Positions 1 to 64,000 of a stretch of 64,000 bases of DNA are shown in pieces. Source of the DNA: Bacteriovoracaceae bacterium. Its GTDB lineage: Bacteria > Bdellovibrionota > Bacteriovoracia > Bacteriovoracales > Bacteriovoracaceae. The stretch is from assembly GCA_947446575.1 (NCBI GenBank), contig CANFHC010000002.1, positions 1 through 64,000 on the forward strand. The letters are read 5' to 3'. The first letter of the stretch is position 1. The number at the start of each line of letters is the position of its first letter. The notes beneath the pieces are model-generated. The model was given only the letters and a program-made list of their open reading frames with translations. It was not told where the DNA came from and ran no database searches. The position numbers and the translations under genes are program-made.

Positions 1-2
1 AC

Positions 3-725
3 ACTATCGTGGGGGTTCTAAAATCCATTATGATTGATACTCGTAAGACGGGACACCTTCTGGTTAATCCCCTAGAGTTTCTTTCGAAGATCAAACCTGA
101 TCCGCAGTTGGAAGTTTATTGGACGATGGCCGAGATTAATCAGTTCTTGCTAGCAAGTAATTTTCATTATCTTTACCCACTCTATTTACTTGCTCTAAAT
201 ACGGGAATGAGAAAAGGAGAGCTGGCCGGGCTATGTTGGGACAGAATTGATTTTCATCTTAACCAAATAACTGTTTCACGAACGAGAGACAGATTTGAAT
301 TGAAGGAGACAACCAAAACCAGTTCGAAAAGAATTATCCCAATGAACATGGTTGTAAGGAATATGCTCTTTGAATTAAGGAAGAAACAATTGCATCCTAA
401 ATTTGTTTTTACTGAACCAGACGGCGAGCCTGTCGAAGTCCACCACATTTATAGAAGGTTTCATATGGCCCAAAAGAAAGCGGGATTTAATTACCTGATT
501 CGCTTTCACGACCTTCGTCATACCTTTGCCAGCCAGTTCGTCATGCATGGGGGAAATATTTTTGACCTTCAAAAAATCTTAGGACATACTAAAATTGACA
601 TGACGATGAGGTATTCACATTACTCACCAGACCACCTTCAAAAAGCGATGAGTGTTGTCTCTTTTGGTGGAGAGTTAAATGTTTTTAACCACGATCTAAC
701 CACGGCACTTGAAATTGTGAGGTAA
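3..725 (+). CDS. Tyrosine recombinase/integrase, 5' end cut off by window
   Basis: This is the catalytic domain of a phage-type tyrosine site-specific recombinase. The visible part holds the first catalytic Arg in TGMRKGEL, a Lys-rich beta-hairpin, the HDLRHTFAS box (His and second Arg), the GHTKI His, and the Tyr nucleophile in MRYSHYS. The reading frame is open to the window edge and the N-terminal DNA-binding domain is missing. The first in-frame GTG (position 9) is therefore probably internal and the gene starts upstream. Its 3' end lies 30 bp from the CCA end of a tRNA-Leu gene, the usual place for the integrase of an island inserted in a tRNA. Family assignment is certain. Whether the element is still mobile cannot be seen. 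Confidence 0.9.
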   Translation, partial: TIVGVLKSIMIDTRKTGHLLVNPLEFLSKIKPDPQLEVYWTMAEINQFLLASNFHYLYPLYLLALNTGMRKGELAGLCWDRIDFHLNQITVSRTRDRFELKETTKTSSKRIIPMNMVVRNMLFELRKKQLHPKFVFTEPDGEPVEVHHIYRRFHMAQKKAGFNYLIRFHDLRHTFASQFVMHGGNIFDLQKILGHTKIDMTMRYSHYSPDHLQKAMSVVSFGGELNVFNHDLTTALEIVR

Positions 726-755
726 GTGGTTGATGTTAAAGGGGAAAGTGTAAAA

Positions 756-844
756 TGGTGCCCGAGACGAGACTTGAACTCGTACGACCGGTAAAGGTCG
801 GCAGATTTTAAATCTGCTGTGTCTACCGATTCCACCACCCAGGC
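756..844 (-). tRNA. tRNA-Leu (anticodon UAA)
   Basis: Read on the minus strand, an 89-nt type II (long variable arm) tRNA folds cleanly. The acceptor stem is GCCTGGG/CTCGGGC with two G-U pairs, followed by discriminator A and an encoded CCA. The anticodon stem is GCAGA/TCTGC around loop TTTAAAA, giving anticodon TAA (reads UUA). The variable arm is CGACC-TTTA-CCGGTCG and the T arm is ACGAG-TTCAAGT-CTCGT. UUA is a very common Leu codon in this AT-rich DNA. The 3' end faces the neighbouring integrase, so the CCA-proximal half may serve as an attachment site. Confidence 0.96.
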
Positions 845-898
845 ACATTTGGATGAACTAAAACAAGAATATCGGCGAACCGTAATTTTGAGTAATTT

Positions 899-2299
899 AT
901 GAGAATTTGTCAATTAATAAACCTATCTATCGCAATTTTTTTGATGAGCTGTGCAGCCCAAAAAGTTGAAGACAAGCACGATGAGCGCTTAATCAGAGCT
1001 CTTTGGCTTAAAATTCCGATTAAGTTTGCACTTCGTGATAAGGACGATAATTTTTTAACTCATCCTTTTTACGATATAGATCCGGCCTTTAAAAAAGATA
1101 AACGCACGATTAATTTTTTTGTAACGACTCCTGAAGAAAGTGCATTCAAATACAATATTGATTTATATTCAGGGCGATTATACAAAGACCTCGATTATTG
1201 TCCGGTAGATGATATTTGGGATTTTTATAAAGGCGAATTAGACAAACCCAATTTCACCCAGGGGATAATCCCACGCACTTATGATCAAAATTCAACGCCT
1301 CAAAAAATTATTGTTTTTGGTAGCAAAGAGATCATAGAAAAATTTAAATATCATCCGACAAATTATGATACGGCCAAAATTGTGGGCTCAGTTATTCTTG
1401 AAGCTTGTGAGAATTATCCATGTGACTTGAAATCTAAATGGAAGCCGTCGCAGATTCTTGTTGCCGTTAATTCCCGTGACCCAGGATATTCTAAAATTAA
1501 TTTAATGCATGAATTGGAATCAAAGGTTGATTGGACATACGTTAAATCGATGTTGGTCAATCAAGAAGGAGTTCATCAGGTTGGGAAAAAATATTACCCA
1601 GCGTTTCGTATATCCAAAGAATTTAACCTAGATGAATCTATTAAATATTTTGAGGCCAATGCAGTTCTAGCTAACATGGTAGTTCTCGAAAAATGGCGGG
1701 CCGGCTGCTTTAAAATGTATGATGATCTTTGGGAAAAATCAGAAAAAATTCGTGCCGAAAAAGTGGGACAACAAGATAAATTTTTAAAACTTTTTAAAGA
1801 ATTTTATACCTTAAGATCTGATGAATTCTATGCTTGTCAAAAGCTTGTTCGCCCAGCAAATATCAATGATAATTCCAGACGTTTGTGGTTTTTTACTTAC
1901 CTTCAAGCCTTCACCAATTTAGCGAAAAATAATTTTTATTACAGCTGTTCAGAAAAGTCTTGGGCCTATAATCCCAAAGTTGATAGTGAGCGTTTTTTCA
2001 ACGATCAAAACAAGGAATTGGAGCGGTGCCGTGCGCGTGATTTTGAGAAAACTTTTGATCAAGCAATCAACGGACTCTCGCTTTTAAAGAACCAAACAAA
2101 CAAAGGTTTTAGGTTCGTAGAGTATGACACTCAACGCGGTGGTAGCCATCAAAAAATTTACGCATGGATTGCTGATGAGAGCAAGGCTCAGGTGTGTAAA
2201 AACAAAAAAGATGTAGTCACAGAAAATTCATTTGATTTCTTTCCGCAGGATGTTGTTTGGCAAAACTTCAACTCGAACGAAGATAAAATTGTAGAGTAA
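899..2299 (+). CDS. Predicted lipoprotein of unknown function
   Basis: A 466-residue protein that I do not recognise. The N-terminus is a short lipoprotein signal peptide with lipobox LMSC (Cys at about residue 18), so the mature protein is probably lipid-anchored in the envelope. The rest is hydrophilic and rich in Lys, Asp, Phe and Tyr, with no repeats. Cysteines are scattered in pairs (e.g. around 166-172 and 371-384), which could form disulfides in the periplasm. The ribosome binding site is weak. It stands alone between a tRNA and the nuo operon on the same strand, and there is an obvious promoter-like sequence only after it, so it is probably not part of the nuo operon. Confidence 0.75.
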   Translation: MRICQLINLSIAIFLMSCAAQKVEDKHDERLIRALWLKIPIKFALRDKDDNFLTHPFYDIDPAFKKDKRTINFFVTTPEESAFKYNIDLYSGRLYKDLDYCPVDDIWDFYKGELDKPNFTQGIIPRTYDQNSTPQKIIVFGSKEIIEKFKYHPTNYDTAKIVGSVILEACENYPCDLKSKWKPSQILVAVNSRDPGYSKINLMHELESKVDWTYVKSMLVNQEGVHQVGKKYYPAFRISKEFNLDESIKYFEANAVLANMVVLEKWRAGCFKMYDDLWEKSEKIRAEKVGQQDKFLKLFKEFYTLRSDEFYACQKLVRPANINDNSRRLWFFTYLQAFTNLAKNNFYYSCSEKSWAYNPKVDSERFFNDQNKELERCRARDFEKTFDQAINGLSLLKNQTNKGFRFVEYDTQRGGSHQKIYAWIADESKAQVCKNKKDVVTENSFDFFPQDVVWQNFNSNEDKIVE

Positions 2300-2334
2300 G
2301 TTATTGATTTACAAATCTCTTCCAACTCCATAAA

Positions 2335-2363
2335 ATATTGGCTACGTACACGACATTTATAAT
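2335..2363 (+). promoter_or_regulatory. Putative promoter of the nuo operon
   Basis: A perfect -10 hexamer TATAAT (2358-2363) lies 18 bp before the nuoB start. The hexamer 17 bp upstream (ATATTG, 2335-2340) is a poor -35. The untranslated leader would be only about 12 nt, consisting almost wholly of the ribosome binding site TAGGAG. Based on hexamer match and position only. Confidence 0.35.
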
Positions 2364-2381
2364 ATTTAGATAGGAGACGAT

Positions 2382-2975
2382 ATGTCGACTAATAAGAGAC
2401 TCGTCAGTCCACTTGAAAGCAGAAGCGAAGAAGACTTTGCTCTAGATCGATTAATCGTCACCACAAAAGCAGACTCATTTTTAGAATGGGCAAAGCGCTG
2501 GGGACAATCCAACTCACTTTGGCCATTTCCCTTTGGTACAGCTTGCTGTGCGATTGAATACATGGCAGTTGTTGGTCCGAAATATGATGCTTCAAGATTT
2601 GGAGCAGAAGTTGTCCGCTTTTCTCCACGCCAATCAGATCTAATGATCATCGCTGGAACAATCACAGAAAAACAAGCACCAGTTCTTAAGAGAATTTATG
2701 ATCAAATGGCAGATCCAAAATGGGTAATTGCGATGGGAGCCTGTGCAAGTTCTGGTGGATTCTACCGCGCTTACCATGTCGTTCAAGGTGTCTCTCGCGA
2801 TATCCCTGTTGATATTTATATTCCAGGTTGTCCTCCAACGCCGGAAGCAGTTCTTCAAGGAATTATGCAAATTCAAGATCGTATTAAAAAAGGTGTTTCT
2901 GCTTATAACGATTCAACTGCAGCAATTGAAGCGAAAAAAGAAAAAGCAGAGCAATTAGCCAAAACAGCAAATTAA
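2382..2975 (+). CDS. nuoB: NADH-quinone oxidoreductase subunit B
   Basis: NuoB (PSST) carries iron-sulfur cluster N2, the last electron carrier before quinone in complex I. The four cluster ligands are visible: the tandem Cys55-Cys56 (ACCAIEY), Cys121 (GACASSGG) and Cys150 (PGCPPTPE). The quinone-pocket region around FGAEVVRFSPRQSD is conserved. Length (197 aa) is usual for the family, with a charged Lys/Glu/Ala tail after residue 170. A good ribosome binding site (AGGAG) precedes the ATG. It is the first gene of a six-gene nuo cluster. The usual upstream neighbour nuoA is absent. Confidence 0.98.
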   Translation: MSTNKRLVSPLESRSEEDFALDRLIVTTKADSFLEWAKRWGQSNSLWPFPFGTACCAIEYMAVVGPKYDASRFGAEVVRFSPRQSDLMIIAGTITEKQAPVLKRIYDQMADPKWVIAMGACASSGGFYRAYHVVQGVSRDIPVDIYIPGCPPTPEAVLQGIMQIQDRIKKGVSAYNDSTAAIEAKKEKAEQLAKTAN

Positions 2976-3003
2976 TTTAAAAAAATAAAATAGGTTTTTA
3001 CTC

Positions 3004-4698
3004 ATGCAAGAACAAAGTCAATTCGCCAAAGATCTTGAAATCAGTTTTAAGGATAATCAGTATTCCTATAAATTTGAAAATCATGTGATCTTTGCTTGTA
3101 CAAAAACTCTTCTCTCAGTCATGGCGAAGCTAAAAGATGAATTTGGTTTCAATATGCTCCTTGATGTTTGTGGAGTTGATAACAGCAAACGGCCAACTAC
3201 TGAATGGAGTCACTTAAAGCGATTCGAATCAGTCTATCATTTACTTAATATGGAAAAAAATGAACGCCTTCGCGTGCGTGTTCCGGTTGATGTAGATGCT
3301 GGAGAAATGGTTCCATCTGTTATGCCATTTTGGAAAGGTGCCGATTGGTTTGAGCGTGAAGCTTGGGATATGATCGGAATAACTTATTTAGGCAGAAAAA
3401 AAGAACGCCTACTGACTCACCACGAGTTTGTTGGTCATCCTCTAAGAAAAGATTATAGAGCTGATCACAATCAACCATTGTCTGAATCTCTTGATATTCA
3501 CTTCGATGCTGACCCATCGATTACTGCCGAAGATGCTATGAAGAGAGAGTGGATTAATATTGGACCTTCTCACCCGGCAACTCACGGAACACTTCGTATT
3601 ATGGCCGAGATTGAGGGTGAGGTAATTAAAAGATCGAAACTAGAAATCGGATATCTGCATAGATGTTTTGAAAAAATGTGTGAAACGCATTTATACAATC
3701 AAGTTATCCCTTATACTGACAGACTTAACTACTGTTCATCTCCAATGAACAATATCGGCTGGTGTAAGGCCATTGAAGACATGATGGGAATTGAAATTCC
3801 TGATCGTGCTAAAGCGCTTCGTATGGTGCTCGCAGAACTATCGCGCGTAATCGATCACCTCGTGTGTATTGGAGCGGGAGCTGTTGACTTAGGTGCCTTA
3901 ACGTCTTTTTGGTTTTGTTTTGAAGAGCGTGAAAGAGTCTACGAGTTATTTGAGAAACTTTGTGGAGCTCGTTTAACTGTATCTCTCACTCGTATCGGTG
4001 GTATGGCCCAAGAGCTTCCAGTGGGATGGGTTACAGATTGCCTTGAAGTCGTGAAAAAAATGGAGAAGGGCATTGCTGAAGTAGATCGCCTACTTACTAA
4101 AAATAAAATTTACGTCGATAGAACAAGAGTTTGTCCAATCACTGCTGAGCAAGCTGTTCAATGGGGATACACTGGACCTTGTCTTCGAGCGACGGGTGTA
4201 AATTACGATATCAGAAAAGCCAACCCATACTACTTCTATAAAGATGTAGATTTTGAAGTTCCAGTTGGTCTTAATGGCGATAATTACGACCGTTACCTCG
4301 TTCGTATGGAAGAGATGAGACAGTCACTTCGCATCGTTAACCAAGTATTACACAACCTTCCAAGTGGGCCTTATCAGTCTCTTGATAAGCGCGTTTGTAT
4401 TCCACCGAAAAAAGAAGTTTATACAAATATTGAAGGACTCATGAACCACTTCATGCTGATCATGAAAGGTGTTCGTCCACCAGTTGGAGAAATCTATTCT
4501 TCAACTGAAGCCGCTAACGGAGAACTTGGTTTCTACGTTATCTCGGATGGCGGACCAAATCCTTATAGAGTAAAAGTGCGTCCACCATGCTTTGCCATTT
4601 ACCAATCATTTAGTGAAGTCGTTCAAAATCATATGATTTCTGATGCCGTTGCTGAACTTGGAGCGATGAATATTATTGCGGGAGAATTAGACCGATGA
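3004..4698 (+). CDS. nuoCD: NADH-quinone oxidoreductase subunits C/D, fused
   Basis: A natural fusion of the 30-kDa (NuoC) and 49-kDa (NuoD) subunits of the complex I peripheral arm. Residues about 1-165 are NuoC, with the signature around FEREAWDMIGI and GHPLRKDYR. Residues about 178-564 are NuoD, beginning with WINIGPSHPATHGTLR, followed by EIGYLHRCFEK and YTDRLNY and ending ELGAMNIIAGELDR. NuoD shapes the quinone cavity next to NuoB. The same fusion occurs in enterobacteria, so it is unusual but known. It lies 28 bp after nuoB, and its stop overlaps the start of nuoE as ATGA, implying translational coupling. Confidence 0.97.
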   Translation: MQEQSQFAKDLEISFKDNQYSYKFENHVIFACTKTLLSVMAKLKDEFGFNMLLDVCGVDNSKRPTTEWSHLKRFESVYHLLNMEKNERLRVRVPVDVDAGEMVPSVMPFWKGADWFEREAWDMIGITYLGRKKERLLTHHEFVGHPLRKDYRADHNQPLSESLDIHFDADPSITAEDAMKREWINIGPSHPATHGTLRIMAEIEGEVIKRSKLEIGYLHRCFEKMCETHLYNQVIPYTDRLNYCSSPMNNIGWCKAIEDMMGIEIPDRAKALRMVLAELSRVIDHLVCIGAGAVDLGALTSFWFCFEERERVYELFEKLCGARLTVSLTRIGGMAQELPVGWVTDCLEVVKKMEKGIAEVDRLLTKNKIYVDRTRVCPITAEQAVQWGYTGPCLRATGVNYDIRKANPYYFYKDVDFEVPVGLNGDNYDRYLVRMEEMRQSLRIVNQVLHNLPSGPYQSLDKRVCIPPKKEVYTNIEGLMNHFMLIMKGVRPPVGEIYSSTEAANGELGFYVISDGGPNPYRVKVRPPCFAIYQSFSEVVQNHMISDAVAELGAMNIIAGELDR

Positions 4699-5174
4699 AT
4701 GAAACTTTTGAATTCAATGCCAGAAATATGGCGACATATAATGAATACCTCACTCGTTATGACGATGTTGAATCAGCACTTCTACCAGTTCTGCATTTAG
4801 CTCAAGAACAAAACGGATGGCTTCCTGAACATGTAATCAATTATATTTCAGGACTCATGAATATTCCTGCCATCAAAATCAAAGAAGTGATTTCTTTCTA
4901 CGATATGTTTTACGATGTGCCTGTAGCAAGAAATGTGGTGCATGTTTGTACGAACATCACTTGTTCAATGTTTGGTGGACGAGAAATTTATCAAGGTCTG
5001 TTAAAACATTTTGATACAGGTTATTTAACTCCGACTCGCGACGGTCGCATTTCATTGCAGAAAATGGAATGTTTGGGAGCCTGTGAGATTGCTCCTTGTA
5101 TGCGTGTTAATAATGATTTTGTTGGAAACCTTGATCTCACTAGTGCGATTCAAAAACTAGAGGAATTACCATAA
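4695..5174 (+). CDS. nuoE: NADH-quinone oxidoreductase subunit E
   Basis: NuoE (24 kDa) binds the [2Fe-2S] cluster N1a in the NADH-dehydrogenase module and pairs with NuoF. The thioredoxin-like domain shows the cluster ligands in HVCTNITCS (C-x4-C) and in ECLGACEIAPC (C-x3-C). Its 159 aa are typical. It starts inside the nuoCD stop (ATGA) and its own TAA overlaps the nuoF ATG (TAATG), so the three genes are tightly coupled. Confidence 0.97.
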   Translation: MNETFEFNARNMATYNEYLTRYDDVESALLPVLHLAQEQNGWLPEHVINYISGLMNIPAIKIKEVISFYDMFYDVPVARNVVHVCTNITCSMFGGREIYQGLLKHFDTGYLTPTRDGRISLQKMECLGACEIAPCMRVNNDFVGNLDLTSAIQKLEELP

Positions 5175-6451
5175 TGAAAGACGTAGCAAATTATAAAGAC
5201 TATGCACTTCTAAGTTACCACCACATTCCAGGTGTCCATAATTTGGAGATCTTCGAGCGCGCTGGTGGATATGAAATGATGAAAGCTTGTTTTCTTAAAG
5301 ATCCAGAAGCAATCAAAGAAGAAGTAAAAAATTCTGGTCTGCGCGGTCGCGGTGGAGCGGGATTTCCTACTGGAGTAAAGTGGGGATTCTTTTCTAAAGA
5401 TCGTAATGCAAAAAAATATCTTCTTTGTAATGCCGATGAATCAGAGCCGGGAACATTTAAAGATCGCTATTTGATGGAAAAAAATCCTCATATCTTAATT
5501 GAAGGGATGATTATTTCTGCTTGGGCTCTAGGAACACAAAAAGGATATATCTATATTCGCGGAGAGTTCTATCAACAAGCTGTGATTTTAGAGCGAGCGC
5601 TTAAAGAAGCTTACGCCAAGGGATACCTTGGAAAAAATATTATGGGCAAAGGTTTTGATTTTGATTTGTATGTTCACCGCGGGGCGGGTGCTTATATTTG
5701 TGGAGAAGAAACAGGAATGATTTCCTCTCTCGAAGGAAAAAAAGGTCAACCAAAACTAAAACCTCCATTTCCAGCAATCAAAGGATACAGAGGACTACCA
5801 ACGATGGTTAACAACGTTGAGTCTTTAGCTGCTGTTCCTTGGATTATGAGAATGGGAGCCGCTGCTTATAAACAATGGGGAACTGAAAAGTCTCCTGGAA
5901 CTAAATTGTTTTCAATTTCGGGTGACGTTAATAAGCCGGGAGTTATCGAAGTTCCACTTTCAACAACACTTAAAGAAATTATCGAAATCCACTGTGGTGG
6001 AATGAGAAATGGAAACGCACTTAAAGCGGTTATCCCTGGTGGATCATCTGCTCCAGTTTTTAATGCGGAAGATTCTTATTCAGTAAAAATGGACTATGAA
6101 GATGTAGCTGCAAAAGGCTCTATGCTTGGGTCTGGAGCGATCATCGTTCTTGATGAAACTCGCAATATGGGTGACGTCTTAAAGTGGACACTGGAATTTT
6201 ACCACCATGAATCTTGCGGACAATGTACTCCATGCCGCGAAGGAACTGGATGGCTTGAAAGTGTTTTCAAACGTCGTGATACTGGAAAATCTCAAAAATC
6301 AGATATCGCTCTTTTGGATAAAACAGCAGCTTCAATGCGCGGACAAACTATTTGTGCTCTAGCAGATGCGGCCGCAATGCCGACTCAAGGAATGATTAAA
6401 GTTTTCAGAGAAGAATTAGAACAATACGTAACTACTACAGGTAAGAAATAG
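5174..6451 (+). CDS. nuoF: NADH-quinone oxidoreductase subunit F (NADH/FMN-binding)
   Basis: NuoF (51 kDa) oxidises NADH, holds FMN and carries [4Fe-4S] cluster N3. Visible motifs in order are the glycine-rich nucleotide loop GRGGAGFPTGVKW (near residue 58), NADESEPGTFKDR, the FMN-region GAGAYICGEET, and the cluster motif ESCGQCTPCREGTGW (C-x2-C-x2-C) with a fourth Cys in QTICALAD. Its 425 aa are normal. It is fused by overlap to nuoE and separated from nuoG by 1 nt. Confidence 0.98.
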   Translation: MKDVANYKDYALLSYHHIPGVHNLEIFERAGGYEMMKACFLKDPEAIKEEVKNSGLRGRGGAGFPTGVKWGFFSKDRNAKKYLLCNADESEPGTFKDRYLMEKNPHILIEGMIISAWALGTQKGYIYIRGEFYQQAVILERALKEAYAKGYLGKNIMGKGFDFDLYVHRGAGAYICGEETGMISSLEGKKGQPKLKPPFPAIKGYRGLPTMVNNVESLAAVPWIMRMGAAAYKQWGTEKSPGTKLFSISGDVNKPGVIEVPLSTTLKEIIEIHCGGMRNGNALKAVIPGGSSAPVFNAEDSYSVKMDYEDVAAKGSMLGSGAIIVLDETRNMGDVLKWTLEFYHHESCGQCTPCREGTGWLESVFKRRDTGKSQKSDIALLDKTAASMRGQTICALADAAAMPTQGMIKVFREELEQYVTTTGKK

Positions 6452-6452
6452 T

Positions 6453-7886
6453 ATGACTGAAAAAGTAAATTTAACTTGGAATGGTAAGGCCATTCAAGCA
6501 GAAAAGGGCTCAAACCTACTAAAAGCAGCTCTGGATAACGGAATCGAAGTTGCTCACTACTGCTACCACGCCGGTCTTTCCGTCGCGGGTGTTTGCCGCA
6601 TGTGTATGGTTGAACAAGACGGAGTTCCTCGTCCGTTTCCTTCTTGTAATGCTACCTGTGGAGAAGGAATGGTCGTTCGTAACGACACTCCGAAAATTAA
6701 ATCTGCAGTAGAAACTACATTGCAATTTCACCTTCTAAATCACCCACTGGATTGCCCAGTTTGTGATCAAGCAGGTGAGTGTGGACTGCAAGATTATTAT
6801 ATGAAGCACGGAGTTTATGACTCTCAAATGATCGATAAAAAAGTTCACAAAGAAAAAGTTCAAGACATCGGCAAAAACGTTATGCTGGATGCTGAGCGAT
6901 GTATTCTTTGTTCTCGTTGTACAAGATTTACTGAAGAAGTAACAAAGACCAATGAGCTTGGGATTTTAAACCGTGGGGACCACGCTGAAATCACAGTTAA
7001 CGAACAATTAAAAAATGATTACGCTCAAAACTTAGTTGATATCTGTCCAGTTGGTGCTTTAACTTCAAAAGATTTCCGTTTCAAACAACGTGTATGGTTT
7101 TTAGAAGAAGTACAAACAACTTGTATCGGTTGTGAAACAGGTTGTGCGGTAAAAGTTTCTGAAAATAAAAATGGCGCTTTCCGAGTGAAGCCTATTTACG
7201 ATCACGATGTAAACGGTCACTGGATGTGTGACGATGGTCGCAATATCTATAAACATGTTTCTAGTCCAACTCGTTTAGCGAGTGCTACTGAAAATATCAA
7301 TGGTCTTTTTGTTCCAGCAGATGAATTAGCAATTCAAGCAACTCTTAAAGGGAAAAAAGCAAAGTACATTCTCTCGACTGGTTTAACAGTGGGTGAGTAC
7401 GCTAATTTCTTTAAAGCGATCAAAGGATCAAAAGCTGAAGTTGCTTTATACACACTTCCAAATTTGGGAGTTGAATTCGACGGCCTTCTAAAGCGTGGAG
7501 ATAAAAATCCAAATTTAAGAGGCGCAAAAGCTGCTTTCGAAGCTGCGGGATTTGATCACACACAAGCTGCTCTTGATAAAATGCTCGGATCAATTGCTAG
7601 CAGCGATGCTGTCTTTGTTGTTGTTCCAGAAATTCTTTATAACGAAGATCACTTCAATACATTAATTAAGAAAGTAGAGAAGGCCGGTACAAGAATCGCT
7701 TTAACTCCAGGGGAAACTCTTGGAACACTTAGAAGCTTTAATTATCTTCTTCCAGTGCCAAGCTTCTTGGAAAAAAACGGCGAGATACTAAATTACCAAG
7801 GTGCTGCTCGCACTCTTCGCGCAGGCTTGTCTTATGGTGAAACTTCTAAAGATGTTTCTTACTATGGAAAATGGGTGAACGTATGA
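6453..7886 (+). CDS. nuoG: NADH-quinone oxidoreductase subunit G, short form
   Basis: NuoG carries the electron wire between NuoF and NuoI. The N-terminal ferredoxin domain has the [2Fe-2S] ligands (YCYHAG, GVCRMC, PSCNATC). The H-x3-C-x2-C motif HPLDCPVCDQAGEC follows, then the two [4Fe-4S] motifs CILCSRC and CPVGAL. A further C-x2-C-x3-C (CIGCETGC) with a later Cys in WMCDDGR matches the extra N7 cluster found only in some bacterial NuoG. At 477 aa the protein is about half the length of the E. coli one (about 900). It lacks most of the molybdopterin-enzyme-like domain, which is replaced by a short low-similarity C-terminus. Its stop overlaps the probable start of nuoI (ATGA). Confidence 0.95.
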   Translation: MTEKVNLTWNGKAIQAEKGSNLLKAALDNGIEVAHYCYHAGLSVAGVCRMCMVEQDGVPRPFPSCNATCGEGMVVRNDTPKIKSAVETTLQFHLLNHPLDCPVCDQAGECGLQDYYMKHGVYDSQMIDKKVHKEKVQDIGKNVMLDAERCILCSRCTRFTEEVTKTNELGILNRGDHAEITVNEQLKNDYAQNLVDICPVGALTSKDFRFKQRVWFLEEVQTTCIGCETGCAVKVSENKNGAFRVKPIYDHDVNGHWMCDDGRNIYKHVSSPTRLASATENINGLFVPADELAIQATLKGKKAKYILSTGLTVGEYANFFKAIKGSKAEVALYTLPNLGVEFDGLLKRGDKNPNLRGAKAAFEAAGFDHTQAALDKMLGSIASSDAVFVVVPEILYNEDHFNTLIKKVEKAGTRIALTPGETLGTLRSFNYLLPVPSFLEKNGEILNYQGAARTLRAGLSYGETSKDVSYYGKWVNV

Positions 7887-8407
7887 TTTTAAAAGCTGAC
7901 TTATACCGTGAACACGGATTTTTAAAAGGTCTATATCTGGGTCTAAAGATAACGATGATGACCATGCTTAGAAATCTTTTTAAGCACGATAGAATGACTT
8001 TAAATTATCCAGAAGAAAAATATTTTTATTCTGATCGTTTTAAAGGAAAACACGTTTTAACTGTTAAAGAAGACGGAACTCTTCGTTGTACATCTTGTAT
8101 GCTTTGTTCAACTTATTGTCCTGCTCAGTGTATCCATATTGTTGCTGCTGATGACTCAGATAAAGAAGTAGAAAAAGCACCAGTATCTTTTGAAATTGAA
8201 ATGCTTCGTTGTGTATTCTGCGGTTTTTGTGAAGAAGCTTGTCCAGTAGATGCAATTCGTTTAACAAATGAATATGAAATGTCAGGGCACGCGGAACAAG
8301 AATGGGTAGCTGATCACTACGAACTTGCTTTTAGAAAATCACTAAATGGTGGACGCGGAATCGTTTCAACTGTTGATGATAAAGATCGTTTAAAACTTCG
8401 TTTATAA
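7883..8407 (+). CDS. nuoI: NADH-quinone oxidoreductase subunit I
   Basis: NuoI holds two [4Fe-4S] clusters (N6a, N6b) that pass electrons to NuoB. The two ferredoxin motifs are CTSCMLCSTYCPAQC and CVFCGFCEEACPVDAI. The family signature RLTNEYEMS and the N-terminal amphipathic region that lies on the membrane are present. The frame also offers an ATG at 7871, but the ATG at 7883 forms an ATGA overlap with the nuoG stop as between the other genes of this operon, so I prefer it (174 aa). In most operons nuoH separates G and I; here it does not. Confidence 0.95.
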   Translation: MILKADLYREHGFLKGLYLGLKITMMTMLRNLFKHDRMTLNYPEEKYFYSDRFKGKHVLTVKEDGTLRCTSCMLCSTYCPAQCIHIVAADDSDKEVEKAPVSFEIEMLRCVFCGFCEEACPVDAIRLTNEYEMSGHAEQEWVADHYELAFRKSLNGGRGIVSTVDDKDRLKLRL

Positions 8408-8410
8408 TAA

Positions 8411-9628
8411 ATGTTATCTGCTATTGATCGTGAAAAAATTCAGCGGAATATTCCAAAAGTCTATGCCCTGAATTTTTTCATGATGTTTCTAGTCACCATC
8501 CCCATCATCGTCCCATACTGGAATCAATTCGGATTAAATTTAAAAGACATCTATCAACTACAGGCCATCTTTGGTTTTATGATGATTCTCTTAGATGTGC
8601 CCGCCGGCTATATCTCCGATATGTTTGGGCGGAAAAAATGCTTAATCATCGTAGGATGCTTTAATGCTCTTACTTATATTTTTTTAATTGTTGGAAAGTC
8701 TTTTTGGCACTTTGCTCTTTTTGAAGTGTCTTCGGCGATAGCTATAGCACTTTACTCCGGATGCGATATCGCTCTTTTGTACGATTCATTTGATGCTCTG
8801 GATGAAGGCGATGTTATTAAAAAACTCAATCACTCAAAAATATTTTTGGGTAAAAGAATTTTTTACTCCCAAATAGGAGAGTCAGTGGCTTCATTTTTAG
8901 GAGGAGCACTTGCGATCTACTCTCTTAGACTTCCGGCCATCGTAAACGCGTTCACCGCCTGGATACCGCTTCTCATTGCTCTTTCTATAACTGAGCCACC
9001 TAGAAAGTCTTTCGAGACAAAAAAGCATTGGGAAAACATAAAAACAATCTATAACAGTCTATTTCGGCACTCGCGTTTGCTAACTTTTATGGTTCTCTTT
9101 AATATCGTTTACGGCTTTTCAACTTTTGCGGCCATCTGGGCCTATCAAAGTTATTGGGGAGAATTAAAAATTCCCGTGAGTTATTTTGGATCTCTATGGG
9201 CCATATTTAATTTAAGTGTGGCCTTTTTTGCTCGTTCTTCACATTTTTTAGAAACAAAACTAAGTTCACTTGGAATTGTTTTGATCGTGGCCGTGGGGCC
9301 CGTCATTGCTTATCTGGGATTAGGATTTACAGCAAGCTATGCCAGTGTTCTTTTTCTTTTTTTCTTTTCACTTACGCGCGCTCTTAACGGAGTTATTTTG
9401 CAAGATGGAATTAACTCCAGAGTTCCCGCAACGATGAGAGCAACAACGAATTCAATTTGCAGTCTTGGAATGCGAGCGATCTTTTTTTGTTTCGGTCCTT
9501 GGTTTGGGCATCTTTTAGATGTGAGAGGAGTTCATTATTCATTTCAAATGATGGGCTACGTTTTTATCGGACTCTTTTTTCTGATTACCCTTCCTCTCAT
9601 TCGTTTACGAAAAGAATTTTTAAACTAA
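8411..9628 (+). CDS. MFS transporter
   Basis: A 405-residue major facilitator superfamily protein with about 12 hydrophobic segments in two halves. The loop 2-3 signature appears as GYISDMFGRKK (near residue 75), with a conserved acidic segment LLYDSFDAL typical of drug-efflux-like MFS members. The substrate cannot be told from sequence. It begins 3 nt after the nuoI stop and so is probably transcribed as the tail of the nuo operon, though no link in function is evident. No strong ribosome binding site is seen, consistent with translational coupling. Confidence 0.88.
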   Translation: MLSAIDREKIQRNIPKVYALNFFMMFLVTIPIIVPYWNQFGLNLKDIYQLQAIFGFMMILLDVPAGYISDMFGRKKCLIIVGCFNALTYIFLIVGKSFWHFALFEVSSAIAIALYSGCDIALLYDSFDALDEGDVIKKLNHSKIFLGKRIFYSQIGESVASFLGGALAIYSLRLPAIVNAFTAWIPLLIALSITEPPRKSFETKKHWENIKTIYNSLFRHSRLLTFMVLFNIVYGFSTFAAIWAYQSYWGELKIPVSYFGSLWAIFNLSVAFFARSSHFLETKLSSLGIVLIVAVGPVIAYLGLGFTASYASVLFLFFFSLTRALNGVILQDGINSRVPATMRATTNSICSLGMRAIFFCFGPWFGHLLDVRGVHYSFQMMGYVFIGLFFLITLPLIRLRKEFLN

Positions 9629-9671
9629 ACAGCTAAATGTCCTTTTTATAAATAATAAATAAGAGTTTCTT

Positions 9672-9691
9672 TATGATCTTTTAGAATCATA
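9672..9691. terminator. Possible weak terminator between convergent genes
   Basis: TATGAT and ATCATA can pair across an 8-nt loop, followed on the plus strand by GCTTTTATTT. The short AT-rich stem makes this weak. The position between the convergent MFS gene and aat is the main support. Confidence 0.3.
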
Positions 9692-9768
9692 GCTTTTATT
9701 TCTTATTAAATTTCTCGCATGTTTAGCAATTAAAATGTATTGAATTTAAGCCTTGCTTTAGGGAGGCT

Positions 9769-10407
9769 CTAGTTTGTCATTGAAACTTTGAGCATTTTTA
9801 AATAAGTCTCTCTCGGTATTTCAACTCCGCCTAATGACTCAACTACAGACGTCACCATTTGGGTGTCAAGCCAGCCAATATCGCGTTGTTTGAGCATGTA
9901 TAAAAGTGATACTAGCGCCACTTTTGAGGCATTGTCTTCAAGATGAAACATAGACTCACCTGAGTAGAATTTATTTATGCACACTCCATACACACCACCA
10001 ACTAATCGCTCATCTAAATAAGTTTCAATGGAATAGGCAAATCCCAAGCGTTGAAGTTCAATATAGGCATTGATAATTTCTGGCGTGATCCAGGTGCTCG
10101 ATTGATCATTTCTTTTTACAGCAGCGCAATTCATAATTACAGCTTCAAAGTTCGTATTGAATTTAACTTCGTACGGATTTTTTTTCAAAAATTTTCTAAA
10201 ACTTTTACTTAAATGTAATTTATCAAAAGCTAGTATTCCGCGAGGATCTGGTGAAAACCAAGCGAGGGGATATTCATCTGAGATAGGCCATGGAAAAATT
10301 CCTTGCGAGTACGCAAGTAGCAACGACTCAACTTCTAAGTCTCCACCAACGGCCAAGAGTCCGTGTTCATCACAATCTTCTAAAGGTGGAAATTCTACGA
10401 TTGCCAT
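9769..10407 (-). CDS. aat: Leucyl/phenylalanyl-tRNA--protein transferase
   Basis: Aat adds Leu or Phe from aminoacyl-tRNA to proteins with N-terminal Arg or Lys, marking them for ClpS/ClpAP. The family motifs are clear: FPPLEDCDEHGLLAVGGDL, YSQGIFPWP, the WFSPDPRG loop, HLSKSFRK, STWITPEI, FYSGESMFH, and WLDTQMVTSV (family WIDCQ). Its 212 aa are normal. It starts 5 nt after the stop of the upstream arginase-family gene, so the two are co-transcribed. Confidence 0.96.
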   Translation of the reverse strand: MAIVEFPPLEDCDEHGLLAVGGDLEVESLLLAYSQGIFPWPISDEYPLAWFSPDPRGILAFDKLHLSKSFRKFLKKNPYEVKFNTNFEAVIMNCAAVKRNDQSSTWITPEIINAYIELQRLGFAYSIETYLDERLVGGVYGVCINKFYSGESMFHLEDNASKVALVSLLYMLKQRDIGWLDTQMVTSVVESLGGVEIPRETYLKMLKVSMTN

Positions 10408-10412
10408 TATTG

Positions 10413-11531
10413 CTAGCTCACTCCCATCGCTTGAATAAGAAACGTTGAAAGAGCACCGGCAACGAGTAGAGTTGTCTCTGGTTCAATTTGTTTTATATTA
10501 GCGGCCTTTACAAGAGGTGCTATTTCTACAATATCACTTCCCGTGATTTTAAAATTTTCAAAAAGAGTTTGCATAATGACCATTGGCTCATGTGGAGAGA
10601 GTCCATCAGACTCCGGAGTTCCCGTGGCCCCAGCGTAAGCTGCATCGAGACAGTCGATATCAAAGCTAATATAGATTTCTTCAACGGCTAAACTTTTCAA
10701 GTGAGCGACAATATCATTGGCAATTTTTTCTGCTCCTAGGCTCAATACTTCTTTTGCCCATATTTGCTTATGACCAAATTTTTTCTCCCAATGCTCACGC
10801 TCGTATCCACTTGCTCTGATTCCAATTTGAACAAGATGTGAAGGCGTTTCTAAGAAAGGAATGACTTGAGAAGTCCAAGTTCCAAAACATAAATCAATTC
10901 CCATGCGCTCTTCTAATAAATCGGTGTGAGCATCAAAGTGAACGAGGGCCACTTTTTTTCCTTGAGATTTTTTCGCTTCTAAATACGCTCGCACCATTGG
11001 ATAACTAACAGAGTGATCGCCTCCAATCATAAAGAGGCTTTTAGCAGGAAACTGCTCGTGAAAATCAGTTGCGAAGTCATAGGCAATCGAAAGAGGAGAG
11101 ACCGGAAGATTGATGAATTCATCTTTATAAACTGATTTACGGCAATTTTTAATTGTCTCAATATTTAGGTATTTGTCGTGCAAGAGTTGAGGGATCACTC
11201 GCACGTCGCCTATGTCATAAGCATTTAAATCATCGCGTGAATTAATGAGTGTCTCTCTTAAATACAAAGGTCCCCAATTAGCTCCGCGCTGAATTCCGCC
11301 TCCTGTATCCGAGGGAATTCCAAAGATCACGGTTTTTGCCTGAGGTAAAGTTTTTGATAAACTCTCTTCCCAAATAGCGCGTACTCTTTTTTCTGCAACA
11401 GCTTCAATACCATATAATTTTTTTTGCAGGTTTAGTCTTTTTTCTGAGGCCGTATGAACAGTATAAACACCCTCACCTGGAGGAGTAAGGTAGTGTTTTA
11501 TTTTTGAGAGAAATTCATTTCGAGAAGTCAT
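10413..11531 (-). CDS. Arginase/agmatinase-family ureohydrolase
   Basis: A binuclear-manganese ureohydrolase of the arginase/agmatinase/formiminoglutamase family. The metal ligands are in GGDHSVSYP (His), HFDAHTDL (Asp-x-His-x-Asp) and SFDIDCLDAAYAGATG (Asp-x-Asp). The product would be urea (or formamide) plus an amine or amino acid; agmatinase is my best guess, arginase or formiminoglutamase are possible. At 372 aa it is longer than the usual 300-320 because of an N-terminal extension of about 60 residues. It lies between a D-2-hydroxyacid dehydrogenase gene (16 nt upstream) and aat. Confidence 0.9.
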   Translation of the reverse strand: MTSRNEFLSKIKHYLTPPGEGVYTVHTASEKRLNLQKKLYGIEAVAEKRVRAIWEESLSKTLPQAKTVIFGIPSDTGGGIQRGANWGPLYLRETLINSRDDLNAYDIGDVRVIPQLLHDKYLNIETIKNCRKSVYKDEFINLPVSPLSIAYDFATDFHEQFPAKSLFMIGGDHSVSYPMVRAYLEAKKSQGKKVALVHFDAHTDLLEERMGIDLCFGTWTSQVIPFLETPSHLVQIGIRASGYEREHWEKKFGHKQIWAKEVLSLGAEKIANDIVAHLKSLAVEEIYISFDIDCLDAAYAGATGTPESDGLSPHEPMVIMQTLFENFKITGSDIVEIAPLVKAANIKQIEPETTLLVAGALSTFLIQAMGVS

Positions 11532-11547
11532 TAGTTGTGTTTCCTAT

Positions 11548-12504
11548 TTAAATTAAAAAGCCGTCTGCATGCAAACGGTTTTTTAAAAGCATCGATTCGT
11601 ATAATTGATCAAATTCTTCGGGGGAAAGTTCGCTAAAATCAGCGATTACTCGCGCTACAAAATTGGCAGTAACTTGGTCAATATTGGCGTAGACGCCAGC
11701 GATATGCGAGCTCAATGAAATATTTGTAAGCGAACTAAAAAGACTAAAGTCACAAGGCTCTTTTTCAAAAACATCTAAAATTGCAAAAGCTCGTGGTCTC
11801 AATTTTAAAACTTCGATGAGCTCTTCCGTATTCACAAGATCTCCGCGAGCAGCATTGATTAGTAAAAAATCATCTTTTAACTGCAGGAGGAATTCGCGAT
11901 TAATCATATGCAAATTTTTCACATTTAAACTACAAGCAGGAATAACAACATCAATATTTTTAAGATCTAGGTCTGTGTGGTGTTGATATGGATCATAAAC
12001 GTTTACAGTATTTGCAAGAGGAATAAGAGAATTTTTAAGTAATGATCCAATATGTCCCATACCTATCACGAGAATATTTAATTCAGCTAGAAGTAAGCGT
12101 GGCCATTTTCTAGTTTTATCCCAACTCGTTACATGCGGAATTGGACTATAGTGAGAAAGTAGCGCACTTAAAATAAAATTTGTCACCGCCTGTGCCCTAA
12201 TTGGATTTCCAATCACGATGGGAAAATCCACTGAGGCCACAAGCTCTGCCGTTAAATTATCATAGCCTGAATTAGGATGTATCATGAGTTGGCAATGGGC
12301 CTTATCACCATCGGATATTTGCTCAATATTTGTATGTGTGTTGGTAATTAATATATCGGTGGGCGTGCTGGAGTTAAACGGAAGCATTTCTGCTTGCGCA
12401 ATTGTTTCGATTGTTTGTTTTTCTAATTGGGCAAAACTATCTAGAAAGTAAGGTGAAGTACTTATTCTTTTAACCGTTAATTTAGATAGTTTCCTTTTCT
12501 TCAT
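11548..12504 (-). CDS. D-2-hydroxyacid dehydrogenase family protein
   Basis: An NAD(P)-dependent oxidoreductase of the D-isomer 2-hydroxyacid dehydrogenase family. The Rossmann motif is VIGMGHIGSLL. The catalytic residues are the Arg in NAARGDLVNTEEL, the Glu in VFEKEP and the His in SSHIAG. The substrate is unknown, and the divergent N-terminal domain does not point to SerA or a known lactate dehydrogenase. The open frame extends to 12576, but the ATG at 12504 (MKKRKLSK) is preferred because the longer form would overlap the upstream gene by 95 nt. Even so it overlaps that gene's 3' end by 23 nt. Confidence 0.85.
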   Translation of the reverse strand: MKKRKLSKLTVKRISTSPYFLDSFAQLEKQTIETIAQAEMLPFNSSTPTDILITNTHTNIEQISDGDKAHCQLMIHPNSGYDNLTAELVASVDFPIVIGNPIRAQAVTNFILSALLSHYSPIPHVTSWDKTRKWPRLLLAELNILVIGMGHIGSLLKNSLIPLANTVNVYDPYQHHTDLDLKNIDVVIPACSLNVKNLHMINREFLLQLKDDFLLINAARGDLVNTEELIEVLKLRPRAFAILDVFEKEPCDFSLFSSLTNISLSSHIAGVYANIDQVTANFVARVIADFSELSPEEFDQLYESMLLKNRLHADGFLI

Positions 12505-14197
12505 AATAAAATTCTTTATAACTAGTCTTACAATGGCGTTGAGAGCCATAGTTTTCAGCACCTCTGCCCGTTCCATTGACTGTTACATTAAAACATTTAG
12601 TCTCTTTTTTCCAGTAACTATTGCTTGCATCATTTTTATCTTCAATCGGATTTCCATCACTTTTTCGAAGTTCATAATCCATATCGTCAGCAATATAGCT
12701 AATATTGACCATATCGATTCTATGTTCTTCTTTGGCGACTATAAAATTCATAATATGGAATTTTGTGTTTTTTTGAAAAAGAACTGATGCAATATCATCT
12801 GGAGTGACCGTAGCTCGTCCAAGTCTATAGGGAGTTGGCCATTTTACGTTGCCGTAAAAGATATAAATTAATTCTGAACACACAATTTTATCAAGTGTTG
12901 TGATATCAAAGTTGAAGTCATACGCCTTCCCAATTTGATCCATTCCACGAGTGATTTCTTCTATAAGCAAAGTTTCATTAGTAAGAGCATCGTCTTTTCT
13001 AACAATTGTTAGTTCGTCTATATCTAAAAATTCTTCAAGAGTGTTTAAGTGAACACCAGTGCGCACGGCCTCAAGGATAACATTCCCTTTTTCGATTTGC
13101 TCTTGGTAAGGAATAATATCTGGGTGATTCCACATGCCGATTCCTTGCAATTGCTCTTTTGTTCCAAGATAAACTGCCACGTGTCCGTAGTGTCCAGGAA
13201 TTAATTTATCGGTTAAAGTAAATGGACTCTTTTCTAAAATGACATCCATTGGTTGCAATGAACCAATAGCGATTTCACGAGCTGTTGGATTATTGTAAAG
13301 GTATCCTTTTCTCCATTTAATTGATCCAGCGATATTTCCGAAGACTCCAGATAGCCACCCAGTCACAGTATTGAAAGCTCCAATTACTGAGTCAGAAAAA
13401 CTAAAGTTTTTAATTTTAAACTCTGTTTTTCCGCGAGCAATAAGAGTTCCAGTTGCATTCGTATTAATGGCATTAAGTAAGTCAATAGAAGCAGGTTCAT
13501 TTACTAAAATAACTTTTAAGTCTGCTTCTATTGCGCGCACTAAGTTTACTTGTTGAGAGAACTTTAGGCTCTCAGCAATTTCAACGGTGTATTTGTTCAT
13601 TTTGATTAGGTCATTAAGAGTTTTTCCTGAGCCTTCAGTGCTATTTTCTTTGTCTAGAAGAGCATTCTTTACGATTCTTCTAAATGTGCTGTCTGATTCA
13701 TAAAGAATATCGTGCATAACTTCTAAGTGGTCGAGCACAAAAAGATGTCCAGATAACCAAATTAGATGGGCCTTAATTAAAGGAATATTATTTTCATTAT
13801 TGGCAAAAGTCTTTGACATTTTAAAGCCACCAAAATCATAAACACGAGCGAATTCCAAAAGTTTTTTATTAATTTTGTAATAGGCCATAATTGTTCTTCT
13901 TAGAACAAATAGCTCAGTTCCGCTTAAGGTCTCTTGGTCTTTTATTTTATTTAAAAGTCCGGTCGTAAAAGCGATATCGTATTGTTTAAATTCAGAAAAT
14001 ATCGCCAGTAAGTTTTGGTAGCTTTGAAGGTTTTCATTTACATCGAGCAGAGGTTTTTTAAATTTTACATTTATGCCTTCAAGTTCTCGTTCAGCTTTCT
14101 CAATTGGAGCAAGTGCCGTCGTTTCAACGGGACTTGACCAAGCTTGAGCTTGAAAAAGGGTAATAAAGGTTAGAAACAAAATGCTTAATATTTTCAT
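12482..14197 (-). CDS. Exported YiiX-type permuted papain-like hydrolase
   Basis: A 571-residue exported protein (signal peptide about residues 1-19, cleavage after FQAQA). The C-terminal third resembles the YiiX/YaeF circularly permuted NlpC/P60-papain group: the His comes first (HYGHVAVYLG) and the nucleophile Cys follows in KIVCSELIYIFYG, then the typical PxxLxxA-like RLGRATVTPDDIA. Members are thought to cleave amide or ester bonds in lipids, peptides or peptidoglycan; the substrate here is unknown. The N-terminal 300 residues are helical and unlike anything I recognise. It is divergent from map across a 110-bp gap with an inverted repeat. Confidence 0.82.
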   Translation of the reverse strand: MKILSILFLTFITLFQAQAWSSPVETTALAPIEKAERELEGINVKFKKPLLDVNENLQSYQNLLAIFSEFKQYDIAFTTGLLNKIKDQETLSGTELFVLRRTIMAYYKINKKLLEFARVYDFGGFKMSKTFANNENNIPLIKAHLIWLSGHLFVLDHLEVMHDILYESDSTFRRIVKNALLDKENSTEGSGKTLNDLIKMNKYTVEIAESLKFSQQVNLVRAIEADLKVILVNEPASIDLLNAINTNATGTLIARGKTEFKIKNFSFSDSVIGAFNTVTGWLSGVFGNIAGSIKWRKGYLYNNPTAREIAIGSLQPMDVILEKSPFTLTDKLIPGHYGHVAVYLGTKEQLQGIGMWNHPDIIPYQEQIEKGNVILEAVRTGVHLNTLEEFLDIDELTIVRKDDALTNETLLIEEITRGMDQIGKAYDFNFDITTLDKIVCSELIYIFYGNVKWPTPYRLGRATVTPDDIASVLFQKNTKFHIMNFIVAKEEHRIDMVNISYIADDMDYELRKSDGNPIEDKNDASNSYWKKETKCFNVTVNGTGRGAENYGSQRHCKTSYKEFYYEEKETI

Positions 14198-14226
14198 TTT
14201 TTATCCTTCTGATATAAAGTAAATTA

Positions 14227-14263
14227 TTACAGGATCCTGGACTTGACACAATGAGTCCTGTAA
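14227..14263. promoter_or_regulatory. Inverted repeat around a TTGACA hexamer
   Basis: A perfect 8-bp inverted repeat, TTACAGGA (14227-14234) and TCCTGTAA (14256-14263), brackets a consensus -35 hexamer TTGACA (14243-14248) in the divergent gap before map. No convincing -10 is at the right distance on the plus strand (nearest AT-rich hexamers are poor). It could be a repressor operator over a promoter or chance. Confidence 0.35.
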
Positions 14264-14308
14264 AAAGTACACATCTAATAAATTGTATGTAATATTGGGA
14301 AAATAGCC

Positions 14309-15073
14309 ATGATTTCTATTAAATCTGCACGAGAAATTGAATTGATGCGAGCAACCTCGAAACTTGCTGCCGAAACTCTTGAATATATTGCTCCCTTCGT
14401 CGTTCCGGGAGTATCTACGGAAGAGGTTAACCGCCTTTGCCATGAATTCATTATTAAGCATGGAGCCTATCCAAGTCCTCTGAATTACCACGGCTTTCCA
14501 AAATCAGTTTGTACTTCGCTTAACGAAGTCATTTGCCATGGAATACCTAATAAAGATGAATTACTCAAAGATGGTGATATCCTCAATATCGACGTTACAA
14601 CCTACTTAAATAAATTCCACGGGGACACGAATAAGACATTTCTTGTGGGAAATGTGGCCCCTGAAATCAAGAAATTAGTTGATATAACTTATGAATGTAT
14701 GCGCGCTGGAATTGCAACTGTAAGACCAGGGGCCCATATTGGAGACATCGGAGCTGTGATTCAAGAAATCGCTCATAGCAATGGTTATTCAGTTGTTGAG
14801 GACTATTGCGGACATGGAATCGGTCGCGAATTTCACGAAGCCCCTCAAGTTGTTCACGTAGGCATCAAGGGAACTGGCGCAGAAATGAAGCCGGGGATGA
14901 CTTTTACTATTGAGCCCATGATCAATTTGGGAAATAAAGAGGGGAAACTTTTAAAAGACGGCTGGACAGTAGTAACTAGAGATAAAAAATGGTCAGCGCA
15001 ATTTGAGCACACTATTTTAGTGACTCCAACAGGTCACGAGATTCTCACTCTAAGAAAAGAAGAAACACTCTAA
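14309..15073 (+). CDS. map: Methionine aminopeptidase, type I
   Basis: Removes the initiator Met from new proteins. A complete type Ia enzyme of 254 aa with the five metal ligands in place: Asp in NIDVTTYL, Asp in HGDTNKTF, His in GHGIGREFHEAP, Glu in FTIEPMIN and Glu in QFEHTILV. The substrate-pocket segment NEVICHGIPN is conserved. It starts the run map / NifU-like gene; its TAA overlaps the next ATG (TAATG). Confidence 0.97.
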   Translation: MISIKSAREIELMRATSKLAAETLEYIAPFVVPGVSTEEVNRLCHEFIIKHGAYPSPLNYHGFPKSVCTSLNEVICHGIPNKDELLKDGDILNIDVTTYLNKFHGDTNKTFLVGNVAPEIKKLVDITYECMRAGIATVRPGAHIGDIGAVIQEIAHSNGYSVVEDYCGHGIGREFHEAPQVVHVGIKGTGAEMKPGMTFTIEPMINLGNKEGKLLKDGWTVVTRDKKWSAQFEHTILVTPTGHEILTLRKEETL

Positions 15074-15882
15074 TGGCCAATGCTCACGCCACTTATAAAA
15101 ATTCTTTTGGACAGGAACTCTCACTGTCTTTAGATATCGATTTAAAAAGTGAGCGAGTCCAAGATGTTTTTTTTAAAGGCTCACTTAAAGCAACTTATGA
15201 AGCTGAACTTTTAGAGCTAAAAAATCTTATTGCCAACAAATCAATCGACGAAATAAAAAAAATAAAACGCAGCGATTTAAAAATGGAGACGCTACTTTCA
15301 AGTAAGAAATTAGCACTTGGTAATCTTTCTCTGTGGTTATTAAATAATGCTTTGATGGATTATTTGGGAACAACCGTTACATTGCCGGAACAAAAAGATG
15401 CATTGTGTTTGTGTTTTGGAGTAACGAGATCAGATCTAACAAAAGAAATATTAAAAAGAGCAGATTACGATTTATTAGATATCGTTGCTGAAACTATGGC
15501 CACTTCTGCCTGTGCGAGTTGTCTGCCTAGCATTCGTTCTGCCCTAATTGATTTGCGCTCAGAATACGGTTTGATTAAAGGAGTTGCTCATTCACAAACT
15601 CGTTTTGATAAAGAAGGTCACTGGGTAAAAATCAAAGGTATGTATCCGGCCGAGATCGTAGTTTTAATAGACGATTTAAAACGTATTTGGATGAAGCGAG
15701 AAGCAATTGATTCGCAGTTTATTATAGAGCTCCTAAATATTGAAGGACATCACTTGTGGTTTAAAGTTCAAGGGATTTCTGGAGCAGATGATCCGGATCG
15801 TTTTAAAAAAATCCTGGACGCTTTTATGGAATACTTAAAATCACAGACCGGTATTCTCTTTTTTTTGCATCTTGTTTCTTAA
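15073..15882 (+). CDS. Degenerate NifU-like protein with intact BFD [2Fe-2S] domain
   Basis: A 269-residue protein with three regions. Residues about 1-105 resemble the IscU/NifU N-terminal scaffold (GSLKATYEAEL, KSIDEIKKI, LSLWLLNNALMDYL) but lack all three scaffold cysteines: the usual GC is GS and the HCS is absent. Residues about 110-165 are a bacterioferritin-associated-ferredoxin-like [2Fe-2S] domain with Cys112-x-Cys114-x32-Cys147-x2-Cys150. The last 100 residues are unassigned and contain no CxxC, unlike a NifU C-terminal Nfu domain. It may bind a fixed cluster and act as an electron carrier or sensor rather than an assembly scaffold. It is coupled to map by TAATG. Confidence 0.75.
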   Translation: MANAHATYKNSFGQELSLSLDIDLKSERVQDVFFKGSLKATYEAELLELKNLIANKSIDEIKKIKRSDLKMETLLSSKKLALGNLSLWLLNNALMDYLGTTVTLPEQKDALCLCFGVTRSDLTKEILKRADYDLLDIVAETMATSACASCLPSIRSALIDLRSEYGLIKGVAHSQTRFDKEGHWVKIKGMYPAEIVVLIDDLKRIWMKREAIDSQFIIELLNIEGHHLWFKVQGISGADDPDRFKKILDAFMEYLKSQTGILFFLHLVS

Positions 15883-16491
15883 TTTTTGATTTCTTTTTTT
15901 TGCGATTAATTCACAATTGACCCTAATATTTTTTAAATCAGCTAAGCGAGTGAATATTTTTTCTATTTTTGATTTATCTTTAATGACTTCATGAATGGTT
16001 ATTTCTTCTTCTAAGTATTTTAATCTTTCATAAAGACCTCTCAATTCAGGAATCGCTTTATCTAGACAATCGGGCGTTGGCATTTCAGCTTGTAGTCCAG
16101 AGACAAATTGAACAAAGAACCTAGGAACTTGTTTTTGAAATTCGTTAATATAGCCCATTTTAAAAGGGCGCATGCTGGCGTCAACTTCAGATAAAGAGAG
16201 ATCATAAATATCACTCTCTTTGATAAGTAGCAGTCGCAAAAGGCCTACAGAAGGTGAGTGCTTAGATCCCGGACAAATTTCGTCAATAAAGTTCTTCTTG
16301 AGAGCGATATCATTAGTGCTAGCAAGTTCATTTAGGAAATCTTGGTTTAGGTGATAGAGCGCTCCAAGAGATTTTTCTTTATGTAATTGGGATTCTTCTT
16401 TTGCCAAGCATTGCAGAAGTAGGTTAGGTGACGCGTAAATCTCGGTACTAGATACCAGTAAGAGGCAAATTAAATAGTAAAGAGAACGCAT
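15841..16491 (-). CDS. Exported protein of unknown function
   Basis: A 216-residue protein with a clear signal peptide (residues about 1-20, cleavage after EIYA). The mature part is alpha-helical, with a basic helical C-terminal third (Lys/Arg/Glu rich) and four scattered Cys. I do not recognise the family. The 3' end overlaps the convergent NifU-like gene by 42 nt, so one of the two C-termini may be shorter in life. A ribosome binding site AGGAT precedes the ATG. Confidence 0.65.
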   Translation of the reverse strand: MRSLYYLICLLLVSSTEIYASPNLLLQCLAKEESQLHKEKSLGALYHLNQDFLNELASTNDIALKKNFIDEICPGSKHSPSVGLLRLLLIKESDIYDLSLSEVDASMRPFKMGYINEFQKQVPRFFVQFVSGLQAEMPTPDCLDKAIPELRGLYERLKYLEEEITIHEVIKDKSKIEKIFTRLADLKNIRVNCELIAKKRNQKLRNKMQKKENTGL

Positions 16492-16573
16492 ATCTCTAAT
16501 CCTTTTTTTACAAATATTCTCTCTAAGTATATAGTTCTCCTATAAAGACAGCAATAGTGATGGGGAAGACTAG

Positions 16574-17326
16574 TTGAAAGAAATGAGTTTCTGGGAACAT
16601 TTAGAAGAACTTCGAAAAACAGTAATTAGAATAGTCGCAATCCTTGGTGTCACTTTCCTTGTCACTAGCGTCTATGTAGATCAAATTACGGAATGGTTAT
16701 TAAAACCTCTGCGGGACTCTTTGCATGATACAAAGGCAGGCGTTATCGTTTATCATAGCATTTTTGAAAAAGCGTGGGTGCAAGTAGATGTCGCTATTTG
16801 GTGGGCAATCATGATCTCTGCTCCACTTTGGTTTTATCAAATTTGGAAATTTATTAGGCCTGGTTTACACCCACATGAAGTGCGCTCTGTTAGACCCTTT
16901 ATGATTTTAGGGTTCATTTTATTTCTAACAGGTATGGCCTTTGGTTATTACGTAGCTTTTCCTTTTGGATTTAAATTTCTCTCTATGCTTGGAGTTAGCG
17001 ACGTTCAGGCCAATATCAATCTTCGCGATTACGTGACAACATCAAGTCAGATATTGCTTTTTTTAGGACTCATTTTTCAATTTCCTAATTTACTTTTGAT
17101 TTTAGGATTTATGGGACTAGTCACGAAACAGATGCTCAGAAAATTTCGTCGTTATGTTTATGTTGGACTTTCAATTGTCGCTGCAATTTTTTCTCCACCA
17201 GATGTTATCTCGATGCTCTCGGTGTGGATTCCGCTTTGTCTATTATATGAAGTGGGAGTTTTGGCAGTGGCCCTAATAGTTCATCCATATTTGTACCGTG
17301 TGCACATGAAAGGAGAAAAAAAATAA
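16574..17326 (+). CDS. tatC: Sec-independent protein translocase TatC
   Basis: TatC is the membrane receptor of the twin-arginine system, which exports folded (often cofactor-bound) proteins. The family N-terminus FWEHLEELRK and six hydrophobic segments are visible, with the conserved SxPLWFYQIWKFIRPGL loop and the FPF/GLIFQFPN segments. The longest form starts at TTG 16574, preceded at good spacing by GGGGAAG. An ATG at 16583 (MSFWEHLEEL) is the alternative but has poor ribosome-site spacing. No tatA or tatB is nearby. Its TAA overlaps the next ATG. Confidence 0.96.
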   Translation: MKEMSFWEHLEELRKTVIRIVAILGVTFLVTSVYVDQITEWLLKPLRDSLHDTKAGVIVYHSIFEKAWVQVDVAIWWAIMISAPLWFYQIWKFIRPGLHPHEVRSVRPFMILGFILFLTGMAFGYYVAFPFGFKFLSMLGVSDVQANINLRDYVTTSSQILLFLGLIFQFPNLLLILGFMGLVTKQMLRKFRRYVYVGLSIVAAIFSPPDVISMLSVWIPLCLLYEVGVLAVALIVHPYLYRVHMKGEKK

Positions 17327-17814
17327 TGAAAACTCTTAAGGCCGTGTTGGCAGAAATGATTCTTCCTTTTATCTGTTGTTGGTTTTTTATGTCGGTCTTG
17401 GTCGATATTATCGCCATTCCAACGGTTTTTAAATACATTAGTAACATGGAAGAAGCGGGGAAAATCGGAATGACTGTTTTTCACCGCTTTAATTGTTTTG
17501 AAATATTCTTTGGAGTTTTTATTCTCTTGGGATTATTTTCTAAATCACAAAAATTAAAATTCTTAATAAGTATTGCGAGCTTTTTATTTCTGCTTTCTCT
17601 TTTTTACACTTTTTATATGACTCCAATGATCACTGAGGCGAGCATTCGTTTGCATTCAGTGGCAGCTACAGACCCAGCATATGAGATGATAAGATCTGAA
17701 CACACGACTTATCACAATCTTTATCGTTATTTTGATACGACAAAATTATTTGTATTGCTCTTTTTTGCCGGCATGATGATTAGGCTAAATATTAAAGAAG
17801 GAAAAAACGTATGA
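17326..17814 (+). CDS. Small four-helix membrane protein
   Basis: A 162-residue integral membrane protein with about four transmembrane segments (about 8-32, 52-70, 75-95 and 136-155) and a short polar loop before the last. It resembles small DUF4149-like inner-membrane proteins, but I cannot assign it firmly. It overlaps tatC at its start (TAATG) and hldD at its end (ATGA), so all three are one operon. Confidence 0.7.
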   Translation: MKTLKAVLAEMILPFICCWFFMSVLVDIIAIPTVFKYISNMEEAGKIGMTVFHRFNCFEIFFGVFILLGLFSKSQKLKFLISIASFLFLLSLFYTFYMTPMITEASIRLHSVAATDPAYEMIRSEHTTYHNLYRYFDTTKLFVLLFFAGMMIRLNIKEGKNV

Positions 17815-18788
17815 TTTTAATTACAGGTGGAGCTGGATTCATAGGAAGTGTCCTTGCTAAACAATTAAATCTTTTAGGTCACAACGATTTAGTTATTGTT
17901 GATAAATTAGAAGACAGTATTAAATGGAAAAACTTACGAGGGATTAAGTATTCAGATTATATCCACGCTGATGAACTCTTTAATGGCGATTATGACGATC
18001 TGATTGGTGAAACAGATCTTATTTTTCACATGGGTGCATGTTCATCTACAACTGAAAAGAATATGGATTTTCTGATGAAAAATAATGTGGCCTACACCCA
18101 AGCACTTTGGCGTTTTGCTGCGACAAAAAATATTCCTTTTATTTATGCAAGTTCAGCTGCTACTTATGGTGACGGAGAGCAGGGCTATAGTGATGAGCAC
18201 GAAAAAATCGAAGGGCTTATGCCACTTAATCCATACGGATACTCAAAACAATTAGTAGATGAATGGGTTTTAAAAGAAGCGACGGCACCAGAGCATTGGT
18301 TTGGATTAAAATTCTTCAATGTTTTTGGCCCCAATGAATACCACAAAGAAGATATGAGATCCTTGGTGCATAAATCGTTTGAACAAATTAAGTCTGTAGG
18401 CTCTGTGAAACTTTTTAAATCTCACAAAGCTGAATATAAAGACGGCGAGCAGTTGCGCGATTTTATTTATGTAAAAGATGTTGTACGGGCGATGATTGAA
18501 TTAGCTGATCCAGACAAAGCAGGACTTTCTGGAATTTATAATTTAGGCACTGGGAAAGCTAGATCATTTCTTGATTTAACCAATGCGACTTATAAAGCGA
18601 TGGGAGTAAATCCTAAAATTGAATTTATTGATATGCCAGAATCCATTAGATCGCAGTATCAGTACTATACTCAGGCAGATACAAAAAAATTATTATCGGC
18701 CCTTCCTGGCTTTGAATTCACCAGTCTTGAGGCAAGTGTAACTGATTATGTTCAAAATTATTTAATGAAAGCAAATCCTCATTGCTAG
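17811..18788 (+). CDS. hldD: ADP-L-glycero-D-manno-heptose-6-epimerase
   Basis: HldD makes the heptose donor for the inner core of lipopolysaccharide. It is an SDR-type epimerase of 325 aa with the NADP-binding GGAGFIGS, the family-specific GACSSTTE segment, the Ser in YASSAATYG, the catalytic Tyr/Lys in NPYGYSK, and NVFGPNEYHK and GEQLRDFIYVKD. Its presence shows a Gram-negative envelope with heptose-containing LPS. It overlaps the preceding membrane-protein gene by 4 nt. Confidence 0.95.
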   Translation: MILITGGAGFIGSVLAKQLNLLGHNDLVIVDKLEDSIKWKNLRGIKYSDYIHADELFNGDYDDLIGETDLIFHMGACSSTTEKNMDFLMKNNVAYTQALWRFAATKNIPFIYASSAATYGDGEQGYSDEHEKIEGLMPLNPYGYSKQLVDEWVLKEATAPEHWFGLKFFNVFGPNEYHKEDMRSLVHKSFEQIKSVGSVKLFKSHKAEYKDGEQLRDFIYVKDVVRAMIELADPDKAGLSGIYNLGTGKARSFLDLTNATYKAMGVNPKIEFIDMPESIRSQYQYYTQADTKKLLSALPGFEFTSLEASVTDYVQNYLMKANPHC

Positions 18789-18814
18789 TTTAAGCCTTTA
18801 TAAGGAGTCTTGTT

Positions 18815-19243
18815 ATGAAGTTTCAAGGTGGAGTTAAGGAGGCAGCCAAAATGCTTGCGGGTTTATCAAAATCTGCTCGTGAAAAAGTTTTAGAAATAAT
18901 TTCTAAAAAAGATCCGAAAATGGCCGAAGCACTTCATAAGAGCATGTATACTTTTGAAGATTTAAAATACCTCACGCAAATTATGCTCATTGAACTTTTA
19001 AGAGAAATTAAAATTACTGATATGGGATTAGCGCTTAGAATTTCATCAAATGATTTAAAAGATTTTATCCTAGCCAATTCTCCAAGAGGAATGCGCCAAG
19101 AGATGGAAGAAATTCTCATGGGACCTCCCCAACTTGCAAGTAAAGTTGAAGAGGCCCAAGAGCGAATCATGACCACTGTCCGCATGAAAATCGATAAGGG
19201 ACAATTAATCATTAATAAAGAAGGTTCAGAAAAATACGTTTAG
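18815..19243 (+). CDS. Stand-alone FliG C-terminal-domain-like protein
   Basis: A 142-residue protein matching only the last part of the flagellar switch protein FliG: the helix before the C-domain (about 8-42), the family motif MYTFEDL (44-50), LLREIKITDMGLALRISS (61-78), the RGMRQEMEE helix, and KVEEAQERIMTTVR. The FliG segment that normally reads like L-D-D-R-S-I-Q-R and faces the stator is here LTQIMLIE (53-60), so its charges are lost. It may bind FliF/FliM-like partners or work outside the motor. It has its own good ribosome binding site (AAGGAG) 26 bp after hldD, away from any flagellar operon. Confidence 0.8.
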   Translation: MKFQGGVKEAAKMLAGLSKSAREKVLEIISKKDPKMAEALHKSMYTFEDLKYLTQIMLIELLREIKITDMGLALRISSNDLKDFILANSPRGMRQEMEEILMGPPQLASKVEEAQERIMTTVRMKIDKGQLIINKEGSEKYV

Positions 19244-19890
19244 TTTAATTGCAAATCTGAAAGATTCACTTTTTCAACATTGTATTTAGCTAAGATGTCA
19301 GATGTATCTAAAAAGTTAAGCCCCATTTTTTGAACAAGTGCTTCTCCATTTCCAAAGATCACTTCAACTCTCACTTTAGTTCCAGCGTTTAGAACTCCAA
19401 CCTTTGTTGTTAGAGTCGCGTAATCTTTTTTATTGATACCATTAAGAGATTTAACTTCCGCGATGATTCCTGCTTGTTCGACATTCTTCAAAATATAAGT
19501 AGCTCTTTGAGGACGATCAACTCCGATATTTTTCACCATCTTGCCAGTGTTACAGGCAATTTGGGCCATTGCATTTTCGAATAAATAATAAACATCACAT
19601 GGTTTTTGGCCATTTGCAAATTGCACGAGCACCATGCCACCACCTTTCACTCCATTAATTTCATTTCGCGTAGACATTGAAAGATCAGATAAATTGACGG
19701 TTAATTTTTTTCCTTCAGCATAGCTAAAATAAGTTCCCGTTTGATTTGTTTGATTAATATCAAATTCACTTAATTCAACGATGGCCCCATTATTTGTATT
19801 TATATAATGATTAATCTTACTAAAGAATGCGTTGGCATAAGTGTTAGTCACAGTAAGAGATAAAAGCATTGCAATGGTAAGTGATTTCAT
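19240..19890 (-). CDS. Exported protein of unknown function
   Basis: A protein of 216 residues from the preferred start, with a signal peptide (cleavage near TYANA). The frame opens at 19923, but the ATG at 19890 has GGAG 7 nt upstream and gives a normal signal peptide (MKSLTIAMLLSLTV), so I chose it. The mature part is mixed beta-rich with a pair of Cys (about 122 and 135) that could form a disulfide. No family is recognised. The 3' end overlaps the convergent FliG-like gene by 4 nt. Confidence 0.7.
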   Translation of the reverse strand: MKSLTIAMLLSLTVTNTYANAFFSKINHYINTNNGAIVELSEFDINQTNQTGTYFSYAEGKKLTVNLSDLSMSTRNEINGVKGGGMVLVQFANGQKPCDVYYLFENAMAQIACNTGKMVKNIGVDRPQRATYILKNVEQAGIIAEVKSLNGINKKDYATLTTKVGVLNAGTKVRVEVIFGNGEALVQKMGLNFLDTSDILAKYNVEKVNLSDLQLN

Positions 19891-20022
19891 AAAGCTCCAA
19901 AGTTTTTTTTTAGAGTCTAGCATTTAAACAATATCAAATTGGTGTCACCGAAGAATCTTCACGGTGGTGTAAAAAGATTGGTCAGTGCCATAACGAACTT
20001 AATTAGGTGTCGAAATATACCC

Positions 20023-20045
20023 TTACGCGCATCAAGAGCGCGTAA
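20023..20045. repeat. Perfect hairpin-forming inverted repeat
   Basis: TTACGCGC and GCGCGTAA pair perfectly around the 7-nt loop ATCAAGA. The stem is GC-rich in otherwise AT-rich DNA and no T-run follows on either strand, so it is not a standard terminator. It may be part of a structured RNA or a protein-binding inverted repeat. Confidence 0.55.
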
Positions 20046-20072
20046 ATCCGTAGGACCATATTAGGTTAACTT

Positions 20073-20088
20073 TGGCATGATACTGGCT
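20073..20088 (+). promoter_or_regulatory. Candidate sigma-54 promoter upstream of the small ORF
   Basis: TGGCATGATACTGGCT matches the sigma-54 consensus TGGCACG-N4-TTGCW with the invariant GG and GC at exact N10 spacing and two other mismatches. Transcription would start near 20099 and cover the small ORF at 20225. Judged by motif only; no enhancer-binding site was identified with confidence. Confidence 0.45.
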
Positions 20089-20224
20089 TTAACTAATAAT
20101 AGAGAAGCTTAAATCTAGGATGGGTTGAAAGCAGATCATCTCTTCTATGGATGGAGGAGGCGAGAGAGAACAAGGATGTTGATTTAATAATTCCCAACCA
20201 AGGGAATCATTCACAGGAGAAACC

Positions 20225-20320
20225 ATGAGGTCGAAATTATTTGAAAGTGGAATTTTCACTATCTCTATGGATCAACAGAAAAAGACTTACCGATGGCTGC
20301 ACCCACCACTGCAGTACTAG
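20225..20320 (+). CDS. Possible 31-codon small protein
   Basis: An ATG with a strong ribosome binding site (CAGGAGA, spacing 4-5 nt) opens 31 codons ending in TAG. The product begins MRSKLFESGIF and ends WLHPPLQY; it is basic, has no membrane segment and matches nothing I know. It lies about 125 nt downstream of a sigma-54-like promoter. It could be a real small protein, a leader peptide, or a chance frame inside a small RNA. Confidence 0.35.
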   Translation: MRSKLFESGIFTISMDQQKKTYRWLHPPLQY

Positions 20321-20421
20321 TTTAAGTGCATCTAATAATTAGATGACAATTATGAATTAATACTATTTAACATTAATAATTTTTAGGCGTACTTATTAAG
20401 CTGTTCATTCGGAGACAGTTT

Positions 20422-20871
20422 ATGAAGTACGCCTTTTGCGTTTTATTTGCCCTATTTTTAATCAACACAAATTCTTATGCTCAAACCATAAAATCTTTTA
20501 GCGATTCACCTGCACTTATAAGCATCGCTGAATTTATGGAAGACTCCGCTAGTGATATGAAAACTTCATATCGCATCAGTGATAAAAAATTAAAATTCAA
20601 GGATACATCAACTTGCCAGATTGTTCCAAAATCTGCCGTACTAAAAGAAGTAGAAAGTGCTGTTAAAAAAGTTCTGCGCTTATATCCTGATGAAGAACTT
20701 CCTTTTGAAGACGCTCTTAATGACCTTGCAGACTATTTAGTAGATAGCTCTTATAAGAAGTGCGTGATCGCTGGATCAAATCTTGTTAAAGAAGTCAGTT
20801 CTGTTTACTTCTTTAATGGTAGCGACAATATTCATGTCAAAGTGGACACAATTACACTGGTTGCTGAATAG
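20422..20871 (+). CDS. Small exported protein of unknown function
   Basis: A 149-residue protein with a clean signal peptide (residues 1-20, cleavage after NSYA). The mature domain has two Cys (about 62 and 114) likely to be disulfide-bonded and an alternating alpha/beta pattern ending in a beta strand (KVDTITLVAE). GGAGA precedes the ATG. The family is not recognised. It is followed by a 268-bp gap with a second sigma-54-like site. Confidence 0.7.
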   Translation: MKYAFCVLFALFLINTNSYAQTIKSFSDSPALISIAEFMEDSASDMKTSYRISDKKLKFKDTSTCQIVPKSAVLKEVESAVKKVLRLYPDEELPFEDALNDLADYLVDSSYKKCVIAGSNLVKEVSSVYFFNGSDNIHVKVDTITLVAE

Positions 20872-21009
20872 TTTTTGGCTCCAGTAAGGGCCGGTTTGAT
20901 ACTTCATGACTAGATTCATTTTCTAAAATTATCTAATAATTATCTAGGCTCCATCTAATTATCATCTCATTTCAATCTGTTTTGCTTTTTGGGCGCAAGT
21001 TTAAAATCT

Positions 21010-21025
21010 TGGCATAAGCTTCGCA
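21010..21025 (+). promoter_or_regulatory. Candidate sigma-54 promoter upstream of the DksA-type gene
   Basis: TGGCATAAGCTTCGCA has the invariant GG-N10-GC and a near-consensus TGGCA and TYGCA. It lies 115-130 bp upstream of the DksA/TraR-type gene, in a 268-bp gap that also has repeated ATCTAAT motifs (20931-20960), which could be activator sites. Confidence 0.45.
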
Positions 21026-21139
21026 ATAGTTATTTCCCAAGAAGGCTTCAGGAAGAGGCTTTTGTTTTCGAGAGATGGATTTTTCGAAAAAAAGAAATCA
21101 AGGATTGAAGTTTAGGTCTTAAAAAATAAGGAGTAGAAC

Positions 21140-21601
21140 ATGAAGCGCGAACTTTTAGCACAATTTGAAAATCTTTTCCAAGAGCTTAAGAAAAACACTC
21201 TTAATGAAATCAAGCTTGAAGATAAGGCCATGGGCTGCTCGATCGGGGATGAAGTGGATCAAAGCCTTGAAGACCAAGAACGTGCGATGAATTTAAAACT
21301 GCTAGGAAGGCACTCTTTCATGTTGAAGAAAATTGACAGTGCTCTTTTTAAAATAAAAAATGGAACTTTTGGAATTTGTGAAGAATGCGAAGGAGAGATT
21401 GAACTGAATCGTCTTCGTGCTCGTCCAGTAGCAACTCAATGTATTGCGTGTAAAGAAGAAGGAGAGCGCACTGAAGGGCAACTTCTTTACGAAAAAAGAT
21501 CGCATACACATGGAAAAACTTTTGGGACGAATGTGATTCCACTAAGAGTCGCGCACATAGATTTAGAAAATGTGATTGCGATGAATGGAGAAGGATATTA
21601 A
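21140..21601 (+). CDS. TraR/DksA-family zinc-finger transcription regulator
   Basis: DksA-like proteins enter the secondary channel of RNA polymerase and adjust transcription with ppGpp. This 153-residue member has the long coiled-coil arm (about 1-75) with an acidic tip region GDEVDQSLEDQERA and the C4 zinc motif CEECEGEIELNRLRARPVAT followed by CIAC (C-x2-C-x17-C-x2-C). It has a His/Thr-rich C-terminal extension beyond the zinc finger. The ribosome site is AAGGAG. It may be expressed from the sigma-54-like site upstream. It is not E. coli DksA itself by length and tip sequence, so no symbol is given. Confidence 0.88.
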   Translation: MKRELLAQFENLFQELKKNTLNEIKLEDKAMGCSIGDEVDQSLEDQERAMNLKLLGRHSFMLKKIDSALFKIKNGTFGICEECEGEIELNRLRARPVATQCIACKEEGERTEGQLLYEKRSHTHGKTFGTNVIPLRVAHIDLENVIAMNGEGY

Positions 21602-21602
21602 G

Positions 21603-21824
21603 TTGGATCAACCCGAGATCAATACGACTAAGACAGGGCATTTGGTAGTCACAAATATGGATATGAAAAGAGAAGTTTATTTGAATCAGGCTCGTCTTAA
21701 AAGATCATCCATTAAAGTAGACGATCTTTTGAAGATTGGGCCTTTTGTTCTCCAGATTGATCAAAGCCGACTCACTCCGGAAGAAATGAGCTTGATCAAT
21801 ACTGAGTACATTGAATATATCTAA
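21603..21824 (+). CDS. Small hypothetical protein downstream of the DksA-type gene
   Basis: A frame of about 73 codons from TTG 21603 (GGAGAAGG 8-13 nt upstream) or 79 codons from the ATG at 21585, which would overlap the DksA-type gene by 17 nt. I prefer the TTG because the sequence upstream of it is a good ribosome site. The product has a beta-rich middle (HLVVTNMDMKREVYLN) and an acidic end, and resembles no family I know. Its tight coupling to the regulator suggests a linked role. It ends 6 bp from the convergent pirin gene. Confidence 0.6.
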   Translation: MDQPEINTTKTGHLVVTNMDMKREVYLNQARLKRSSIKVDDLLKIGPFVLQIDQSRLTPEEMSLINTEYIEYI

Positions 21825-21830
21825 TTCGAA

Positions 21831-22532
21831 CTAAGCTACTTCTATAATAAGAAATTCAGAACCGTGCTCTTCCACATCGATTTTACTTTCTTCGTTAGCA
21901 TTAAATGCTACAGCATCCCCAGCTGCATATGAATTGCCATTCACATTTAATCCTCCACTGATGATTTGTAGCCAGTATTGAGGGAAAAGTGTAGGTTTGA
22001 AAATAATATTTTCAGCACGGTTGAATCGACCTAGCCAAAATTTTGCATTGGCATTCAATGAAACACCAGAAGTTTCATTCTTAAAGGGAGCAGCAATAAC
22101 TTTTAAAAAATTAAACTCGCTTGGATCAAAAACTTTTTTCTGATCATAACGAGGAGTAATATTTTGTTTGTCAGGATATACCCAAATTTGGAGCAGGTGA
22201 GTGCGTTCATCTGATTTATTATTAAACTCGCTATGGGTGATTCCTGTTCCTGCACTCATGACTTGGATTTCGCCAGGTTTAATAAAACCTAAACTGCCCA
22301 TGCTATCTTGATGCCTTATTTCACCGTTTATAACGAATGTTAAAATTTCCATATTGTCATGAGGGTGAGTTCCAAAGCCCATTGAAGGTGCAATATAGTC
22401 TTCATTAATAACCAAAAGGCTATTAAAGCCTCGCCATTTTGGATCGTAGTAATGGCCAAAAGAAAAAGTGTGTTTGGAATCCAACCAAGAAATACTGTTG
22501 GTTCCGCGCTCTGAAGATTTTCTAATTAGCAT
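21831..22532 (-). CDS. Pirin-family protein
   Basis: A 233-residue bicupin of the pirin family (YhhW-like). The N-terminal cupin shows the family metal site: the FGTHPHDNMEILTFV motif (two His) with later His in HSEF and Glu in GEIQVMSAGTGITHSE. Bacterial members act as quercetin dioxygenases or as redox-sensing regulators; the in vivo role here is unknown. It is monocistronic and convergent with the DksA-type pair. Confidence 0.93.
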   Translation of the reverse strand: MLIRKSSERGTNSISWLDSKHTFSFGHYYDPKWRGFNSLLVINEDYIAPSMGFGTHPHDNMEILTFVINGEIRHQDSMGSLGFIKPGEIQVMSAGTGITHSEFNNKSDERTHLLQIWVYPDKQNITPRYDQKKVFDPSEFNFLKVIAAPFKNETSGVSLNANAKFWLGRFNRAENIIFKPTLFPQYWLQIISGGLNVNGNSYAAGDAVAFNANEESKIDVEEHGSEFLIIEVA

Positions 22533-22629
22533 AAAATTATCCCTCTATAAGTTTTCATTGATCTATTATCCACTAAAGAATTAGAGATTAAAATTCAAAT
22601 TAACTTATCAGGTCGATAACTTTCCCTTA

Positions 22630-23070
22630 TTATTTTCGAGGACGCATAACAAGGATATCGCACGGAGAGTATTTGCATAGAAAGTCAGCTAGAGAGCTAG
22701 CGAAAAATCCTTCAATCCCATGTTTTCCCCTAGTCGAAAGCGCCACTAGATCGATGTTTTTTTGTTCAAGATATTCTTTGAGGGCCTGCTCTTTTGATTG
22801 AGAGAAAAGACAAACTTTCTCAACTTGAGCGTCTAATAAGCCCAAGTCTTTTTGTAGATTTCCCAGGATTTTTAAAACACTGTCTTTAATTTCTGGGTAC
22901 TGATCAACAGTTGGATAAATAGTTGCTGCGACTTCCACAAAGCCAACTTGAATTTCAAAAATATGCACTAAATGCACGCGCGTATCTGTCAGGTTTATTT
23001 TACTTTTTATTCCAGATAAAACCTTTAAGCTCTCTTCGTTCAAATCAGCACAAATTGTGATGTTTTTCAT
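22630..23070 (-). CDS. Universal stress protein (UspA family)
   Basis: A 146-residue cytoplasmic Usp domain beginning MKNITICADLN and ending with the ATP-type loop: STRGKHGIEGFFASSLADF (G-x2-G-x9-S/T-like) and CDILVMRP. The frame is open to 23133, but the ATG at 23070 has GGAGG 6 nt upstream and is clearly the start. It is divergent from hemN. Confidence 0.93.
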   Translation of the reverse strand: MKNITICADLNEESLKVLSGIKSKINLTDTRVHLVHIFEIQVGFVEVAATIYPTVDQYPEIKDSVLKILGNLQKDLGLLDAQVEKVCLFSQSKEQALKEYLEQKNIDLVALSTRGKHGIEGFFASSLADFLCKYSPCDILVMRPRK

Positions 23071-23238
23071 GTGGCCTCCACTAAATAGTCTTATCCAAAA
23101 GTCAGAATTTAATCCAGAAAAATAGGTATTCATTTTTTCAATGGGATTACTCTTTTAAATTGATCTTTGGTGAGAGCAAAAAGTTTAAACATGATTCTAA
23201 TCATGGTTATTAAGACAAAAAAAAAGTATAAAACCTAT

Positions 23239-24582
23239 ATGAAATCAATGAATACACTGATTCAAAAGTACAATCGCCCAGCACCTCGTTATACGAGTTA
23301 TCCCCCCGTTCCATTTTGGAATGAGCGTCCTTGCGAGACTACTTGGATAGGACACTTGAAAGACTCATATAGCGAAATGCGTGGAGTTGATCTCTATGTC
23401 CATATCCCTTTTTGTGAATCACTTTGCTACTACTGTGGGTGCAATCGCACGATTACTAAAAATCATGGAGTAGAAGAAAAATATCTGGGGATGATTTTAA
23501 AAGAGTGGAATCTCTATAAAGAAAAATTAGGCTTTACTCCTAAAATCAATTCTCTACATTTTGGTGGAGGAACTCCCACATTTTTAAGTGCAGAAACTCT
23601 TGATCGATTAATTAATCAATTATTAGAAAATAAATCAGAGTTTTTCATTGGCTCTATTGAAATCGATCCTCGCAGAGTCAATAAAGAACAATTGGCCGTT
23701 TGTAAAAAATACGGTATCACTCGCATCTCGCTGGGGATTCAAGATTTTAATCCCGATGTTCAAAAATCAATTAATCGATTGCAGTCACCTGAGTTAGTTG
23801 AAGATTTAGTAGAAACGATTCGAGCTGAAAAATTTGAATCTCTTAATTTTGATTTAATTTATGGATTGCCAAAACAAACTCTCGATTCAATTCACAAAAC
23901 TTTTCAAATCGTAAGCGATCTTCGACCTGATTTAATAGCTTTTTATAGTTATGCACATTTGCCTGATAAAATCAAAAATCAAAAATTCATTAAAGAGACT
24001 GAACTACCCACACCTGAAGAAAAAAGAGCTCTTTATAATGAAGGAAAAAAAATCTTGGAAGAAATTGGTTATGTGGAAATCGGCATGGATCATTTTGCTC
24101 TTCCTGGCAGCTTTCTCTCTCTTGCAATGAAAAATTTTAAATTACAGCGCAATTTTATGGGCTATGTAGATAGAAAATCTAATATCCTCCTGGGGCTAGG
24201 GCCTACTTCTATTGCAGATTCTTCACTAAGTTTTATGCAAAATGAGAAAGACTTAAAAAAATATGAAGAGCGATTAAATAAAAATGAACTTCCTCATTCA
24301 AATGGGCATACACATTCTCGCGAAGATTTAATCATTCAAAATATTTTGCAACAATTAATGTGTCAGCAACAAGTAGATTTTGGAGAGACCAATGAGATTC
24401 CATTTTGGATGGAAATTGAAAAAGAGCTTTTAGAGTTTCAAGAAGATGGTCTGCTCGTATTTAATGTTGATAAAATGCAAATTTCACCTCTTGGAAAGAG
24501 TTTTATTAGAAATATAGCTTTGGCCTTCGATTTTCATCACCGTACAAAAACAACAGGGGCTAAATTTAGCCAAACAATATAA
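23239..24582 (+). CDS. hemN: Oxygen-independent coproporphyrinogen III oxidase
   Basis: HemN is the radical-SAM enzyme that makes protoporphyrinogen IX without oxygen. The [4Fe-4S] motif is HIPFCESLCYYCGC, with family segments KYNRPAPRYTSYPP, HFGGGTPTFLS, IEIDPRRV, ISLGIQDF and FDLIYGLPKQT, and a HemN C-terminal domain. The frame is open from 23167 (TTG), but that adds about 24 basic residues with no ribosome site. Starts at 23239 or 23248 put the family N-terminus near residue 5; the exact start is uncertain. The TAATG overlap couples it to queD. Confidence 0.95.
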   Translation: MKSMNTLIQKYNRPAPRYTSYPPVPFWNERPCETTWIGHLKDSYSEMRGVDLYVHIPFCESLCYYCGCNRTITKNHGVEEKYLGMILKEWNLYKEKLGFTPKINSLHFGGGTPTFLSAETLDRLINQLLENKSEFFIGSIEIDPRRVNKEQLAVCKKYGITRISLGIQDFNPDVQKSINRLQSPELVEDLVETIRAEKFESLNFDLIYGLPKQTLDSIHKTFQIVSDLRPDLIAFYSYAHLPDKIKNQKFIKETELPTPEEKRALYNEGKKILEEIGYVEIGMDHFALPGSFLSLAMKNFKLQRNFMGYVDRKSNILLGLGPTSIADSSLSFMQNEKDLKKYEERLNKNELPHSNGHTHSREDLIIQNILQQLMCQQQVDFGETNEIPFWMEIEKELLEFQEDGLLVFNVDKMQISPLGKSFIRNIALAFDFHHRTKTTGAKFSQTI

Positions 24583-25013
24583 TGACAATTTTAGCAGTGA
24601 GAAAGATTCATTTTTGTTATGGGCATAGAGTTATGGGGCATGAAAATAAATGTGGATCACTCCATGGCCATAATGGTGTGCTTTGGATTCATGCGAAAGC
24701 TATTGGCAATTTAGATAATCTCGGTCGAGTTATTGATTTTTCTGTCATAAAAGATACAGTAGGTGCATGGGTTGATGAACATTGGGATCACACCATGATT
24801 ATTTTTAAAGATGATGTCACGGTCGTTGATTTACTAAGTCTTGCCCCACGCTTTAAAGAAATATTTATAATGGACACAAATCCCACTGCGGAGAATATGG
24901 CCAGTTTTCTGTTAAATGAGATTTGTCCAAAGCTTTTGGCCAATAGTGGAGTAAGTGTAGAAAAAATTGTATTCTGGGAAACAGAAAACTGCTTTGTAGA
25001 GGTAACAAAATAA
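24582..25013 (+). CDS. queD: 6-carboxy-tetrahydropterin synthase
   Basis: QueD/PTPS family, the second step of queuosine (7-deazaguanine) synthesis from GTP-derived dihydroneopterin triphosphate. The Zn ligands are His in CYGHRV and the two in LHGHNG; the catalytic Cys is in NKCGSLHGHN. Further motifs are VIDFSVIK, LDHT-like WDHTMI, NPTAENMA and VWETENC-like FWETENCFVEV. Its 143 aa are a little long. It is sandwiched between hemN and a CoA-transferase by TAATG overlaps. No queC or queE is nearby, and a pterin role is possible. Confidence 0.9.
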   Translation: MTILAVRKIHFCYGHRVMGHENKCGSLHGHNGVLWIHAKAIGNLDNLGRVIDFSVIKDTVGAWVDEHWDHTMIIFKDDVTVVDLLSLAPRFKEIFIMDTNPTAENMASFLLNEICPKLLANSGVSVEKIVFWETENCFVEVTK

Positions 25014-26311
25014 TGAATAGTATGAACCGATCTGCTTCTTTATCTCTGCCCATGACCGCTGCCGAATGTGTTGAAGTTATTAAATCTCACCAAAATATTT
25101 TTATTCACTCAGGAGTTTCAGCTCCACAGAAATTAATTAAGGCGATGATTGAACGCGCTTCTGAACTTCAGAAAGTTAGTATTTATCAAATTCACACCGA
25201 AGGGGATTGCTCTTACTCTAAACGCGAATTTAAAGAGAACTTTATTGTAAATAATTTTTTCAATGGCGCAAATATGCGCGCAACTAGCGATAGTTTATCG
25301 GCCGATTATATTCCAATTTTTCTAAGTGAAATTCCACTTTTGTTTTATAACGGACTTATCAATTTGGATGTGGCCCTTGTTCAATTATCTCCTCCTGATG
25401 CCCACGGAATGTGCAGTCTAGGTCCTTCAGTCGATATTTCTATTTCAGCAGTTAAAACGGCAAAAATAGTAATCGCTCAGATCAATAAGCAGATGCCAAG
25501 AACTTTTGGAGATTCTCAAGTTCATATATCTAAACTTCACGCATTTGTGGAGGTTGATGAGCCTATTCACGCTGTTGCCCCAGACGAGATTTCGGCTATA
25601 GAAGCAGCGATTGGTAAAAATATCGCAAGCATCGTTGAAGACGGAGCAACTCTGCAATTAGGAATTGGAGCCATTCCAAACGCCGTCTTAAAAGCGTTAG
25701 ACGGACACAAAGATTTAGGAATTCACACTGAGATGTTCTCTGATGGAGTCATTGATCTCTATAAAAAAGGAAATATCAACGGGCGTTTTAAGAAAAAACA
25801 TCCTGGAAAAATTGTTTCAAGTTTTTGTATCGGCTCTCAAGCACTTTATGATTTTATCGATGATAATCCGGAAGTTTTACTTCTAGATTGCTCTTATACT
25901 AATGACACTCACGTCATTCGCCAAAATCCCAAAGTCACTGCTATTAACGGCGCAATGGAAGTGGATTTAACTGGACAAGTTTGTGCTGATTCAATCGGAA
26001 GCAGAATTTACTCGGGCGTTGGCGGACAAATGGACTTCATTCGAGGAGCTTCATTATCTATTGGAGGAAAACCAATCATAGCTCTTCCTTCTACAACTCT
26101 TAAAGGTATTGGAAAAATTGTGGCGCAACTTAAACCAGGTTCAGGAGTCGTTACTACACGCGCTCACACCCGTTTTATCGTCACTGAATATGGAGTCGCT
26201 GATCTTTATGGCAAACCAATCAGGGAGAGAATTAAAGAGATGATTCGCATCGCTCATCCCAGTACTCGAGAAGAGCTTCAGCGCTCAGCTTACGATCTAT
26301 TTAAGGTATAA
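25013..26311 (+). CDS. Acetyl-CoA hydrolase/CoA-transferase family protein
   Basis: A 432-residue member of the Cat1/4-hydroxybutyrate CoA-transferase family, which moves CoA between acetyl-CoA and other carboxylates. The active-site Glu lies in GIHTEMFSDG, and CoA-binding glycine segments appear in LQLGIGAIPNAV and GVGGQMDFIRGA. The exact acceptor (butyrate, succinate, hydroxybutyrate) is not visible. It begins at the queD stop and ends just before a strong terminator, so it closes the hemN operon. Confidence 0.92.
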   Translation: MNSMNRSASLSLPMTAAECVEVIKSHQNIFIHSGVSAPQKLIKAMIERASELQKVSIYQIHTEGDCSYSKREFKENFIVNNFFNGANMRATSDSLSADYIPIFLSEIPLLFYNGLINLDVALVQLSPPDAHGMCSLGPSVDISISAVKTAKIVIAQINKQMPRTFGDSQVHISKLHAFVEVDEPIHAVAPDEISAIEAAIGKNIASIVEDGATLQLGIGAIPNAVLKALDGHKDLGIHTEMFSDGVIDLYKKGNINGRFKKKHPGKIVSSFCIGSQALYDFIDDNPEVLLLDCSYTNDTHVIRQNPKVTAINGAMEVDLTGQVCADSIGSRIYSGVGGQMDFIRGASLSIGGKPIIALPSTTLKGIGKIVAQLKPGSGVVTTRAHTRFIVTEYGVADLYGKPIRERIKEMIRIAHPSTREELQRSAYDLFKV

Positions 26312-26313
26312 AA

Positions 26314-26335
26314 AAGGGGCCAAGTTTGGCCCCTT
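26314..26335. terminator. Bidirectional terminator between CoA-transferase gene and htpG
   Basis: AAGGGGCC and GGCCCCTT pair around a short loop (AAGTTT) with A-runs on the left and TTTCATTTT on the right. It therefore serves both converging genes. The stem is strong and GC-rich. Confidence 0.88.
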
Positions 26336-26340
26336 TCATT

Positions 26341-28251
26341 TTACAAAGCTAAATTCGTTAATTCTTGCATCAACTCTTGAGTGCGTGAAACAAACGCTTC
26401 ACGGTCTTCATGTTTTAATCCTTCACTTGAAATAAGAGCGAGGTCTTCAACGTGGTGGCAAAGTTTTTTAACCAAAACGTTATTTCCTTTTTCATGCAAT
26501 TTAAGTGCATTTTGAATTAACGGACTGCCTGGATTGATGACGAGAGTTTTCTTTACAGGAAACATCGCCTCATTACCCATGCCTTTGGCCATTTGGTGCA
26601 TTCTCTTCATTTGTTCATCTACTTTAAAATAAGCAGGTGAAGTTGAGTTTTTGATTTTTACGATTTCAATATCTTTTAATCCACCGTGATTAAGTGAATC
26701 TAGGTCTTCTTCCGCTTCTGTCTTATCAGTTGTCTTTCCAATTAAAACATCAGTGAAGAGGTCTTTTACTTTAATATCAGAATCGTTCGTTGCATCTTGC
26801 TCAAGAAGAGTTGAGATTTCAGAATCAACTGAAGCAAAAGAGTAAGTCGTATCGCCAACTTTTGTGAACTCTACGTGTTGCATGAAATGTGGATCGATAT
26901 ACGATTCAGTTTCAATTGCGTGGAGTCCTTGAGAGAGCAATTCTTTTCTTAGCGCGTAGTCTGATTTTCCTTTTTCAAAGTAGAGAACTTTTGTTCCTAG
27001 TTTTTCTTTGAATTCTTCTGGAGTCGACTCTTTGTATTCAGAAAGAGTTACAAATTTGTTTTCCGAGTTTTTAAATATTACGTAATCTCTCATCATCTCA
27101 TCAAATTTTGTATCAGAGATTGCTCCATATTTAATGAAAAGTGAGATGTCTTCCCAAATAGTCTCAAAACGCGCGCGATCATTATTGAATAATTTTTTAA
27201 GAGACTCAGCTACTTTTTTAATAACGTAGTTTGAGATCTTTTTAATGTTCGGGTCTCCTTGCAGGCTAGAGCGAGAAACGTTTAGTGGAATATCACTTGA
27301 ATCGATGCATCCTTTTAATAAAGACAAGAATTCTGGAACGATGTCTTTGACATTGTTTGAAACAAAAACTTGTTTATTATAAAGACGAATATTTGATTCA
27401 TTGAATGGCTTGTTTGGATTAAGTTTTGGGAAGAAAAGCACACCTTCTAACGTAAAAGGGTGGTCGACTTTTAAATGAATCCAAAATAGGGGATCTCCAT
27501 CCATTGGGAATAATTTTTTATAAAAATCTTTATAGTCTGAATCTTTTAATGTTGTTGGGTCTTTTTTCCAGATAGGTTGAGTGTCATTGACTAGTCCTGG
27601 ATTTGCATTTTCATCAGATGCTTCAGCGTCCATGACAAAAATTTCATACGGCATGAAATCACAGAATTTTTTTAGAGTTGAAGAAACTTTCCAAGCTGAT
27701 AAAAATTCTTCTGATTCTGTATTGATGTGAAGAGTGATTTTTGTTCCGACATCAGATTTTGTTGAAGCCTCGAAAGTATAATCTGTTTCGCCTTCGCAAA
27801 CCCATTTTGTAGGAACTGAGCCATCGACCATTGAAAGAGATTCAACTTCAACGCGTGTACTGACCATGAAAGCTGAGTAAAAGCCCAAACCAAATTTTCC
27901 GATGATATCAGAGCTTGGAGTCGATCCTTCATCTTTCATTTTTTTAACAAATTCTTCTGCTCCAGAAAAAGCGAGTTGAGCGATGTATTTTTCAACTTCA
28001 GCTTCGTTCATTCCAAGACCGTTATCTGTGATTGTAATTGTTTTGGCCGTCTTATCGACAGTAACTGCGATTTTTCCCGTAGGAATTTCTTGGTTCGCTG
28101 TACGGGCCATTGTAGCGCGTTTTGTTATCGCATCCGTGGCGTTGGCCACAAGCTCGCGCAAGAAAATGTCATGCTCAGAGTAAAGCCATTTTTTAATAAT
28201 GGGAAAAATGTCATTTGTGTTAACACTAATCGTACCTTTGCGTGAAGTCAT
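26341..28251 (-). CDS. htpG: Molecular chaperone HtpG (Hsp90)
   Basis: Bacterial Hsp90, a cytoplasmic ATP-driven chaperone dimer. The N-terminal ATP domain shows ELVANATDA, the DNGLGM box and GKFGLGFYSAFM. The middle domain has PFTLEGVLFFP and the catalytic Arg loop RSSLQGD. The C-terminal dimer domain contains RMHQMAKG. The frame is open to 28296, but the ATG at 28251 has AGGAG 9-10 nt upstream and gives the usual N-terminus, so the protein is 636 aa. Confidence 0.97.
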   Translation of the reverse strand: MTSRKGTISVNTNDIFPIIKKWLYSEHDIFLRELVANATDAITKRATMARTANQEIPTGKIAVTVDKTAKTITITDNGLGMNEAEVEKYIAQLAFSGAEEFVKKMKDEGSTPSSDIIGKFGLGFYSAFMVSTRVEVESLSMVDGSVPTKWVCEGETDYTFEASTKSDVGTKITLHINTESEEFLSAWKVSSTLKKFCDFMPYEIFVMDAEASDENANPGLVNDTQPIWKKDPTTLKDSDYKDFYKKLFPMDGDPLFWIHLKVDHPFTLEGVLFFPKLNPNKPFNESNIRLYNKQVFVSNNVKDIVPEFLSLLKGCIDSSDIPLNVSRSSLQGDPNIKKISNYVIKKVAESLKKLFNNDRARFETIWEDISLFIKYGAISDTKFDEMMRDYVIFKNSENKFVTLSEYKESTPEEFKEKLGTKVLYFEKGKSDYALRKELLSQGLHAIETESYIDPHFMQHVEFTKVGDTTYSFASVDSEISTLLEQDATNDSDIKVKDLFTDVLIGKTTDKTEAEEDLDSLNHGGLKDIEIVKIKNSTSPAYFKVDEQMKRMHQMAKGMGNEAMFPVKKTLVINPGSPLIQNALKLHEKGNNVLVKKLCHHVEDLALISSEGLKHEDREAFVSRTQELMQELTNLAL

Positions 28252-28328
28252 AATTGCAATCTCCTTCCTAAGAACATAAAATAATTTAGTATTCACACTA
28301 TGAGAGCAAATAGATTAGAGTCAAGGGT

Positions 28329-28874
28329 ATGAACACCAAAATAGATCAAAAAAATTCGAAAAATGCACCCAAAGATGTAATCATTATTACAACGGGTGGC
28401 ACAATAGAGAAAACTTACGATGAATTCGACGGTTCTTTGGAAAATCGTGGCACTTCGATCAAAAATCGAATCCTAGGAAAACTACGACTTCCTTACACCA
28501 ATATTCACGTCCATCCGCTTTTATCCAAAGATTCTCTTTATATGGATGAGGACGACCGAGCACTCATTTGTAAGACCATCCAAGACGAATCAAAAAAAGC
28601 TTCTCCCATAGTCGTTTTGCATGGGACAGATACTATGTCTTTAACGGCCAATTTTTGTTTCGAGCGAATCAAACACTTAAAAGTTCCTGTTGTGTTTACT
28701 GGAGCGATGATTCCCATGGGATTTGAAGATACCGATGCCACACAAAATGTGACCGAGGCACTTCTTGCTGCGAAACTTTTAGCTCCTGGAATTTATATTT
28801 CTTTTCACAATCAAATTTTTCACGTTCCCCATGTTCACAAGAACAAAGAGAAGCGAACGTTCGAGGCTTTATAA
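28329..28874 (+). CDS. One-domain asparaginase-like protein
   Basis: A 181-residue cytoplasmic protein equal to the N-terminal domain of L-asparaginase. The catalytic pieces are present: TTGGTIEKTY (Thr and Tyr), HGTDTMSLTA (Thr-Asp), VFTGAMIPM, and a Lys in LLAAKLLAPG. The C-terminal domain, which completes the active site in usual 330-residue enzymes, is absent. It is not in another frame downstream, because a membrane protein starts 4 nt later. Short asparaginase-domain proteins are known as a family, but their activity is unclear to me. Confidence 0.82.
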   Translation: MNTKIDQKNSKNAPKDVIIITTGGTIEKTYDEFDGSLENRGTSIKNRILGKLRLPYTNIHVHPLLSKDSLYMDEDDRALICKTIQDESKKASPIVVLHGTDTMSLTANFCFERIKHLKVPVVFTGAMIPMGFEDTDATQNVTEALLAAKLLAPGIYISFHNQIFHVPHVHKNKEKRTFEAL

Positions 28875-28878
28875 ATAA

Positions 28879-29517
28879 ATGAATGGATTAAAGTTATTTT
28901 GGAATTTTTTAAAAGACGCAGTCTCTGAAATCCTCGCGAATAAAAAAACTTATCTTGGCGCCTTTGTATCACTCATACTTTTAAGCAATGTTGAATCTCT
29001 ATATCCACTCCTAGGCGTGAGCGAAGATAGTGGACTTTTTATTTTTATGACAATTTTGAGTACTCTAGTAGTTTTTATCGTATTATCTCAAATTGTTCTT
29101 GTTCAAAAAAAGAAACATGGTGGAGCCGGTGAGCTTGGTTTTTTTGTTCCTACTTTTTTACTCTATAATTTATATTATTCATTCGTGTTTTTCTTGGGCC
29201 TTGTCCTGCTGATTGTCCCAGGATTCTACGCCCTCATTTATTTTTCCATGGTGCCTTTCATTGCTGTTTTAGATGACGATGCCCAAGACGGATTTTTCAA
29301 AAAAAGCCGTGAGCTGGTTAGAAAAAATGTTGGATTAGTGGCGTGGGCAAGTGTCATCAATTTATTTATGGAGTGCTCGGCCTTATTGTTTACTCCTATT
29401 AAAAATCCACTCATAAAAAGTGTCGCCAATTTTGCCTTTTCTATTCCTGATTCGTTTCTAACGATTGCCATGACGATTGCGACAGTTAAGATTTATTATT
29501 ATTTGAAGAATAGTTAA
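28879..29517 (+). CDS. Integral membrane protein, YciC-like
   Basis: A 212-residue membrane protein with about five hydrophobic segments. The stretch LLIVPGFYALIYFSMVPFIAVLD followed by a Ser/Arg-rich cytoplasmic helix (FFKKSRELVRKN) and VGLVAWASVINLF resembles the YciC/UPF0259 family of inner-membrane proteins. No catalytic motif is visible. It lies 4 nt after the asparaginase-like gene, so the two are one operon. Confidence 0.72.
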   Translation: MNGLKLFWNFLKDAVSEILANKKTYLGAFVSLILLSNVESLYPLLGVSEDSGLFIFMTILSTLVVFIVLSQIVLVQKKKHGGAGELGFFVPTFLLYNLYYSFVFFLGLVLLIVPGFYALIYFSMVPFIAVLDDDAQDGFFKKSRELVRKNVGLVAWASVINLFMECSALLFTPIKNPLIKSVANFAFSIPDSFLTIAMTIATVKIYYYLKNS

Positions 29518-29525
29518 GTACCCTG

Positions 29526-29546
29526 GAACGAAATTTGAACGAAATT
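29526..29546. repeat. Tandem 10-bp direct repeat
   Basis: GAACGAAATT occurs twice in tandem one base apart (29526-29535, 29537-29546) in the short gap between convergent genes. The meaning is unknown; it may be chance. Confidence 0.4.
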
Positions 29547-29571
29547 ATGTTTCAATTCCGAATTTTTTAAA

Positions 29572-30009
29572 TTATTTTACTGAATCTAATCCTTTTGACT
29601 TAACTTCTTTAAAGATTGAATCATAATCTGCAAATATTTTTTCAGAACCAAAGAAGCAAGTGGAAGTGTTTTCCCAACTCTCTTTGATCTTCACTTTAAG
29701 AAAACGTGGCTTGCCCCCAATTTTATAACATTGAACAAAAGCGGGGGATCCAATGCCATTACCAGGATGTTGTAATTCATTTCCTTTACCTTTATTTAGA
29801 CAGTTTCCGATGTCTTTGTGGCAGTCAGTGCTTATAAGATAGTAAGTCTGATCCTGCCAGCATCCATCGACTTTAAATTCAACACCTTTTTGCTGAGGTA
29901 CCTCGTTGAATTGAAGATCTAGTATGCCGCAATTCCACTTGAGTTCCTCTGCAGCGATTTTAAAACTGAAAATCATCGAAAAAATAAATATTGATTTATG
30001 CAGCTTCAC
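29572..30009 (-). CDS. Exported six-cysteine protein A, partner of protease A
   Basis: A 145-residue exported protein (signal peptide about 1-20) starting at GTG, whose ribosome site TAGGAG contains the stop codon of the upstream protease gene. Six Cys at 27, 50, 63, 70, 94 and 118 have exactly the same spacing as those of the paralogue at 35629-36051, so three disulfides are likely. Shared blocks include CG-x-L-x-L-x-FNE, DGC, LIS-x-DC, HPG, GSPAFVQCYK, GG-x-PRFLK and STCFFGS. I do not recognise the family. Being encoded directly after a papain-type protease in both copies suggests an inhibitor, chaperone, cofactor or substrate-binding partner. Confidence 0.85.
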   Translation of the reverse strand: MKLHKSIFIFSMIFSFKIAAEELKWNCGILDLQFNEVPQQKGVEFKVDGCWQDQTYYLISTDCHKDIGNCLNKGKGNELQHPGNGIGSPAFVQCYKIGGKPRFLKVKIKESWENTSTCFFGSEKIFADYDSIFKEVKSKGLDSVK

Positions 30010-30017
30010 TGAAACTC

Positions 30018-31313
30018 CTAAAATTTAAAAAAAGACGCAATTCCATTCCATAAAGAATTCAAAAAATTGCCAAGGCCTCTTCCAAATGAATTTTGAGAAT
30101 CGGGCTGCAACTGAGTATTGTCCGCATTAATTGAATTATCAGGCGTGGTTTTTTGAGTAAACTTTCTTTGGCGAGATTGTTGAGTCTGACCAATCTTTTC
30201 TTGAGAATCTTCATTTTGTGGAAGTTTCTTTCCTTTTCTGAGAGTTTGATTTGGCTTTGGGTTTTCAATCGTGTTGTCTGAAGTATTTTCAGACACTGGT
30301 TTAGCTTTTTTTCTTGAGCCGCTTCCACTTTCATTTTTTATGATAAGAACATCAGCAATTGAAGCCTGCAGCTGATCTTCATCCATCACGAAAGTTCCTT
30401 TGGAAGCATCACAGGTGTCTGCGAATTCTTCTTTATAGAATCCACATCCTCGTCCCCAGGAATTGCGGATAATGTACTGACATTTTCCGTTTCTACCAGG
30501 TTTTCGTCCGATAATTACCATTTCATGTGGTTCGTTGGTAAAATTGGTAAAAACGCCAGCAGAAATACCTATGGCAGGTAATGAATTATTTTCTAGCGCG
30601 TCGTTAAAAATAGAAGCAAAAGATTTTCCGCCAGTTCCTCCTCTCCTATATGTCTTCACATTAGGCTTAATCTTCACTCTGTTTCCATTGCAAAGTTTTT
30701 TCATGAGATCACGTAAACTAGCGAGACTGTCACCTTCATTTTTAATCAGAACTTCTTGAATCATTTTTTCGTTCACATTAGGAAGGGCAGGCTTAATAAC
30801 TCGTTCATACTCCTGATCAGCGCACTTCACGCAAAAGTCATTTGGTTTTCCGCGCGCTTTAAAATCTTGAGACAATCGTTGAAAAGAGGCCATTAAGGCC
30901 TTCAGCGTAACTTGGCCTAGGTTTGAAGAAGCTGTAATATTTGATGGGATAATCGATTCAGGACAATATCCGTTTGTCATGGCCACGTTGCTGGCAGCAT
31001 TTGGTGTAATCCCATCGAGAGAGCTAAGATCGATATTGCGTGCATTTTTATTAGCATATTGATTAATTGATATATCGAGGGCCGACACAGGCTCACCGAC
31101 AGCAAAAGAGAGAGCATCAGAGGATGCATAAGATCCACACCACCCAACAGAGTCCTGATCTCTTGGTTCCTTAAAATGTGTCACTAATCCTTCTTTGCCG
31201 ATTGATCTCAAATAGTCTGGATCTGTTAAATTGATCTCTGAACAATTTGTTGCAAAAGCTGAATTTTGAAGACTATAAATTAAGACTAAAGTGGGAATCA
31301 AAAAACGTTTCAA
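30018..31313 (-). CDS. Exported papain-family (C1-like) cysteine protease A
   Basis: A 431-residue exported protein with a signal peptide (1-21, cleavage after AFA). The catalytic set is in papain order and spacing: Gln53 and nucleophile Cys59 in RDQDSVGWCGSY, His263 in NEPHEMVIIG and Asn284 in IIRNSWGRG. A cysteine-rich insert (CVKC near 161-164) lies in the middle. There is no recognisable inhibitory propeptide: the active-site Gln is only about 30 residues after the signal peptide. After residue about 330 comes a polar Gln/Asn/Lys-rich, probably disordered linker of 75 residues and then an aromatic amphipathic tail (FLNSLWNGIASFFKF). The start is TTG with GGAG 8 nt upstream. Confidence 0.88.
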   Translation of the reverse strand: MKRFLIPTLVLIYSLQNSAFATNCSEINLTDPDYLRSIGKEGLVTHFKEPRDQDSVGWCGSYASSDALSFAVGEPVSALDISINQYANKNARNIDLSSLDGITPNAASNVAMTNGYCPESIIPSNITASSNLGQVTLKALMASFQRLSQDFKARGKPNDFCVKCADQEYERVIKPALPNVNEKMIQEVLIKNEGDSLASLRDLMKKLCNGNRVKIKPNVKTYRRGGTGGKSFASIFNDALENNSLPAIGISAGVFTNFTNEPHEMVIIGRKPGRNGKCQYIIRNSWGRGCGFYKEEFADTCDASKGTFVMDEDQLQASIADVLIIKNESGSGSRKKAKPVSENTSDNTIENPKPNQTLRKGKKLPQNEDSQEKIGQTQQSRQRKFTQKTTPDNSINADNTQLQPDSQNSFGRGLGNFLNSLWNGIASFFKF

Positions 31314-31600
31314 GAATAGTTCTCCTATCTATGAATTACCATTCTTAAAATTATAAAAGAATTAATAATTATTACTGTAAATCAAATGCACTTATTTGAA
31401 AAATAGATAAATATTCGATACTTATCTCAGTAGAACCATTCTTATCAAAGGGAAAAAACGTGCCCACTTTTCACTTACCTAAAGTGATACCACCAGGGTC
31501 TTCGCCGCTTTATGGGGAAGGAATTACCTAATTGAACGAAAATCTTCACTGAAACTTAAAGAATCATTTTAAAAAATCGAATAAGACATAGAGGGAAATT
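31314..31600. other. 287-bp divergent gap before the OMP-like gene
   Basis: This divergent promoter region has an AT-rich left half and a GC-richer core (31450-31530). The core contains a perfect 6-bp hairpin TCACTT-ACCTA-AAGTGA (31471-31487). No small gene with a ribosome site is visible. The core could be a leader RNA of the 487-aa gene or a regulator site. Confidence 0.4.
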
Positions 31601-33064
31601 ATGGCCTATTATTCTATTGAAACATTCATCCTTTTTATTTTATTTTCCACAGCTGCAATGACTGCTGAACTTGAAACACAACTTAAGCGTTTTAAACTTT
31701 ATAATGATATTTCAACTCAAGCTGGTAATAGTGAGGATGCTAAAAGAGCGGGACTTGCGCTAAAGCAGCTTAAGGATAACTCAAACGACTTTGTCAATCC
31801 AAACGCTGTGGCAAGACTTTATTATCAAACCGATGTCGATGCAAAGCCTTGCAGTCACTGCCCCAAATATTTAAATCTCACACTAGAAGTGAATAAAATT
31901 GTCGAGAAAGCAAAGGCCGATAAAGATCCTGCCGTGGAAAATGATGCTTTCATTCAACTCTCGAAACTTAAATTTATGTACTATGTTGTTCGAAGTGAAA
32001 ATGAAAATGGTGCAGTCAATTGTCAGAGAGTGAACAATTCCATTGAATTAAATCCATCCAATTTAGATGGTAATTTTAAAGTCATAAAAGATGTCATTGT
32101 TCGTATGCCAGAAATTTCTGATTTCCAATACTATCCTAAGGGGAAAGAAGATGCTTATTACTACTACCGCGGAGAAGGAGCAGAATCAAATATCGTCATA
32201 GAAGTTGTCATGCATAAGGATGGTAAGGCCAACCTTCGCTACTATGAATTTCAGGCTGATGACGGGAGTACAAATTATGCGAAGCAACTTCAGCATGAAA
32301 AAAAATTAGCAGCTGAAAGAAAAGGTAAAGAAAAGCCTGACGACAATTTTATTAAACCTATTTTTGAATTAAAAACTGGTGATACTATTATGCCCAAAGA
32401 TATCACTCTTCTAAGAGCAGGGGCAAGAGCAGAACTGACAGATGATGTGAACATTCTGCTCGGCAATGAGTCCAGCGTGAATGAGCAGACTGCGAACGTT
32501 GTTTTTGAAAGAGGCAATGGTCAAAAATGGATCATTATTCAGGGGAAAAATATCACTGACGGAGGTAAATCAGTTTCTGCTGCAATACCACTTGAAGTGG
32601 AACTCGATCAATCTTCGAAATTAAAAGTAAACGGAAAAATCGAGAACACTACCTCTATTGTCAATCTTGACGACATTAGAAAAGGCAACTTTACAAACAA
32701 GCAGTCGGCTTCTGTAAGTCTCAAAGATGAAGAACACGAATACTTAAATACTGAGACGAATTTTGACAGCAAAGGATTTGTTTCCACAACAGCTAGTAAC
32801 AAATTCAAGCTTTCGGATTCAACAAGCGTCGGTAGCTCTGTCACGTATGAAAGATCTGGGCAAACAAGCTTCAGCTTGAATGCAAGCACCAGTCTTCTAG
32901 GGGATGACAAATTGCAGACATCATTTGGTACAACTTCCACCTCTAAGCCTTTTGTGAGTACTCAATATGAAAAAAAATTTTCTGAAACGGGCACGCTTGT
33001 TTTAGGGACACGCTATGAGCAAAACAATGTCACTGCCTCAGCAGGTCTTAAGTTTGCTTTTTAA
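31601..33064 (+). CDS. Exported beta-rich protein, outer-membrane-like C-terminus
   Basis: A 487-residue protein with an N-terminal signal-like segment (about 1-21, cleavage near TAAMTA). The first half is helical and charged with a C-x2-C pair (KPCSHCPKYL). Residues about 270-487 are alternating polar/hydrophobic strands with many Ser/Thr/Asn and short turns, and the last strand ends in Phe (AGLKFAF), like the C-terminal signature of outer-membrane beta-barrels. It is the only plus-strand gene inside a minus-strand run of exported hydrolases and converges on the L,D-transpeptidase gene. No family is recognised. Confidence 0.72.
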   Translation: MAYYSIETFILFILFSTAAMTAELETQLKRFKLYNDISTQAGNSEDAKRAGLALKQLKDNSNDFVNPNAVARLYYQTDVDAKPCSHCPKYLNLTLEVNKIVEKAKADKDPAVENDAFIQLSKLKFMYYVVRSENENGAVNCQRVNNSIELNPSNLDGNFKVIKDVIVRMPEISDFQYYPKGKEDAYYYYRGEGAESNIVIEVVMHKDGKANLRYYEFQADDGSTNYAKQLQHEKKLAAERKGKEKPDDNFIKPIFELKTGDTIMPKDITLLRAGARAELTDDVNILLGNESSVNEQTANVVFERGNGQKWIIIQGKNITDGGKSVSAAIPLEVELDQSSKLKVNGKIENTTSIVNLDDIRKGNFTNKQSASVSLKDEEHEYLNTETNFDSKGFVSTTASNKFKLSDSTSVGSSVTYERSGQTSFSLNASTSLLGDDKLQTSFGTTSTSKPFVSTQYEKKFSETGTLVLGTRYEQNNVTASAGLKFAF

Positions 33065-33093
33065 AAAGATGTGATCACTTCAATTCTTTGACA

Positions 33094-35559
33094 TTAATTC
33101 TTGCGGTATAACTGCTTGTAGCGGTTTGAAATGATTTCGAAAAGGTTCAAGTCTTTAAACTGAATAGGAATTTCATTTGGAAAATTAATCATTCCATTTT
33201 TGTCTTTAGCTCGACGACTTGCCTCAGTTTGAGAATCGGATAAAGTATTGGCCGGAGCGCGCTTAAATGAATCGAAATAAGCTTTCTGAGTTAAGTATTC
33301 CTTCATCTGCTCAGGTGATAATTTTAAATCATCAAGCTGTTCAGGATTTTTCAGGGCAAGATTGATTTTTATGTAAAAATTGTCATTGTAAATTCCACTG
33401 CGACTATCTATACCGACCTGATTAGCTGTTTTTGTATTCAGATCAAAATCACTTCCGCCAAAACCCTTTGCGCGATTTCGCGCAATAGTTGCAGCAATAG
33501 ATTCAGGCGGAGTTCCTGTGTATTGAGTCGCCAGATATCCTGTCCCTCCGGCCAAGCTTGAAATGCCAGAGCTGGCAGAAGTGCCAGAACTGTTCGTGTC
33601 GTCTTTTCTTAAAAGAATAGATCCATCCTGCGCGTTCATTTTCTGTTGGTTTAAATTGAGACCTATGCCTCCCAATTCTATTCCTGTTTGTGAATCGGCC
33701 ATGGAAGGAATGTTCATTTTTTGCTGTAACAAATTTTCTGATTTAGAAACATAATCTTTCAATTCAGCACCAAATTTTTTAAGTACTTGCTTAACTTCTT
33801 CCCGGGCAGCCGTGTTCTGAACAGGATTAGTATTTTTTGAAACAGCTGAAAGACAGTAATCTCTTGAAGCTTTAAAAGTAAATTTATTAGTAAGAGAGTA
33901 TACTGATGCAATTTCATTGAACTCGTTTAAAGAAACTGTGCCGTGTTTTGCAAATTTTTCATTACATTCATCGTAGAGAGAATCAGTGGTTGGCATTGTT
34001 GAAGCAACTGCAGCGAGCTGTTCTATTTTTGCGCGTGATATATCTGCGCGCTCTAGTGCGACATTGGATTTATCTGTAATTAAACCTTCGGCCTGTTTTA
34101 ATGATTCTGCCTGGGCATTTATACCGGGCACTTGTCCTATTCTGTTTTCCGCATTGGTTTTATAATCTTTTACCTGGCGCGAGTGCGCTTCGGCTTCAGC
34201 TTTCAACAATGCATCGTGAGCTTGAATCGTTTTTAGGCAGGCTTGATAATCCTGCGACTCTGGATTGTTATAGATGCAAGTAATGCTTCCGTCGCTTGAA
34301 GATTTTTTATCAGGTTGATTCACGTCGGGTTTATTAAAGTCAGTTCTTCCAGAAATATGTGCTACGGCCACACAATCATTGATAGCAGCAACTCTTTGCT
34401 CAGCGAGCTCCATCGCTGGTCCAGGATCAATCGCATTCTGTCCAACGTATTGCTGGAATTCTTTCCAGGATCCTTTAAAGCGCTCGGAGGGATTTCCACC
34501 ATTATTGATAAAGGTAACTGTATCTTTCCACGAACTATCAGAAAGCATCTGACATTCCTGATATTTGTTTGAACCTTTAAGTGTTTCAACACCATTTATT
34601 TTTGATGGAATAACTGCAGATTTTACATTTTTATTTGAATCGGAATTTGAACCAAGTAAAGCCACTCCACCAAGGGCCAGTTCTCCACCTTCCAGGGCCA
34701 TTGAACCAAGTGAAGGTTTCGCTGAAGCAAGGCTTGTTTCAGAAAAATCATTATTCATTTTTTTAGGAGTGACTTCCGGAGCTTCACTAACAGTAGTCGT
34801 CTTTTTCGCTTGAACAGCTTGGGTGATATCCTCTGAATCTTCAGCGGCTGCACCTTCAGATCGCACTGATGAACCCTGAAAGGAATAAATGAGAGTATTG
34901 TTTTTTAACATTTCATAGGCGACAGCAAACTGGGCCGGTGGAAGAACTATACAACCTTCTGAAAGACCAGACCAACCACCTCCATTTGTATGAAGAACAA
35001 CTCCTCTGTTGAACAGCATAGAGTTGAGATCCGGCTCAAGCCCTTTGAGTTTTAAATTTTCAAAAACCTTTTGAGATACATTCTGTTCAGAAGCAATCAT
35101 AAATCCTAGTGAAGATTGCATACTTTCGTTGATGTTGGAGAAAGCAGCGGCCGGAACACCAGAAATAAAATTACAGGAAGGCAAACCACGATGAGAACTG
35201 ACTTTTCTGCATGCTCCACCTTCGGGCCCCGCTGAAGAATTTAAGCCGTGGGCTGCACGAGAAAAAAGCACGGCTCTTTTTTTGGAAAAATCGATCGTCA
35301 CGAAACGTTCCTGATCACTAGGAATAGAGTAATTCAAAAAATTGATTAATGGACTGCCATTGAGTTTGCTTCTGTATTTATAAAATCCAACATAACCTTT
35401 ATAGAAAGCATTAAAAGGCACAATGTTTTTTGTATCAATTGACTGGTAGATTTCTTCTGCTTGCTTCAAAAAACGCTGTTTTTCTTCTTCAGGATTTTCC
35501 TGAGCGTTAGTCTTTAAGGCAAAAAGGAGAATATATGTGCTAAGCAAATATGGTTTCAT
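33094..35559 (-). CDS. Exported L,D-transpeptidase-like protein with long C-terminal region
   Basis: An 821-residue exported protein (signal peptide 1-19, cleavage after TNA). Residues about 45-235 match the second YkuD-type (murein L,D-transpeptidase) family: VTIDFSKKRAVLFSRAAHG, SSLGFMI, LKLKGLEPDLN, then His190 in VVLHTNGGG and the catalytic Cys203 in LSEGCIVLP. Such enzymes cut or form bonds at meso-diaminopimelate in peptidoglycan, and predators use them to alter their own or the prey wall. The remaining 580 residues hold two short Cys pairs (near 338-400 and 430-440), a coiled-coil segment, a Gly/Ser-rich linker (about 645-675) and an aromatic C-terminus (NLFEIISNRYKQLY). The extension is unassigned. 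It is 69 bp downstream of six-cysteine gene B. Confidence 0.85.
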   Translation of the reverse strand: MKPYLLSTYILLFALKTNAQENPEEEKQRFLKQAEEIYQSIDTKNIVPFNAFYKGYVGFYKYRSKLNGSPLINFLNYSIPSDQERFVTIDFSKKRAVLFSRAAHGLNSSAGPEGGACRKVSSHRGLPSCNFISGVPAAAFSNINESMQSSLGFMIASEQNVSQKVFENLKLKGLEPDLNSMLFNRGVVLHTNGGGWSGLSEGCIVLPPAQFAVAYEMLKNNTLIYSFQGSSVRSEGAAAEDSEDITQAVQAKKTTTVSEAPEVTPKKMNNDFSETSLASAKPSLGSMALEGGELALGGVALLGSNSDSNKNVKSAVIPSKINGVETLKGSNKYQECQMLSDSSWKDTVTFINNGGNPSERFKGSWKEFQQYVGQNAIDPGPAMELAEQRVAAINDCVAVAHISGRTDFNKPDVNQPDKKSSSDGSITCIYNNPESQDYQACLKTIQAHDALLKAEAEAHSRQVKDYKTNAENRIGQVPGINAQAESLKQAEGLITDKSNVALERADISRAKIEQLAAVASTMPTTDSLYDECNEKFAKHGTVSLNEFNEIASVYSLTNKFTFKASRDYCLSAVSKNTNPVQNTAAREEVKQVLKKFGAELKDYVSKSENLLQQKMNIPSMADSQTGIELGGIGLNLNQQKMNAQDGSILLRKDDTNSSGTSASSGISSLAGGTGYLATQYTGTPPESIAATIARNRAKGFGGSDFDLNTKTANQVGIDSRSGIYNDNFYIKINLALKNPEQLDDLKLSPEQMKEYLTQKAYFDSFKRAPANTLSDSQTEASRRAKDKNGMINFPNEIPIQFKDLNLFEIISNRYKQLYRKN

Positions 35560-35628
35560 AAACAGTCTTTCGGTTTAATGTTATAATTTTTAAATAATTA
35601 TATTTTAAAGAAAGTTAACTTATTGAAT

Positions 35629-36051
35629 TTACTGAGTTTGTACTTCTTTTTCTCGGGATAATTCAATCGTATCATAATCCATAAAATGCTTGCGAGAGCC
35701 AAAAAAACAAGTCGAAGAATCTTCCCATTTTTCATCAACATATATCTTGAGAAATCTAGGTCTTCCCCCGTTTTTATAACACTGAACAAAAGCAGGTGAG
35801 CCCATCTGAGCTCCTGGGTGTTTTACTTTATTTTTAGCTCCCCATTTTAAACATGACTTGGGATCTTTTTTGCAATCGTTACTGATTAAAAAAAAACTTC
35901 CCGTTTTATAACAACCATCCAATTTAAATTCATCGCCTGACTTCGTGGGATTTTCATTAAACATGAGTTTTAATTTTCCACATTTCCACTCACCAGCAGA
36001 AGCAGAAAATTGTAAGAGAGAACATAGAATTACAGCAATTATTATTTTCAT
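35629..36051 (-). CDS. Exported six-cysteine protein B, partner of protease B
   Basis: A 140-residue paralogue of the protein at 29572-30009, with a signal peptide (1-19) and the six Cys at 24, 47, 60, 67, 91 and 115, i.e. each shifted by exactly three residues. Blocks DGC, LIS-x-DC, HPGAQMGSPAFVQCYK, GGRPRFLK and STCFFGS are conserved while the rest has diverged, indicating an old duplication under constraint. Its ribosome site (TAAGGA) contains the TAA stop of protease B, the same arrangement as in copy A. The family is not recognised. Confidence 0.85.
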   Translation of the reverse strand: MKIIIAVILCSLLQFSASAGEWKCGKLKLMFNENPTKSGDEFKLDGCYKTGSFFLISNDCKKDPKSCLKWGAKNKVKHPGAQMGSPAFVQCYKNGGRPRFLKIYVDEKWEDSSTCFFGSRKHFMDYDTIELSREKEVQTQ

Positions 36052-36058
36052 AATTTCC

Positions 36059-37372
36059 TTAATAACTAAATGATTTTCTCATCTCTTCCCAGAAATTTGA
36101 TAAAAAACTTCCAATTCCATTTGCGATATTTTGGAACATTGAACCTAAATCAGAGAAAAAATTACTGAAGGTATTATTCGCATTTTGATTTAGTATTGGG
36201 TTTGGTTCTGGATTTGGGATAGGGGACAATTGTTTGCCTTCATTTGTTTCATCTGGTTTTATTTTGTTTTCTTTATTAATAATGGGCTGACCGTAATCCG
36301 TTTTTCCTTTTCCGTTATCACTATTTAAAACAATTTTACTTCCGCCATTGTTTGTCTTTTTAATTGGTCCAGTACTTTTTACAACAGTTACTTCATTTAA
36401 TGTTTTTGTTAATTGATCTTCAGACAACCAAAATGTTCCAGCATTTTCATTACATGTTTTTGCAACTTCCGGAATATAAAATGAACAGCTTCTTCCCCAA
36501 GAATTTCTAACCATGTATTCACATTTTCCATTTGCCCCCATTCTTTTTCCAGCGACAACCATGGCATGTAGTGAATGACCACCAGGAACAGCTTCAATTT
36601 TTGCAAAAGTAGAGGTATTAATAACAATTGAAGGCATACTAGAACTCTCTAGAGCTTCTTGAATTTTATTAACATACTGCTGACTTGAAACTGAATAGAC
36701 TGATTCCAATTTAATGTTGGAAGTGGCTACACGATTTTCACCACAAACACGTGTAAGCAACTCTTTTAAGCTCGCTAATCCATTTCCATTATTTTTTCTA
36801 ATGACTTCATTAACCAAACCGATAGTAGATCCTGGAATCGATGACTTTATATACTTTTCAAAAAACTTTGTCGTACAACTTTCGCAATTTTCAATGTTTT
36901 GCCGGCCACCATTTGTTTTATTAATGTAATCTTGAAAATACTCAAGAAAACTAAAAAGTGTTACTTGACCTAAATTCGAACTGAATGTTTGATTTGAAGG
37001 AATTGATCTTTCTGGACAATACCCATTTTTTTGAACATTTTTAATAATATCAGTGACAACCATTCCTTCTGAACGCAATTGATCAGAATTTAAATTATTA
37101 GACCCTGAAGCATTATTGGCGTGAAAAGATATTGTCATATCTAGAGCAGAGGCAGGTTCACCTGTTGCAAATGAAATGGCGTCCGAAGCCGAATAAGCAG
37201 CACACCAACCTACGCTGTCTTGATCTCGTGGCTTTTTGAAATGTTCTATTAAAGCATCTTTTCCTACAGAACGTAGATAGTCAGGATTTGTTAAATCTAC
37301 AGTGCCACATCCAGCATACAAAGAGCAGTTGATTAGAAAAGTAGAGATAATAAAGAATATTGCTTTCATCAT
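36059..37372 (-). CDS. Exported papain-family (C1-like) cysteine protease B
   Basis: A 437-residue paralogue of protease A: signal peptide about 1-20, then the nearly identical active-site segment KPRDQDSVGWCAAYSASDA with Gln and nucleophile Cys, His in GHSLHAMVVAG and Asn in MVRNSWGRSC. Cys pairs (CESC) match those of copy A. A polar linker rich in Asn, Pro and Lys (about 340-395) ends in an aromatic amphipathic tail (SNFFSDLGSMFQ, NGIGSFLSNFW). The frame opens at TTG 37375, but two adjacent ATGs (37372, 37369) are better starts; the ribosome site is weak. Confidence 0.88.
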   Translation of the reverse strand: MMKAIFFIISTFLINCSLYAGCGTVDLTNPDYLRSVGKDALIEHFKKPRDQDSVGWCAAYSASDAISFATGEPASALDMTISFHANNASGSNNLNSDQLRSEGMVVTDIIKNVQKNGYCPERSIPSNQTFSSNLGQVTLFSFLEYFQDYINKTNGGRQNIENCESCTTKFFEKYIKSSIPGSTIGLVNEVIRKNNGNGLASLKELLTRVCGENRVATSNIKLESVYSVSSQQYVNKIQEALESSSMPSIVINTSTFAKIEAVPGGHSLHAMVVAGKRMGANGKCEYMVRNSWGRSCSFYIPEVAKTCNENAGTFWLSEDQLTKTLNEVTVVKSTGPIKKTNNGGSKIVLNSDNGKGKTDYGQPIINKENKIKPDETNEGKQLSPIPNPEPNPILNQNANNTFSNFFSDLGSMFQNIANGIGSFLSNFWEEMRKSFSY

Positions 37373-37495
37373 CAAATAATTCTTTCATAACTAGCAATAT
37401 AATCAAGTGGAAAATATGTAGCTGCAACAACACATGGGCCAGAAAAGCTGGCTCAAGTGTTGCTAAATTCGTTGTTTCATAAGCATTTACGACAT

Positions 37496-38203
37496 TTAAT
37501 TTTCATTCCAACAACCTAAGAATGGTCTTTTTAAATGGAAGCCAGATAGTGGGTTTGCGATTCCGCTAGCTCCTTTTACACCAATATGGCCATAGATGTG
37601 TCCTCCCGACGTAGTAACCAAACCACCTTTATTAAATACACAAATTGATCCCGTTGGAGCTTCATCGTAATTTGCATACCTATGCCAAGCAGCTTTTCTT
37701 AATTGAGGAGCGGCCATGTAAGCTGCAACACCGTAGAGTTCGATACGATCTTTTACGAGCGCTTTTACAACATGGTAACAATTAGTAACACCATTTCTTT
37801 TAGTACGACTAACTGTTGGTCCTGCATAATCTAAATCATTTAAGAGATTATACGGATCAATTTCACCAGTGGATTCATTTTGATTTAAAATAGTATATTC
37901 AGTTGAGTAAAGTTCATTCAAGTTTATGCCGGTATCGACAATTTCCTGAACTTCAGAATTTGGCTTCCCTACATTTACCAGCGAGAGATTGCCGGAATTA
38001 TCTACAATTAATTCAGAACCAATTGGAATTAATTTTCCATGGATCGAAAGGGATTTGTTTAAAGCAATCACAGTTCCGGCCTCAATTTTATTTTCAATTT
38101 TTTGGTCGTAGAATGAACTGTCGTCTTTAGGTAAAGCTGCAAAACTTAGAGAACATAGTTGAAAATAGGTAAGTACTAAGAAAGTCATTTTAAATTTGTT
38201 CAT
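37496..38203 (-). CDS. Exported Cys/His hydrolase, NlpC/P60- or CHAP-like
   Basis: A 235-residue exported protein (signal peptide 1-22, cleavage after SFA). The C-terminal half resembles NlpC/P60-CHAP cell-wall amidases: the candidate nucleophile is Cys142 in GVTNCYHVVKALV, followed by a GSICVFNKGG strand and the His motif in GGHIYGHIGV (His202/His206). The N-terminal half has a small beta domain (AGTVIALNKSLSIHGKLIPIG). If active it would cut peptide bonds in peptidoglycan. It is upstream of protease B on the same strand with a 120-bp gap, so it may have its own promoter. Confidence 0.72.
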   Translation of the reverse strand: MNKFKMTFLVLTYFQLCSLSFAALPKDDSSFYDQKIENKIEAGTVIALNKSLSIHGKLIPIGSELIVDNSGNLSLVNVGKPNSEVQEIVDTGINLNELYSTEYTILNQNESTGEIDPYNLLNDLDYAGPTVSRTKRNGVTNCYHVVKALVKDRIELYGVAAYMAAPQLRKAAWHRYANYDEAPTGSICVFNKGGLVTTSGGHIYGHIGVKGASGIANPLSGFHLKRPFLGCWNEN

Positions 38204-38521
38204 GTTTTCTCCTACTAGGCTGTGACTATAACTTAAATTTGATTAATAGGTAAAAGCTTAGAAAATTTACAGTGTTTTAAGTTAGAGATTCTAAGACATT
38301 TTTTAAGCCATTCATTGATAGATATTTTTGCTCAACTGGTTTAGGGACTCAACTGCCAACAATAAGACCCAACTTTACTTATGACTATTTAATAGTAATT
38401 TCACTCCATAACCTTCTAAAGGCTTAAGATCGTTCTTTTTGAGCATTCCTCTCGGGTATTTTTACCTATTTAAGTCATCTAAAATTAAAATATTAGAGAG
38501 ATTAACCGAAGAAGTATAAGT
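38204..38521. other. 318-bp divergent intergenic region
   Basis: This region separates the exported hydrolase (minus) from the cysteine-rich lipoprotein (plus). It is AT-rich and must hold two divergent promoters. I see no gene, no strong hairpin and no consensus promoter I would defend. Confidence 0.5.
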
Positions 38522-40348
38522 ATGAAAAAGGCTCAAACATTATTGAATTTGCTATTCCTGATTTTATCAGGAACATTGCTATTTTCATCATGTGTTCAAG
38601 GTACTGGGACCAGAGCTAAAACAACTTCAAAATCCAGTGGTCTAACAGGGACTGGGGCAGGATCTGGCAGTGGAGCAAGCGCAGTTGATACCACAGACAC
38701 CACCACGACCACTGATACAACAACATCTCAAAGAGTAGAGCTTTCTCACTTAGTTGATCCATTCGATGGAACATACAAAAAGAAATTAACTATTCCAAAA
38801 AATTTCAAAGGGAATTTGTTCCTAGCGGGTTTAAATGTTTCTGCACTGACAGATAAAATTATTTTCGTGCGATTTAATTTCGGAACAGATAAACAATCAG
38901 TCACACTAAACGCCACTGTGGCCAGAGCTCCGGGGATCGTTCCTAAAACAGATATTCAAGTCCTCGTTGTCGATATGAACGGAAAACCCTTTAATAAAAT
39001 GCGCCTGCCTTATGATCTTTATGATTATAACGATTACTCTGATCCAACAAAAGCTATGGTTACAGATCCAAAAAATGGTCAAGTCTATTGCCGGGGATTA
39101 AAACTTGAAGACGATCCAACATTTATTCCTCTTACACAAGATTCAAAATGTTCTGCCGTCGGAGACAAGTGTCTTTACTCTTACGCTAAGGTTGTTGATT
39201 CAACTTTATATAGTGATCAAACTCTTAATGGAACTCCTTATCGAGTTTCTTCAATACCAACTCGCACACATGTGTGGACGGAAAGTAGTGGAGTGCGAAA
39301 TCCTCTGGTAGCTGCTCTTGCTGGAACTGCTTGTTTGCCAGATGATGAAGGTGTTTCTACTCTCAATTCACTATTTGATACGAACATTCCTATTTTTTCA
39401 TTCGATTATCCGGTTTTTTCAGGCTACTACTACCGCGGTCCTTATCGCTCAATCGATGATGGAAGTTGGCAAGTCACAGACTTCGCTCGATACAATGCAA
39501 CTTATGGTATTTTTCAGGCACCAACTGCAATTGCCGGAGTGTTAGGATATCATTCATTCTTATTTCCTCGAGCTGGAAAACTCTCTCTTGCTCAAGGGAT
39601 AAATTATCTTGGATCATCGCTGAACCCAATTGGAGCGAGAATAAAAACTGTTTCAAATTCTTCAGGATCAACTGATTACGTTGACGGGTGTAACTTCCGC
39701 GTAATGAATTATGATCCAACAAGTAATGAAGGAATTGGTTCCTGTAATGTCGATTCATCAATCGAAGTTTATTACATTTTAAATGGTAAAGAAGTTAATA
39801 TCACGACTGATAAATCCATTAAGCTGCAATTGATTCGTCCTTCAACAACAAACTATTTGGGTAAAGATGTTTTAACAACATCATTCAAGCGATGTGAAAA
39901 CTCAGCCACATGTGGATCAGACGAATGTTGTTTTAACTCACGATGCTGGTCAAAAGATTTAGTTACTCAATGTGTGGATTCAACTCCCATTGTTGGTAAC
40001 CAAGAAATCGGAGCTAGTTGCCGCTCAGATTTCGAATGTTCGAGTTTATGTTGTAATCAATCAACTGGAGCGTGCGCGCCTCATAATCCAAACGGAACTA
40101 CTCCGATATTCTGCGCGAAAACTTCAGATCAGCAATGTGTTTCAAAAGCATTCTGCGCTCAAGAGGCCGTGACCACTTGTAAAATTGTTAAATCGGGCTT
40201 TAAGGCCGATGGAACTGTTGCCTGTACTTTGCGTTGCCCATCAGTCATGACGTACGGAAACTGTGTAGGAGGTTCGTGTGTGCCACCGACTCAACCAGCC
40301 GTTCCAAACTTTGATCCAAATGATTGTTCGGCCGCAGTTGACCCATAG
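38522..40348 (+). CDS. Large cysteine-rich lipoprotein
   Basis: A 608-residue protein with lipobox FSSC (Cys at about 24), so probably anchored in the outer membrane. Then come a Gly/Ser linker and a Thr/Asp low-complexity tract (about 50-70), a beta-rich middle (about 75-450), and a cysteine-rich C-terminus. The C-terminus has at least two repeats of the form C-x6-C-x4-CC (CENSATCGSDECC; CRSDFECSSLCC) plus about ten more Cys, which suggests a compact disulfide-bonded surface domain. Similar proteins seem typical of predatory Bdellovibrionota, but I cannot name a function. It faces away from the protease locus. Confidence 0.78.
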   Translation: MKKAQTLLNLLFLILSGTLLFSSCVQGTGTRAKTTSKSSGLTGTGAGSGSGASAVDTTDTTTTTDTTTSQRVELSHLVDPFDGTYKKKLTIPKNFKGNLFLAGLNVSALTDKIIFVRFNFGTDKQSVTLNATVARAPGIVPKTDIQVLVVDMNGKPFNKMRLPYDLYDYNDYSDPTKAMVTDPKNGQVYCRGLKLEDDPTFIPLTQDSKCSAVGDKCLYSYAKVVDSTLYSDQTLNGTPYRVSSIPTRTHVWTESSGVRNPLVAALAGTACLPDDEGVSTLNSLFDTNIPIFSFDYPVFSGYYYRGPYRSIDDGSWQVTDFARYNATYGIFQAPTAIAGVLGYHSFLFPRAGKLSLAQGINYLGSSLNPIGARIKTVSNSSGSTDYVDGCNFRVMNYDPTSNEGIGSCNVDSSIEVYYILNGKEVNITTDKSIKLQLIRPSTTNYLGKDVLTTSFKRCENSATCGSDECCFNSRCWSKDLVTQCVDSTPIVGNQEIGASCRSDFECSSLCCNQSTGACAPHNPNGTTPIFCAKTSDQQCVSKAFCAQEAVTTCKIVKSGFKADGTVACTLRCPSVMTYGNCVGGSCVPPTQPAVPNFDPNDCSAAVDP

Positions 40349-40396
40349 GTCTTGTCCATCCTAAAATAATCTAAGATTTTTACTTGGAGCTAGAAT

Positions 40397-40816
40397 ATGT
40401 TCAACAAAGATTGTTTCTTAGATCACGTGGCAATTGCTGTTTCAAATTTAGACCGCGCTCAAAAAGTTTATGAAGACATGGGTCTTACTTTTGGTAGTGA
40501 ACGAGAAGTTGTTGAATCACAAAAAGTCACAACGGCATTTGCTCATATAGACGAGCATGCACACATTGAACTTGTTTCTCCATTAAACGGAGAAGGACCC
40601 ATTCAAAAATTTATTGATAAAAATGGCGAAGGCATTCACCATCTTTGTTTTAAAGTTCCTGATGTCGAAAAAAAATGTGCCGATATGAAAGCGCTTGGAT
40701 ATTTATTCACTCACGAAAAACCTTTTCACGGTGCTAATAATTGCCTGGTAAATTTTGTTCACCCCAAATCAACTGGTGGCGTGTTGATAGAAATTTCACA
40801 AACATTAACTAATTAG
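40397..40816 (+). CDS. mce: Methylmalonyl-CoA epimerase
   Basis: A VOC-fold enzyme that converts (S)- to (R)-methylmalonyl-CoA in propionate/odd-chain breakdown. Metal and active-site residues are seen in LDHVAIAVSNLD (His), HIELVSPL (Glu), GIHHLCFKV (His) and VLIEIS (Glu). Its 139 aa are typical. No mutase or carboxylase is nearby. It lies 11 bp upstream of a rhomboid-like gene on the same strand. Confidence 0.93.
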   Translation: MFNKDCFLDHVAIAVSNLDRAQKVYEDMGLTFGSEREVVESQKVTTAFAHIDEHAHIELVSPLNGEGPIQKFIDKNGEGIHHLCFKVPDVEKKCADMKALGYLFTHEKPFHGANNCLVNFVHPKSTGGVLIEISQTLTN

Positions 40817-40827
40817 GAGAGAGGACT

Positions 40828-41568
40828 ATGGACAGTCACTCACAAATTTATCTTCCGAAGCTCACTAAAATAAATAAAGGTCTAATCATCTTTAGCAGTG
40901 TGCTTTTTATTTTAGAAATTATTTTGCAAAAAACCTCTCCCGTTTATTTGGTAAGTCTTCTTGGATTATCTGCAGAGCATTTTCTATCCGGACATATTTA
41001 TTCCATTTTAACTTATCCGTTTTTATCCAACTCCATTATAGAAGTTATTTTAAACTGCTTGATGTTGTGGTTGATGGGCTCAGAGTTTGAAGCAAACTGG
41101 GGAACTAAGCGCTATGTAAATTTTCTTTTGACAGTCATTATTGGCGGAGGACTTTTATTTCTTGGTGTAAGTTTTCTCTTTTTTAAATCTTCTCCTATTT
41201 ATAGTTTTCCTTTAGTTGGACTTTCTGGAATCGTAAGTTCTCTGTGTGTGGCCTATGCAGTTATTTTCCCAGATCGCATTTTTTCTTTCATGATGATCAT
41301 TCCAGTGAAGGCCAAATACTTTTGCATGATCTTAGTCGCCATTTCTCTATTTCAAGGCCTTTCGGGACCAACAGGAGTGGGGGCTTGGGGGCAACTTGGT
41401 GGAATCGTGGCCGCCTATCTTTTTATGATTTTGGTCTCAAATCGCAATTTTAAAATTTTATCAGGCAAAATGAATCAAATGACGCAGATTAGAAATGCAA
41501 AAAAGAGTAAAGCGAAGCTCTCAATCGTCAAAGACGACAACGATCAGCCTCCAAAGTATTGGCAATAG
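40828..41568 (+). CDS. Rhomboid-family membrane protein lacking the catalytic His
   Basis: A 246-residue, about six-helix membrane protein with the rhomboid fold: N77 in NCLMLWLMG followed by FEANWGTKRYV, and the catalytic-Ser box GLSGIVSS (Ser133). In the sixth helix the usual AHLGG is GQLGG, so the catalytic His is Gln189. Rhomboid proteases need Ser and His, so this is probably a non-proteolytic rhomboid-like protein. A basic cytoplasmic tail (about 205-246) follows. It is probably co-transcribed with mce. Confidence 0.85.
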   Translation: MDSHSQIYLPKLTKINKGLIIFSSVLFILEIILQKTSPVYLVSLLGLSAEHFLSGHIYSILTYPFLSNSIIEVILNCLMLWLMGSEFEANWGTKRYVNFLLTVIIGGGLLFLGVSFLFFKSSPIYSFPLVGLSGIVSSLCVAYAVIFPDRIFSFMMIIPVKAKYFCMILVAISLFQGLSGPTGVGAWGQLGGIVAAYLFMILVSNRNFKILSGKMNQMTQIRNAKKSKAKLSIVKDDNDQPPKYWQ

Positions 41569-41624
41569 AAGACTTTGGTGCTATGTTCTTATAAATTTTA
41601 GCTTTTTAATAAAAGAGGATATAG

Positions 41625-41792
41625 ATGAGATTAAGTAGAGCATTACAAGAAAAATTAATGGATGTACGTTTAAGAGATAAGTTACTTGCTGAAGGGAAAC
41701 TCACAAAAGAAGAAGTGAAGAAGTTCCTAGATACAACTGCTGATGAAGCAAAAAATGCAACTTATACTGATGAGAATTCTAACGAAGACTAA
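41625..41792 (+). CDS. Small acidic/basic hypothetical protein (55 aa)
   Basis: An ATG with ribosome site AGAGGA (6-8 nt upstream) opens 55 codons ending in TAA. The product (MRLSRALQEKL, LLAEGKLTKEEVKKFL, then an acidic Asn/Asp-rich tail) is a short helical protein with the 'GKLTKEEV' style of small regulators. A strong terminator follows 46 bp later, which supports a real transcription unit. The function is unknown. Confidence 0.72.
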   Translation: MRLSRALQEKLMDVRLRDKLLAEGKLTKEEVKKFLDTTADEAKNATYTDENSNED

Positions 41793-41838
41793 ATAAGATT
41801 TTTTCGAACTAGTTTTTCTAATAGTTTTATACTTAAAA

Positions 41839-41863
41839 AAAGGCCTGCTTATTGCGGGCCTTT
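41839..41863 (+). terminator. Rho-independent terminator
   Basis: AAAGGCCTGC and GCGGGCCTTT form a 10-bp stem with one T-G pair around TTATT, followed by TTCTTTTTC. It closes the mce/rhomboid/55-aa gene region. Confidence 0.85.
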
Positions 41864-41924
41864 TCTTTTTCATTTCTGATTCGATACCAAAAAATGAAAA
41901 AATTAATGCAGATTGAGCGCTAGT

Positions 41925-42407
41925 TTATTGGATTATGTAACGAGAAAAGAAAATACTTTTGACGACAGGCTTACCTAGAGATTTATTGATTTCTTTTTTT
42001 AGTCGGTCTTCCAATAAAATTTTACCAGTCAGAGAATTAAGTTCATCTGCTCCCATCTTAGAAGCAATCAAAATAATTTTGTCATAAACCACAGGCTGAT
42101 AAGTTTTGATAATTCCCGCATCTTCACTTTTAAAGAGCACGAGGTGGATTTCTAATTCCACATATCTCATTCTTTGATTTCCATTGGCGTCTTTGGGAAC
42201 CAAACTCACAGTCATTTTATCTAATTTATAAAAAGCAGGTAGAGCTTTTGGGTCATTGTCTTTGAGTAAAGCTTCTTTTTCTTTTTTCTCATCAATAGGA
42301 GGGCGCTTGTAGACTTTTTCTGTGTAATAAAACAAACCGATCACTGCAAGAGTGGTCAAGATCATTACACCTAAAAGAATCATATCGAGCATTTTTTTGC
42401 CGGTCAT
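41925..42407 (-). CDS. FliL-family flagellar basal-body-associated protein
   Basis: A 160-residue single-pass membrane protein with the FliL layout. A TM helix at about 9-28 is followed by a linker, then the periplasmic domain with LDKMTVSLV, RMRYVELEIHLV, YDKIILIASKM, LLEDRLKKEIN and the C-terminal IFFSRYIIQ. FliL assists the flagellar stators. It stands apart from flagellar genes here, next to ald, so the symbol is left blank because genomes of this group can carry several FliL-like copies. Confidence 0.85.
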   Translation of the reverse strand: MTGKKMLDMILLGVMILTTLAVIGLFYYTEKVYKRPPIDEKKEKEALLKDNDPKALPAFYKLDKMTVSLVPKDANGNQRMRYVELEIHLVLFKSEDAGIIKTYQPVVYDKIILIASKMGADELNSLTGKILLEDRLKKEINKSLGKPVVKSIFFSRYIIQ

Positions 42408-42445
42408 GCTTTAAATTTTAGCATGACCGGTGAGAAAATAAAGAA

Positions 42446-43552
42446 CTAAAAAGGTAGTTTTGTATACGGAAGACCTAGATCTTGAGCAACTTGCTCGTAT
42501 GCTAGAGTCCCTTTATAGATATTGATCCCTGGACGGAAAGTTTTATCTTTCTGAGCAGCTTCTTCAACACCCATATTAGCGATCATTCGAGCATATCTAA
42601 GAGTAACGTTTGTTAGAGCAAATGTTGATGTACGAGCAACCGCTCCTGGCATGTTCGCTACACAGTAATGGACTACACCATCAACTATGAAAGTTGGATT
42701 TTCGTGAGTTGTTGGCTTACAAGTTTCAATACATCCACCCTGATCTACAGCGATATCGACAACTACTGATCCTTTTTGCATTTTAGAGATCATGTCACGA
42801 GTAACGAGCTTCGGAGCTTTTGCACCTGGAACTAGAACAGCACCGATAACTAGGTCAGACTCAAGAACAGCTTTTTCAATATTGTCTTGGTTAGAGTAAA
42901 TTGTAGTAATGTGTGATCCATAAAGAGCGTCGAGCTCAGCAAGACGTTTAGTAGAGAGGTCGATTGCTGTTACTGAAGCTCCCATTCCCATTGCCATTTG
43001 AATGGCGTTTGTTCCTGCGATACCAGCTCCGATAACTGTAACTTTTGCGCGCTTAACACCTGGAACACCACCTAAAAGAATACCTTTTCCACCTTTATCA
43101 AGTTGAAGGTAAGTCGCTCCGATTTGAACTGACATACGTCCAGCAACTTCAGACATAGGAACTAGCAGAGGAAGGGAGCCATCTAAGTTTTGAATTGTTT
43201 CATAAGCAATTGCCGTACATCCTGATTTCATCAAACCTTTCGTTTGTTCTGGATCTGGAGCAAGGTGAAGATATGTATAAAGTATATGATTTGGTTTAAG
43301 CATCGCGATCTCAACCGCTTGAGGCTCTTTTACTTTTATGATCATTGTCGATTTTTCAAAAACTTCGCTAGCAGTATCAAGGATTTTTGCCCCTGCTTTA
43401 ACAAATTCTTCATCAGTAATACCGATACCAAGACCAGCATTTTTTTGAACATAAACTGTATGGCCATCACTAACGAGAGTACGAACTCCACCAGGAACCA
43501 TACCGACGCGGTTTTCATTATTTTTAATTTCTTTAGGTATTCCAATAATCAT
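42446..43552 (-). CDS. ald: Alanine dehydrogenase
   Basis: Converts L-alanine to pyruvate and ammonia with NAD+. A complete 368-aa enzyme: the start [16 protein letters not shown], the KVKEP substrate segment, LHLAPD with the catalytic His, [11 protein letters not shown] as the NAD loop, and [18 protein letters not shown] near the end. The ribosome site AAGGAG is good. It has a long (286-bp) upstream gap with hairpins. In a predator it fits catabolism of amino acids from prey. Confidence 0.97.
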
Positions 43553-43838
43553 TTAAGTACTCCTTAAAGTTGCGGTAATTGTAGTTAAAAAATATCTGTT
43601 GAGAATTTCATAAAAAGTGAAAAAGCGAAAGGGGGGCCGTATAATTTTCAGCCACTACTTGAGCCTTTAGAGGGAGATTTTGCGTTTAACTAGCACAATT
43701 TTGATCCACCCTAGACCCACGGGGATTACTTGGGTGTTCTCTGCACCTTGAATTTGTTTAATATGAAATTCGACATTCCACATTAATTATTGCAGCAACG
43801 ACTTTTGGTGAGAGTCTAATAGTGAGATGGGCATTAAT
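43553..43838. other. 286-bp intergenic region upstream of ald
   Basis: This gap separates the YtkA-like gene from ald on the minus strand. Its centre (43630-43750) is GC-richer than its flanks and has nested short inverted repeats, e.g. ACCCA (43710s) with TGGGT and CACC with GGTG, and a run of six G at 43631 onward. It could be the leader of ald or a separate small RNA. No known riboswitch class fits by eye. Confidence 0.45.
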
Positions 43839-44249
43839 TTATTTTGCAGTGGTGCTAAAGGGAAGTTCTTTTTTTATAACTTCACCGTTACTTTTTTTGA
43901 TGGTTAAAAAAAGCATCCAGTCTCCCAACATTGTGAGTTTTAAATTGGTTTTATAAAAACCATTTTGATCATGGAATGCTTCAGCCTTTAAGGGAATCAT
44001 GCCAGCGTGATTCATATTAGCTTCGATGAAAACTTTAGCATCTGAAATGGGCATATTCTTTTTGTCTTTTAAATGAAAAGTAAAAAGAATTGGATGATTT
44101 AAATCAGTGACATAAGAAGGAGTCATTCGCCAATTGATGATGATGAATTGTGAATCGTTTCTGGTCTTGAGCGCGTATCTATTTTTGATTTCAAAAAATG
44201 CCAGTGTAATTAAAATAGAAATAGCGATTATGAGTAATTTTTTCTTCAT
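43839..44249 (-). CDS. YtkA/FixH-like domain membrane-anchored protein
   Basis: A 136-residue protein with an N-terminal hydrophobic anchor (about 4-20) and a small beta-sandwich domain like the YtkA/FixH group. Typical segments are ISDAKVFIEANMNHAGM, a Gly-Phe-Tyr turn (NGFYKTNLKLTMLGDW) and MLFLTI. Members are often linked to copper or cytochrome oxidase assembly; no such neighbours are seen here, so the role is uncertain. Confidence 0.7.
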   Translation of the reverse strand: MKKKLLIIAISILITLAFFEIKNRYALKTRNDSQFIIINWRMTPSYVTDLNHPILFTFHLKDKKNMPISDAKVFIEANMNHAGMIPLKAEAFHDQNGFYKTNLKLTMLGDWMLFLTIKKSNGEVIKKELPFSTTAK

Positions 44250-44370
44250 TCTTTTTTTGCTTAAGCTATTTCTAATAGTTCCGGGTACTGGTGTTGAGCT
44301 TATTTTTCTTTTGAAGGAAAAAGATAAAAATGCATATCAATCACCATTGGATTAGCTATGCCATTTCCTT

Positions 44371-45195
44371 TTAATAATTGATTTGTAATTCATCATATAA
44401 AGGAAAAACTGTTTTGCCAAATTCATGATTGGTCATCTGTTCAAGTTGAGAATGAAAGAGATCATGTCCCATATGTATCAGACCGCAACGATCAGGTTTT
44501 ATCTTTTTAATATACTCAAAAGATTTATCTACTGTTAGGTGCGTGCTATGTGCTCCTATTTGTAAGCAATCCAAGATAAGTAGTTTTAATTTTTTATCTG
44601 CCAATATTTTTATAATGTGGTCAGGAATTTCCATACAGTCGACTATATACGCCATTGTTTCATGGATAAATCCCATTGTTGTTCCATGGCCGTGCGGGTA
44701 ATTGAAAAAGATAAATTCTTCTCCTTCAATGATTATTGTTTTTTCTAATTCCACTGCGTGTATTGCAAGCTTCGGTATTCCACCACCAATGACGGGATTT
44801 AATTTGGGATCGCGTTTCATAAAAATATATTGGAAACGATCTACGATAATTTTTTTTGTTATTTCATTTGTATAAATTGGAATTTCTTTTTTGGGAGGAC
44901 CAAAAGTAAGAGGGCGAAGATCGTCAATACCGTGCAAGTGATCGGCGTGATCATGAGTGATAATCGCAAAATCAATGTCGGAGATTTTAGAACGTATAAA
45001 CTGAGTGCGAAGATCAGGAGTAGTATCAACTAGTATTTTTTTTCCCTTTCGTGTCTCAATATAAATACTTGTGCGAAGTCTTTTGTCTCTATGATCAAGA
45101 GAAGTACACACTGGGCAATGGCAGCCTAGCATCGGAATTCCAGTTGAAGTTCCGGTTCCGAGCGCTATCATAGTGTTTAGCTTATTTGTTTTCAT
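44371..45195 (-). CDS. Metallo-beta-lactamase-fold hydrolase, PhnP-like
   Basis: A 274-residue MBL-fold phosphodiesterase of the PhnP/RNase Z-like group. It has the family N-terminus ALGTGTSTGIPMLGC with the CHCPVC zinc site, LRTS, the THDHADHLHGID metal box (H-x-H-x-DH), and His in PHGHGTT and in LIHMGHDL. PhnP cleaves cyclic ribose phosphates; the substrate here may differ. It is divergent from the M16 protease pair across 48 bp. Confidence 0.85.
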   Translation of the reverse strand: MKTNKLNTMIALGTGTSTGIPMLGCHCPVCTSLDHRDKRLRTSIYIETRKGKKILVDTTPDLRTQFIRSKISDIDFAIITHDHADHLHGIDDLRPLTFGPPKKEIPIYTNEITKKIIVDRFQYIFMKRDPKLNPVIGGGIPKLAIHAVELEKTIIIEGEEFIFFNYPHGHGTTMGFIHETMAYIVDCMEIPDHIIKILADKKLKLLILDCLQIGAHSTHLTVDKSFEYIKKIKPDRCGLIHMGHDLFHSQLEQMTNHEFGKTVFPLYDELQINY

Positions 45196-45243
45196 GTTAT
45201 AATTCTAACCTGACAAAGACTTATATTTAAGAGGAAAGAGAAA

Positions 45244-46647
45244 ATGGTTCAAAAAAAAATTGGCAAGAATTTTAGATTCACGGCCTTACTTGCATTAATA
45301 CTTTCAGGTTGCGCAACAATTGCCCCCAAAAAACCTGCTCCCATTCTTTTAAATGTAAAAAAAGTTGTGTTGGATAATGGTTTAACAATTCTCATTGCAC
45401 CTAATCCAAAATTACCGATAGCTGCTTATTATACTTTATTTGATGTCGGTGGACGTTATGAAGTTAAAGGTACAACGGGAGCTACGCATTTTCTTGAACA
45501 CATGATGTTTAAGGGAGCTAAAAAATATGGCCCGGGTGAATTTGATACTTTAATTGAAAGAAATGGTGGAGCAACAAATGCTTATACCACTAATGATGCC
45601 ACAGTTTATTATCAAACAATTCCAGCTTCTTTTGTTCCACAAATGGCCGATCTAGAAGCTGATCGCATTCAACATTTACTCTTAGAGCCAATAGGTTTTG
45701 AAAGTGAACGCCAAGTTATTTTTGAAGAGCGAAAAATGCGCTATGAAAATAGCCCAGATGGATTTCTTTACTTAATGATGATGAAAAAAGTTTTTGAAGG
45801 AACCCCTTACGGACAATCTGTTATTGGTGATGTTGACGATTTAACGGCCCTTAGTCGCGATCAAGTGATGGACTTTTTTAAAACTTACTACACACCTGAT
45901 AATGCCATTGTTGCCATTGCTGGTGACGTCGATCCAGAGACACTTATGCCTATTTTAAAAGAAAAATATGGGGCCATTCCAAAATCAGTGGGACTAACTG
46001 AATTGAAAGCAAAAAGGGATGATCCAGCAAATTATGAATGGAAAGCAAAGTTTGGAGCTGAATATAGCTATTATGCCACAAACCCAATTCCCAAATTTGC
46101 CGTCGCCTTTAAAGGTGAAAAAGCGGGAACAAGACGCGCTTTCATTTTAGATGTACTTGCTTATATGTTAGGAAATGGAGGTAGCTCGTACCTTGCTCAA
46201 AAATATGTGAGAAATGCAGCTCCACTACTAAGTGATGTTTCACTTTCGAGTTATAATCTTCGCCACTCAGGAGTTTTCTATTTCAATGGAGAACTTATGG
46301 AAGGAGGAAGTATTGATAAAGTTAAAACTCAGTTTATGGGAGACGTGAAAAACTTCTGCAAAGAAGGACTCAATGCCAGAACACTTCAAAAAACTAAAAA
46401 CCAAATAATGTCACAAGCCTATACGCAAATGAAATCGAATGCAGGTATGGCCTCGACGATTATGATGAACGAAAAAATTTATCATGATTACAGTTATGGG
46501 ACTAAAGAAATGGAGATTTATAATTCAGTAACTGAAACTGAAGTTAAAAATGAATGTAATAATATTCTCAATAAAACAGCACCCATCTTTATTTCAACTT
46601 GGGATAAATATCCAAAAAATCCATCTGCCCTTGTGGAGCTAAAATAA
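45244..46647 (+). CDS. M16-family zinc peptidase, catalytic lipoprotein
   Basis: A 467-residue pitrilysin-type protease with lipobox LSGC (Cys23), so it is periplasmic or outer-membrane bound. The inverted zinc motif HFLEH (82-86) and the downstream Glu segment (QVIFEERKMRYEN) are intact. It is the active half of a two-gene M16 pair: the downstream gene begins at this stop (TAATG) and codes for the non-catalytic half. Such pairs digest peptides in the periplasm. Confidence 0.92.
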   Translation: MVQKKIGKNFRFTALLALILSGCATIAPKKPAPILLNVKKVVLDNGLTILIAPNPKLPIAAYYTLFDVGGRYEVKGTTGATHFLEHMMFKGAKKYGPGEFDTLIERNGGATNAYTTNDATVYYQTIPASFVPQMADLEADRIQHLLLEPIGFESERQVIFEERKMRYENSPDGFLYLMMMKKVFEGTPYGQSVIGDVDDLTALSRDQVMDFFKTYYTPDNAIVAIAGDVDPETLMPILKEKYGAIPKSVGLTELKAKRDDPANYEWKAKFGAEYSYYATNPIPKFAVAFKGEKAGTRRAFILDVLAYMLGNGGSSYLAQKYVRNAAPLLSDVSLSSYNLRHSGVFYFNGELMEGGSIDKVKTQFMGDVKNFCKEGLNARTLQKTKNQIMSQAYTQMKSNAGMASTIMMNEKIYHDYSYGTKEMEIYNSVTETEVKNECNNILNKTAPIFISTWDKYPKNPSALVELK

Positions 46648-48029
46648 TGAAAACAAAATTAATCTTGGCCTTGTCTCTTTGTATATCATTTAAGACTTTT
46701 GCTGCAGCTAAAATTGAAGATTCGATTAAACACTTAAAATGGAATGGTGTGGACGTGGTCTTTATTGAAGACAATCGTTTTCCCACTTATGATATTGTTT
46801 TTTATTTTGGAGACGGAGCTCTCAGCGATGATAAAGGCAGAATGGGGTTAACTCAACATGCTTTTAATCTTCTAGATGCAGGGACGGCTAAACTTTCACA
46901 AAAAGATATTCTCGATCAATTTGAATTTTATGGTACAGAATTTAGCTCTGATATTACTCATGAATATACAACTCTTGCAATGTCAGGACTTTCAAAAGAT
47001 TTAAATACATCTATGACTCAGGCATGTAGTTTATTACGTGAAGCAAATTTTCCAGCTGAGATTGTAAAACAAGATTTAGATAAAGAGCGCTCAGAATTGC
47101 AAAGTTTAGTGGCCAATCCACAAGCATTATCAGACAGAGTTTTTAGAGAAGTTTCACTCGCTAATACTCCATACTCTTATCCAGTTTCTGGAAAACTTCG
47201 TGACTTAGACACTTATACCCCCGCAGCTCTAAGAGCAAAAATGGATTATTTTTTAAATACAGTGAAAAAAAGAATTTATATTACTGGGCCAAAAAGTATT
47301 TTAAGTGTTGAAAAAATTATTGCCAATAAATGTCAATTTAAAGGTAATTCTACTGATTTTGTCCGCTCAATTACTTATAAAAAACAAAAAAATAAAAATT
47401 CTCAAATCGTTTTTATTCCACTTCCTGACGCAAACCAAGTCCAAGTTAAAATTGGAAGATTTTTAAATTACGATGAAATTGGAGATAGAAAACTAGATAC
47501 ACTGGCAAGTGAGTTTTTAGGTGGCGGTTTTACCTCCCGCCTGATGCGAGAAGTAAGAGTCAAGCGTGGCTTAACTTATTCAATAGGTGCTTATGTTTCT
47601 TCTCAAAAACAATATGGACGATCGGGTATTGCAACTTTTACAAAAAACCAAACGGTTAATAAACTAGTTGAAGTTATTAACGATTCTGTTGAAAAAATAA
47701 AAAAGGATGGAATCACAAGCGAAGATCTTGAGCGTTCTCGAGGGGCTATTTTAGGTTCTCATCCTTTTAAATTTGAGAATAACCGTGCATTTTTAGCTCA
47801 ACTTTTATACTTGGATCATATTGAAAGACCGTATGCTGAGCTTTTTGATTTTAATTCAGCAGTGATGAAGTATACGGCAAGTGATGTGGCCCGCAAGATC
47901 GACGAAGTTTATGGAATGAGATTTCAGACAATTTTTATTCTTGGGGATAAGTCAATTGAAGGTGAGCTTAAAAAGCTTTCACCGAAATTAGGAAAAATAC
48001 GCATTTTAGATTTTAAGACTTTTATTTAA
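46647..48029 (+). CDS. M16-family peptidase, non-catalytic partner
   Basis: A 460-residue exported protein (signal peptide 1-19, cleavage after TFA). It has the M16 fold but no HxxEH (the place reads LTQHAFNLLDAG). The C-terminal domain keeps the Arg/Tyr pair (SRLMREVRVKRGLTYSIGA) that completes the active site of the partner. The overlap TAATG and the matching pattern show it works as a heterodimer with the upstream gene product. Confidence 0.92.
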   Translation: MKTKLILALSLCISFKTFAAAKIEDSIKHLKWNGVDVVFIEDNRFPTYDIVFYFGDGALSDDKGRMGLTQHAFNLLDAGTAKLSQKDILDQFEFYGTEFSSDITHEYTTLAMSGLSKDLNTSMTQACSLLREANFPAEIVKQDLDKERSELQSLVANPQALSDRVFREVSLANTPYSYPVSGKLRDLDTYTPAALRAKMDYFLNTVKKRIYITGPKSILSVEKIIANKCQFKGNSTDFVRSITYKKQKNKNSQIVFIPLPDANQVQVKIGRFLNYDEIGDRKLDTLASEFLGGGFTSRLMREVRVKRGLTYSIGAYVSSQKQYGRSGIATFTKNQTVNKLVEVINDSVEKIKKDGITSEDLERSRGAILGSHPFKFENNRAFLAQLLYLDHIERPYAELFDFNSAVMKYTASDVARKIDEVYGMRFQTIFILGDKSIEGELKKLSPKLGKIRILDFKTFI

Positions 48030-48036
48030 ATAATCA

Positions 48037-48069
48037 GAAGGTAGCTAATTATAAAAATTAGTTACCTTC
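48037..48069. terminator. Bidirectional hairpin between convergent genes
   Basis: GAAGGTAGCTAATT and AATTAGTTACCTTC form a 14-bp stem (one G-T pair) around ATAAA. It sits between the M16 pair and the bactofilin gene and overlaps the last codons of the latter. It lacks a strong T-run, but the stem is long. Confidence 0.65.
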
Positions 48070-48402
48070 ACTATTTTCAGTGTGTCCATTCATATTCACA
48101 ACAGCACCTGGCAAGATTTCTAGCGATTGAGAAAGTATTCTTCCTTCAAAATAGGCTGTCGGAAAAATAGTTATTCTTCCTGTTGATTTGATATCACCAT
48201 AATAATCACCATAAATGTCCAAATCAGCACATATAAGTGTTCCTTCAGTAATTGATCCAATTTCTAAAACCAATTTAGCCGCATTTAAAACCGTGATCTC
48301 ACCCTTTAAATGTCCTTGCAGATGGGTTGGACCACTAAATTGAAAGATGCCATTAAGGATTGTGGCCTTTCCAATATAAGTGAATTCTTGATTTTGTATC
48401 AT
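48058..48402 (-). CDS. Bactofilin (polymer-forming cytoskeletal protein)
   Basis: A 114-residue bactofilin: a beta-helix with repeating short strands (GHLKGEITVLNAAKLVLEIG, GTLICADLDIYG, GDIKSTGRITIFPTA). It forms non-polar filaments on the inner membrane and in other bacteria recruits peptidoglycan enzymes to set cell shape. It follows a membrane protein and an L,D-transpeptidase gene with 10- and -1-bp gaps, a likely shape operon. Confidence 0.93.
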   Translation of the reverse strand: MIQNQEFTYIGKATILNGIFQFSGPTHLQGHLKGEITVLNAAKLVLEIGSITEGTLICADLDIYGDYYGDIKSTGRITIFPTAYFEGRILSQSLEILPGAVVNMNGHTENSEGN

Positions 48403-48412
48403 AAAATGAGCC

Positions 48413-49282
48413 CTATAATTTAACTGGCATTAAGACACTTTGGAAATGCATTAGATCACCATTTTTTGCAAAAATATAAACAGTGAAAGTATAGATACCA
48501 GATTTTTTTGGTTTTAAGAAACTCGCATCAACTGGACGAAAACGTTGAGTGGCAAATGGTTCACCTGAAGCATAATTAATTTGTGTTCCAGGAACATTGA
48601 GAGCCGTGAGAGGATAGACTTGAATGGCCAACTCGTTTTTCATGATGACTATAATATGGCCAGATAGTTTTTCTTCACCAACAGCAGCTGGAATAATATT
48701 AAATTGCAGATTTGTTGTATCGCGATTTGAAATAATTTTAAACCCAGAGAGGCTAAGTGTAGCAGGTCTTGTTCTATCTTTTTGTCCTTGAATTGGACGA
48801 AAGAAAGAAAGTGTAGAAAGACCAATAGAGTTGACGTTTGAACTTGATAAGCCACTAACAGGTGCCGGACAAACTTGAGTAGAGGGACATTTTTCATTAG
48901 CTCCACTTGGTTCATGGTTGGCAGTTGCTGATGTGACTGTAGTTTTTGGTTGAACAACCTTTAATTGTTCTTCAGCTTCAGTTAATTTTTTTTGAAGGGC
49001 CAATTTTTCTTCTTCTGATTTAAGAACTTGAGCGTTGAGTGCATTTGATTTTGCCACTGCCTCACGGGCCATAGAGTTTTGGCGATAGTTATCAATTAAA
49101 TGAAAGGGGCTTGTGTGAACTAAACCGACAGCACCTAAAACGAGGGCAATCAAAGTAATGGTTGGAAGTCCCACTACAAAAAAAAGGATTTTTGATTTTG
49201 TTATTTCAAAGTACTTAGGTGAATCATTCTTTTTGTTATAAATTATCGAGATGGTCTCGTCTGATTTATTTGAATGAGGCAC
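48413..49282 (-). CDS. Single-pass membrane protein with coiled coil, in shape operon
   Basis: A 289-residue protein: cytoplasmic N-tail (1-30), one transmembrane helix (about 31-56), a coiled coil (about 65-110), a Pro/Ser/Thr linker with a C-x6-C-x4-C cluster (KCPSTQVCPAP) and a periplasmic beta domain (about 150-289). The architecture fits a bridge between the cytoplasmic bactofilin and the periplasmic L,D-transpeptidase encoded on either side. No family name is recognised. Its ATG overlaps the stop of the upstream gene by 1 nt. Confidence 0.78.
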   Translation of the reverse strand: MPHSNKSDETISIIYNKKNDSPKYFEITKSKILFFVVGLPTITLIALVLGAVGLVHTSPFHLIDNYRQNSMAREAVAKSNALNAQVLKSEEEKLALQKKLTEAEEQLKVVQPKTTVTSATANHEPSGANEKCPSTQVCPAPVSGLSSSNVNSIGLSTLSFFRPIQGQKDRTRPATLSLSGFKIISNRDTTNLQFNIIPAAVGEEKLSGHIIVIMKNELAIQVYPLTALNVPGTQINYASGEPFATQRFRPVDASFLKPKKSGIYTFTVYIFAKNGDLMHFQSVLMPVKL

Positions 49283-50343
49283 TAGTTACTGCCTTTTTTT
49301 GCATCCGCCGTTTCTTTAAAAGCAGCTTCTTTAAAAAATCTCATTGAAGGCTCAAATGCAATTTTATCATTTCCTTCAGCACCATTTTTAGAAAAAACTT
49401 CGCTGACTATTTTCCAATTATAAGCATCATCTTGTTTTAGATAAAGTAACTTTTTACCAGCATCATTAATGGTTTTGGATTGGTATTTTTGTGTAAAAGT
49501 AACAACCGCATAACCTTTTGACTGAAGAATAGAAATATTTTCTAATTCAATTTTTGGTTTTCCTGGGTTGCTAAAAACTGCTTTTTTGTAAGCTTTATAT
49601 TTAGAAAAATTTCCTTTTGCATCTCTAAATTCACTTACGTGATAGTGAGACATATAACCTTCAATTTCTTTATTTCTCCAAGATTCTAACCAAGCATCAA
49701 TACCTTTTTTCAATTCATTTTTCTGAGCATCATGAGTTTTTTCATTTAAAAACACTAAGTCTTGCACAATGATGATTGGAGTTTTATAGAGCTCTAAATA
49801 TTTTGAAACATCTAGAAGATCATTGTTGGCCGTGACGACACAGCCTTTCGAATCTAAGCCTTTGTCGAGTCTTGCTTCATCGTTTGTTGAATGTAACCAA
49901 ATTCCTGAGCCTGTTTTTCCCATGTGCTGATCAATTGGATTTGGGTAATCTGTAACAAATGCACCCGCTCCGTAGATAATTCCTTGAGCTCCACTTTTTT
50001 CGATCAATTGCTTGTTGGTTAAAAAATCAGTGAAGTTATAAATTCCTTCTGGGGTTCTTAGGTCACCTTCAATTCCTTTATCGCCTGTTTTTTTACCTGT
50101 AACAACTTGATAAGATTTTACAAGTTCGGGTTTTCCATCCACATTTTTATACAGATGGAGCATGTGAGTTGCTTTTTCTGCAATAAGAATATGGTGAGAA
50201 TAAAAATGATCGAGTGATAAAAGTGGGGCGGGATATAATTTCGCTGTTTCTTGTGCAGAAAGTATTTGCGAAGAGAAACAAGTTGATAGGACTAATAGTT
50301 TTGAAAGTTTTTTTAAGAATTTAAAACCAAAAAATTTATTCAT
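49282..50343 (-). CDS. L,D-transpeptidase/carboxypeptidase with NTF2-like domain
   Basis: A 353-residue exported enzyme (signal peptide about 1-30). The YkuD domain (about 50-200) has His151 in GIWLHSTND and the catalytic Cys168 in SKGCVVT. The C-terminal part (about 215-340; WLESWRNKEIEGYM, FYS-like stretches and a KIVSE end) looks like an NTF2/SnoaL-type domain. The same two-domain plan occurs in the L,D-carboxypeptidase Csd6 that shapes Helicobacter pylori. It heads the operon with the membrane coiled-coil protein and bactofilin. Confidence 0.88.
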   Translation of the reverse strand: MNKFFGFKFLKKLSKLLVLSTCFSSQILSAQETAKLYPAPLLSLDHFYSHHILIAEKATHMLHLYKNVDGKPELVKSYQVVTGKKTGDKGIEGDLRTPEGIYNFTDFLTNKQLIEKSGAQGIIYGAGAFVTDYPNPIDQHMGKTGSGIWLHSTNDEARLDKGLDSKGCVVTANNDLLDVSKYLELYKTPIIIVQDLVFLNEKTHDAQKNELKKGIDAWLESWRNKEIEGYMSHYHVSEFRDAKGNFSKYKAYKKAVFSNPGKPKIELENISILQSKGYAVVTFTQKYQSKTINDAGKKLLYLKQDDAYNWKIVSEVFSKNGAEGNDKIAFEPSMRFFKEAAFKETADAKKGSN

Positions 50344-50502
50344 TGCGGATAACCTTTTAAATTAATCAAGTATTGTAAGTATAGTACAACCTATTTTAAT
50401 CTAATTATGAGGAGTAGATCAACCTAAAAGAAATTCCAAAATGATTAGATGAAAGGCTTACCAGGTAGTTTGATATTTTCTTAAAACTGCTAAAATCTAA
50501 TA

Positions 50503-52620
50503 ATGCAAATAGTGTTTTTTGCTCGAGAGTCGAATTTACTTGAGTTACTTGCTTCTCTTCAAGAGGAGACGTTGCATTTTTGGTATGGGCAGGATTTGTC
50601 TAACTTGGCTCTCAAAAGCATTGGAGTTCTCTTTTTTGATTACGATGATCCAGAGTTTGATCTCATGACTTTTCAAGATTTAATAACTCATCCTTTCCAT
50701 GAGGAGCGACAGTTCCAAATCGTCCTCTTGAGCGCTAAATTGTCGGTAAAAGAGGCTAAAAGCCTCCAAAACAAAAATAATTTCATTGAAGGGTTGGTTA
50801 GAAAGCCGATAAAGCTCAAGGATATCGAGAGTTTTGTCGAAGATTATAAGCTAGTACAATTGGAAATGAGGGTTGGCATGGATGGAGCTAAGAAAAAAGA
50901 TTTTGAAGATCCAGTGAGTGCAAAAATTCAGCGCAAGTTCGATTTGGTTTTTAAAGGAAGTGGAGCTCGTAAAATATCTGAGTCAAAAGGCTCAACTGTT
51001 TTTAATGATGGCATCGACAACGTGTTAGATGATGACGATTTTAATCTTGGCGGAGAGAGCTCTATGAGTGAGAGTGCAAAAAAACCTAGTGAACCAAAAC
51101 TTGCAAAAATTGAGCTCGATTTTGATATGGGGGGAGAGTTGGAGTTTAGTGATAGCTCTGAAGTTCCACCAATTCCTTCTGTGCCAGAGGCCAAAGATAA
51201 TCCAACTAAGCTCGCAGTTGTCCCTGATGATAACGGCCTTGATTTTAGTTTAGATTTCAGTGATGATGCAGAAGATCTACCAATAGTTTCAAATAAGGCT
51301 GAATCAGCATCAGCTGCAAAAAGTGTCGCCAATGAAAATACTGAATCCGATTCCGATTTTGAATTAGATTTTTCTAATTTGAGTGATGAGAATCCCGCTA
51401 TTGCATCCCTTGCAGGATCAGAAGTTTCTGAATTTAAAGAAACTGATGGCACAAGCGAATTAGACGCTATGTTTGATGCCGAATTAGAAAATGCAAACGA
51501 ACTCAGCGGTATTGAAAATGATGGAACACAAAAAACAATTGTTTACGATAAAGCAGCAATGCCAGATCATTCGTTGAATATATTATCAGACGATAATACG
51601 GAGAGTACAAATTCAACTGCAGACTTAATGACGACGGATGAAGCCCGTGCAAATATTGAATCAACTATCAAAGATATTTTAAGACCAAAAAATTTAGAAA
51701 GTACGCAAGAGTTTGATGTCTCGAACCTCTCTGATTCCGGTGACGAGATTGATTTTGGATCCACTGATGTAGAAAAAACGGCTAATTCCACAGGAGAATT
51801 CGATTTAAGTAATGTGGAATTTGCAGATCTAGAAGATGAAGAAGATAAAGTTCCGATGAATTTTTCTAGTCAAGTCTCCGATCCAGTTGCAAGTGCACCG
51901 AAGCCAGTTGCAACAACTTCACAGGAAGTAATTCAAAGTTTTCAAGCTCCACCGACTTCAGAATTAGAAAGATCACACACCAGTTTTGTAAGTGATGAGG
52001 AGTCAACACGTTTGCACGCGACTATTAGACAAATGCGGGAAGAGCGTGAAGAATTATTGGCGCAAATAAAAACGTTAAAGGGAGATTCCCGAGAGTTAGA
52101 ACAAGATAATTTAACATTAAAAGCGGCTTTAGATGAATCTAAAATAGAAGTTTCAATTTTAAGAAAAAGGCATATGGTTGAATTAGAAGATATTAAGTAT
52201 CGTCTTTCACTCAATGAAGAAAAGAAAGTGCAGGCCATAGAAAAAGCAAAAGTGGCAGAAGGAAAACGTGAAAAGTTGGAGCAAAGAGTTCGCATTGACT
52301 TTAATCAAGTTAAGCAAAGAGAAAAAGAACTTGAAACAAAATTAGAGATGCTCTCTATTGACGTCGATTCGCAAGTTCAAAGCCGTGATCAAAAAATATT
52401 AGAATTGAGAAGAAAAATAGACTCTTTAGAATTTAATATGGAAAATGTTTCAATAAAAGAGCAAAAATCTCAGGATGATAAACGAAAACTAGAAGATAAA
52501 TTAAACAAAATAATGAAAACACTTCGCCATTCCATTAAAAATCTAGAAGATGATATTGACCAGGTATCTGAAGACGGTCAAGATGATAAAGAGAATGGTG
52601 ACCATAGGTCAAAAGCATAA
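50503..52620 (+). CDS. Pseudo-receiver/acidic-repeat/coiled-coil protein
   Basis: A 705-residue cytoplasmic protein in three parts. Residues 1-120 look like a response-regulator receiver with FFDYDDPEF, VLLSA and VRKPIK, but the first acidic pair is missing (MQIVFFARES), so it is probably not phosphorylated normally. Residues about 150-460 are acidic with repeats such as LDFDMGG, LDFSLDFSDD, FELDFSNLSD, FDVSNLSDSG and FDLSNVEF. Residues about 490-690 form a long coiled coil. This layout recalls the Myxococcus polarity proteins AglZ and FrzS. The GGDEF gene starts 3 nt later. Confidence 0.78.
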   Translation: MQIVFFARESNLLELLASLQEETLHFWYGQDLSNLALKSIGVLFFDYDDPEFDLMTFQDLITHPFHEERQFQIVLLSAKLSVKEAKSLQNKNNFIEGLVRKPIKLKDIESFVEDYKLVQLEMRVGMDGAKKKDFEDPVSAKIQRKFDLVFKGSGARKISESKGSTVFNDGIDNVLDDDDFNLGGESSMSESAKKPSEPKLAKIELDFDMGGELEFSDSSEVPPIPSVPEAKDNPTKLAVVPDDNGLDFSLDFSDDAEDLPIVSNKAESASAAKSVANENTESDSDFELDFSNLSDENPAIASLAGSEVSEFKETDGTSELDAMFDAELENANELSGIENDGTQKTIVYDKAAMPDHSLNILSDDNTESTNSTADLMTTDEARANIESTIKDILRPKNLESTQEFDVSNLSDSGDEIDFGSTDVEKTANSTGEFDLSNVEFADLEDEEDKVPMNFSSQVSDPVASAPKPVATTSQEVIQSFQAPPTSELERSHTSFVSDEESTRLHATIRQMREEREELLAQIKTLKGDSRELEQDNLTLKAALDESKIEVSILRKRHMVELEDIKYRLSLNEEKKVQAIEKAKVAEGKREKLEQRVRIDFNQVKQREKELETKLEMLSIDVDSQVQSRDQKILELRRKIDSLEFNMENVSIKEQKSQDDKRKLEDKLNKIMKTLRHSIKNLEDDIDQVSEDGQDDKENGDHRSKA

Positions 52621-52623
52621 ACT

Positions 52624-53619
52624 ATGAACGAGTTAACTAAATTTTTAAGTGATTTTCCTTTTTTTCAGAGTGAAAAAAATTTACTCGTTCATTTAGAAGA
52701 TTTTCTTGCTCGTGAATTTCTCATTCGGCCTCTGCTCGTGTTTTCTATTCAAGATAAATTCCCAGTCATTCATTTGGATAAATGCCGTACTGTTTTAGGC
52801 AAAAGTGATCGATTACAACTCTATAGCGCAAAACTTTTAGATGAACTCATTATTAAAAGAAGTGAGCTAAAATCTATACCATGCTTAACCGTGAAGGTTG
52901 AGAATTGTTATTACTATTATTTGAATTTGGGATTAAAAAGAAATCAGTTTTATTTCACTGTTTTTTCAGCTCCAAGTGTAATTGCAACAGAAACTCTGAT
53001 TCTTATTTCTCAATTTATAGCGAGCCATTTAAAAATTATTGAAAAATTCGATGAACTTTACAAGAGTCAAGAGCTTATCCATATAGATGATGTAACTGGT
53101 CTATATAATCAAAGAAAGCTCTATAAGGATTTGCAGTCTTTAGTCGATAAATTTCAAAGTGAAAAAGATCCATTTTGCGTATTGTTTATAGATATCGATC
53201 ACTTTAAACGAGTCAACGACAATTATGGACACTTAGTGGGAACGAAACTTCTTGAGAATGTCGCTAATGATGTAAAGAGTCTTCTGCGTGATAGCGATTA
53301 CAGTTATCGATATGGGGGAGACGAGTTTGTTGTTATTCTTACTAATTCGGACGGACAATCTGGGAAGGTAGTAGGAGAGCGTATTTTAAAAAAAATTAAA
53401 TCTCGTGAATATACTTTTGATATACGAGAAGAAACAAAATCAATAAAGCTGAGCGTCTCTATTGGAGTTGCTGAATTTCCAACAGATGCTAAAAATGCTG
53501 AAGAAGTTTTAGCAATCGCCGACCGCATGATGTATGAAGCAAAAGAATCGGGGCGTGGCCTCGTTTTCAATACCCAAGATGTTTTTAAATCCAGTTTGAA
53601 AAAAGTAGTTGGGCCATAA
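52624..53619 (+). CDS. Diguanylate cyclase (GGDEF domain)
   Basis: A 331-residue protein that would make cyclic di-GMP. The GGDEF domain starts at DDVTGLYNQRKLY, has FIDIDHFKRVND and an intact RYGGDEF active site, with an inhibitory-site motif RxxD (RDSD) five residues upstream. The C-terminal ADRMMYEAK is typical. The N-terminal 145 residues may be a GAF-like sensor and have no membrane segment. It is in a three-gene run with the pseudo-receiver protein and a metallophosphoesterase. Confidence 0.93.
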   Translation: MNELTKFLSDFPFFQSEKNLLVHLEDFLAREFLIRPLLVFSIQDKFPVIHLDKCRTVLGKSDRLQLYSAKLLDELIIKRSELKSIPCLTVKVENCYYYYLNLGLKRNQFYFTVFSAPSVIATETLILISQFIASHLKIIEKFDELYKSQELIHIDDVTGLYNQRKLYKDLQSLVDKFQSEKDPFCVLFIDIDHFKRVNDNYGHLVGTKLLENVANDVKSLLRDSDYSYRYGGDEFVVILTNSDGQSGKVVGERILKKIKSREYTFDIREETKSIKLSVSIGVAEFPTDAKNAEEVLAIADRMMYEAKESGRGLVFNTQDVFKSSLKKVVGP

Positions 53620-53629
53620 GTGAGATCAA

Positions 53630-54709
53630 ATGATTATTCTGGTTATTAGTGATCTACATTTAGGCAAAGGAAAATTCTTAAAAAATGGTCAACTCAATTT
53701 GCTGGAAGATTTTTTAGAAGATGAAAAGTTTTTTGACTTTTGCGACTACTACTCTAAAGGTGAATTTGAAAAAGAAGAAGTTCATCTGGTTTTAAATGGC
53801 GATATATTAAATCTCATTCAAATTGACGTCGATGGTGTTTTTACTAATATCATTGATGACGAAGTAACTGTTCGCTCAATTGACTCCATCGTAAAAGGTC
53901 ATCCCAAATTTTTTGAAGGACTTCGTAAATTCCTGCGTGCACCTAATAAAAACATTACTTATGTCATCGGCAATCATGACTCTGGTATGGCCTTTAAAGA
54001 AGCTCAGACTGCACTGAAAAAGTATGTAGGGGATGAGTTAGACTTTTGTTTTTCTCTCAATCTCAATGGCGTGCATATTGAGCATGGACATCGTTTTGAA
54101 GTCATTAATACGGTTCCAAGTGATAAGTATTTTATGGAAGGGCCTAATGGAAAAATGATTTTAAATCTTCCATGGGGATCTCTCTTTTGCATAAATTTAC
54201 TTCCTGTTTTAAGAAAAGATCGCCCCAATATAGATAAAGTAAGACCACTGTCTTCTTATGTAAAATGGTGTTTGCTGTATGACTTCGCTTTTTTTTGGAA
54301 AATGAGTTTTCAAGTAATCAGATACCTCATTCAAAGTAATTTTGATGAATACATCAAACAAAATAGAAATTTTAAAACGACAATTACGATTTTAAAACAA
54401 ATTACAATTTATCCACTTTATGGAAAAAAAGCGAAAATGATTTTACGTCGTCATCCTAATATACACACGGTTGTTATGGGACATACTCACGTTCAAGAGT
54501 GGTTAAGATTTCCAGAGAATAAATACTATTTCAACACTGGTACTTGGAACCATATTCCTCAGTTAGATGCAGGTCTAATGGAGGCCCATAACAAATTTAC
54601 TTATGTTCAAATTAAGGTGGATAAAGAGCAAAATCTACTTTTAACAGGAACGATCAATTTATGGCAAGGGAACTGGAAGCCATTTAAAGAAGAAGTATCG
54701 GCGACTTAA
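53630..54709 (+). CDS. Calcineurin-like metallophosphoesterase
   Basis: A 359-residue cytoplasmic phosphoesterase with all metal motifs: ISDLHLG, LNGDILN, IGNHDSG, IEHGHRF and VMGHTHV. It resembles uncharacterised phosphoesterases distantly related to LpxH; the substrate is unknown. It starts 10 nt after the GGDEF gene and ends at a strong terminator, so it closes the signalling operon. Confidence 0.87.
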   Translation: MIILVISDLHLGKGKFLKNGQLNLLEDFLEDEKFFDFCDYYSKGEFEKEEVHLVLNGDILNLIQIDVDGVFTNIIDDEVTVRSIDSIVKGHPKFFEGLRKFLRAPNKNITYVIGNHDSGMAFKEAQTALKKYVGDELDFCFSLNLNGVHIEHGHRFEVINTVPSDKYFMEGPNGKMILNLPWGSLFCINLLPVLRKDRPNIDKVRPLSSYVKWCLLYDFAFFWKMSFQVIRYLIQSNFDEYIKQNRNFKTTITILKQITIYPLYGKKAKMILRRHPNIHTVVMGHTHVQEWLRFPENKYYFNTGTWNHIPQLDAGLMEAHNKFTYVQIKVDKEQNLLLTGTINLWQGNWKPFKEEVSAT

Positions 54710-54715
54710 GGCAAA

Positions 54716-54744
54716 AAAAGGCGTACTCAAAAGGTACGCCTTTT
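54716..54744. terminator. Terminator after the metallophosphoesterase gene
   Basis: AAAAGGCGTAC and GTACGCCTTTT pair perfectly around a short loop, giving A- and T-runs on both sides, so it can stop transcription from both converging units. Confidence 0.9.
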
Positions 54745-54758
54745 AAATTATCAATAAA

Positions 54759-55079
54759 TTATTTTGCAACTTTTTTCTTAGTAACTTTTTTAGCAGCTGG
54801 AGCTTTCTTAGTCGCTTTTTTTGCAACTTTCTTTTTTGATTTTTTCTTTAAAACAACTTCCACTTTCTTTTGGATTTTGTTTAACTCTTTCTTTTGCTCA
54901 GTCATGAATTTTTTTGCTTTTTTTACTTCATCTGAAACTGTTTTTTCTATTCTCTTTTCGAGATTCTTTTTTTCAGAGTGAAACTTGTCAACGATTCCTT
55001 GAACAACATGTTTTTTTCTTAGTTTTTCAATTTCATGTTTTAAGTCTTGAAATGATTTTAGCAATTGTTTTTTATTCAT
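54759..55079 (-). CDS. Coiled-coil protein with lysine-rich histone-H1-like tail
   Basis: A 106-residue, very basic protein: a charged coiled-coil part (about 1-75) and a tail of Lys/Ala/Pro/Val repeats (KKVAKKATKKAP, AAKKVTKKKVAK) like the C-terminus of histone H1 and of bacterial H1-like proteins (e.g. AlgP, HctA). It probably binds DNA or RNA non-specifically. The ribosome site is AAGGAG. It lies downstream of nadE on the same strand, 17 bp away. Confidence 0.78.
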   Translation of the reverse strand: MNKKQLLKSFQDLKHEIEKLRKKHVVQGIVDKFHSEKKNLEKRIEKTVSDEVKKAKKFMTEQKKELNKIQKKVEVVLKKKSKKKVAKKATKKAPAAKKVTKKKVAK

Positions 55080-55096
55080 GAGCTTCTCCTTAGGGT

Positions 55097-56845
55097 TTAG
55101 AGTAATTTTTTACTTATCGGAACGCGGTAACCAAATCCAAAGCTTTTAGCTTTGATTTTTATTATAGGACAAAACTGTCTGCGTTTGTACTCAGATCTTA
55201 CTAAAAGTTGAAATACTTTTAAAACTTGATCTTTGTTGTGTCCTTTTTTGATCAGGTCTTGAGGGGAGAATCGCATCGAAAGCATTGCTTCCAAGATCGG
55301 GTCGAGCAAATCATAGGCCGGAAGTGATTGAGCATCTTCTTGGTTTTCTCTAAGCTCAGCACTAGGAGGTCTTGATATAATCTCAGGTGGTATCATTTCG
55401 TTATAATTTCTATTGATATATTGGGCGAGTTCAAATACTTCACTTTTATAGAGATCTCCTAAAACCGATAAGGCACCAACGCTGTCTCCGTAAATAGTAG
55501 AGTAGCCCACAGCTATTTCGGATTTATTAGATGTATTCAAAACCATTGAGTTGGCTTCGTTAGAGCGCGCATAGATAAGTGCACCTCGCAACCGGCTTTG
55601 AATATTTTCATCGGCTAGACCTTTCATCTCAGTATGAAAACAGTCGCGGTAGCCAGTTCGAATCGCCGAGTGGATAAATTTAATCGGCATACTGGTAAGT
55701 TTTACTCCGATATTGCGACAAAAATCATATGAGAGGTCATATGAAAGTGAGCTAGAGAAAAATCCAGGCATAAAGACAGCTTCAATTTCCATCGGCGTAA
55801 CTTTTCGATCTTTTAAAATTTTAAGCAAGGCCAAAACTAATGAAGAGTCCATTCCCCCTGAAAGGGCAATTGTGTATTTAGTAATTTTATTTTTTAATGA
55901 ATAATCACTGATCCCCATTAAAAGTGCGTCTATGATTTCTGCACATTCAGCATCCTTTAAGGGCAAAAGAACTCTAGTGTCACTTGAAAGTCTAGTTGAA
56001 AAGAGATTTCCCCAACTATTTGCGCTTGAATTAAGTGATCCTGTTTTAGGGCCAATAAATTTGGGAAGCGCTAAACTTAAAAAGTCCGCTTGAAAACTTT
56101 TAGCTTGAACCACAACATTTTTTCCATCGACCACAAAACTTTTACCATCGAATAGAATTTCATCTTCAGCGGCCACGCGGTTAACGTACAAAAATGGAGC
56201 CTCTAAGTACCTAGAAATCTCCAAAGCGCGATTTACTCTTTGATCAAATTTTCCTAAGTGATAAGGGCTAGCACTTATATTGACGACCAGATCGCAATGA
56301 AGGTTCTCTTTTTCCAAATGATCTTTTAGCTGCTCGACAGGATCGAGCTCGTGTAGATGCGAAAACCACATATCTTCGCATATAAGAAGTCCAATAATGT
56401 GATTTTCAAATTGAAATATTCCGGTATTTGTCCCAGCTGTGAAATATTTTTTTTCTTCATATAGGTCATAGTTGGGAAGCAATTGTTTAGCGTAGATAGG
56501 TTTGATTTTTTTTCCAGGCTCAACTAAATACATCACGTTTTCTATAATTGTAGGTAAGCCATAATTGTCAAATTGATAAGCAAGTCCACCCATTAAGAGG
56601 GCCGTTTTCTCAGCAGATTTAAATTGACTGCTGGCCCAAAGCGAGAGATCGGCCAAAAAAGCTTGATAGTCATCAATGAAAGTTTTTTGCAGCACGAGGT
56701 CTTGTAGTGGATATCCAGTGAGAAATAGCTCTGGAAAGACGTGTAATCCTTTTTGATTTCCACTGGAAAAAGTAGTAGTAAGATATTTAAACAGAGCTTC
56801 AAAATCACCAATTTCATGGTGCGTTTGGTGAAGATTTAATTGCAT
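55097..56845 (-). CDS. nadE: Glutamine-dependent NAD+ synthetase
   Basis: A two-domain enzyme that amidates nicotinate adenine dinucleotide to NAD+. The N-terminal nitrilase-like glutaminase has Glu in VFPELFLTGYP, Lys in IYAKQLLPNY and Cys in LLICEDMW. The C-terminal synthetase has the P-loop ALSGGMDSSLVLAL and the STIYGDSVG segment. The frame opens at ATG 56857, but the ATG at 56845 (MQLNLHQTHH) is an equal or better start; neither has a clear ribosome site. About 582 aa, usual for this form. Confidence 0.95.
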   Translation of the reverse strand: MQLNLHQTHHEIGDFEALFKYLTTTFSSGNQKGLHVFPELFLTGYPLQDLVLQKTFIDDYQAFLADLSLWASSQFKSAEKTALLMGGLAYQFDNYGLPTIIENVMYLVEPGKKIKPIYAKQLLPNYDLYEEKKYFTAGTNTGIFQFENHIIGLLICEDMWFSHLHELDPVEQLKDHLEKENLHCDLVVNISASPYHLGKFDQRVNRALEISRYLEAPFLYVNRVAAEDEILFDGKSFVVDGKNVVVQAKSFQADFLSLALPKFIGPKTGSLNSSANSWGNLFSTRLSSDTRVLLPLKDAECAEIIDALLMGISDYSLKNKITKYTIALSGGMDSSLVLALLKILKDRKVTPMEIEAVFMPGFFSSSLSYDLSYDFCRNIGVKLTSMPIKFIHSAIRTGYRDCFHTEMKGLADENIQSRLRGALIYARSNEANSMVLNTSNKSEIAVGYSTIYGDSVGALSVLGDLYKSEVFELAQYINRNYNEMIPPEIISRPPSAELRENQEDAQSLPAYDLLDPILEAMLSMRFSPQDLIKKGHNKDQVLKVFQLLVRSEYKRRQFCPIIKIKAKSFGFGYRVPISKKLL

Positions 56846-56944
56846 GAACGATTCCATTGAACTAAATTTAATATAAAGATTTACCTCTTAAATTTACCAA
56901 TATAAACCTGTGAAGAAAACTTAAATTAACAAAGTCAAAAACCT

Positions 56945-57850
56945 ATGGTCGGAATCTTATTCGTTATCTTGGCTGGTCTCTTGTGGGCAATTGACACACT
57001 TATTCGCTACCCACTGCTCTATACTGGCATAAGTGCTGAGCGGATCGTCTTTACTGAGCATTTATTTCTTTCCCTTATTTTTATTCCTATACTAATCAAA
57101 GACCGTGTGCCATTTTGGCAAACTAAAATATCTTCACTTTTTTATTTTATTATTATTGGTGTTTTTGGCTCAGCCATTGGTACATTAGCGTTCACCAAGG
57201 CTTTCACTCTCATTAATCCGTCTTTAGTCATTTTGTTACAAAAACTTCAACCCATCATTTCCTGTTCTATGGCCAGTCTCTTTTTAGGTGAAAAAATGAA
57301 GCGCCCATTTCTTATTTGGGCCGGCGTTGCCTTATTAGGTGGACTACTTATTTCTTCCCCAGATATTTTGCCAGGGCTCTCACATTTTGACTTTAAGCTG
57401 GGATTTCTTTCTCAATCAGCAATGATGGGATATCTTTTAACTATGATTGCAGTAGTTAGTTGGGGAGCGTCGACGGTTTTTGGAAAAAAATTAACGGCAG
57501 ATGGTTTTAACGAAAAGCAAATTATGGGTGGCCGATTTATTTTGGGATTCCTATTTATGAGTTGCTATATTTATGCCAACCGCGGCATCGTCAATTTCGA
57601 TTGGCAGGTTATCGTTTGGGGAAAGATTCTTTTAATGGTAATATTGTCGGGGCTTATGGGGATGTATTTCTACTACCGAGGATTAAAGTCTATTTCAGCG
57701 CATGTTTGTGCCATCGCTGAAATGTTTTTTCCTTTAAGTGCTGTGACCATCAATTGGATATTTTTAGGCGCAAAACTCACTCCTGTGCAGATCGTTGGTG
57801 CAGGTTTATTAACTTTAGGATCAGCTGTCATACAGCTTAAGCATTATTAG
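56945..57850 (+). CDS. DMT-superfamily (EamA) transporter
   Basis: A 301-residue membrane protein with about ten TM helices in two EamA repeats (about 3-135 and 155-300). LFLGEKMKRPFLIWAGVALLGG and WIFLGAKLTPVQIVGAGLLTLGSAVI are the paired repeat ends. It probably exports a metabolite; the substrate is unknown. It is 14 nt upstream of the UDP-sugar gene. Confidence 0.9.
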   Translation: MVGILFVILAGLLWAIDTLIRYPLLYTGISAERIVFTEHLFLSLIFIPILIKDRVPFWQTKISSLFYFIIIGVFGSAIGTLAFTKAFTLINPSLVILLQKLQPIISCSMASLFLGEKMKRPFLIWAGVALLGGLLISSPDILPGLSHFDFKLGFLSQSAMMGYLLTMIAVVSWGASTVFGKKLTADGFNEKQIMGGRFILGFLFMSCYIYANRGIVNFDWQVIVWGKILLMVILSGLMGMYFYYRGLKSISAHVCAIAEMFFPLSAVTINWIFLGAKLTPVQIVGAGLLTLGSAVIQLKHY

Positions 57851-57864
57851 AACGGGGAAAAATT

Positions 57865-58836
57865 ATGAATAAGATCGTTTTGCCAGAATCAATGGAAGGA
57901 AAGACTATCGTAGTGGCCGGAGCTGCTGGATTTGTTCCTTCAACGCTTTGTGAGTTTTATTTAAACTTAGGAGCGCATGTTATCGGTATCGATAATTTTA
58001 TCACCGGTTCTCGCTCAAACATCGACCTGCTTTCGAGCTACAAAAAATTTGAATTTCACCAGCACAATATTTACGAACGCATTCCTAATTTCAAAGACCA
58101 AAAAATTGATTTTATCTTTTCTATGGCGAGTCCAGCTTCACCAATTGATTTCGCAATCATCCCAGTAGAAATCATGCGAGTGAATTCTGAAGGAACACTA
58201 AAACTTTTAGAACTTGCTAAAGAAAAAAACGCTCGTTTCCTTGAAGCTTCAACCTCAGAAGTTTACGGTGATCCAGAAATTCACCCCCAAAGAGAAGATT
58301 ATGTAGGTCACGTGAACCCAATTGGCCCGCGTTCTTGTTATGATGAATCTAAGCGTTTTGCTGAAGCGATGACGATGAGTTTTCATCACAAATATAATGT
58401 CGATACAAGGATTGTTCGTATCTTTAATACCTACGGACCACGCATGAGACCAAATGATGGTCGAGTTATTCCAAACTTTATTACCCAAGCGCTAAAGGGA
58501 GAAGACTTAACTGTTTACGGCGATGGATCTCAAACTCGTTCGTATTGTTTTTCTACCGATCTAGTCAATGCTATTCATAACGTTATGATGAGCAATGATT
58601 CAACACCATTTAATTGTGGTAACCCTGATGAATACACTGTCAAAGAAACGGCTGAACTCATTATAAAAATTTTGGGAAGCAGCTCTAAAGTTGCTTATCT
58701 TCCACTTCCAAAAGACGATCCAAAAAGACGCCGTCCAGATTTAGGAAAACTACAATCTGTATCTGATTATAAACCTCTTGTCAGTTTCGAAGACGGGATT
58801 AGACAAACAGCAGAGTATTTTAAAAATAATTTATAA
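57865..58836 (+). CDS. SDR-family UDP-glucuronate decarboxylase-like enzyme
   Basis: A 323-residue extended SDR most like UDP-glucuronate decarboxylase (makes UDP-xylose). It shows MASPASP, TSEVYGDP, the catalytic Tyr/Lys in SCYDESKRFAE, NTYGPRMRPNDGRV, GDGSQTRSYCFS and PKDDPKRRRPD. The NAD loop is unusual: the canonical GxxGxxG reads GAAGFVP, with Pro in place of the third Gly. It is followed 8 nt later by a glycosyltransferase-like gene, so it probably feeds a surface polysaccharide. Confidence 0.88.
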   Translation: MNKIVLPESMEGKTIVVAGAAGFVPSTLCEFYLNLGAHVIGIDNFITGSRSNIDLLSSYKKFEFHQHNIYERIPNFKDQKIDFIFSMASPASPIDFAIIPVEIMRVNSEGTLKLLELAKEKNARFLEASTSEVYGDPEIHPQREDYVGHVNPIGPRSCYDESKRFAEAMTMSFHHKYNVDTRIVRIFNTYGPRMRPNDGRVIPNFITQALKGEDLTVYGDGSQTRSYCFSTDLVNAIHNVMMSNDSTPFNCGNPDEYTVKETAELIIKILGSSSKVAYLPLPKDDPKRRRPDLGKLQSVSDYKPLVSFEDGIRQTAEYFKNNL

Positions 58837-58844
58837 AAGGCCAT

Positions 58845-59933
58845 ATGAAAGTAGCAATCACCTGCGATTATTTACTAGAGAGAAATCATTATTCTGAAAT
58901 TGTAGAAACAATTTGTGAAATTTTCCCTGAAGCAAGACTTTATTGTTTTGCTCATAAAGCTGGAGCGATATTAGGCCACATCGAACAGCGAATGATAACT
59001 TCAACTTTTTTAAGTAAAACAGTGAAGTCAGAGCGCGAATTTTATTTGCACTCTTACCAAATTCCAAGTCTCGCTAAAAATCTATTTGTTTCTTGCGAAT
59101 ATGATCTCATCGTCAATATCTCTAAGGGATTTTCCCAAGGTATAAAAAAATGTGAAAAAACCAAAGTCATCACATTTCTTTATGATTTAGGTTATGAAAA
59201 TAAAATTAACAAAACGCTACTCCAAAGAATTTTTAAGCCTTATGTCGAAAGTTGGGCGATGAAGTGTTTGAAAAATTCTGATCTCGTTGTTGTGTCTCGT
59301 CCTGATTTAAAAGAAAAACTTAAAGATATTCTCCCTAATTTAGATGTAACACCTCCGCCATTTAGAGTTTCTGATTATGCTCTTTTCCCCAAAGCAATGT
59401 TTAAACATCATTTTTTTGCGATAGAAGCTGCTGGTCTCACTTTAAAACAAGCGCGTGAGATTTCTTCATGGATGCAAGAGTGGAATTTAGAGTTTCAATT
59501 CATAGGCGTTGATGAACACCTTAATGAAATGAAAAAAGATTTCGAAAGTAATAAGTTTTTTGGAAACAAGTGCAGTGGGGAGCATGCTCCAGTTCTGGCT
59601 TCCTCTAAAGCACTAATTAGCTTTAATAATCAAGAATTTCCTAACCTTGCTTTCGCAACTATGGCGACAGGTCGTCCTGTTATTTTAGGCAATGACTTAA
59701 AAAAATGGGTTGATGGAACGGGTACTTTTTTTGCAAGTTTCAATAAAGGATCTATCAAAGCAATGATTGATGAAGTGATTGCTCGTGATCCAGAATTAGA
59801 AGGACAGAAAATTAGAGCTCATGTTATGGATTATCACGACATAAAATTTAAAGCTCAAATCAAGCGCATTTTAGCCAAATACCATGACGAAATTCACGAC
59901 AAAGCTAATTCTGACTGCGTAAGCTGCAGCTAA
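58845..59933 (+). CDS. Glycosyltransferase-like protein (GT4-type fold)
   Basis: A 362-residue protein that looks like a GT-B glycosyltransferase. The N-terminal half ends with FLYDLGYENK and SDLVVVSRPDLKEKL. The C-terminal half has a donor-site-like stretch (CSGEHAPVLASSKALISFNNQEFPNLAFATMATGRPVI, where the Glu/Pro and Gly positions fit). The sugar is unknown. It is paired with the UDP-glucuronate decarboxylase-like gene. It overlaps the convergent gene by 29 nt. Confidence 0.75.
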   Translation: MKVAITCDYLLERNHYSEIVETICEIFPEARLYCFAHKAGAILGHIEQRMITSTFLSKTVKSEREFYLHSYQIPSLAKNLFVSCEYDLIVNISKGFSQGIKKCEKTKVITFLYDLGYENKINKTLLQRIFKPYVESWAMKCLKNSDLVVVSRPDLKEKLKDILPNLDVTPPPFRVSDYALFPKAMFKHHFFAIEAAGLTLKQAREISSWMQEWNLEFQFIGVDEHLNEMKKDFESNKFFGNKCSGEHAPVLASSKALISFNNQEFPNLAFATMATGRPVILGNDLKKWVDGTGTFFASFNKGSIKAMIDEVIARDPELEGQKIRAHVMDYHDIKFKAQIKRILAKYHDEIHDKANSDCVSCS

Positions 59934-61017
59934 AAAGAGCTTCCATATTCGATCCAGTCGAATTTTGAAATGGCCCAAAGTGGTTATATGCTTTTCCTGC
60001 TTGAAAGTGGGGAGAGACACAACGAAGTTCAGCGGGCTTTAGTTTTCCATCTACAAAATTACTAGGGTGAGTGGCACCGCTATTTGTGGTGTTTACTTGT
60101 ACAGAAAATGTTTCAATTAATTTATGAACTCCACAAAATGCATTAAAACTTTGTAGTGAACTTCCTAAAATTTTTATTAATTCTCCTTGAGTAGCGTTAA
60201 CAGGTATTGAACACGACTGAGTTCCAGTGTGTAAAGAATTCCACGCCTTAATACAAGGAATAATATTTCCAGTTTTATCTGGAGTAAATTGATAAGTCCC
60301 AACGTTTAAACGTGAAACTGGCGGTTGAGCAGCATCTTCGTAAAATTCAACTCCCGCAGGTCTTCTGTAACCGGTTGGTGAGTATAAGGCCGCCACACTT
60401 TGAGATGTTGAGTTATCAGCTGTGCTTAAAGATTCGGTATAGGCCAGGCATGAAAAAAATCGTGACCAAATAAAAAGTAATTCGGCTTTTGCTTTTTGAT
60501 CACCATTTAAAACTGAAGTTCGAAGTTTATTTACTGTTGTTGCAAAAACATTAAGCATATCAATCGTTCTTTGCGCTGGAACCTTTTTCATAGTTTTAGA
60601 AAGCGTTGATTTCGAGACAGCACAAAGCGGATGACGAATTAATGATGTCGGAAATAAATCAGCATCATTACTACTCGTTTTATATGTACTACCAATAAAG
60701 CCGATCATCGAAGGAATATCTTTAATCATCATCTGCGAGTAGTAACTTATTTGATCAGCAAATTGATCGTGAGGAGAATTGTCTGTGTAACATTTATCAA
60801 TTTCATCAGGATTTACCTGTGTGCGAATTTTTGTTAGTTCCAATTGTTTTTGATACAAATCTACTGTTGGTCCCACCATGCTTGAAGCATTTAAATATTC
60901 GTCTGCATTTAAATCGGGGCCTAAATCAATAGTGGGGGGAGCTGTTATTGCGAAGGCCCGATGGATAGGCATCAAAGACAAGAGCAGCAAAATAGTTGGT
61001 ATTTTCATTACCAACAT
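59905..61017 (-). CDS. Exported protein of unknown function
   Basis: A 370-residue exported protein (signal peptide about 1-23, cleavage after AFA). The mature part is helical, with a run of Cys (about 80, 132, 189, 255, 268 and the last residues) and no recognised motif. The start lacks a clear ribosome site. It converges on and overlaps the glycosyltransferase gene by 29 nt. Confidence 0.68.
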   Translation of the reverse strand: MLVMKIPTILLLLSLMPIHRAFAITAPPTIDLGPDLNADEYLNASSMVGPTVDLYQKQLELTKIRTQVNPDEIDKCYTDNSPHDQFADQISYYSQMMIKDIPSMIGFIGSTYKTSSNDADLFPTSLIRHPLCAVSKSTLSKTMKKVPAQRTIDMLNVFATTVNKLRTSVLNGDQKAKAELLFIWSRFFSCLAYTESLSTADNSTSQSVAALYSPTGYRRPAGVEFYEDAAQPPVSRLNVGTYQFTPDKTGNIIPCIKAWNSLHTGTQSCSIPVNATQGELIKILGSSLQSFNAFCGVHKLIETFSVQVNTTNSGATHPSNFVDGKLKPAELRCVSPHFQAGKAYNHFGPFQNSTGSNMEALFSCSLRSQN

Positions 61018-61100
61018 TTCGGCAGGGTAATTTAGAAAAGTTGGGTTTTAAAGATACGAATTAAGAATGGGAAATATTTTCCCCAAACAATATCCGTGTA

Positions 61101-61850
61101 TTAGAGTTTTCTTAAGAAGTCTTGCGTACGTTTTTCTTTGGGATTAGTAAAAATTTCTTCAGGAGTATTTTCTTCTACAATAAATCCACCATCCATAAAG
61201 ATCACTCGGTCTGAAACTTCTTTGGCAAATCCCATTTCATGAGTGACCACCACCATCGTCATACCAGAGAGCGCAAGTTCTTTCATAACTTTTAGCACTT
61301 CACCAACTAGTTCAGGATCGAGGGCCGAAGTGGCTTCATCAAAAAGCATAATCTCTGGTCGCATGCAAAGAGCGCGTGCTATGGCCACCCGTTGTTGTTG
61401 TCCCCCTGATAGCTCTCTGGGGTAAGCTGAAATTTTTTCTAAAAGACCAACTTTTTTTAAGTACTCTTCTGCGCGATCATGTGCTTCTTCTTTAGTTGTG
61501 TCTAAAACATTTATTGGAGCAATCGTTAAATTCTCTAATACTGTTAAATGGGGAAAGAGATTAAAACTTTGAAAAACCATTCCAATTTTTGATCTCTGCA
61601 AATCTAATTCTTTTTCTTTTAATTTATGGCCCACACGCTTGTCGTGAAAATAAATTTCACCGCCCGATGGAATTTCTAGGTAATTTAAGCAGCGTAGCAG
61701 CGTCGATTTACCCGAGCCTGAAGGACCGATAATTACGACTACTTCGCCTTTTTTTATTTCAGTAGAAATATTTTTAAGCACAGGATTTTTGTCGAAAGAT
61801 TTTTCTAAGTTTTTTATTCTTAAGATGATTTCGCGCGATTTAGTTTTCAC
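61101..61850 (-). CDS. Polar amino-acid ABC transporter, ATP-binding subunit
   Basis: A 249-residue ATPase of the GlnQ/HisP type, with Walker [11 protein letters not shown]-loop VFQSFNLFP, signature [15 protein letters not shown], Walker [13 protein letters not shown] and the H-loop [13 protein letters not shown]. The start is GTG with GGAGG 8 nt upstream, directly at the permease stop. It is the last gene of the apaG/SBP/permease/ATPase operon. Confidence 0.95.
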
Positions 61851-62528
61851 TTACACGCCTCCTTTTAATAAAAGAGAGCGCTCTAGCCTCGCGGCCACGG
61901 TACTTAAAATAAGGACAATAATTAAATAACCCAGGCCTGCCCAAAAATAAACTTCCCAAGGACGAAGATATTTAGCTCCTATTCTTTGAGTAACATAAAG
62001 TAATTCACCCAATGAAATAACAGAGACGAGAGAGGTCTCTTTTGTTAAAGCAGAAAATTCATTTACGACTGGAGGAATAATTCTTCTGTATGTTTGAGGA
62101 ATGATAATTTTAAACATGGTCTGATTATAGGAGAGTCCTAAAGCACTGGCCGCTTCCGATTGTCCCTTAGGAATTGAGAGTATTCCAGCGCGGAAAATTT
62201 CTGCTAAGTAGGCTGCACAATTAAGTGAGAGTGCTAAAATTCCGGCCGGCATAGAATCAAGATTGATATTGATTAATGTTGGTACGGCAAAATAGATAAA
62301 GAGAATTTGTAGAAGTAGAGGAGTCCCTCGAAAGAGCGTGATGTAGGCCAAAGCAAAATAATTAAATATTTTAAAACGTGAGAGCCTCATTAAAGCCACA
62401 AACATTCCAATCGTAAATCCAATGATTCCCGAGATCACAGTTAGCTTCAAAGTGATAAGCATGCCTTCCAGTAAACGTGGAATAACGATGGTGTTAGAAA
62501 ATGCCCAAAATCCTAGTGTTTCTTCCAT
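61851..62528 (-). CDS. Polar amino-acid ABC transporter, permease subunit
   Basis: A 225-residue membrane permease of the His/Glu/Gln/Arg family with about five helices. The start region has TLKLTVISGIIGFTIGM; the conserved cytoplasmic EAA-like loop is EAASALGLSYNQTMFKIIIPQTYRRI. The partner ATPase (next gene) and binding protein (upstream gene) are adjacent. The amino acid cannot be told from sequence. Confidence 0.95.
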   Translation of the reverse strand: MEETLGFWAFSNTIVIPRLLEGMLITLKLTVISGIIGFTIGMFVALMRLSRFKIFNYFALAYITLFRGTPLLLQILFIYFAVPTLININLDSMPAGILALSLNCAAYLAEIFRAGILSIPKGQSEAASALGLSYNQTMFKIIIPQTYRRIIPPVVNEFSALTKETSLVSVISLGELLYVTQRIGAKYLRPWEVYFWAGLGYLIIVLILSTVAARLERSLLLKGGV

Positions 62529-62537
62529 TGGAATTTT

Positions 62538-63308
62538 TTAAAGTTTAGGAGCGACTTTAAGCCACTGCTTATAAACTTTAGTATATGTGCCATTTGCTTT
62601 AATCGTTTTCACAGCTTCTTCAAGAGCATGCAGTAATTGTTTATCTGATTTTTTAACTGCGATACCAATTGTTTCAGGTTTAATTGCTTCTCCAGAAACT
62701 ACAAAAGTTTTAACGTCTAAACTTGAGTAATATTGGCCCACGGCTTCATCAGTAATAATTGAATCAGCCTGATTTGATTTGACTGCAGAAAAAGTTTCAG
62801 TCGCACCTTTGAAAGCTTTTATTTCTTTAATGTCGATTCCAGCTTTCTTAAAATTTTCAAGAGCGTTAAATGAAGTTGTATCAGCTTGAACGGCAACAAC
62901 TCGTCCGGCTAAATCTCGTTGTGTTTTAATTGGTTTTCCACCTTTTTTAATGACAAAAACTTGACCCATCATCATGTAAGGAACGAAATTAACTTGTTGC
63001 TTGCGCTCATCAGTTATATTCATGGAAGACATAATAACATCGTATCGATTGGAGGTAAGTCCCGCCAAAATTCCATCCCAAGGCATAACAATAAATTCTA
63101 CTTCCACCTTTAGAGCTTTCGCGATTTCTCGAGCGAGATCTACATCGAGACCTATAACCTTTCCATCATTTGATTCAAATTCCATTGGAGGGTAAGTCGT
63201 ATCAACGGCCACCCGCAATTTTTTGGCTTTTAAAACAGCTTCGAGGTCATTGGCAAAAAGAGAATTGATTGAGCATAGTAACGTAATTAGGACTACGAGA
63301 TATTTCAT
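62538..63308 (-). CDS. Polar amino-acid ABC transporter, substrate-binding protein
   Basis: A periplasmic family 3 binding protein with a signal peptide (cleavage after LFA). It shows RVAVDTTYPPMEF, VIGLDVDLAREIAKAL, VEFIVMPWDGILAGL, the DVIMSSMNITDERKQ hinge segment and QADSIITDEAVG. The frame starts with two ATGs (63311 and 63308); the second has better spacing from GGAG. About 256 aa, in the apaG operon. Confidence 0.95.
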   Translation of the reverse strand: MKYLVVLITLLCSINSLFANDLEAVLKAKKLRVAVDTTYPPMEFESNDGKVIGLDVDLAREIAKALKVEVEFIVMPWDGILAGLTSNRYDVIMSSMNITDERKQQVNFVPYMMMGQVFVIKKGGKPIKTQRDLAGRVVAVQADTTSFNALENFKKAGIDIKEIKAFKGATETFSAVKSNQADSIITDEAVGQYYSSLDVKTFVVSGEAIKPETIGIAVKKSDKQLLHALEEAVKTIKANGTYTKVYKQWLKVAPKL

Positions 63309-63331
63309 CATTCACTCCATGAAAGAAAAAA

Positions 63332-63790
63332 TTATTGTATAAACGTTTCTGGTTTTCTGAAAAAGAATACTGGAACATCCACCCAAAAGCGATTTCCAAA
63401 TTGATCTATCATTTGGTATTTGCCGCGCATGTTTCCATAAGGAGAGTGGAGAGGGCAAAAGCTGGTGTATTCATAATGTTCACCCGGAGAAAGCATTGGT
63501 TGTTCACCGATAACACCCGAACCTTGAACTTCATAAACTTTTCCATTTCCGTCTTTAATTTTCCAATGGCGATGTATAACTCTTGCACTCATTTCACCAT
63601 GATTGGTGATGCGAATTTTATAGGCGTAAAAGTATTGATTATGCTCGGGATCTGAGCGCTCTGGAACGTAAGTTGGAAAAACTTCAACCTGAATATTATT
63701 TGTTGTAGCAGTGTAATACTCTTTAGAATTCACTGTAGAGCTAATTGTGTTATTCAAAGAGTTGTCAAAATTATCGTTTGTCGTGTCCAT
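63332..63790 (-). CDS. apaG: ApaG-family protein
   Basis: ApaG is a small beta-sandwich protein (DUF525) with a dinucleotide-like glycine loop; its true role is uncertain (linked to Co2+/Mg2+ efflux and diadenosine polyphosphates in enterics). Visible motifs are FYAYKIRITNHGE, RHWKIKDGNGKV, GEQPMLSPGEHYEYTSFCPL, and MRGKYQMIDQFG. The frame opens at 63817, but the ATG at 63790 has GAGGAAC just upstream and is preferred; it still gives an Asn/Thr-rich N-terminal extension. It heads the ABC operon (20-23-nt gap). Confidence 0.88.
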   Translation of the reverse strand: MDTTNDNFDNSLNNTISSTVNSKEYYTATTNNIQVEVFPTYVPERSDPEHNQYFYAYKIRITNHGEMSARVIHRHWKIKDGNGKVYEVQGSGVIGEQPMLSPGEHYEYTSFCPLHSPYGNMRGKYQMIDQFGNRFWVDVPVFFFRKPETFIQ

Positions 63791-63865
63791 AGGTTCCTCA
63801 GTCGGAGAATTTATCATTATCTACCAAAGATAATGCGTTAATGGAAGCCTTGTTGGTTTTATGCC

Positions 63866-63881
63866 TCAAACATATGTTTGA
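63866..63881. promoter_or_regulatory. Perfect 16-bp palindrome, candidate operator
   Basis: TCAAACATATGTTTGA is a perfect 16-bp palindrome in the gap between apaG (minus) and the gene that starts near the window edge. Its size is right for a dimeric regulator. Identity unknown. Confidence 0.4.
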
Positions 63882-63987
63882 AAGTAACTACCGAAAATGA
63901 TTCACTTTTCCTTGAGAGAAATGGTGTACGAGCCGAAGAAATACATGTTAAAATTTCAATAATTACTATTAATAAAAGGAGTATCCT

Positions 63988-64000
63988 GTGGAAGAAAAAA
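63988..64000 (+). CDS. Start of a further gene, cut by the window edge
   Basis: A GTG codon followed by GAA GAA AAA is preceded at 6-nt spacing by AGGAG (63977-63981), the pattern seen before real genes here. Only four codons are visible, so nothing can be said of the product. Confidence 0.4.

Follow-up and report, generated by a model that had tools for sequence, protein, structure and literature searches.

Exported papain-like proteases of Bdellovibrionota paired with a DUF333-related partner, a candidate periplasmic inhibitor or guard

Two gene cassettes were identified in the window (the whole stretch of DNA analysed, 64,000 nucleotides from a Bacteriovoracaceae genome), each of which appears to encode an exported papain-like protease and a dedicated exported partner of an extended DUF333 type. 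The most likely role of this partner is that of a periplasmic inhibitor or guard, a reading to which we give about an even chance. In the Bdellovibrio group, the small protein is almost always encoded next to an exported papain-like protease.

All four genes were confirmed as ORFs on the minus strand. The protease A gene (30018-31313, 431 aa, TTG start) is followed after 8 bases by the small A gene (29572-30009, 145 aa, GTG start), and the protease B gene (36059-37375, 438 aa) is followed after 7 bases by the small B gene (35629-36051, 140 aa); the small gene lies downstream in both cassettes, and a good ribosome-binding site precedes each of the two small genes. Export of the proteases and the small proteins is predicted, as read from their hydrophobic N-termini. 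A sequence-only reading of this DNA had described a papain Gln-Cys-His-Asn set in both proteases, a small exported protein directly after each of them and identical spacing of six cysteines in the two small proteins, all of which was borne out. Alignment places the catalytic set at Gln53, Cys59, His263, and Asn284 in protease A and at Gln52, Cys58, His270, and Asn291 in protease B (the codons of Cys59 and Cys58, computed from the ORF starts, are at 31137-31139 and 37202-37204, respectively, both on the minus strand). The cysteines are at positions 27/50/63/70/94/118 in small A and 24/47/60/67/91/115 in small B, which contains one further cysteine (Cys10) within its signal peptide. Identity between A and B is 37% for the proteases and 50% for the small proteins; the view of the same reading that the rest of the small-protein sequence had diverged is therefore somewhat strong.

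An additional gene on the same strand, missing from that reading, sits between the two cassettes (33094-35559, minus strand) and encodes an exported protein of 821 aa that carries a YkuD_2 L,D-transpeptidase-like domain (PF13645, E 3.4e-19). Upstream of protease B, a further gene of this strand (37496-38203, minus) encodes an exported protein of 235 aa for which a weak CHAP-like match was obtained (E 0.0081, under the family cut-off). Both are reported as context, with no membership in the system implied. A third, distant protease/small pair is present on another contig of the same genome, in reversed gene order.

The Cys-His-Asn triad and the oxyanion Gln expected of peptidase family C1 (papain, PF00112) are present in proteases A and B, and the Asn-Ser-Trp-Gly motif and the modelled fold are also common to this family. 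The AlphaFold model of the window protease has a papain fold, with good confidence over residues 1-315, and was matched by Foldseek to papain-fold enzymes with a probability of 1.00, including cathepsins S and K (target TM 0.63-0.65) and, also high-ranked, Lpg2622, Pd_dinase, and xylellain. In contrast to family C1 proper, the window proteases reach no curated C1 family cut-off in Pfam or NCBIfam (a weak PF00112 match was found in 17 of 31 relatives, best 1.3e-6), and in the model a helical segment is inserted between the parts that carry Cys and His, with a disordered linker and a helix at the C-terminus in addition. They also lack room for a propeptide, the N-terminal element by which papain-type enzymes are normally restrained: approximately 30 residues separate the signal peptide from the catalytic Gln in proteases A and B, and the papain domain of the model begins at once. 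Among 86 non-identical protease/small pairs collected across the phylum, the triad is intact in 82 proteases, the remaining four being cut or misaligned ORFs, and most proteases, including those of the window, have only ~20-50 residues between the signal peptide and the catalytic Gln. In about 30 of the 86, the N-terminal region is longer and might represent a propeptide, and therefore the absence of a propeptide is not a general reason for the partner.

Because the 48 loci collected with the protease alignment are biased toward pairing, adjacency was counted on a scan of 369 genomes of the phylum with the small-protein profile, which yielded 107 matches with E values reaching about 7e-6. A papain-like gene on the same strand directly adjoins 98 of them; five others lie at the end of a contig or are broken, and four are apart from such a gene. 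The sequence-only reading had named small proteins commonly lying far from proteases as its refuter, and this was not borne out: only 4 of the 102 assessable genes are apart, and for two of these four a papain-like gene is no more than about 2.5 kb away. The protease neighbour was confirmed by profile for 90 of 96 distinct small genes fetched. The small family was found in 95 genomes and the protease family in 218, i.e. the partner almost never occurs without the protease, whereas proteases do occur without the partner, and some members of the wider protease family have no detectable partner. The paired genes are packed tightly and often overlap. The pair spans families of the phylum, unrelated genomic surroundings, and both gene orders (68 protease-first and 18 small-first among the 86 pairs). 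In-frame protease/small neighbours were observed at four loci (L037, L051, L047, and L042).

The two families also diverge together. The distance matrices of proteases and small proteins are correlated (r = 0.72, compared with <=0.10 in 1000 permutations), and in genomes with multiple pairs, 29 of 32 comparisons show the small protein tracking its own protease rather than a swapped one. Both window copies are old, and copy A is closer than B to the sole copy carried by each of two relatives; local duplication was therefore set aside as the chief functional evidence. There is strong support for the earlier proposal of a joint function for the two products, and it comes much more from the pairing seen throughout the phylum (98/107) than from that duplication.

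In 66 of the 86 pairs, all six cysteines are present at aligned positions, and the shared spacing is thus far beyond chance. Cysteines have been lost in pairs only (19 small proteins are without C1 and C2 and one is without C3 and C4), implying, from this covariation, that the small protein has disulphides C1-C2, C3-C4, and C5-C6. Its single-chain structure model is confident; nothing below E 0.26 was found among PDB folds, known inhibitors included, and nothing below E 0.4 among viral models, and a sequence comparison of the family with the PDB gave a chance-level match only. The earlier statement that the small protein matches nothing recognisable stands for curated models, given that small A and small B met no curated family and no inhibitor family in Pfam and NCBIfam, and fails at the level of profiles, which tie the protein to DUF333, a Pfam domain of unknown function that is present in Escherichia coli too. 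Comparison of the six-cysteine family with DUF333-type partners using hhalign gave a probability of 97.6 (E 2.7e-12), with an alignment covering the second half of the small protein, including the C5-C6 pair. Small A and small B score under the Pfam cut-off of the DUF333 model (PF03891) and do not match it, a weak match was obtained for 3 of 34 relatives (best E 0.012), and one gene (L061/L170) was detected by both models and passes the DUF333 cut-off. Judged by these profiles, the small protein is a diverged relative of DUF333, from which it differs by an N-terminal extension with an extra predicted disulphide pair (C1-C2). DUF333 proteins located independently in the phylum adjoin a papain-like protease at 30 of 37 loci. 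The same phylum also has tandem DUF333 proteins with no protease next to them, and the DUF333 fold is therefore not protease-linked everywhere.

If the partner is an inhibitor or guard, it would be made from one transcript with the protease, fold in the periplasm with the three disulphides in place, and bind the protease before the latter exits the cell. The bound partner would keep the protease from digesting the envelope of the producer and may be shed upon secretion; for the window proteases, it would stand in for the N-terminal propeptide. Staphostatins act in the cytoplasm, whereas the window partner is predicted to be exported and disulphide-rich. In the staphopain/staphostatin and SpeB/Spi systems and among the Bacteroides C10 proteases, linked inhibitor genes lie upstream or downstream, and some of the Bacteroides inhibitors are exported (PMC3462683); staphostatins are lipocalin-like according to a title cited in the same paper. 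The window cassettes resemble these systems, including Bacteroides C10/Bfi-Bti, in that the gene for a small protein adjoins that for an exported papain-fold protease, but the small protein, unlike staphostatin, Spi, and Bfi/Bti, has no match to an inhibitor family or a solved inhibitor fold. In Bdellovibrio, complex formation with Bd3460 protects the cell from its own endopeptidases (PMC4686830). By analogy with this protein of Bdellovibrio bacteriovorus, the partner may be a further predator envelope guard against the cell's own degradative enzymes, although Bd3460 has an ankyrin fold and targets peptidoglycan endopeptidases, whereas the target here would be a papain-like protease. Counted in support of the inhibitor reading were the pairing, the close packing of the genes, the near absence of partners without a protease, the co-divergence, the intact triad, the short N-termini, and the staphostatin/Spi/C10 and Bd3460 precedents; counted against it were the lack of a solved-fold counterpart, known inhibitors included, the ~30 of 86 proteases with a possible propeptide, the partnerless proteases of the wider family, and the tandem DUF333 proteins that lack an adjacent protease.

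A folding helper acting in trans, i.e. a detached propeptide or foldase needed for the active fold of the protease, would also suit the strict pairing, the close packing of the genes, and the lack of propeptide room in most proteases, those of the window included; its logic would be comparable to that of the lipase-specific foldases of Gram-negative bacteria. We consider this unlikely: partners accompany proteases with long N-termini too, related proteases manage without a partner, and a disulphide-locked domain of 120 residues is atypical of foldases. Somewhat less probable again is a stable subunit or targeting factor, co-secreted to direct the protease towards prey or a substrate, or to adjust its specificity. 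Predicted export of both proteins and their co-divergence agree with this, and the free gene order suits any 1:1 complex, but, DUF333 aside, no binding domain can be recognised in the partner, and none of the pairs read contained a direct protease/small fusion, an arrangement often found with targeting domains.

The adjacency of a cysteine-rich partner to a thiol enzyme, with six cysteines lost only pairwise, might point to an activator or redox partner that shields the catalytic cysteine or acts as its switch, or whose cleavage releases the enzyme; this is improbable, since there is no CxxC motif and pairwise loss suits structural rather than redox-active disulphides. Gene products need not interact for their operon to be conserved, but mere linkage of genes with separate functions is slightly more doubtful still, given that the pair has been retained in different families of the phylum, in either order and in unrelated surroundings, with paralogue-specific co-divergence. 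Inter-strain toxin-immunity was rejected by inference, the pair being chromosomal, widespread, and not polymorphic-looking in the sequences read.

Returning to the inhibitor or guard, a broader and more tentative proposal is that extended DUF333 proteins might constitute an undescribed class of exported cysteine-protease inhibitors with a fold not represented among solved structures, taming a propeptide-less papain-like arsenal across Bdellovibrionota; in that event, DUF333 proteins of other bacteria may be protease inhibitors too. The pairing with proteases provides DUF333 with a first functional context and lead, and suggests how papain-type enzymes could dispense with a propeptide. Predators carry many digestive enzymes that they themselves must survive, yet few guards are known; the protease partners represent a candidate set of such guards, and some belong to pairs encoded by cultivated bacteria, with Bdellovibrio and Halobacteriovorax-like genomes among these.

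Both cassettes lie on the minus strand of the window. The ORF listing places protease A at 30018-31313 and small A at 29572-30009, and protease B at 36059-37375 and small B at 35629-36051, with gaps of 8 and 7 bases, respectively, between protease and small gene. The sequence-only reading had proposed two diverged copies of one unit, an exported papain-like protease followed by an exported six-cysteine protein; the coordinates of all four ORFs were confirmed, the cysteine positions of both small proteins match those it listed and its catalytic set aligned in both proteases. Between the two copies, the proteases are 37% identical and the small proteins 50%. The source genome (3.39 Mb in 71 contigs; G+C of the window, 0.37) contains a third, strongly diverged pair on another contig, in which the small gene comes first. 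Between the two cassettes, positions 33094-35559 encode an exported protein of 821 aa, whose N-terminal domain is YkuD_2 L,D-transpeptidase-like and whose long remainder has no assignment; this gene does not adjoin the pair in two related genomes (G003 and G011). Upstream of protease B on the same strand, positions 37496-38203 encode an exported protein of 235 aa that gives a weak CHAP-like match, and the gene of a probable lipoprotein of 608 aa, rich in cysteine in its C-terminal part (38522-40348), is divergent from the cassette B cluster.

Homologues of the small protein were found in 31 of 144 related genomes by single-sequence search, and an iterated profile recovered 41 small-protein ORFs, of which 40 adjoin a same-strand papain-like ORF and one lies at a contig end. 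Of 369 genomes searched by profile, 95 gave matches to the small family and 218 to the protease family. Each of 107 small-protein matches (E <= ~7e-6), a set gathered via the small protein and thus free of protease-side bias, was checked for a neighbouring protease. For 65, a neighbour was among the listed protease matches. The remaining 42 were resolved by reading the DNA: 33 adjoin a papain-like gene, 5 are broken or lie at a contig end (three of them classed by their contig-end position) and 4 are set apart, two of these with a papain-like gene within ~2.5 kb. Adjacency was therefore found for 98 of the 102 assessable small genes, and 90 of 96 distinct fetched small genes from all sources have a profile-confirmed protease neighbour. 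Given a handful of proteases among ~3,000 genes, we infer a chance of adjacency well under 1% per small gene. At five loci (L171, L190, L073, L158 and L042), two papain-like protease genes accompany a single small gene, which lies between them or after both. A second, more canonical papain-like protease (QGNCGSC, NSWG, ~493 aa; L036, 4140-5621, and also L053, L055, L060 and L066) is encoded beside or near several pairs, including the third pair of the source genome. One contig titled Nitrosovibrio sp. (L117), possibly misassigned, encodes a member of this Bdellovibrionota protease family and lacks the partner.

Among 86 non-identical pairs, 68 are protease-first and 18 small-first, and in most the two genes either touch or share a few bases, larger overlaps being an artefact of choosing the first possible start codon. 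The genomic neighbourhoods vary among relatives, indicating that the pair moves as one unit. Distance matrices of the two families are correlated (r = 0.72; 1000 permutations <= 0.10), a value inflated by the common descent of the genomes. A within-genome control takes out that effect: where a genome has two or three pairs, the distance profile of each protease was compared with those of its own and of the other partner, and the own partner was the better match in 29 of 32 comparisons. Of the three exceptions, one is protease B with small A of the window, as expected for close paralogues.

All six cysteines (C1 to C6) are present in 66 of the 86 small proteins; C1 and C2 are jointly absent in 19 and C3 and C4 in one, and loss of a lone cysteine was found in none of the 86. 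This pairwise absence is the pattern expected from disulphides C1-C2, C3-C4 and C5-C6, which we predict for the family. An AlphaFold2 model from 35 aligned sequences was confident (pLDDT 88.9, pTM 0.80), with a predicted layout of three strands, helices, three strands and a final helix. It matched no solved structure (best E 0.26, TM < 0.35) and no viral model.

Weak matches to DUF333 (PF03891) occur in 3 of 34 small-family members. When 57 relatives were searched with the Pfam DUF333 model, proteases playing no part in the selection, one gene adjoining a protease (L061, identical to L170) was reached by both this search and the small-protein profile, and the other DUF333 genes mostly adjoin proteases too. 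The six-cysteine family and these DUF333 proteins, compared profile to profile, gave a probability of 97.6 (E 2.7e-12) for a compared set (A6) that takes in two DUF333 proteins with a looser link; the alignment spans the second half of the small protein and the C5-C6 pair. Phylum-wide, 30 of 37 DUF333 loci, a set partly overlapping the small-protein loci, adjoin a papain-like gene (29 by profile and L193 by reading its neighbour); tandem-domain proteins are among the other seven. Four-cysteine partners and DUF333 proteins are one continuum, of which the small proteins of the window are the N-terminally extended form, with one more predicted disulphide. Exported tandem DUF333 proteins without a papain-like neighbour are encoded at L166/L174, L176, L186 and L196, and several tandem loci adjoin similar genes (~266-294 aa) that may encode regulators.

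The protease profile matched papain-family structures weakly at the sequence level. The model, by contrast, clearly predicts a papain fold across residues 1-315, followed by a disordered stretch and a helix, and matched cathepsins, xylellain, Lpg2622 and Pd_dinase with a probability of 1.00. Of the 86 paired proteases, 82 have an intact triad; the other four are misaligned ORFs or ORFs cut at contig ends. Only ~30 residues separate the presumed signal peptide from the catalytic Gln in proteases A and B, and the N-termini of the 86 are short in ~55 and long in ~30.

A papain-type protease that leaves the cytoplasm with no propeptide would be active within the producer's periplasm. The most likely role of the partner, adjoining, exported, apparently disulphide-stabilised and rarely found without the protease, is that of a guard: co-transcribed with the enzyme, it would bind and inhibit it, and release it once outside. 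A partner that helps the protease to fold, or one that serves as a targeting subunit, would leave nearly the same genomic trace, and for this reason we give the role of inhibitor or guard about an even chance. Self-protection through complex formation is known in Bdellovibrio (PMC4686830). Exported papain-fold proteases with a small linked inhibitor are likewise known (PMC3462683). The arrangement is thus of an established kind, with inhibitors unrelated to the partner described here. In the open-licence literature, searches on Bdellovibrio papain/cysteine (C1 family) proteases and inhibitors yielded no account of the proteases or partners described here, and no functional report on DUF333 was found; earlier reports may exist elsewhere. 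What we regard as new is the pairing across the phylum, the disulphide map and the link to DUF333. If the partner is indeed an inhibitor, it would represent an unrelated inhibitor family with an unseen fold.
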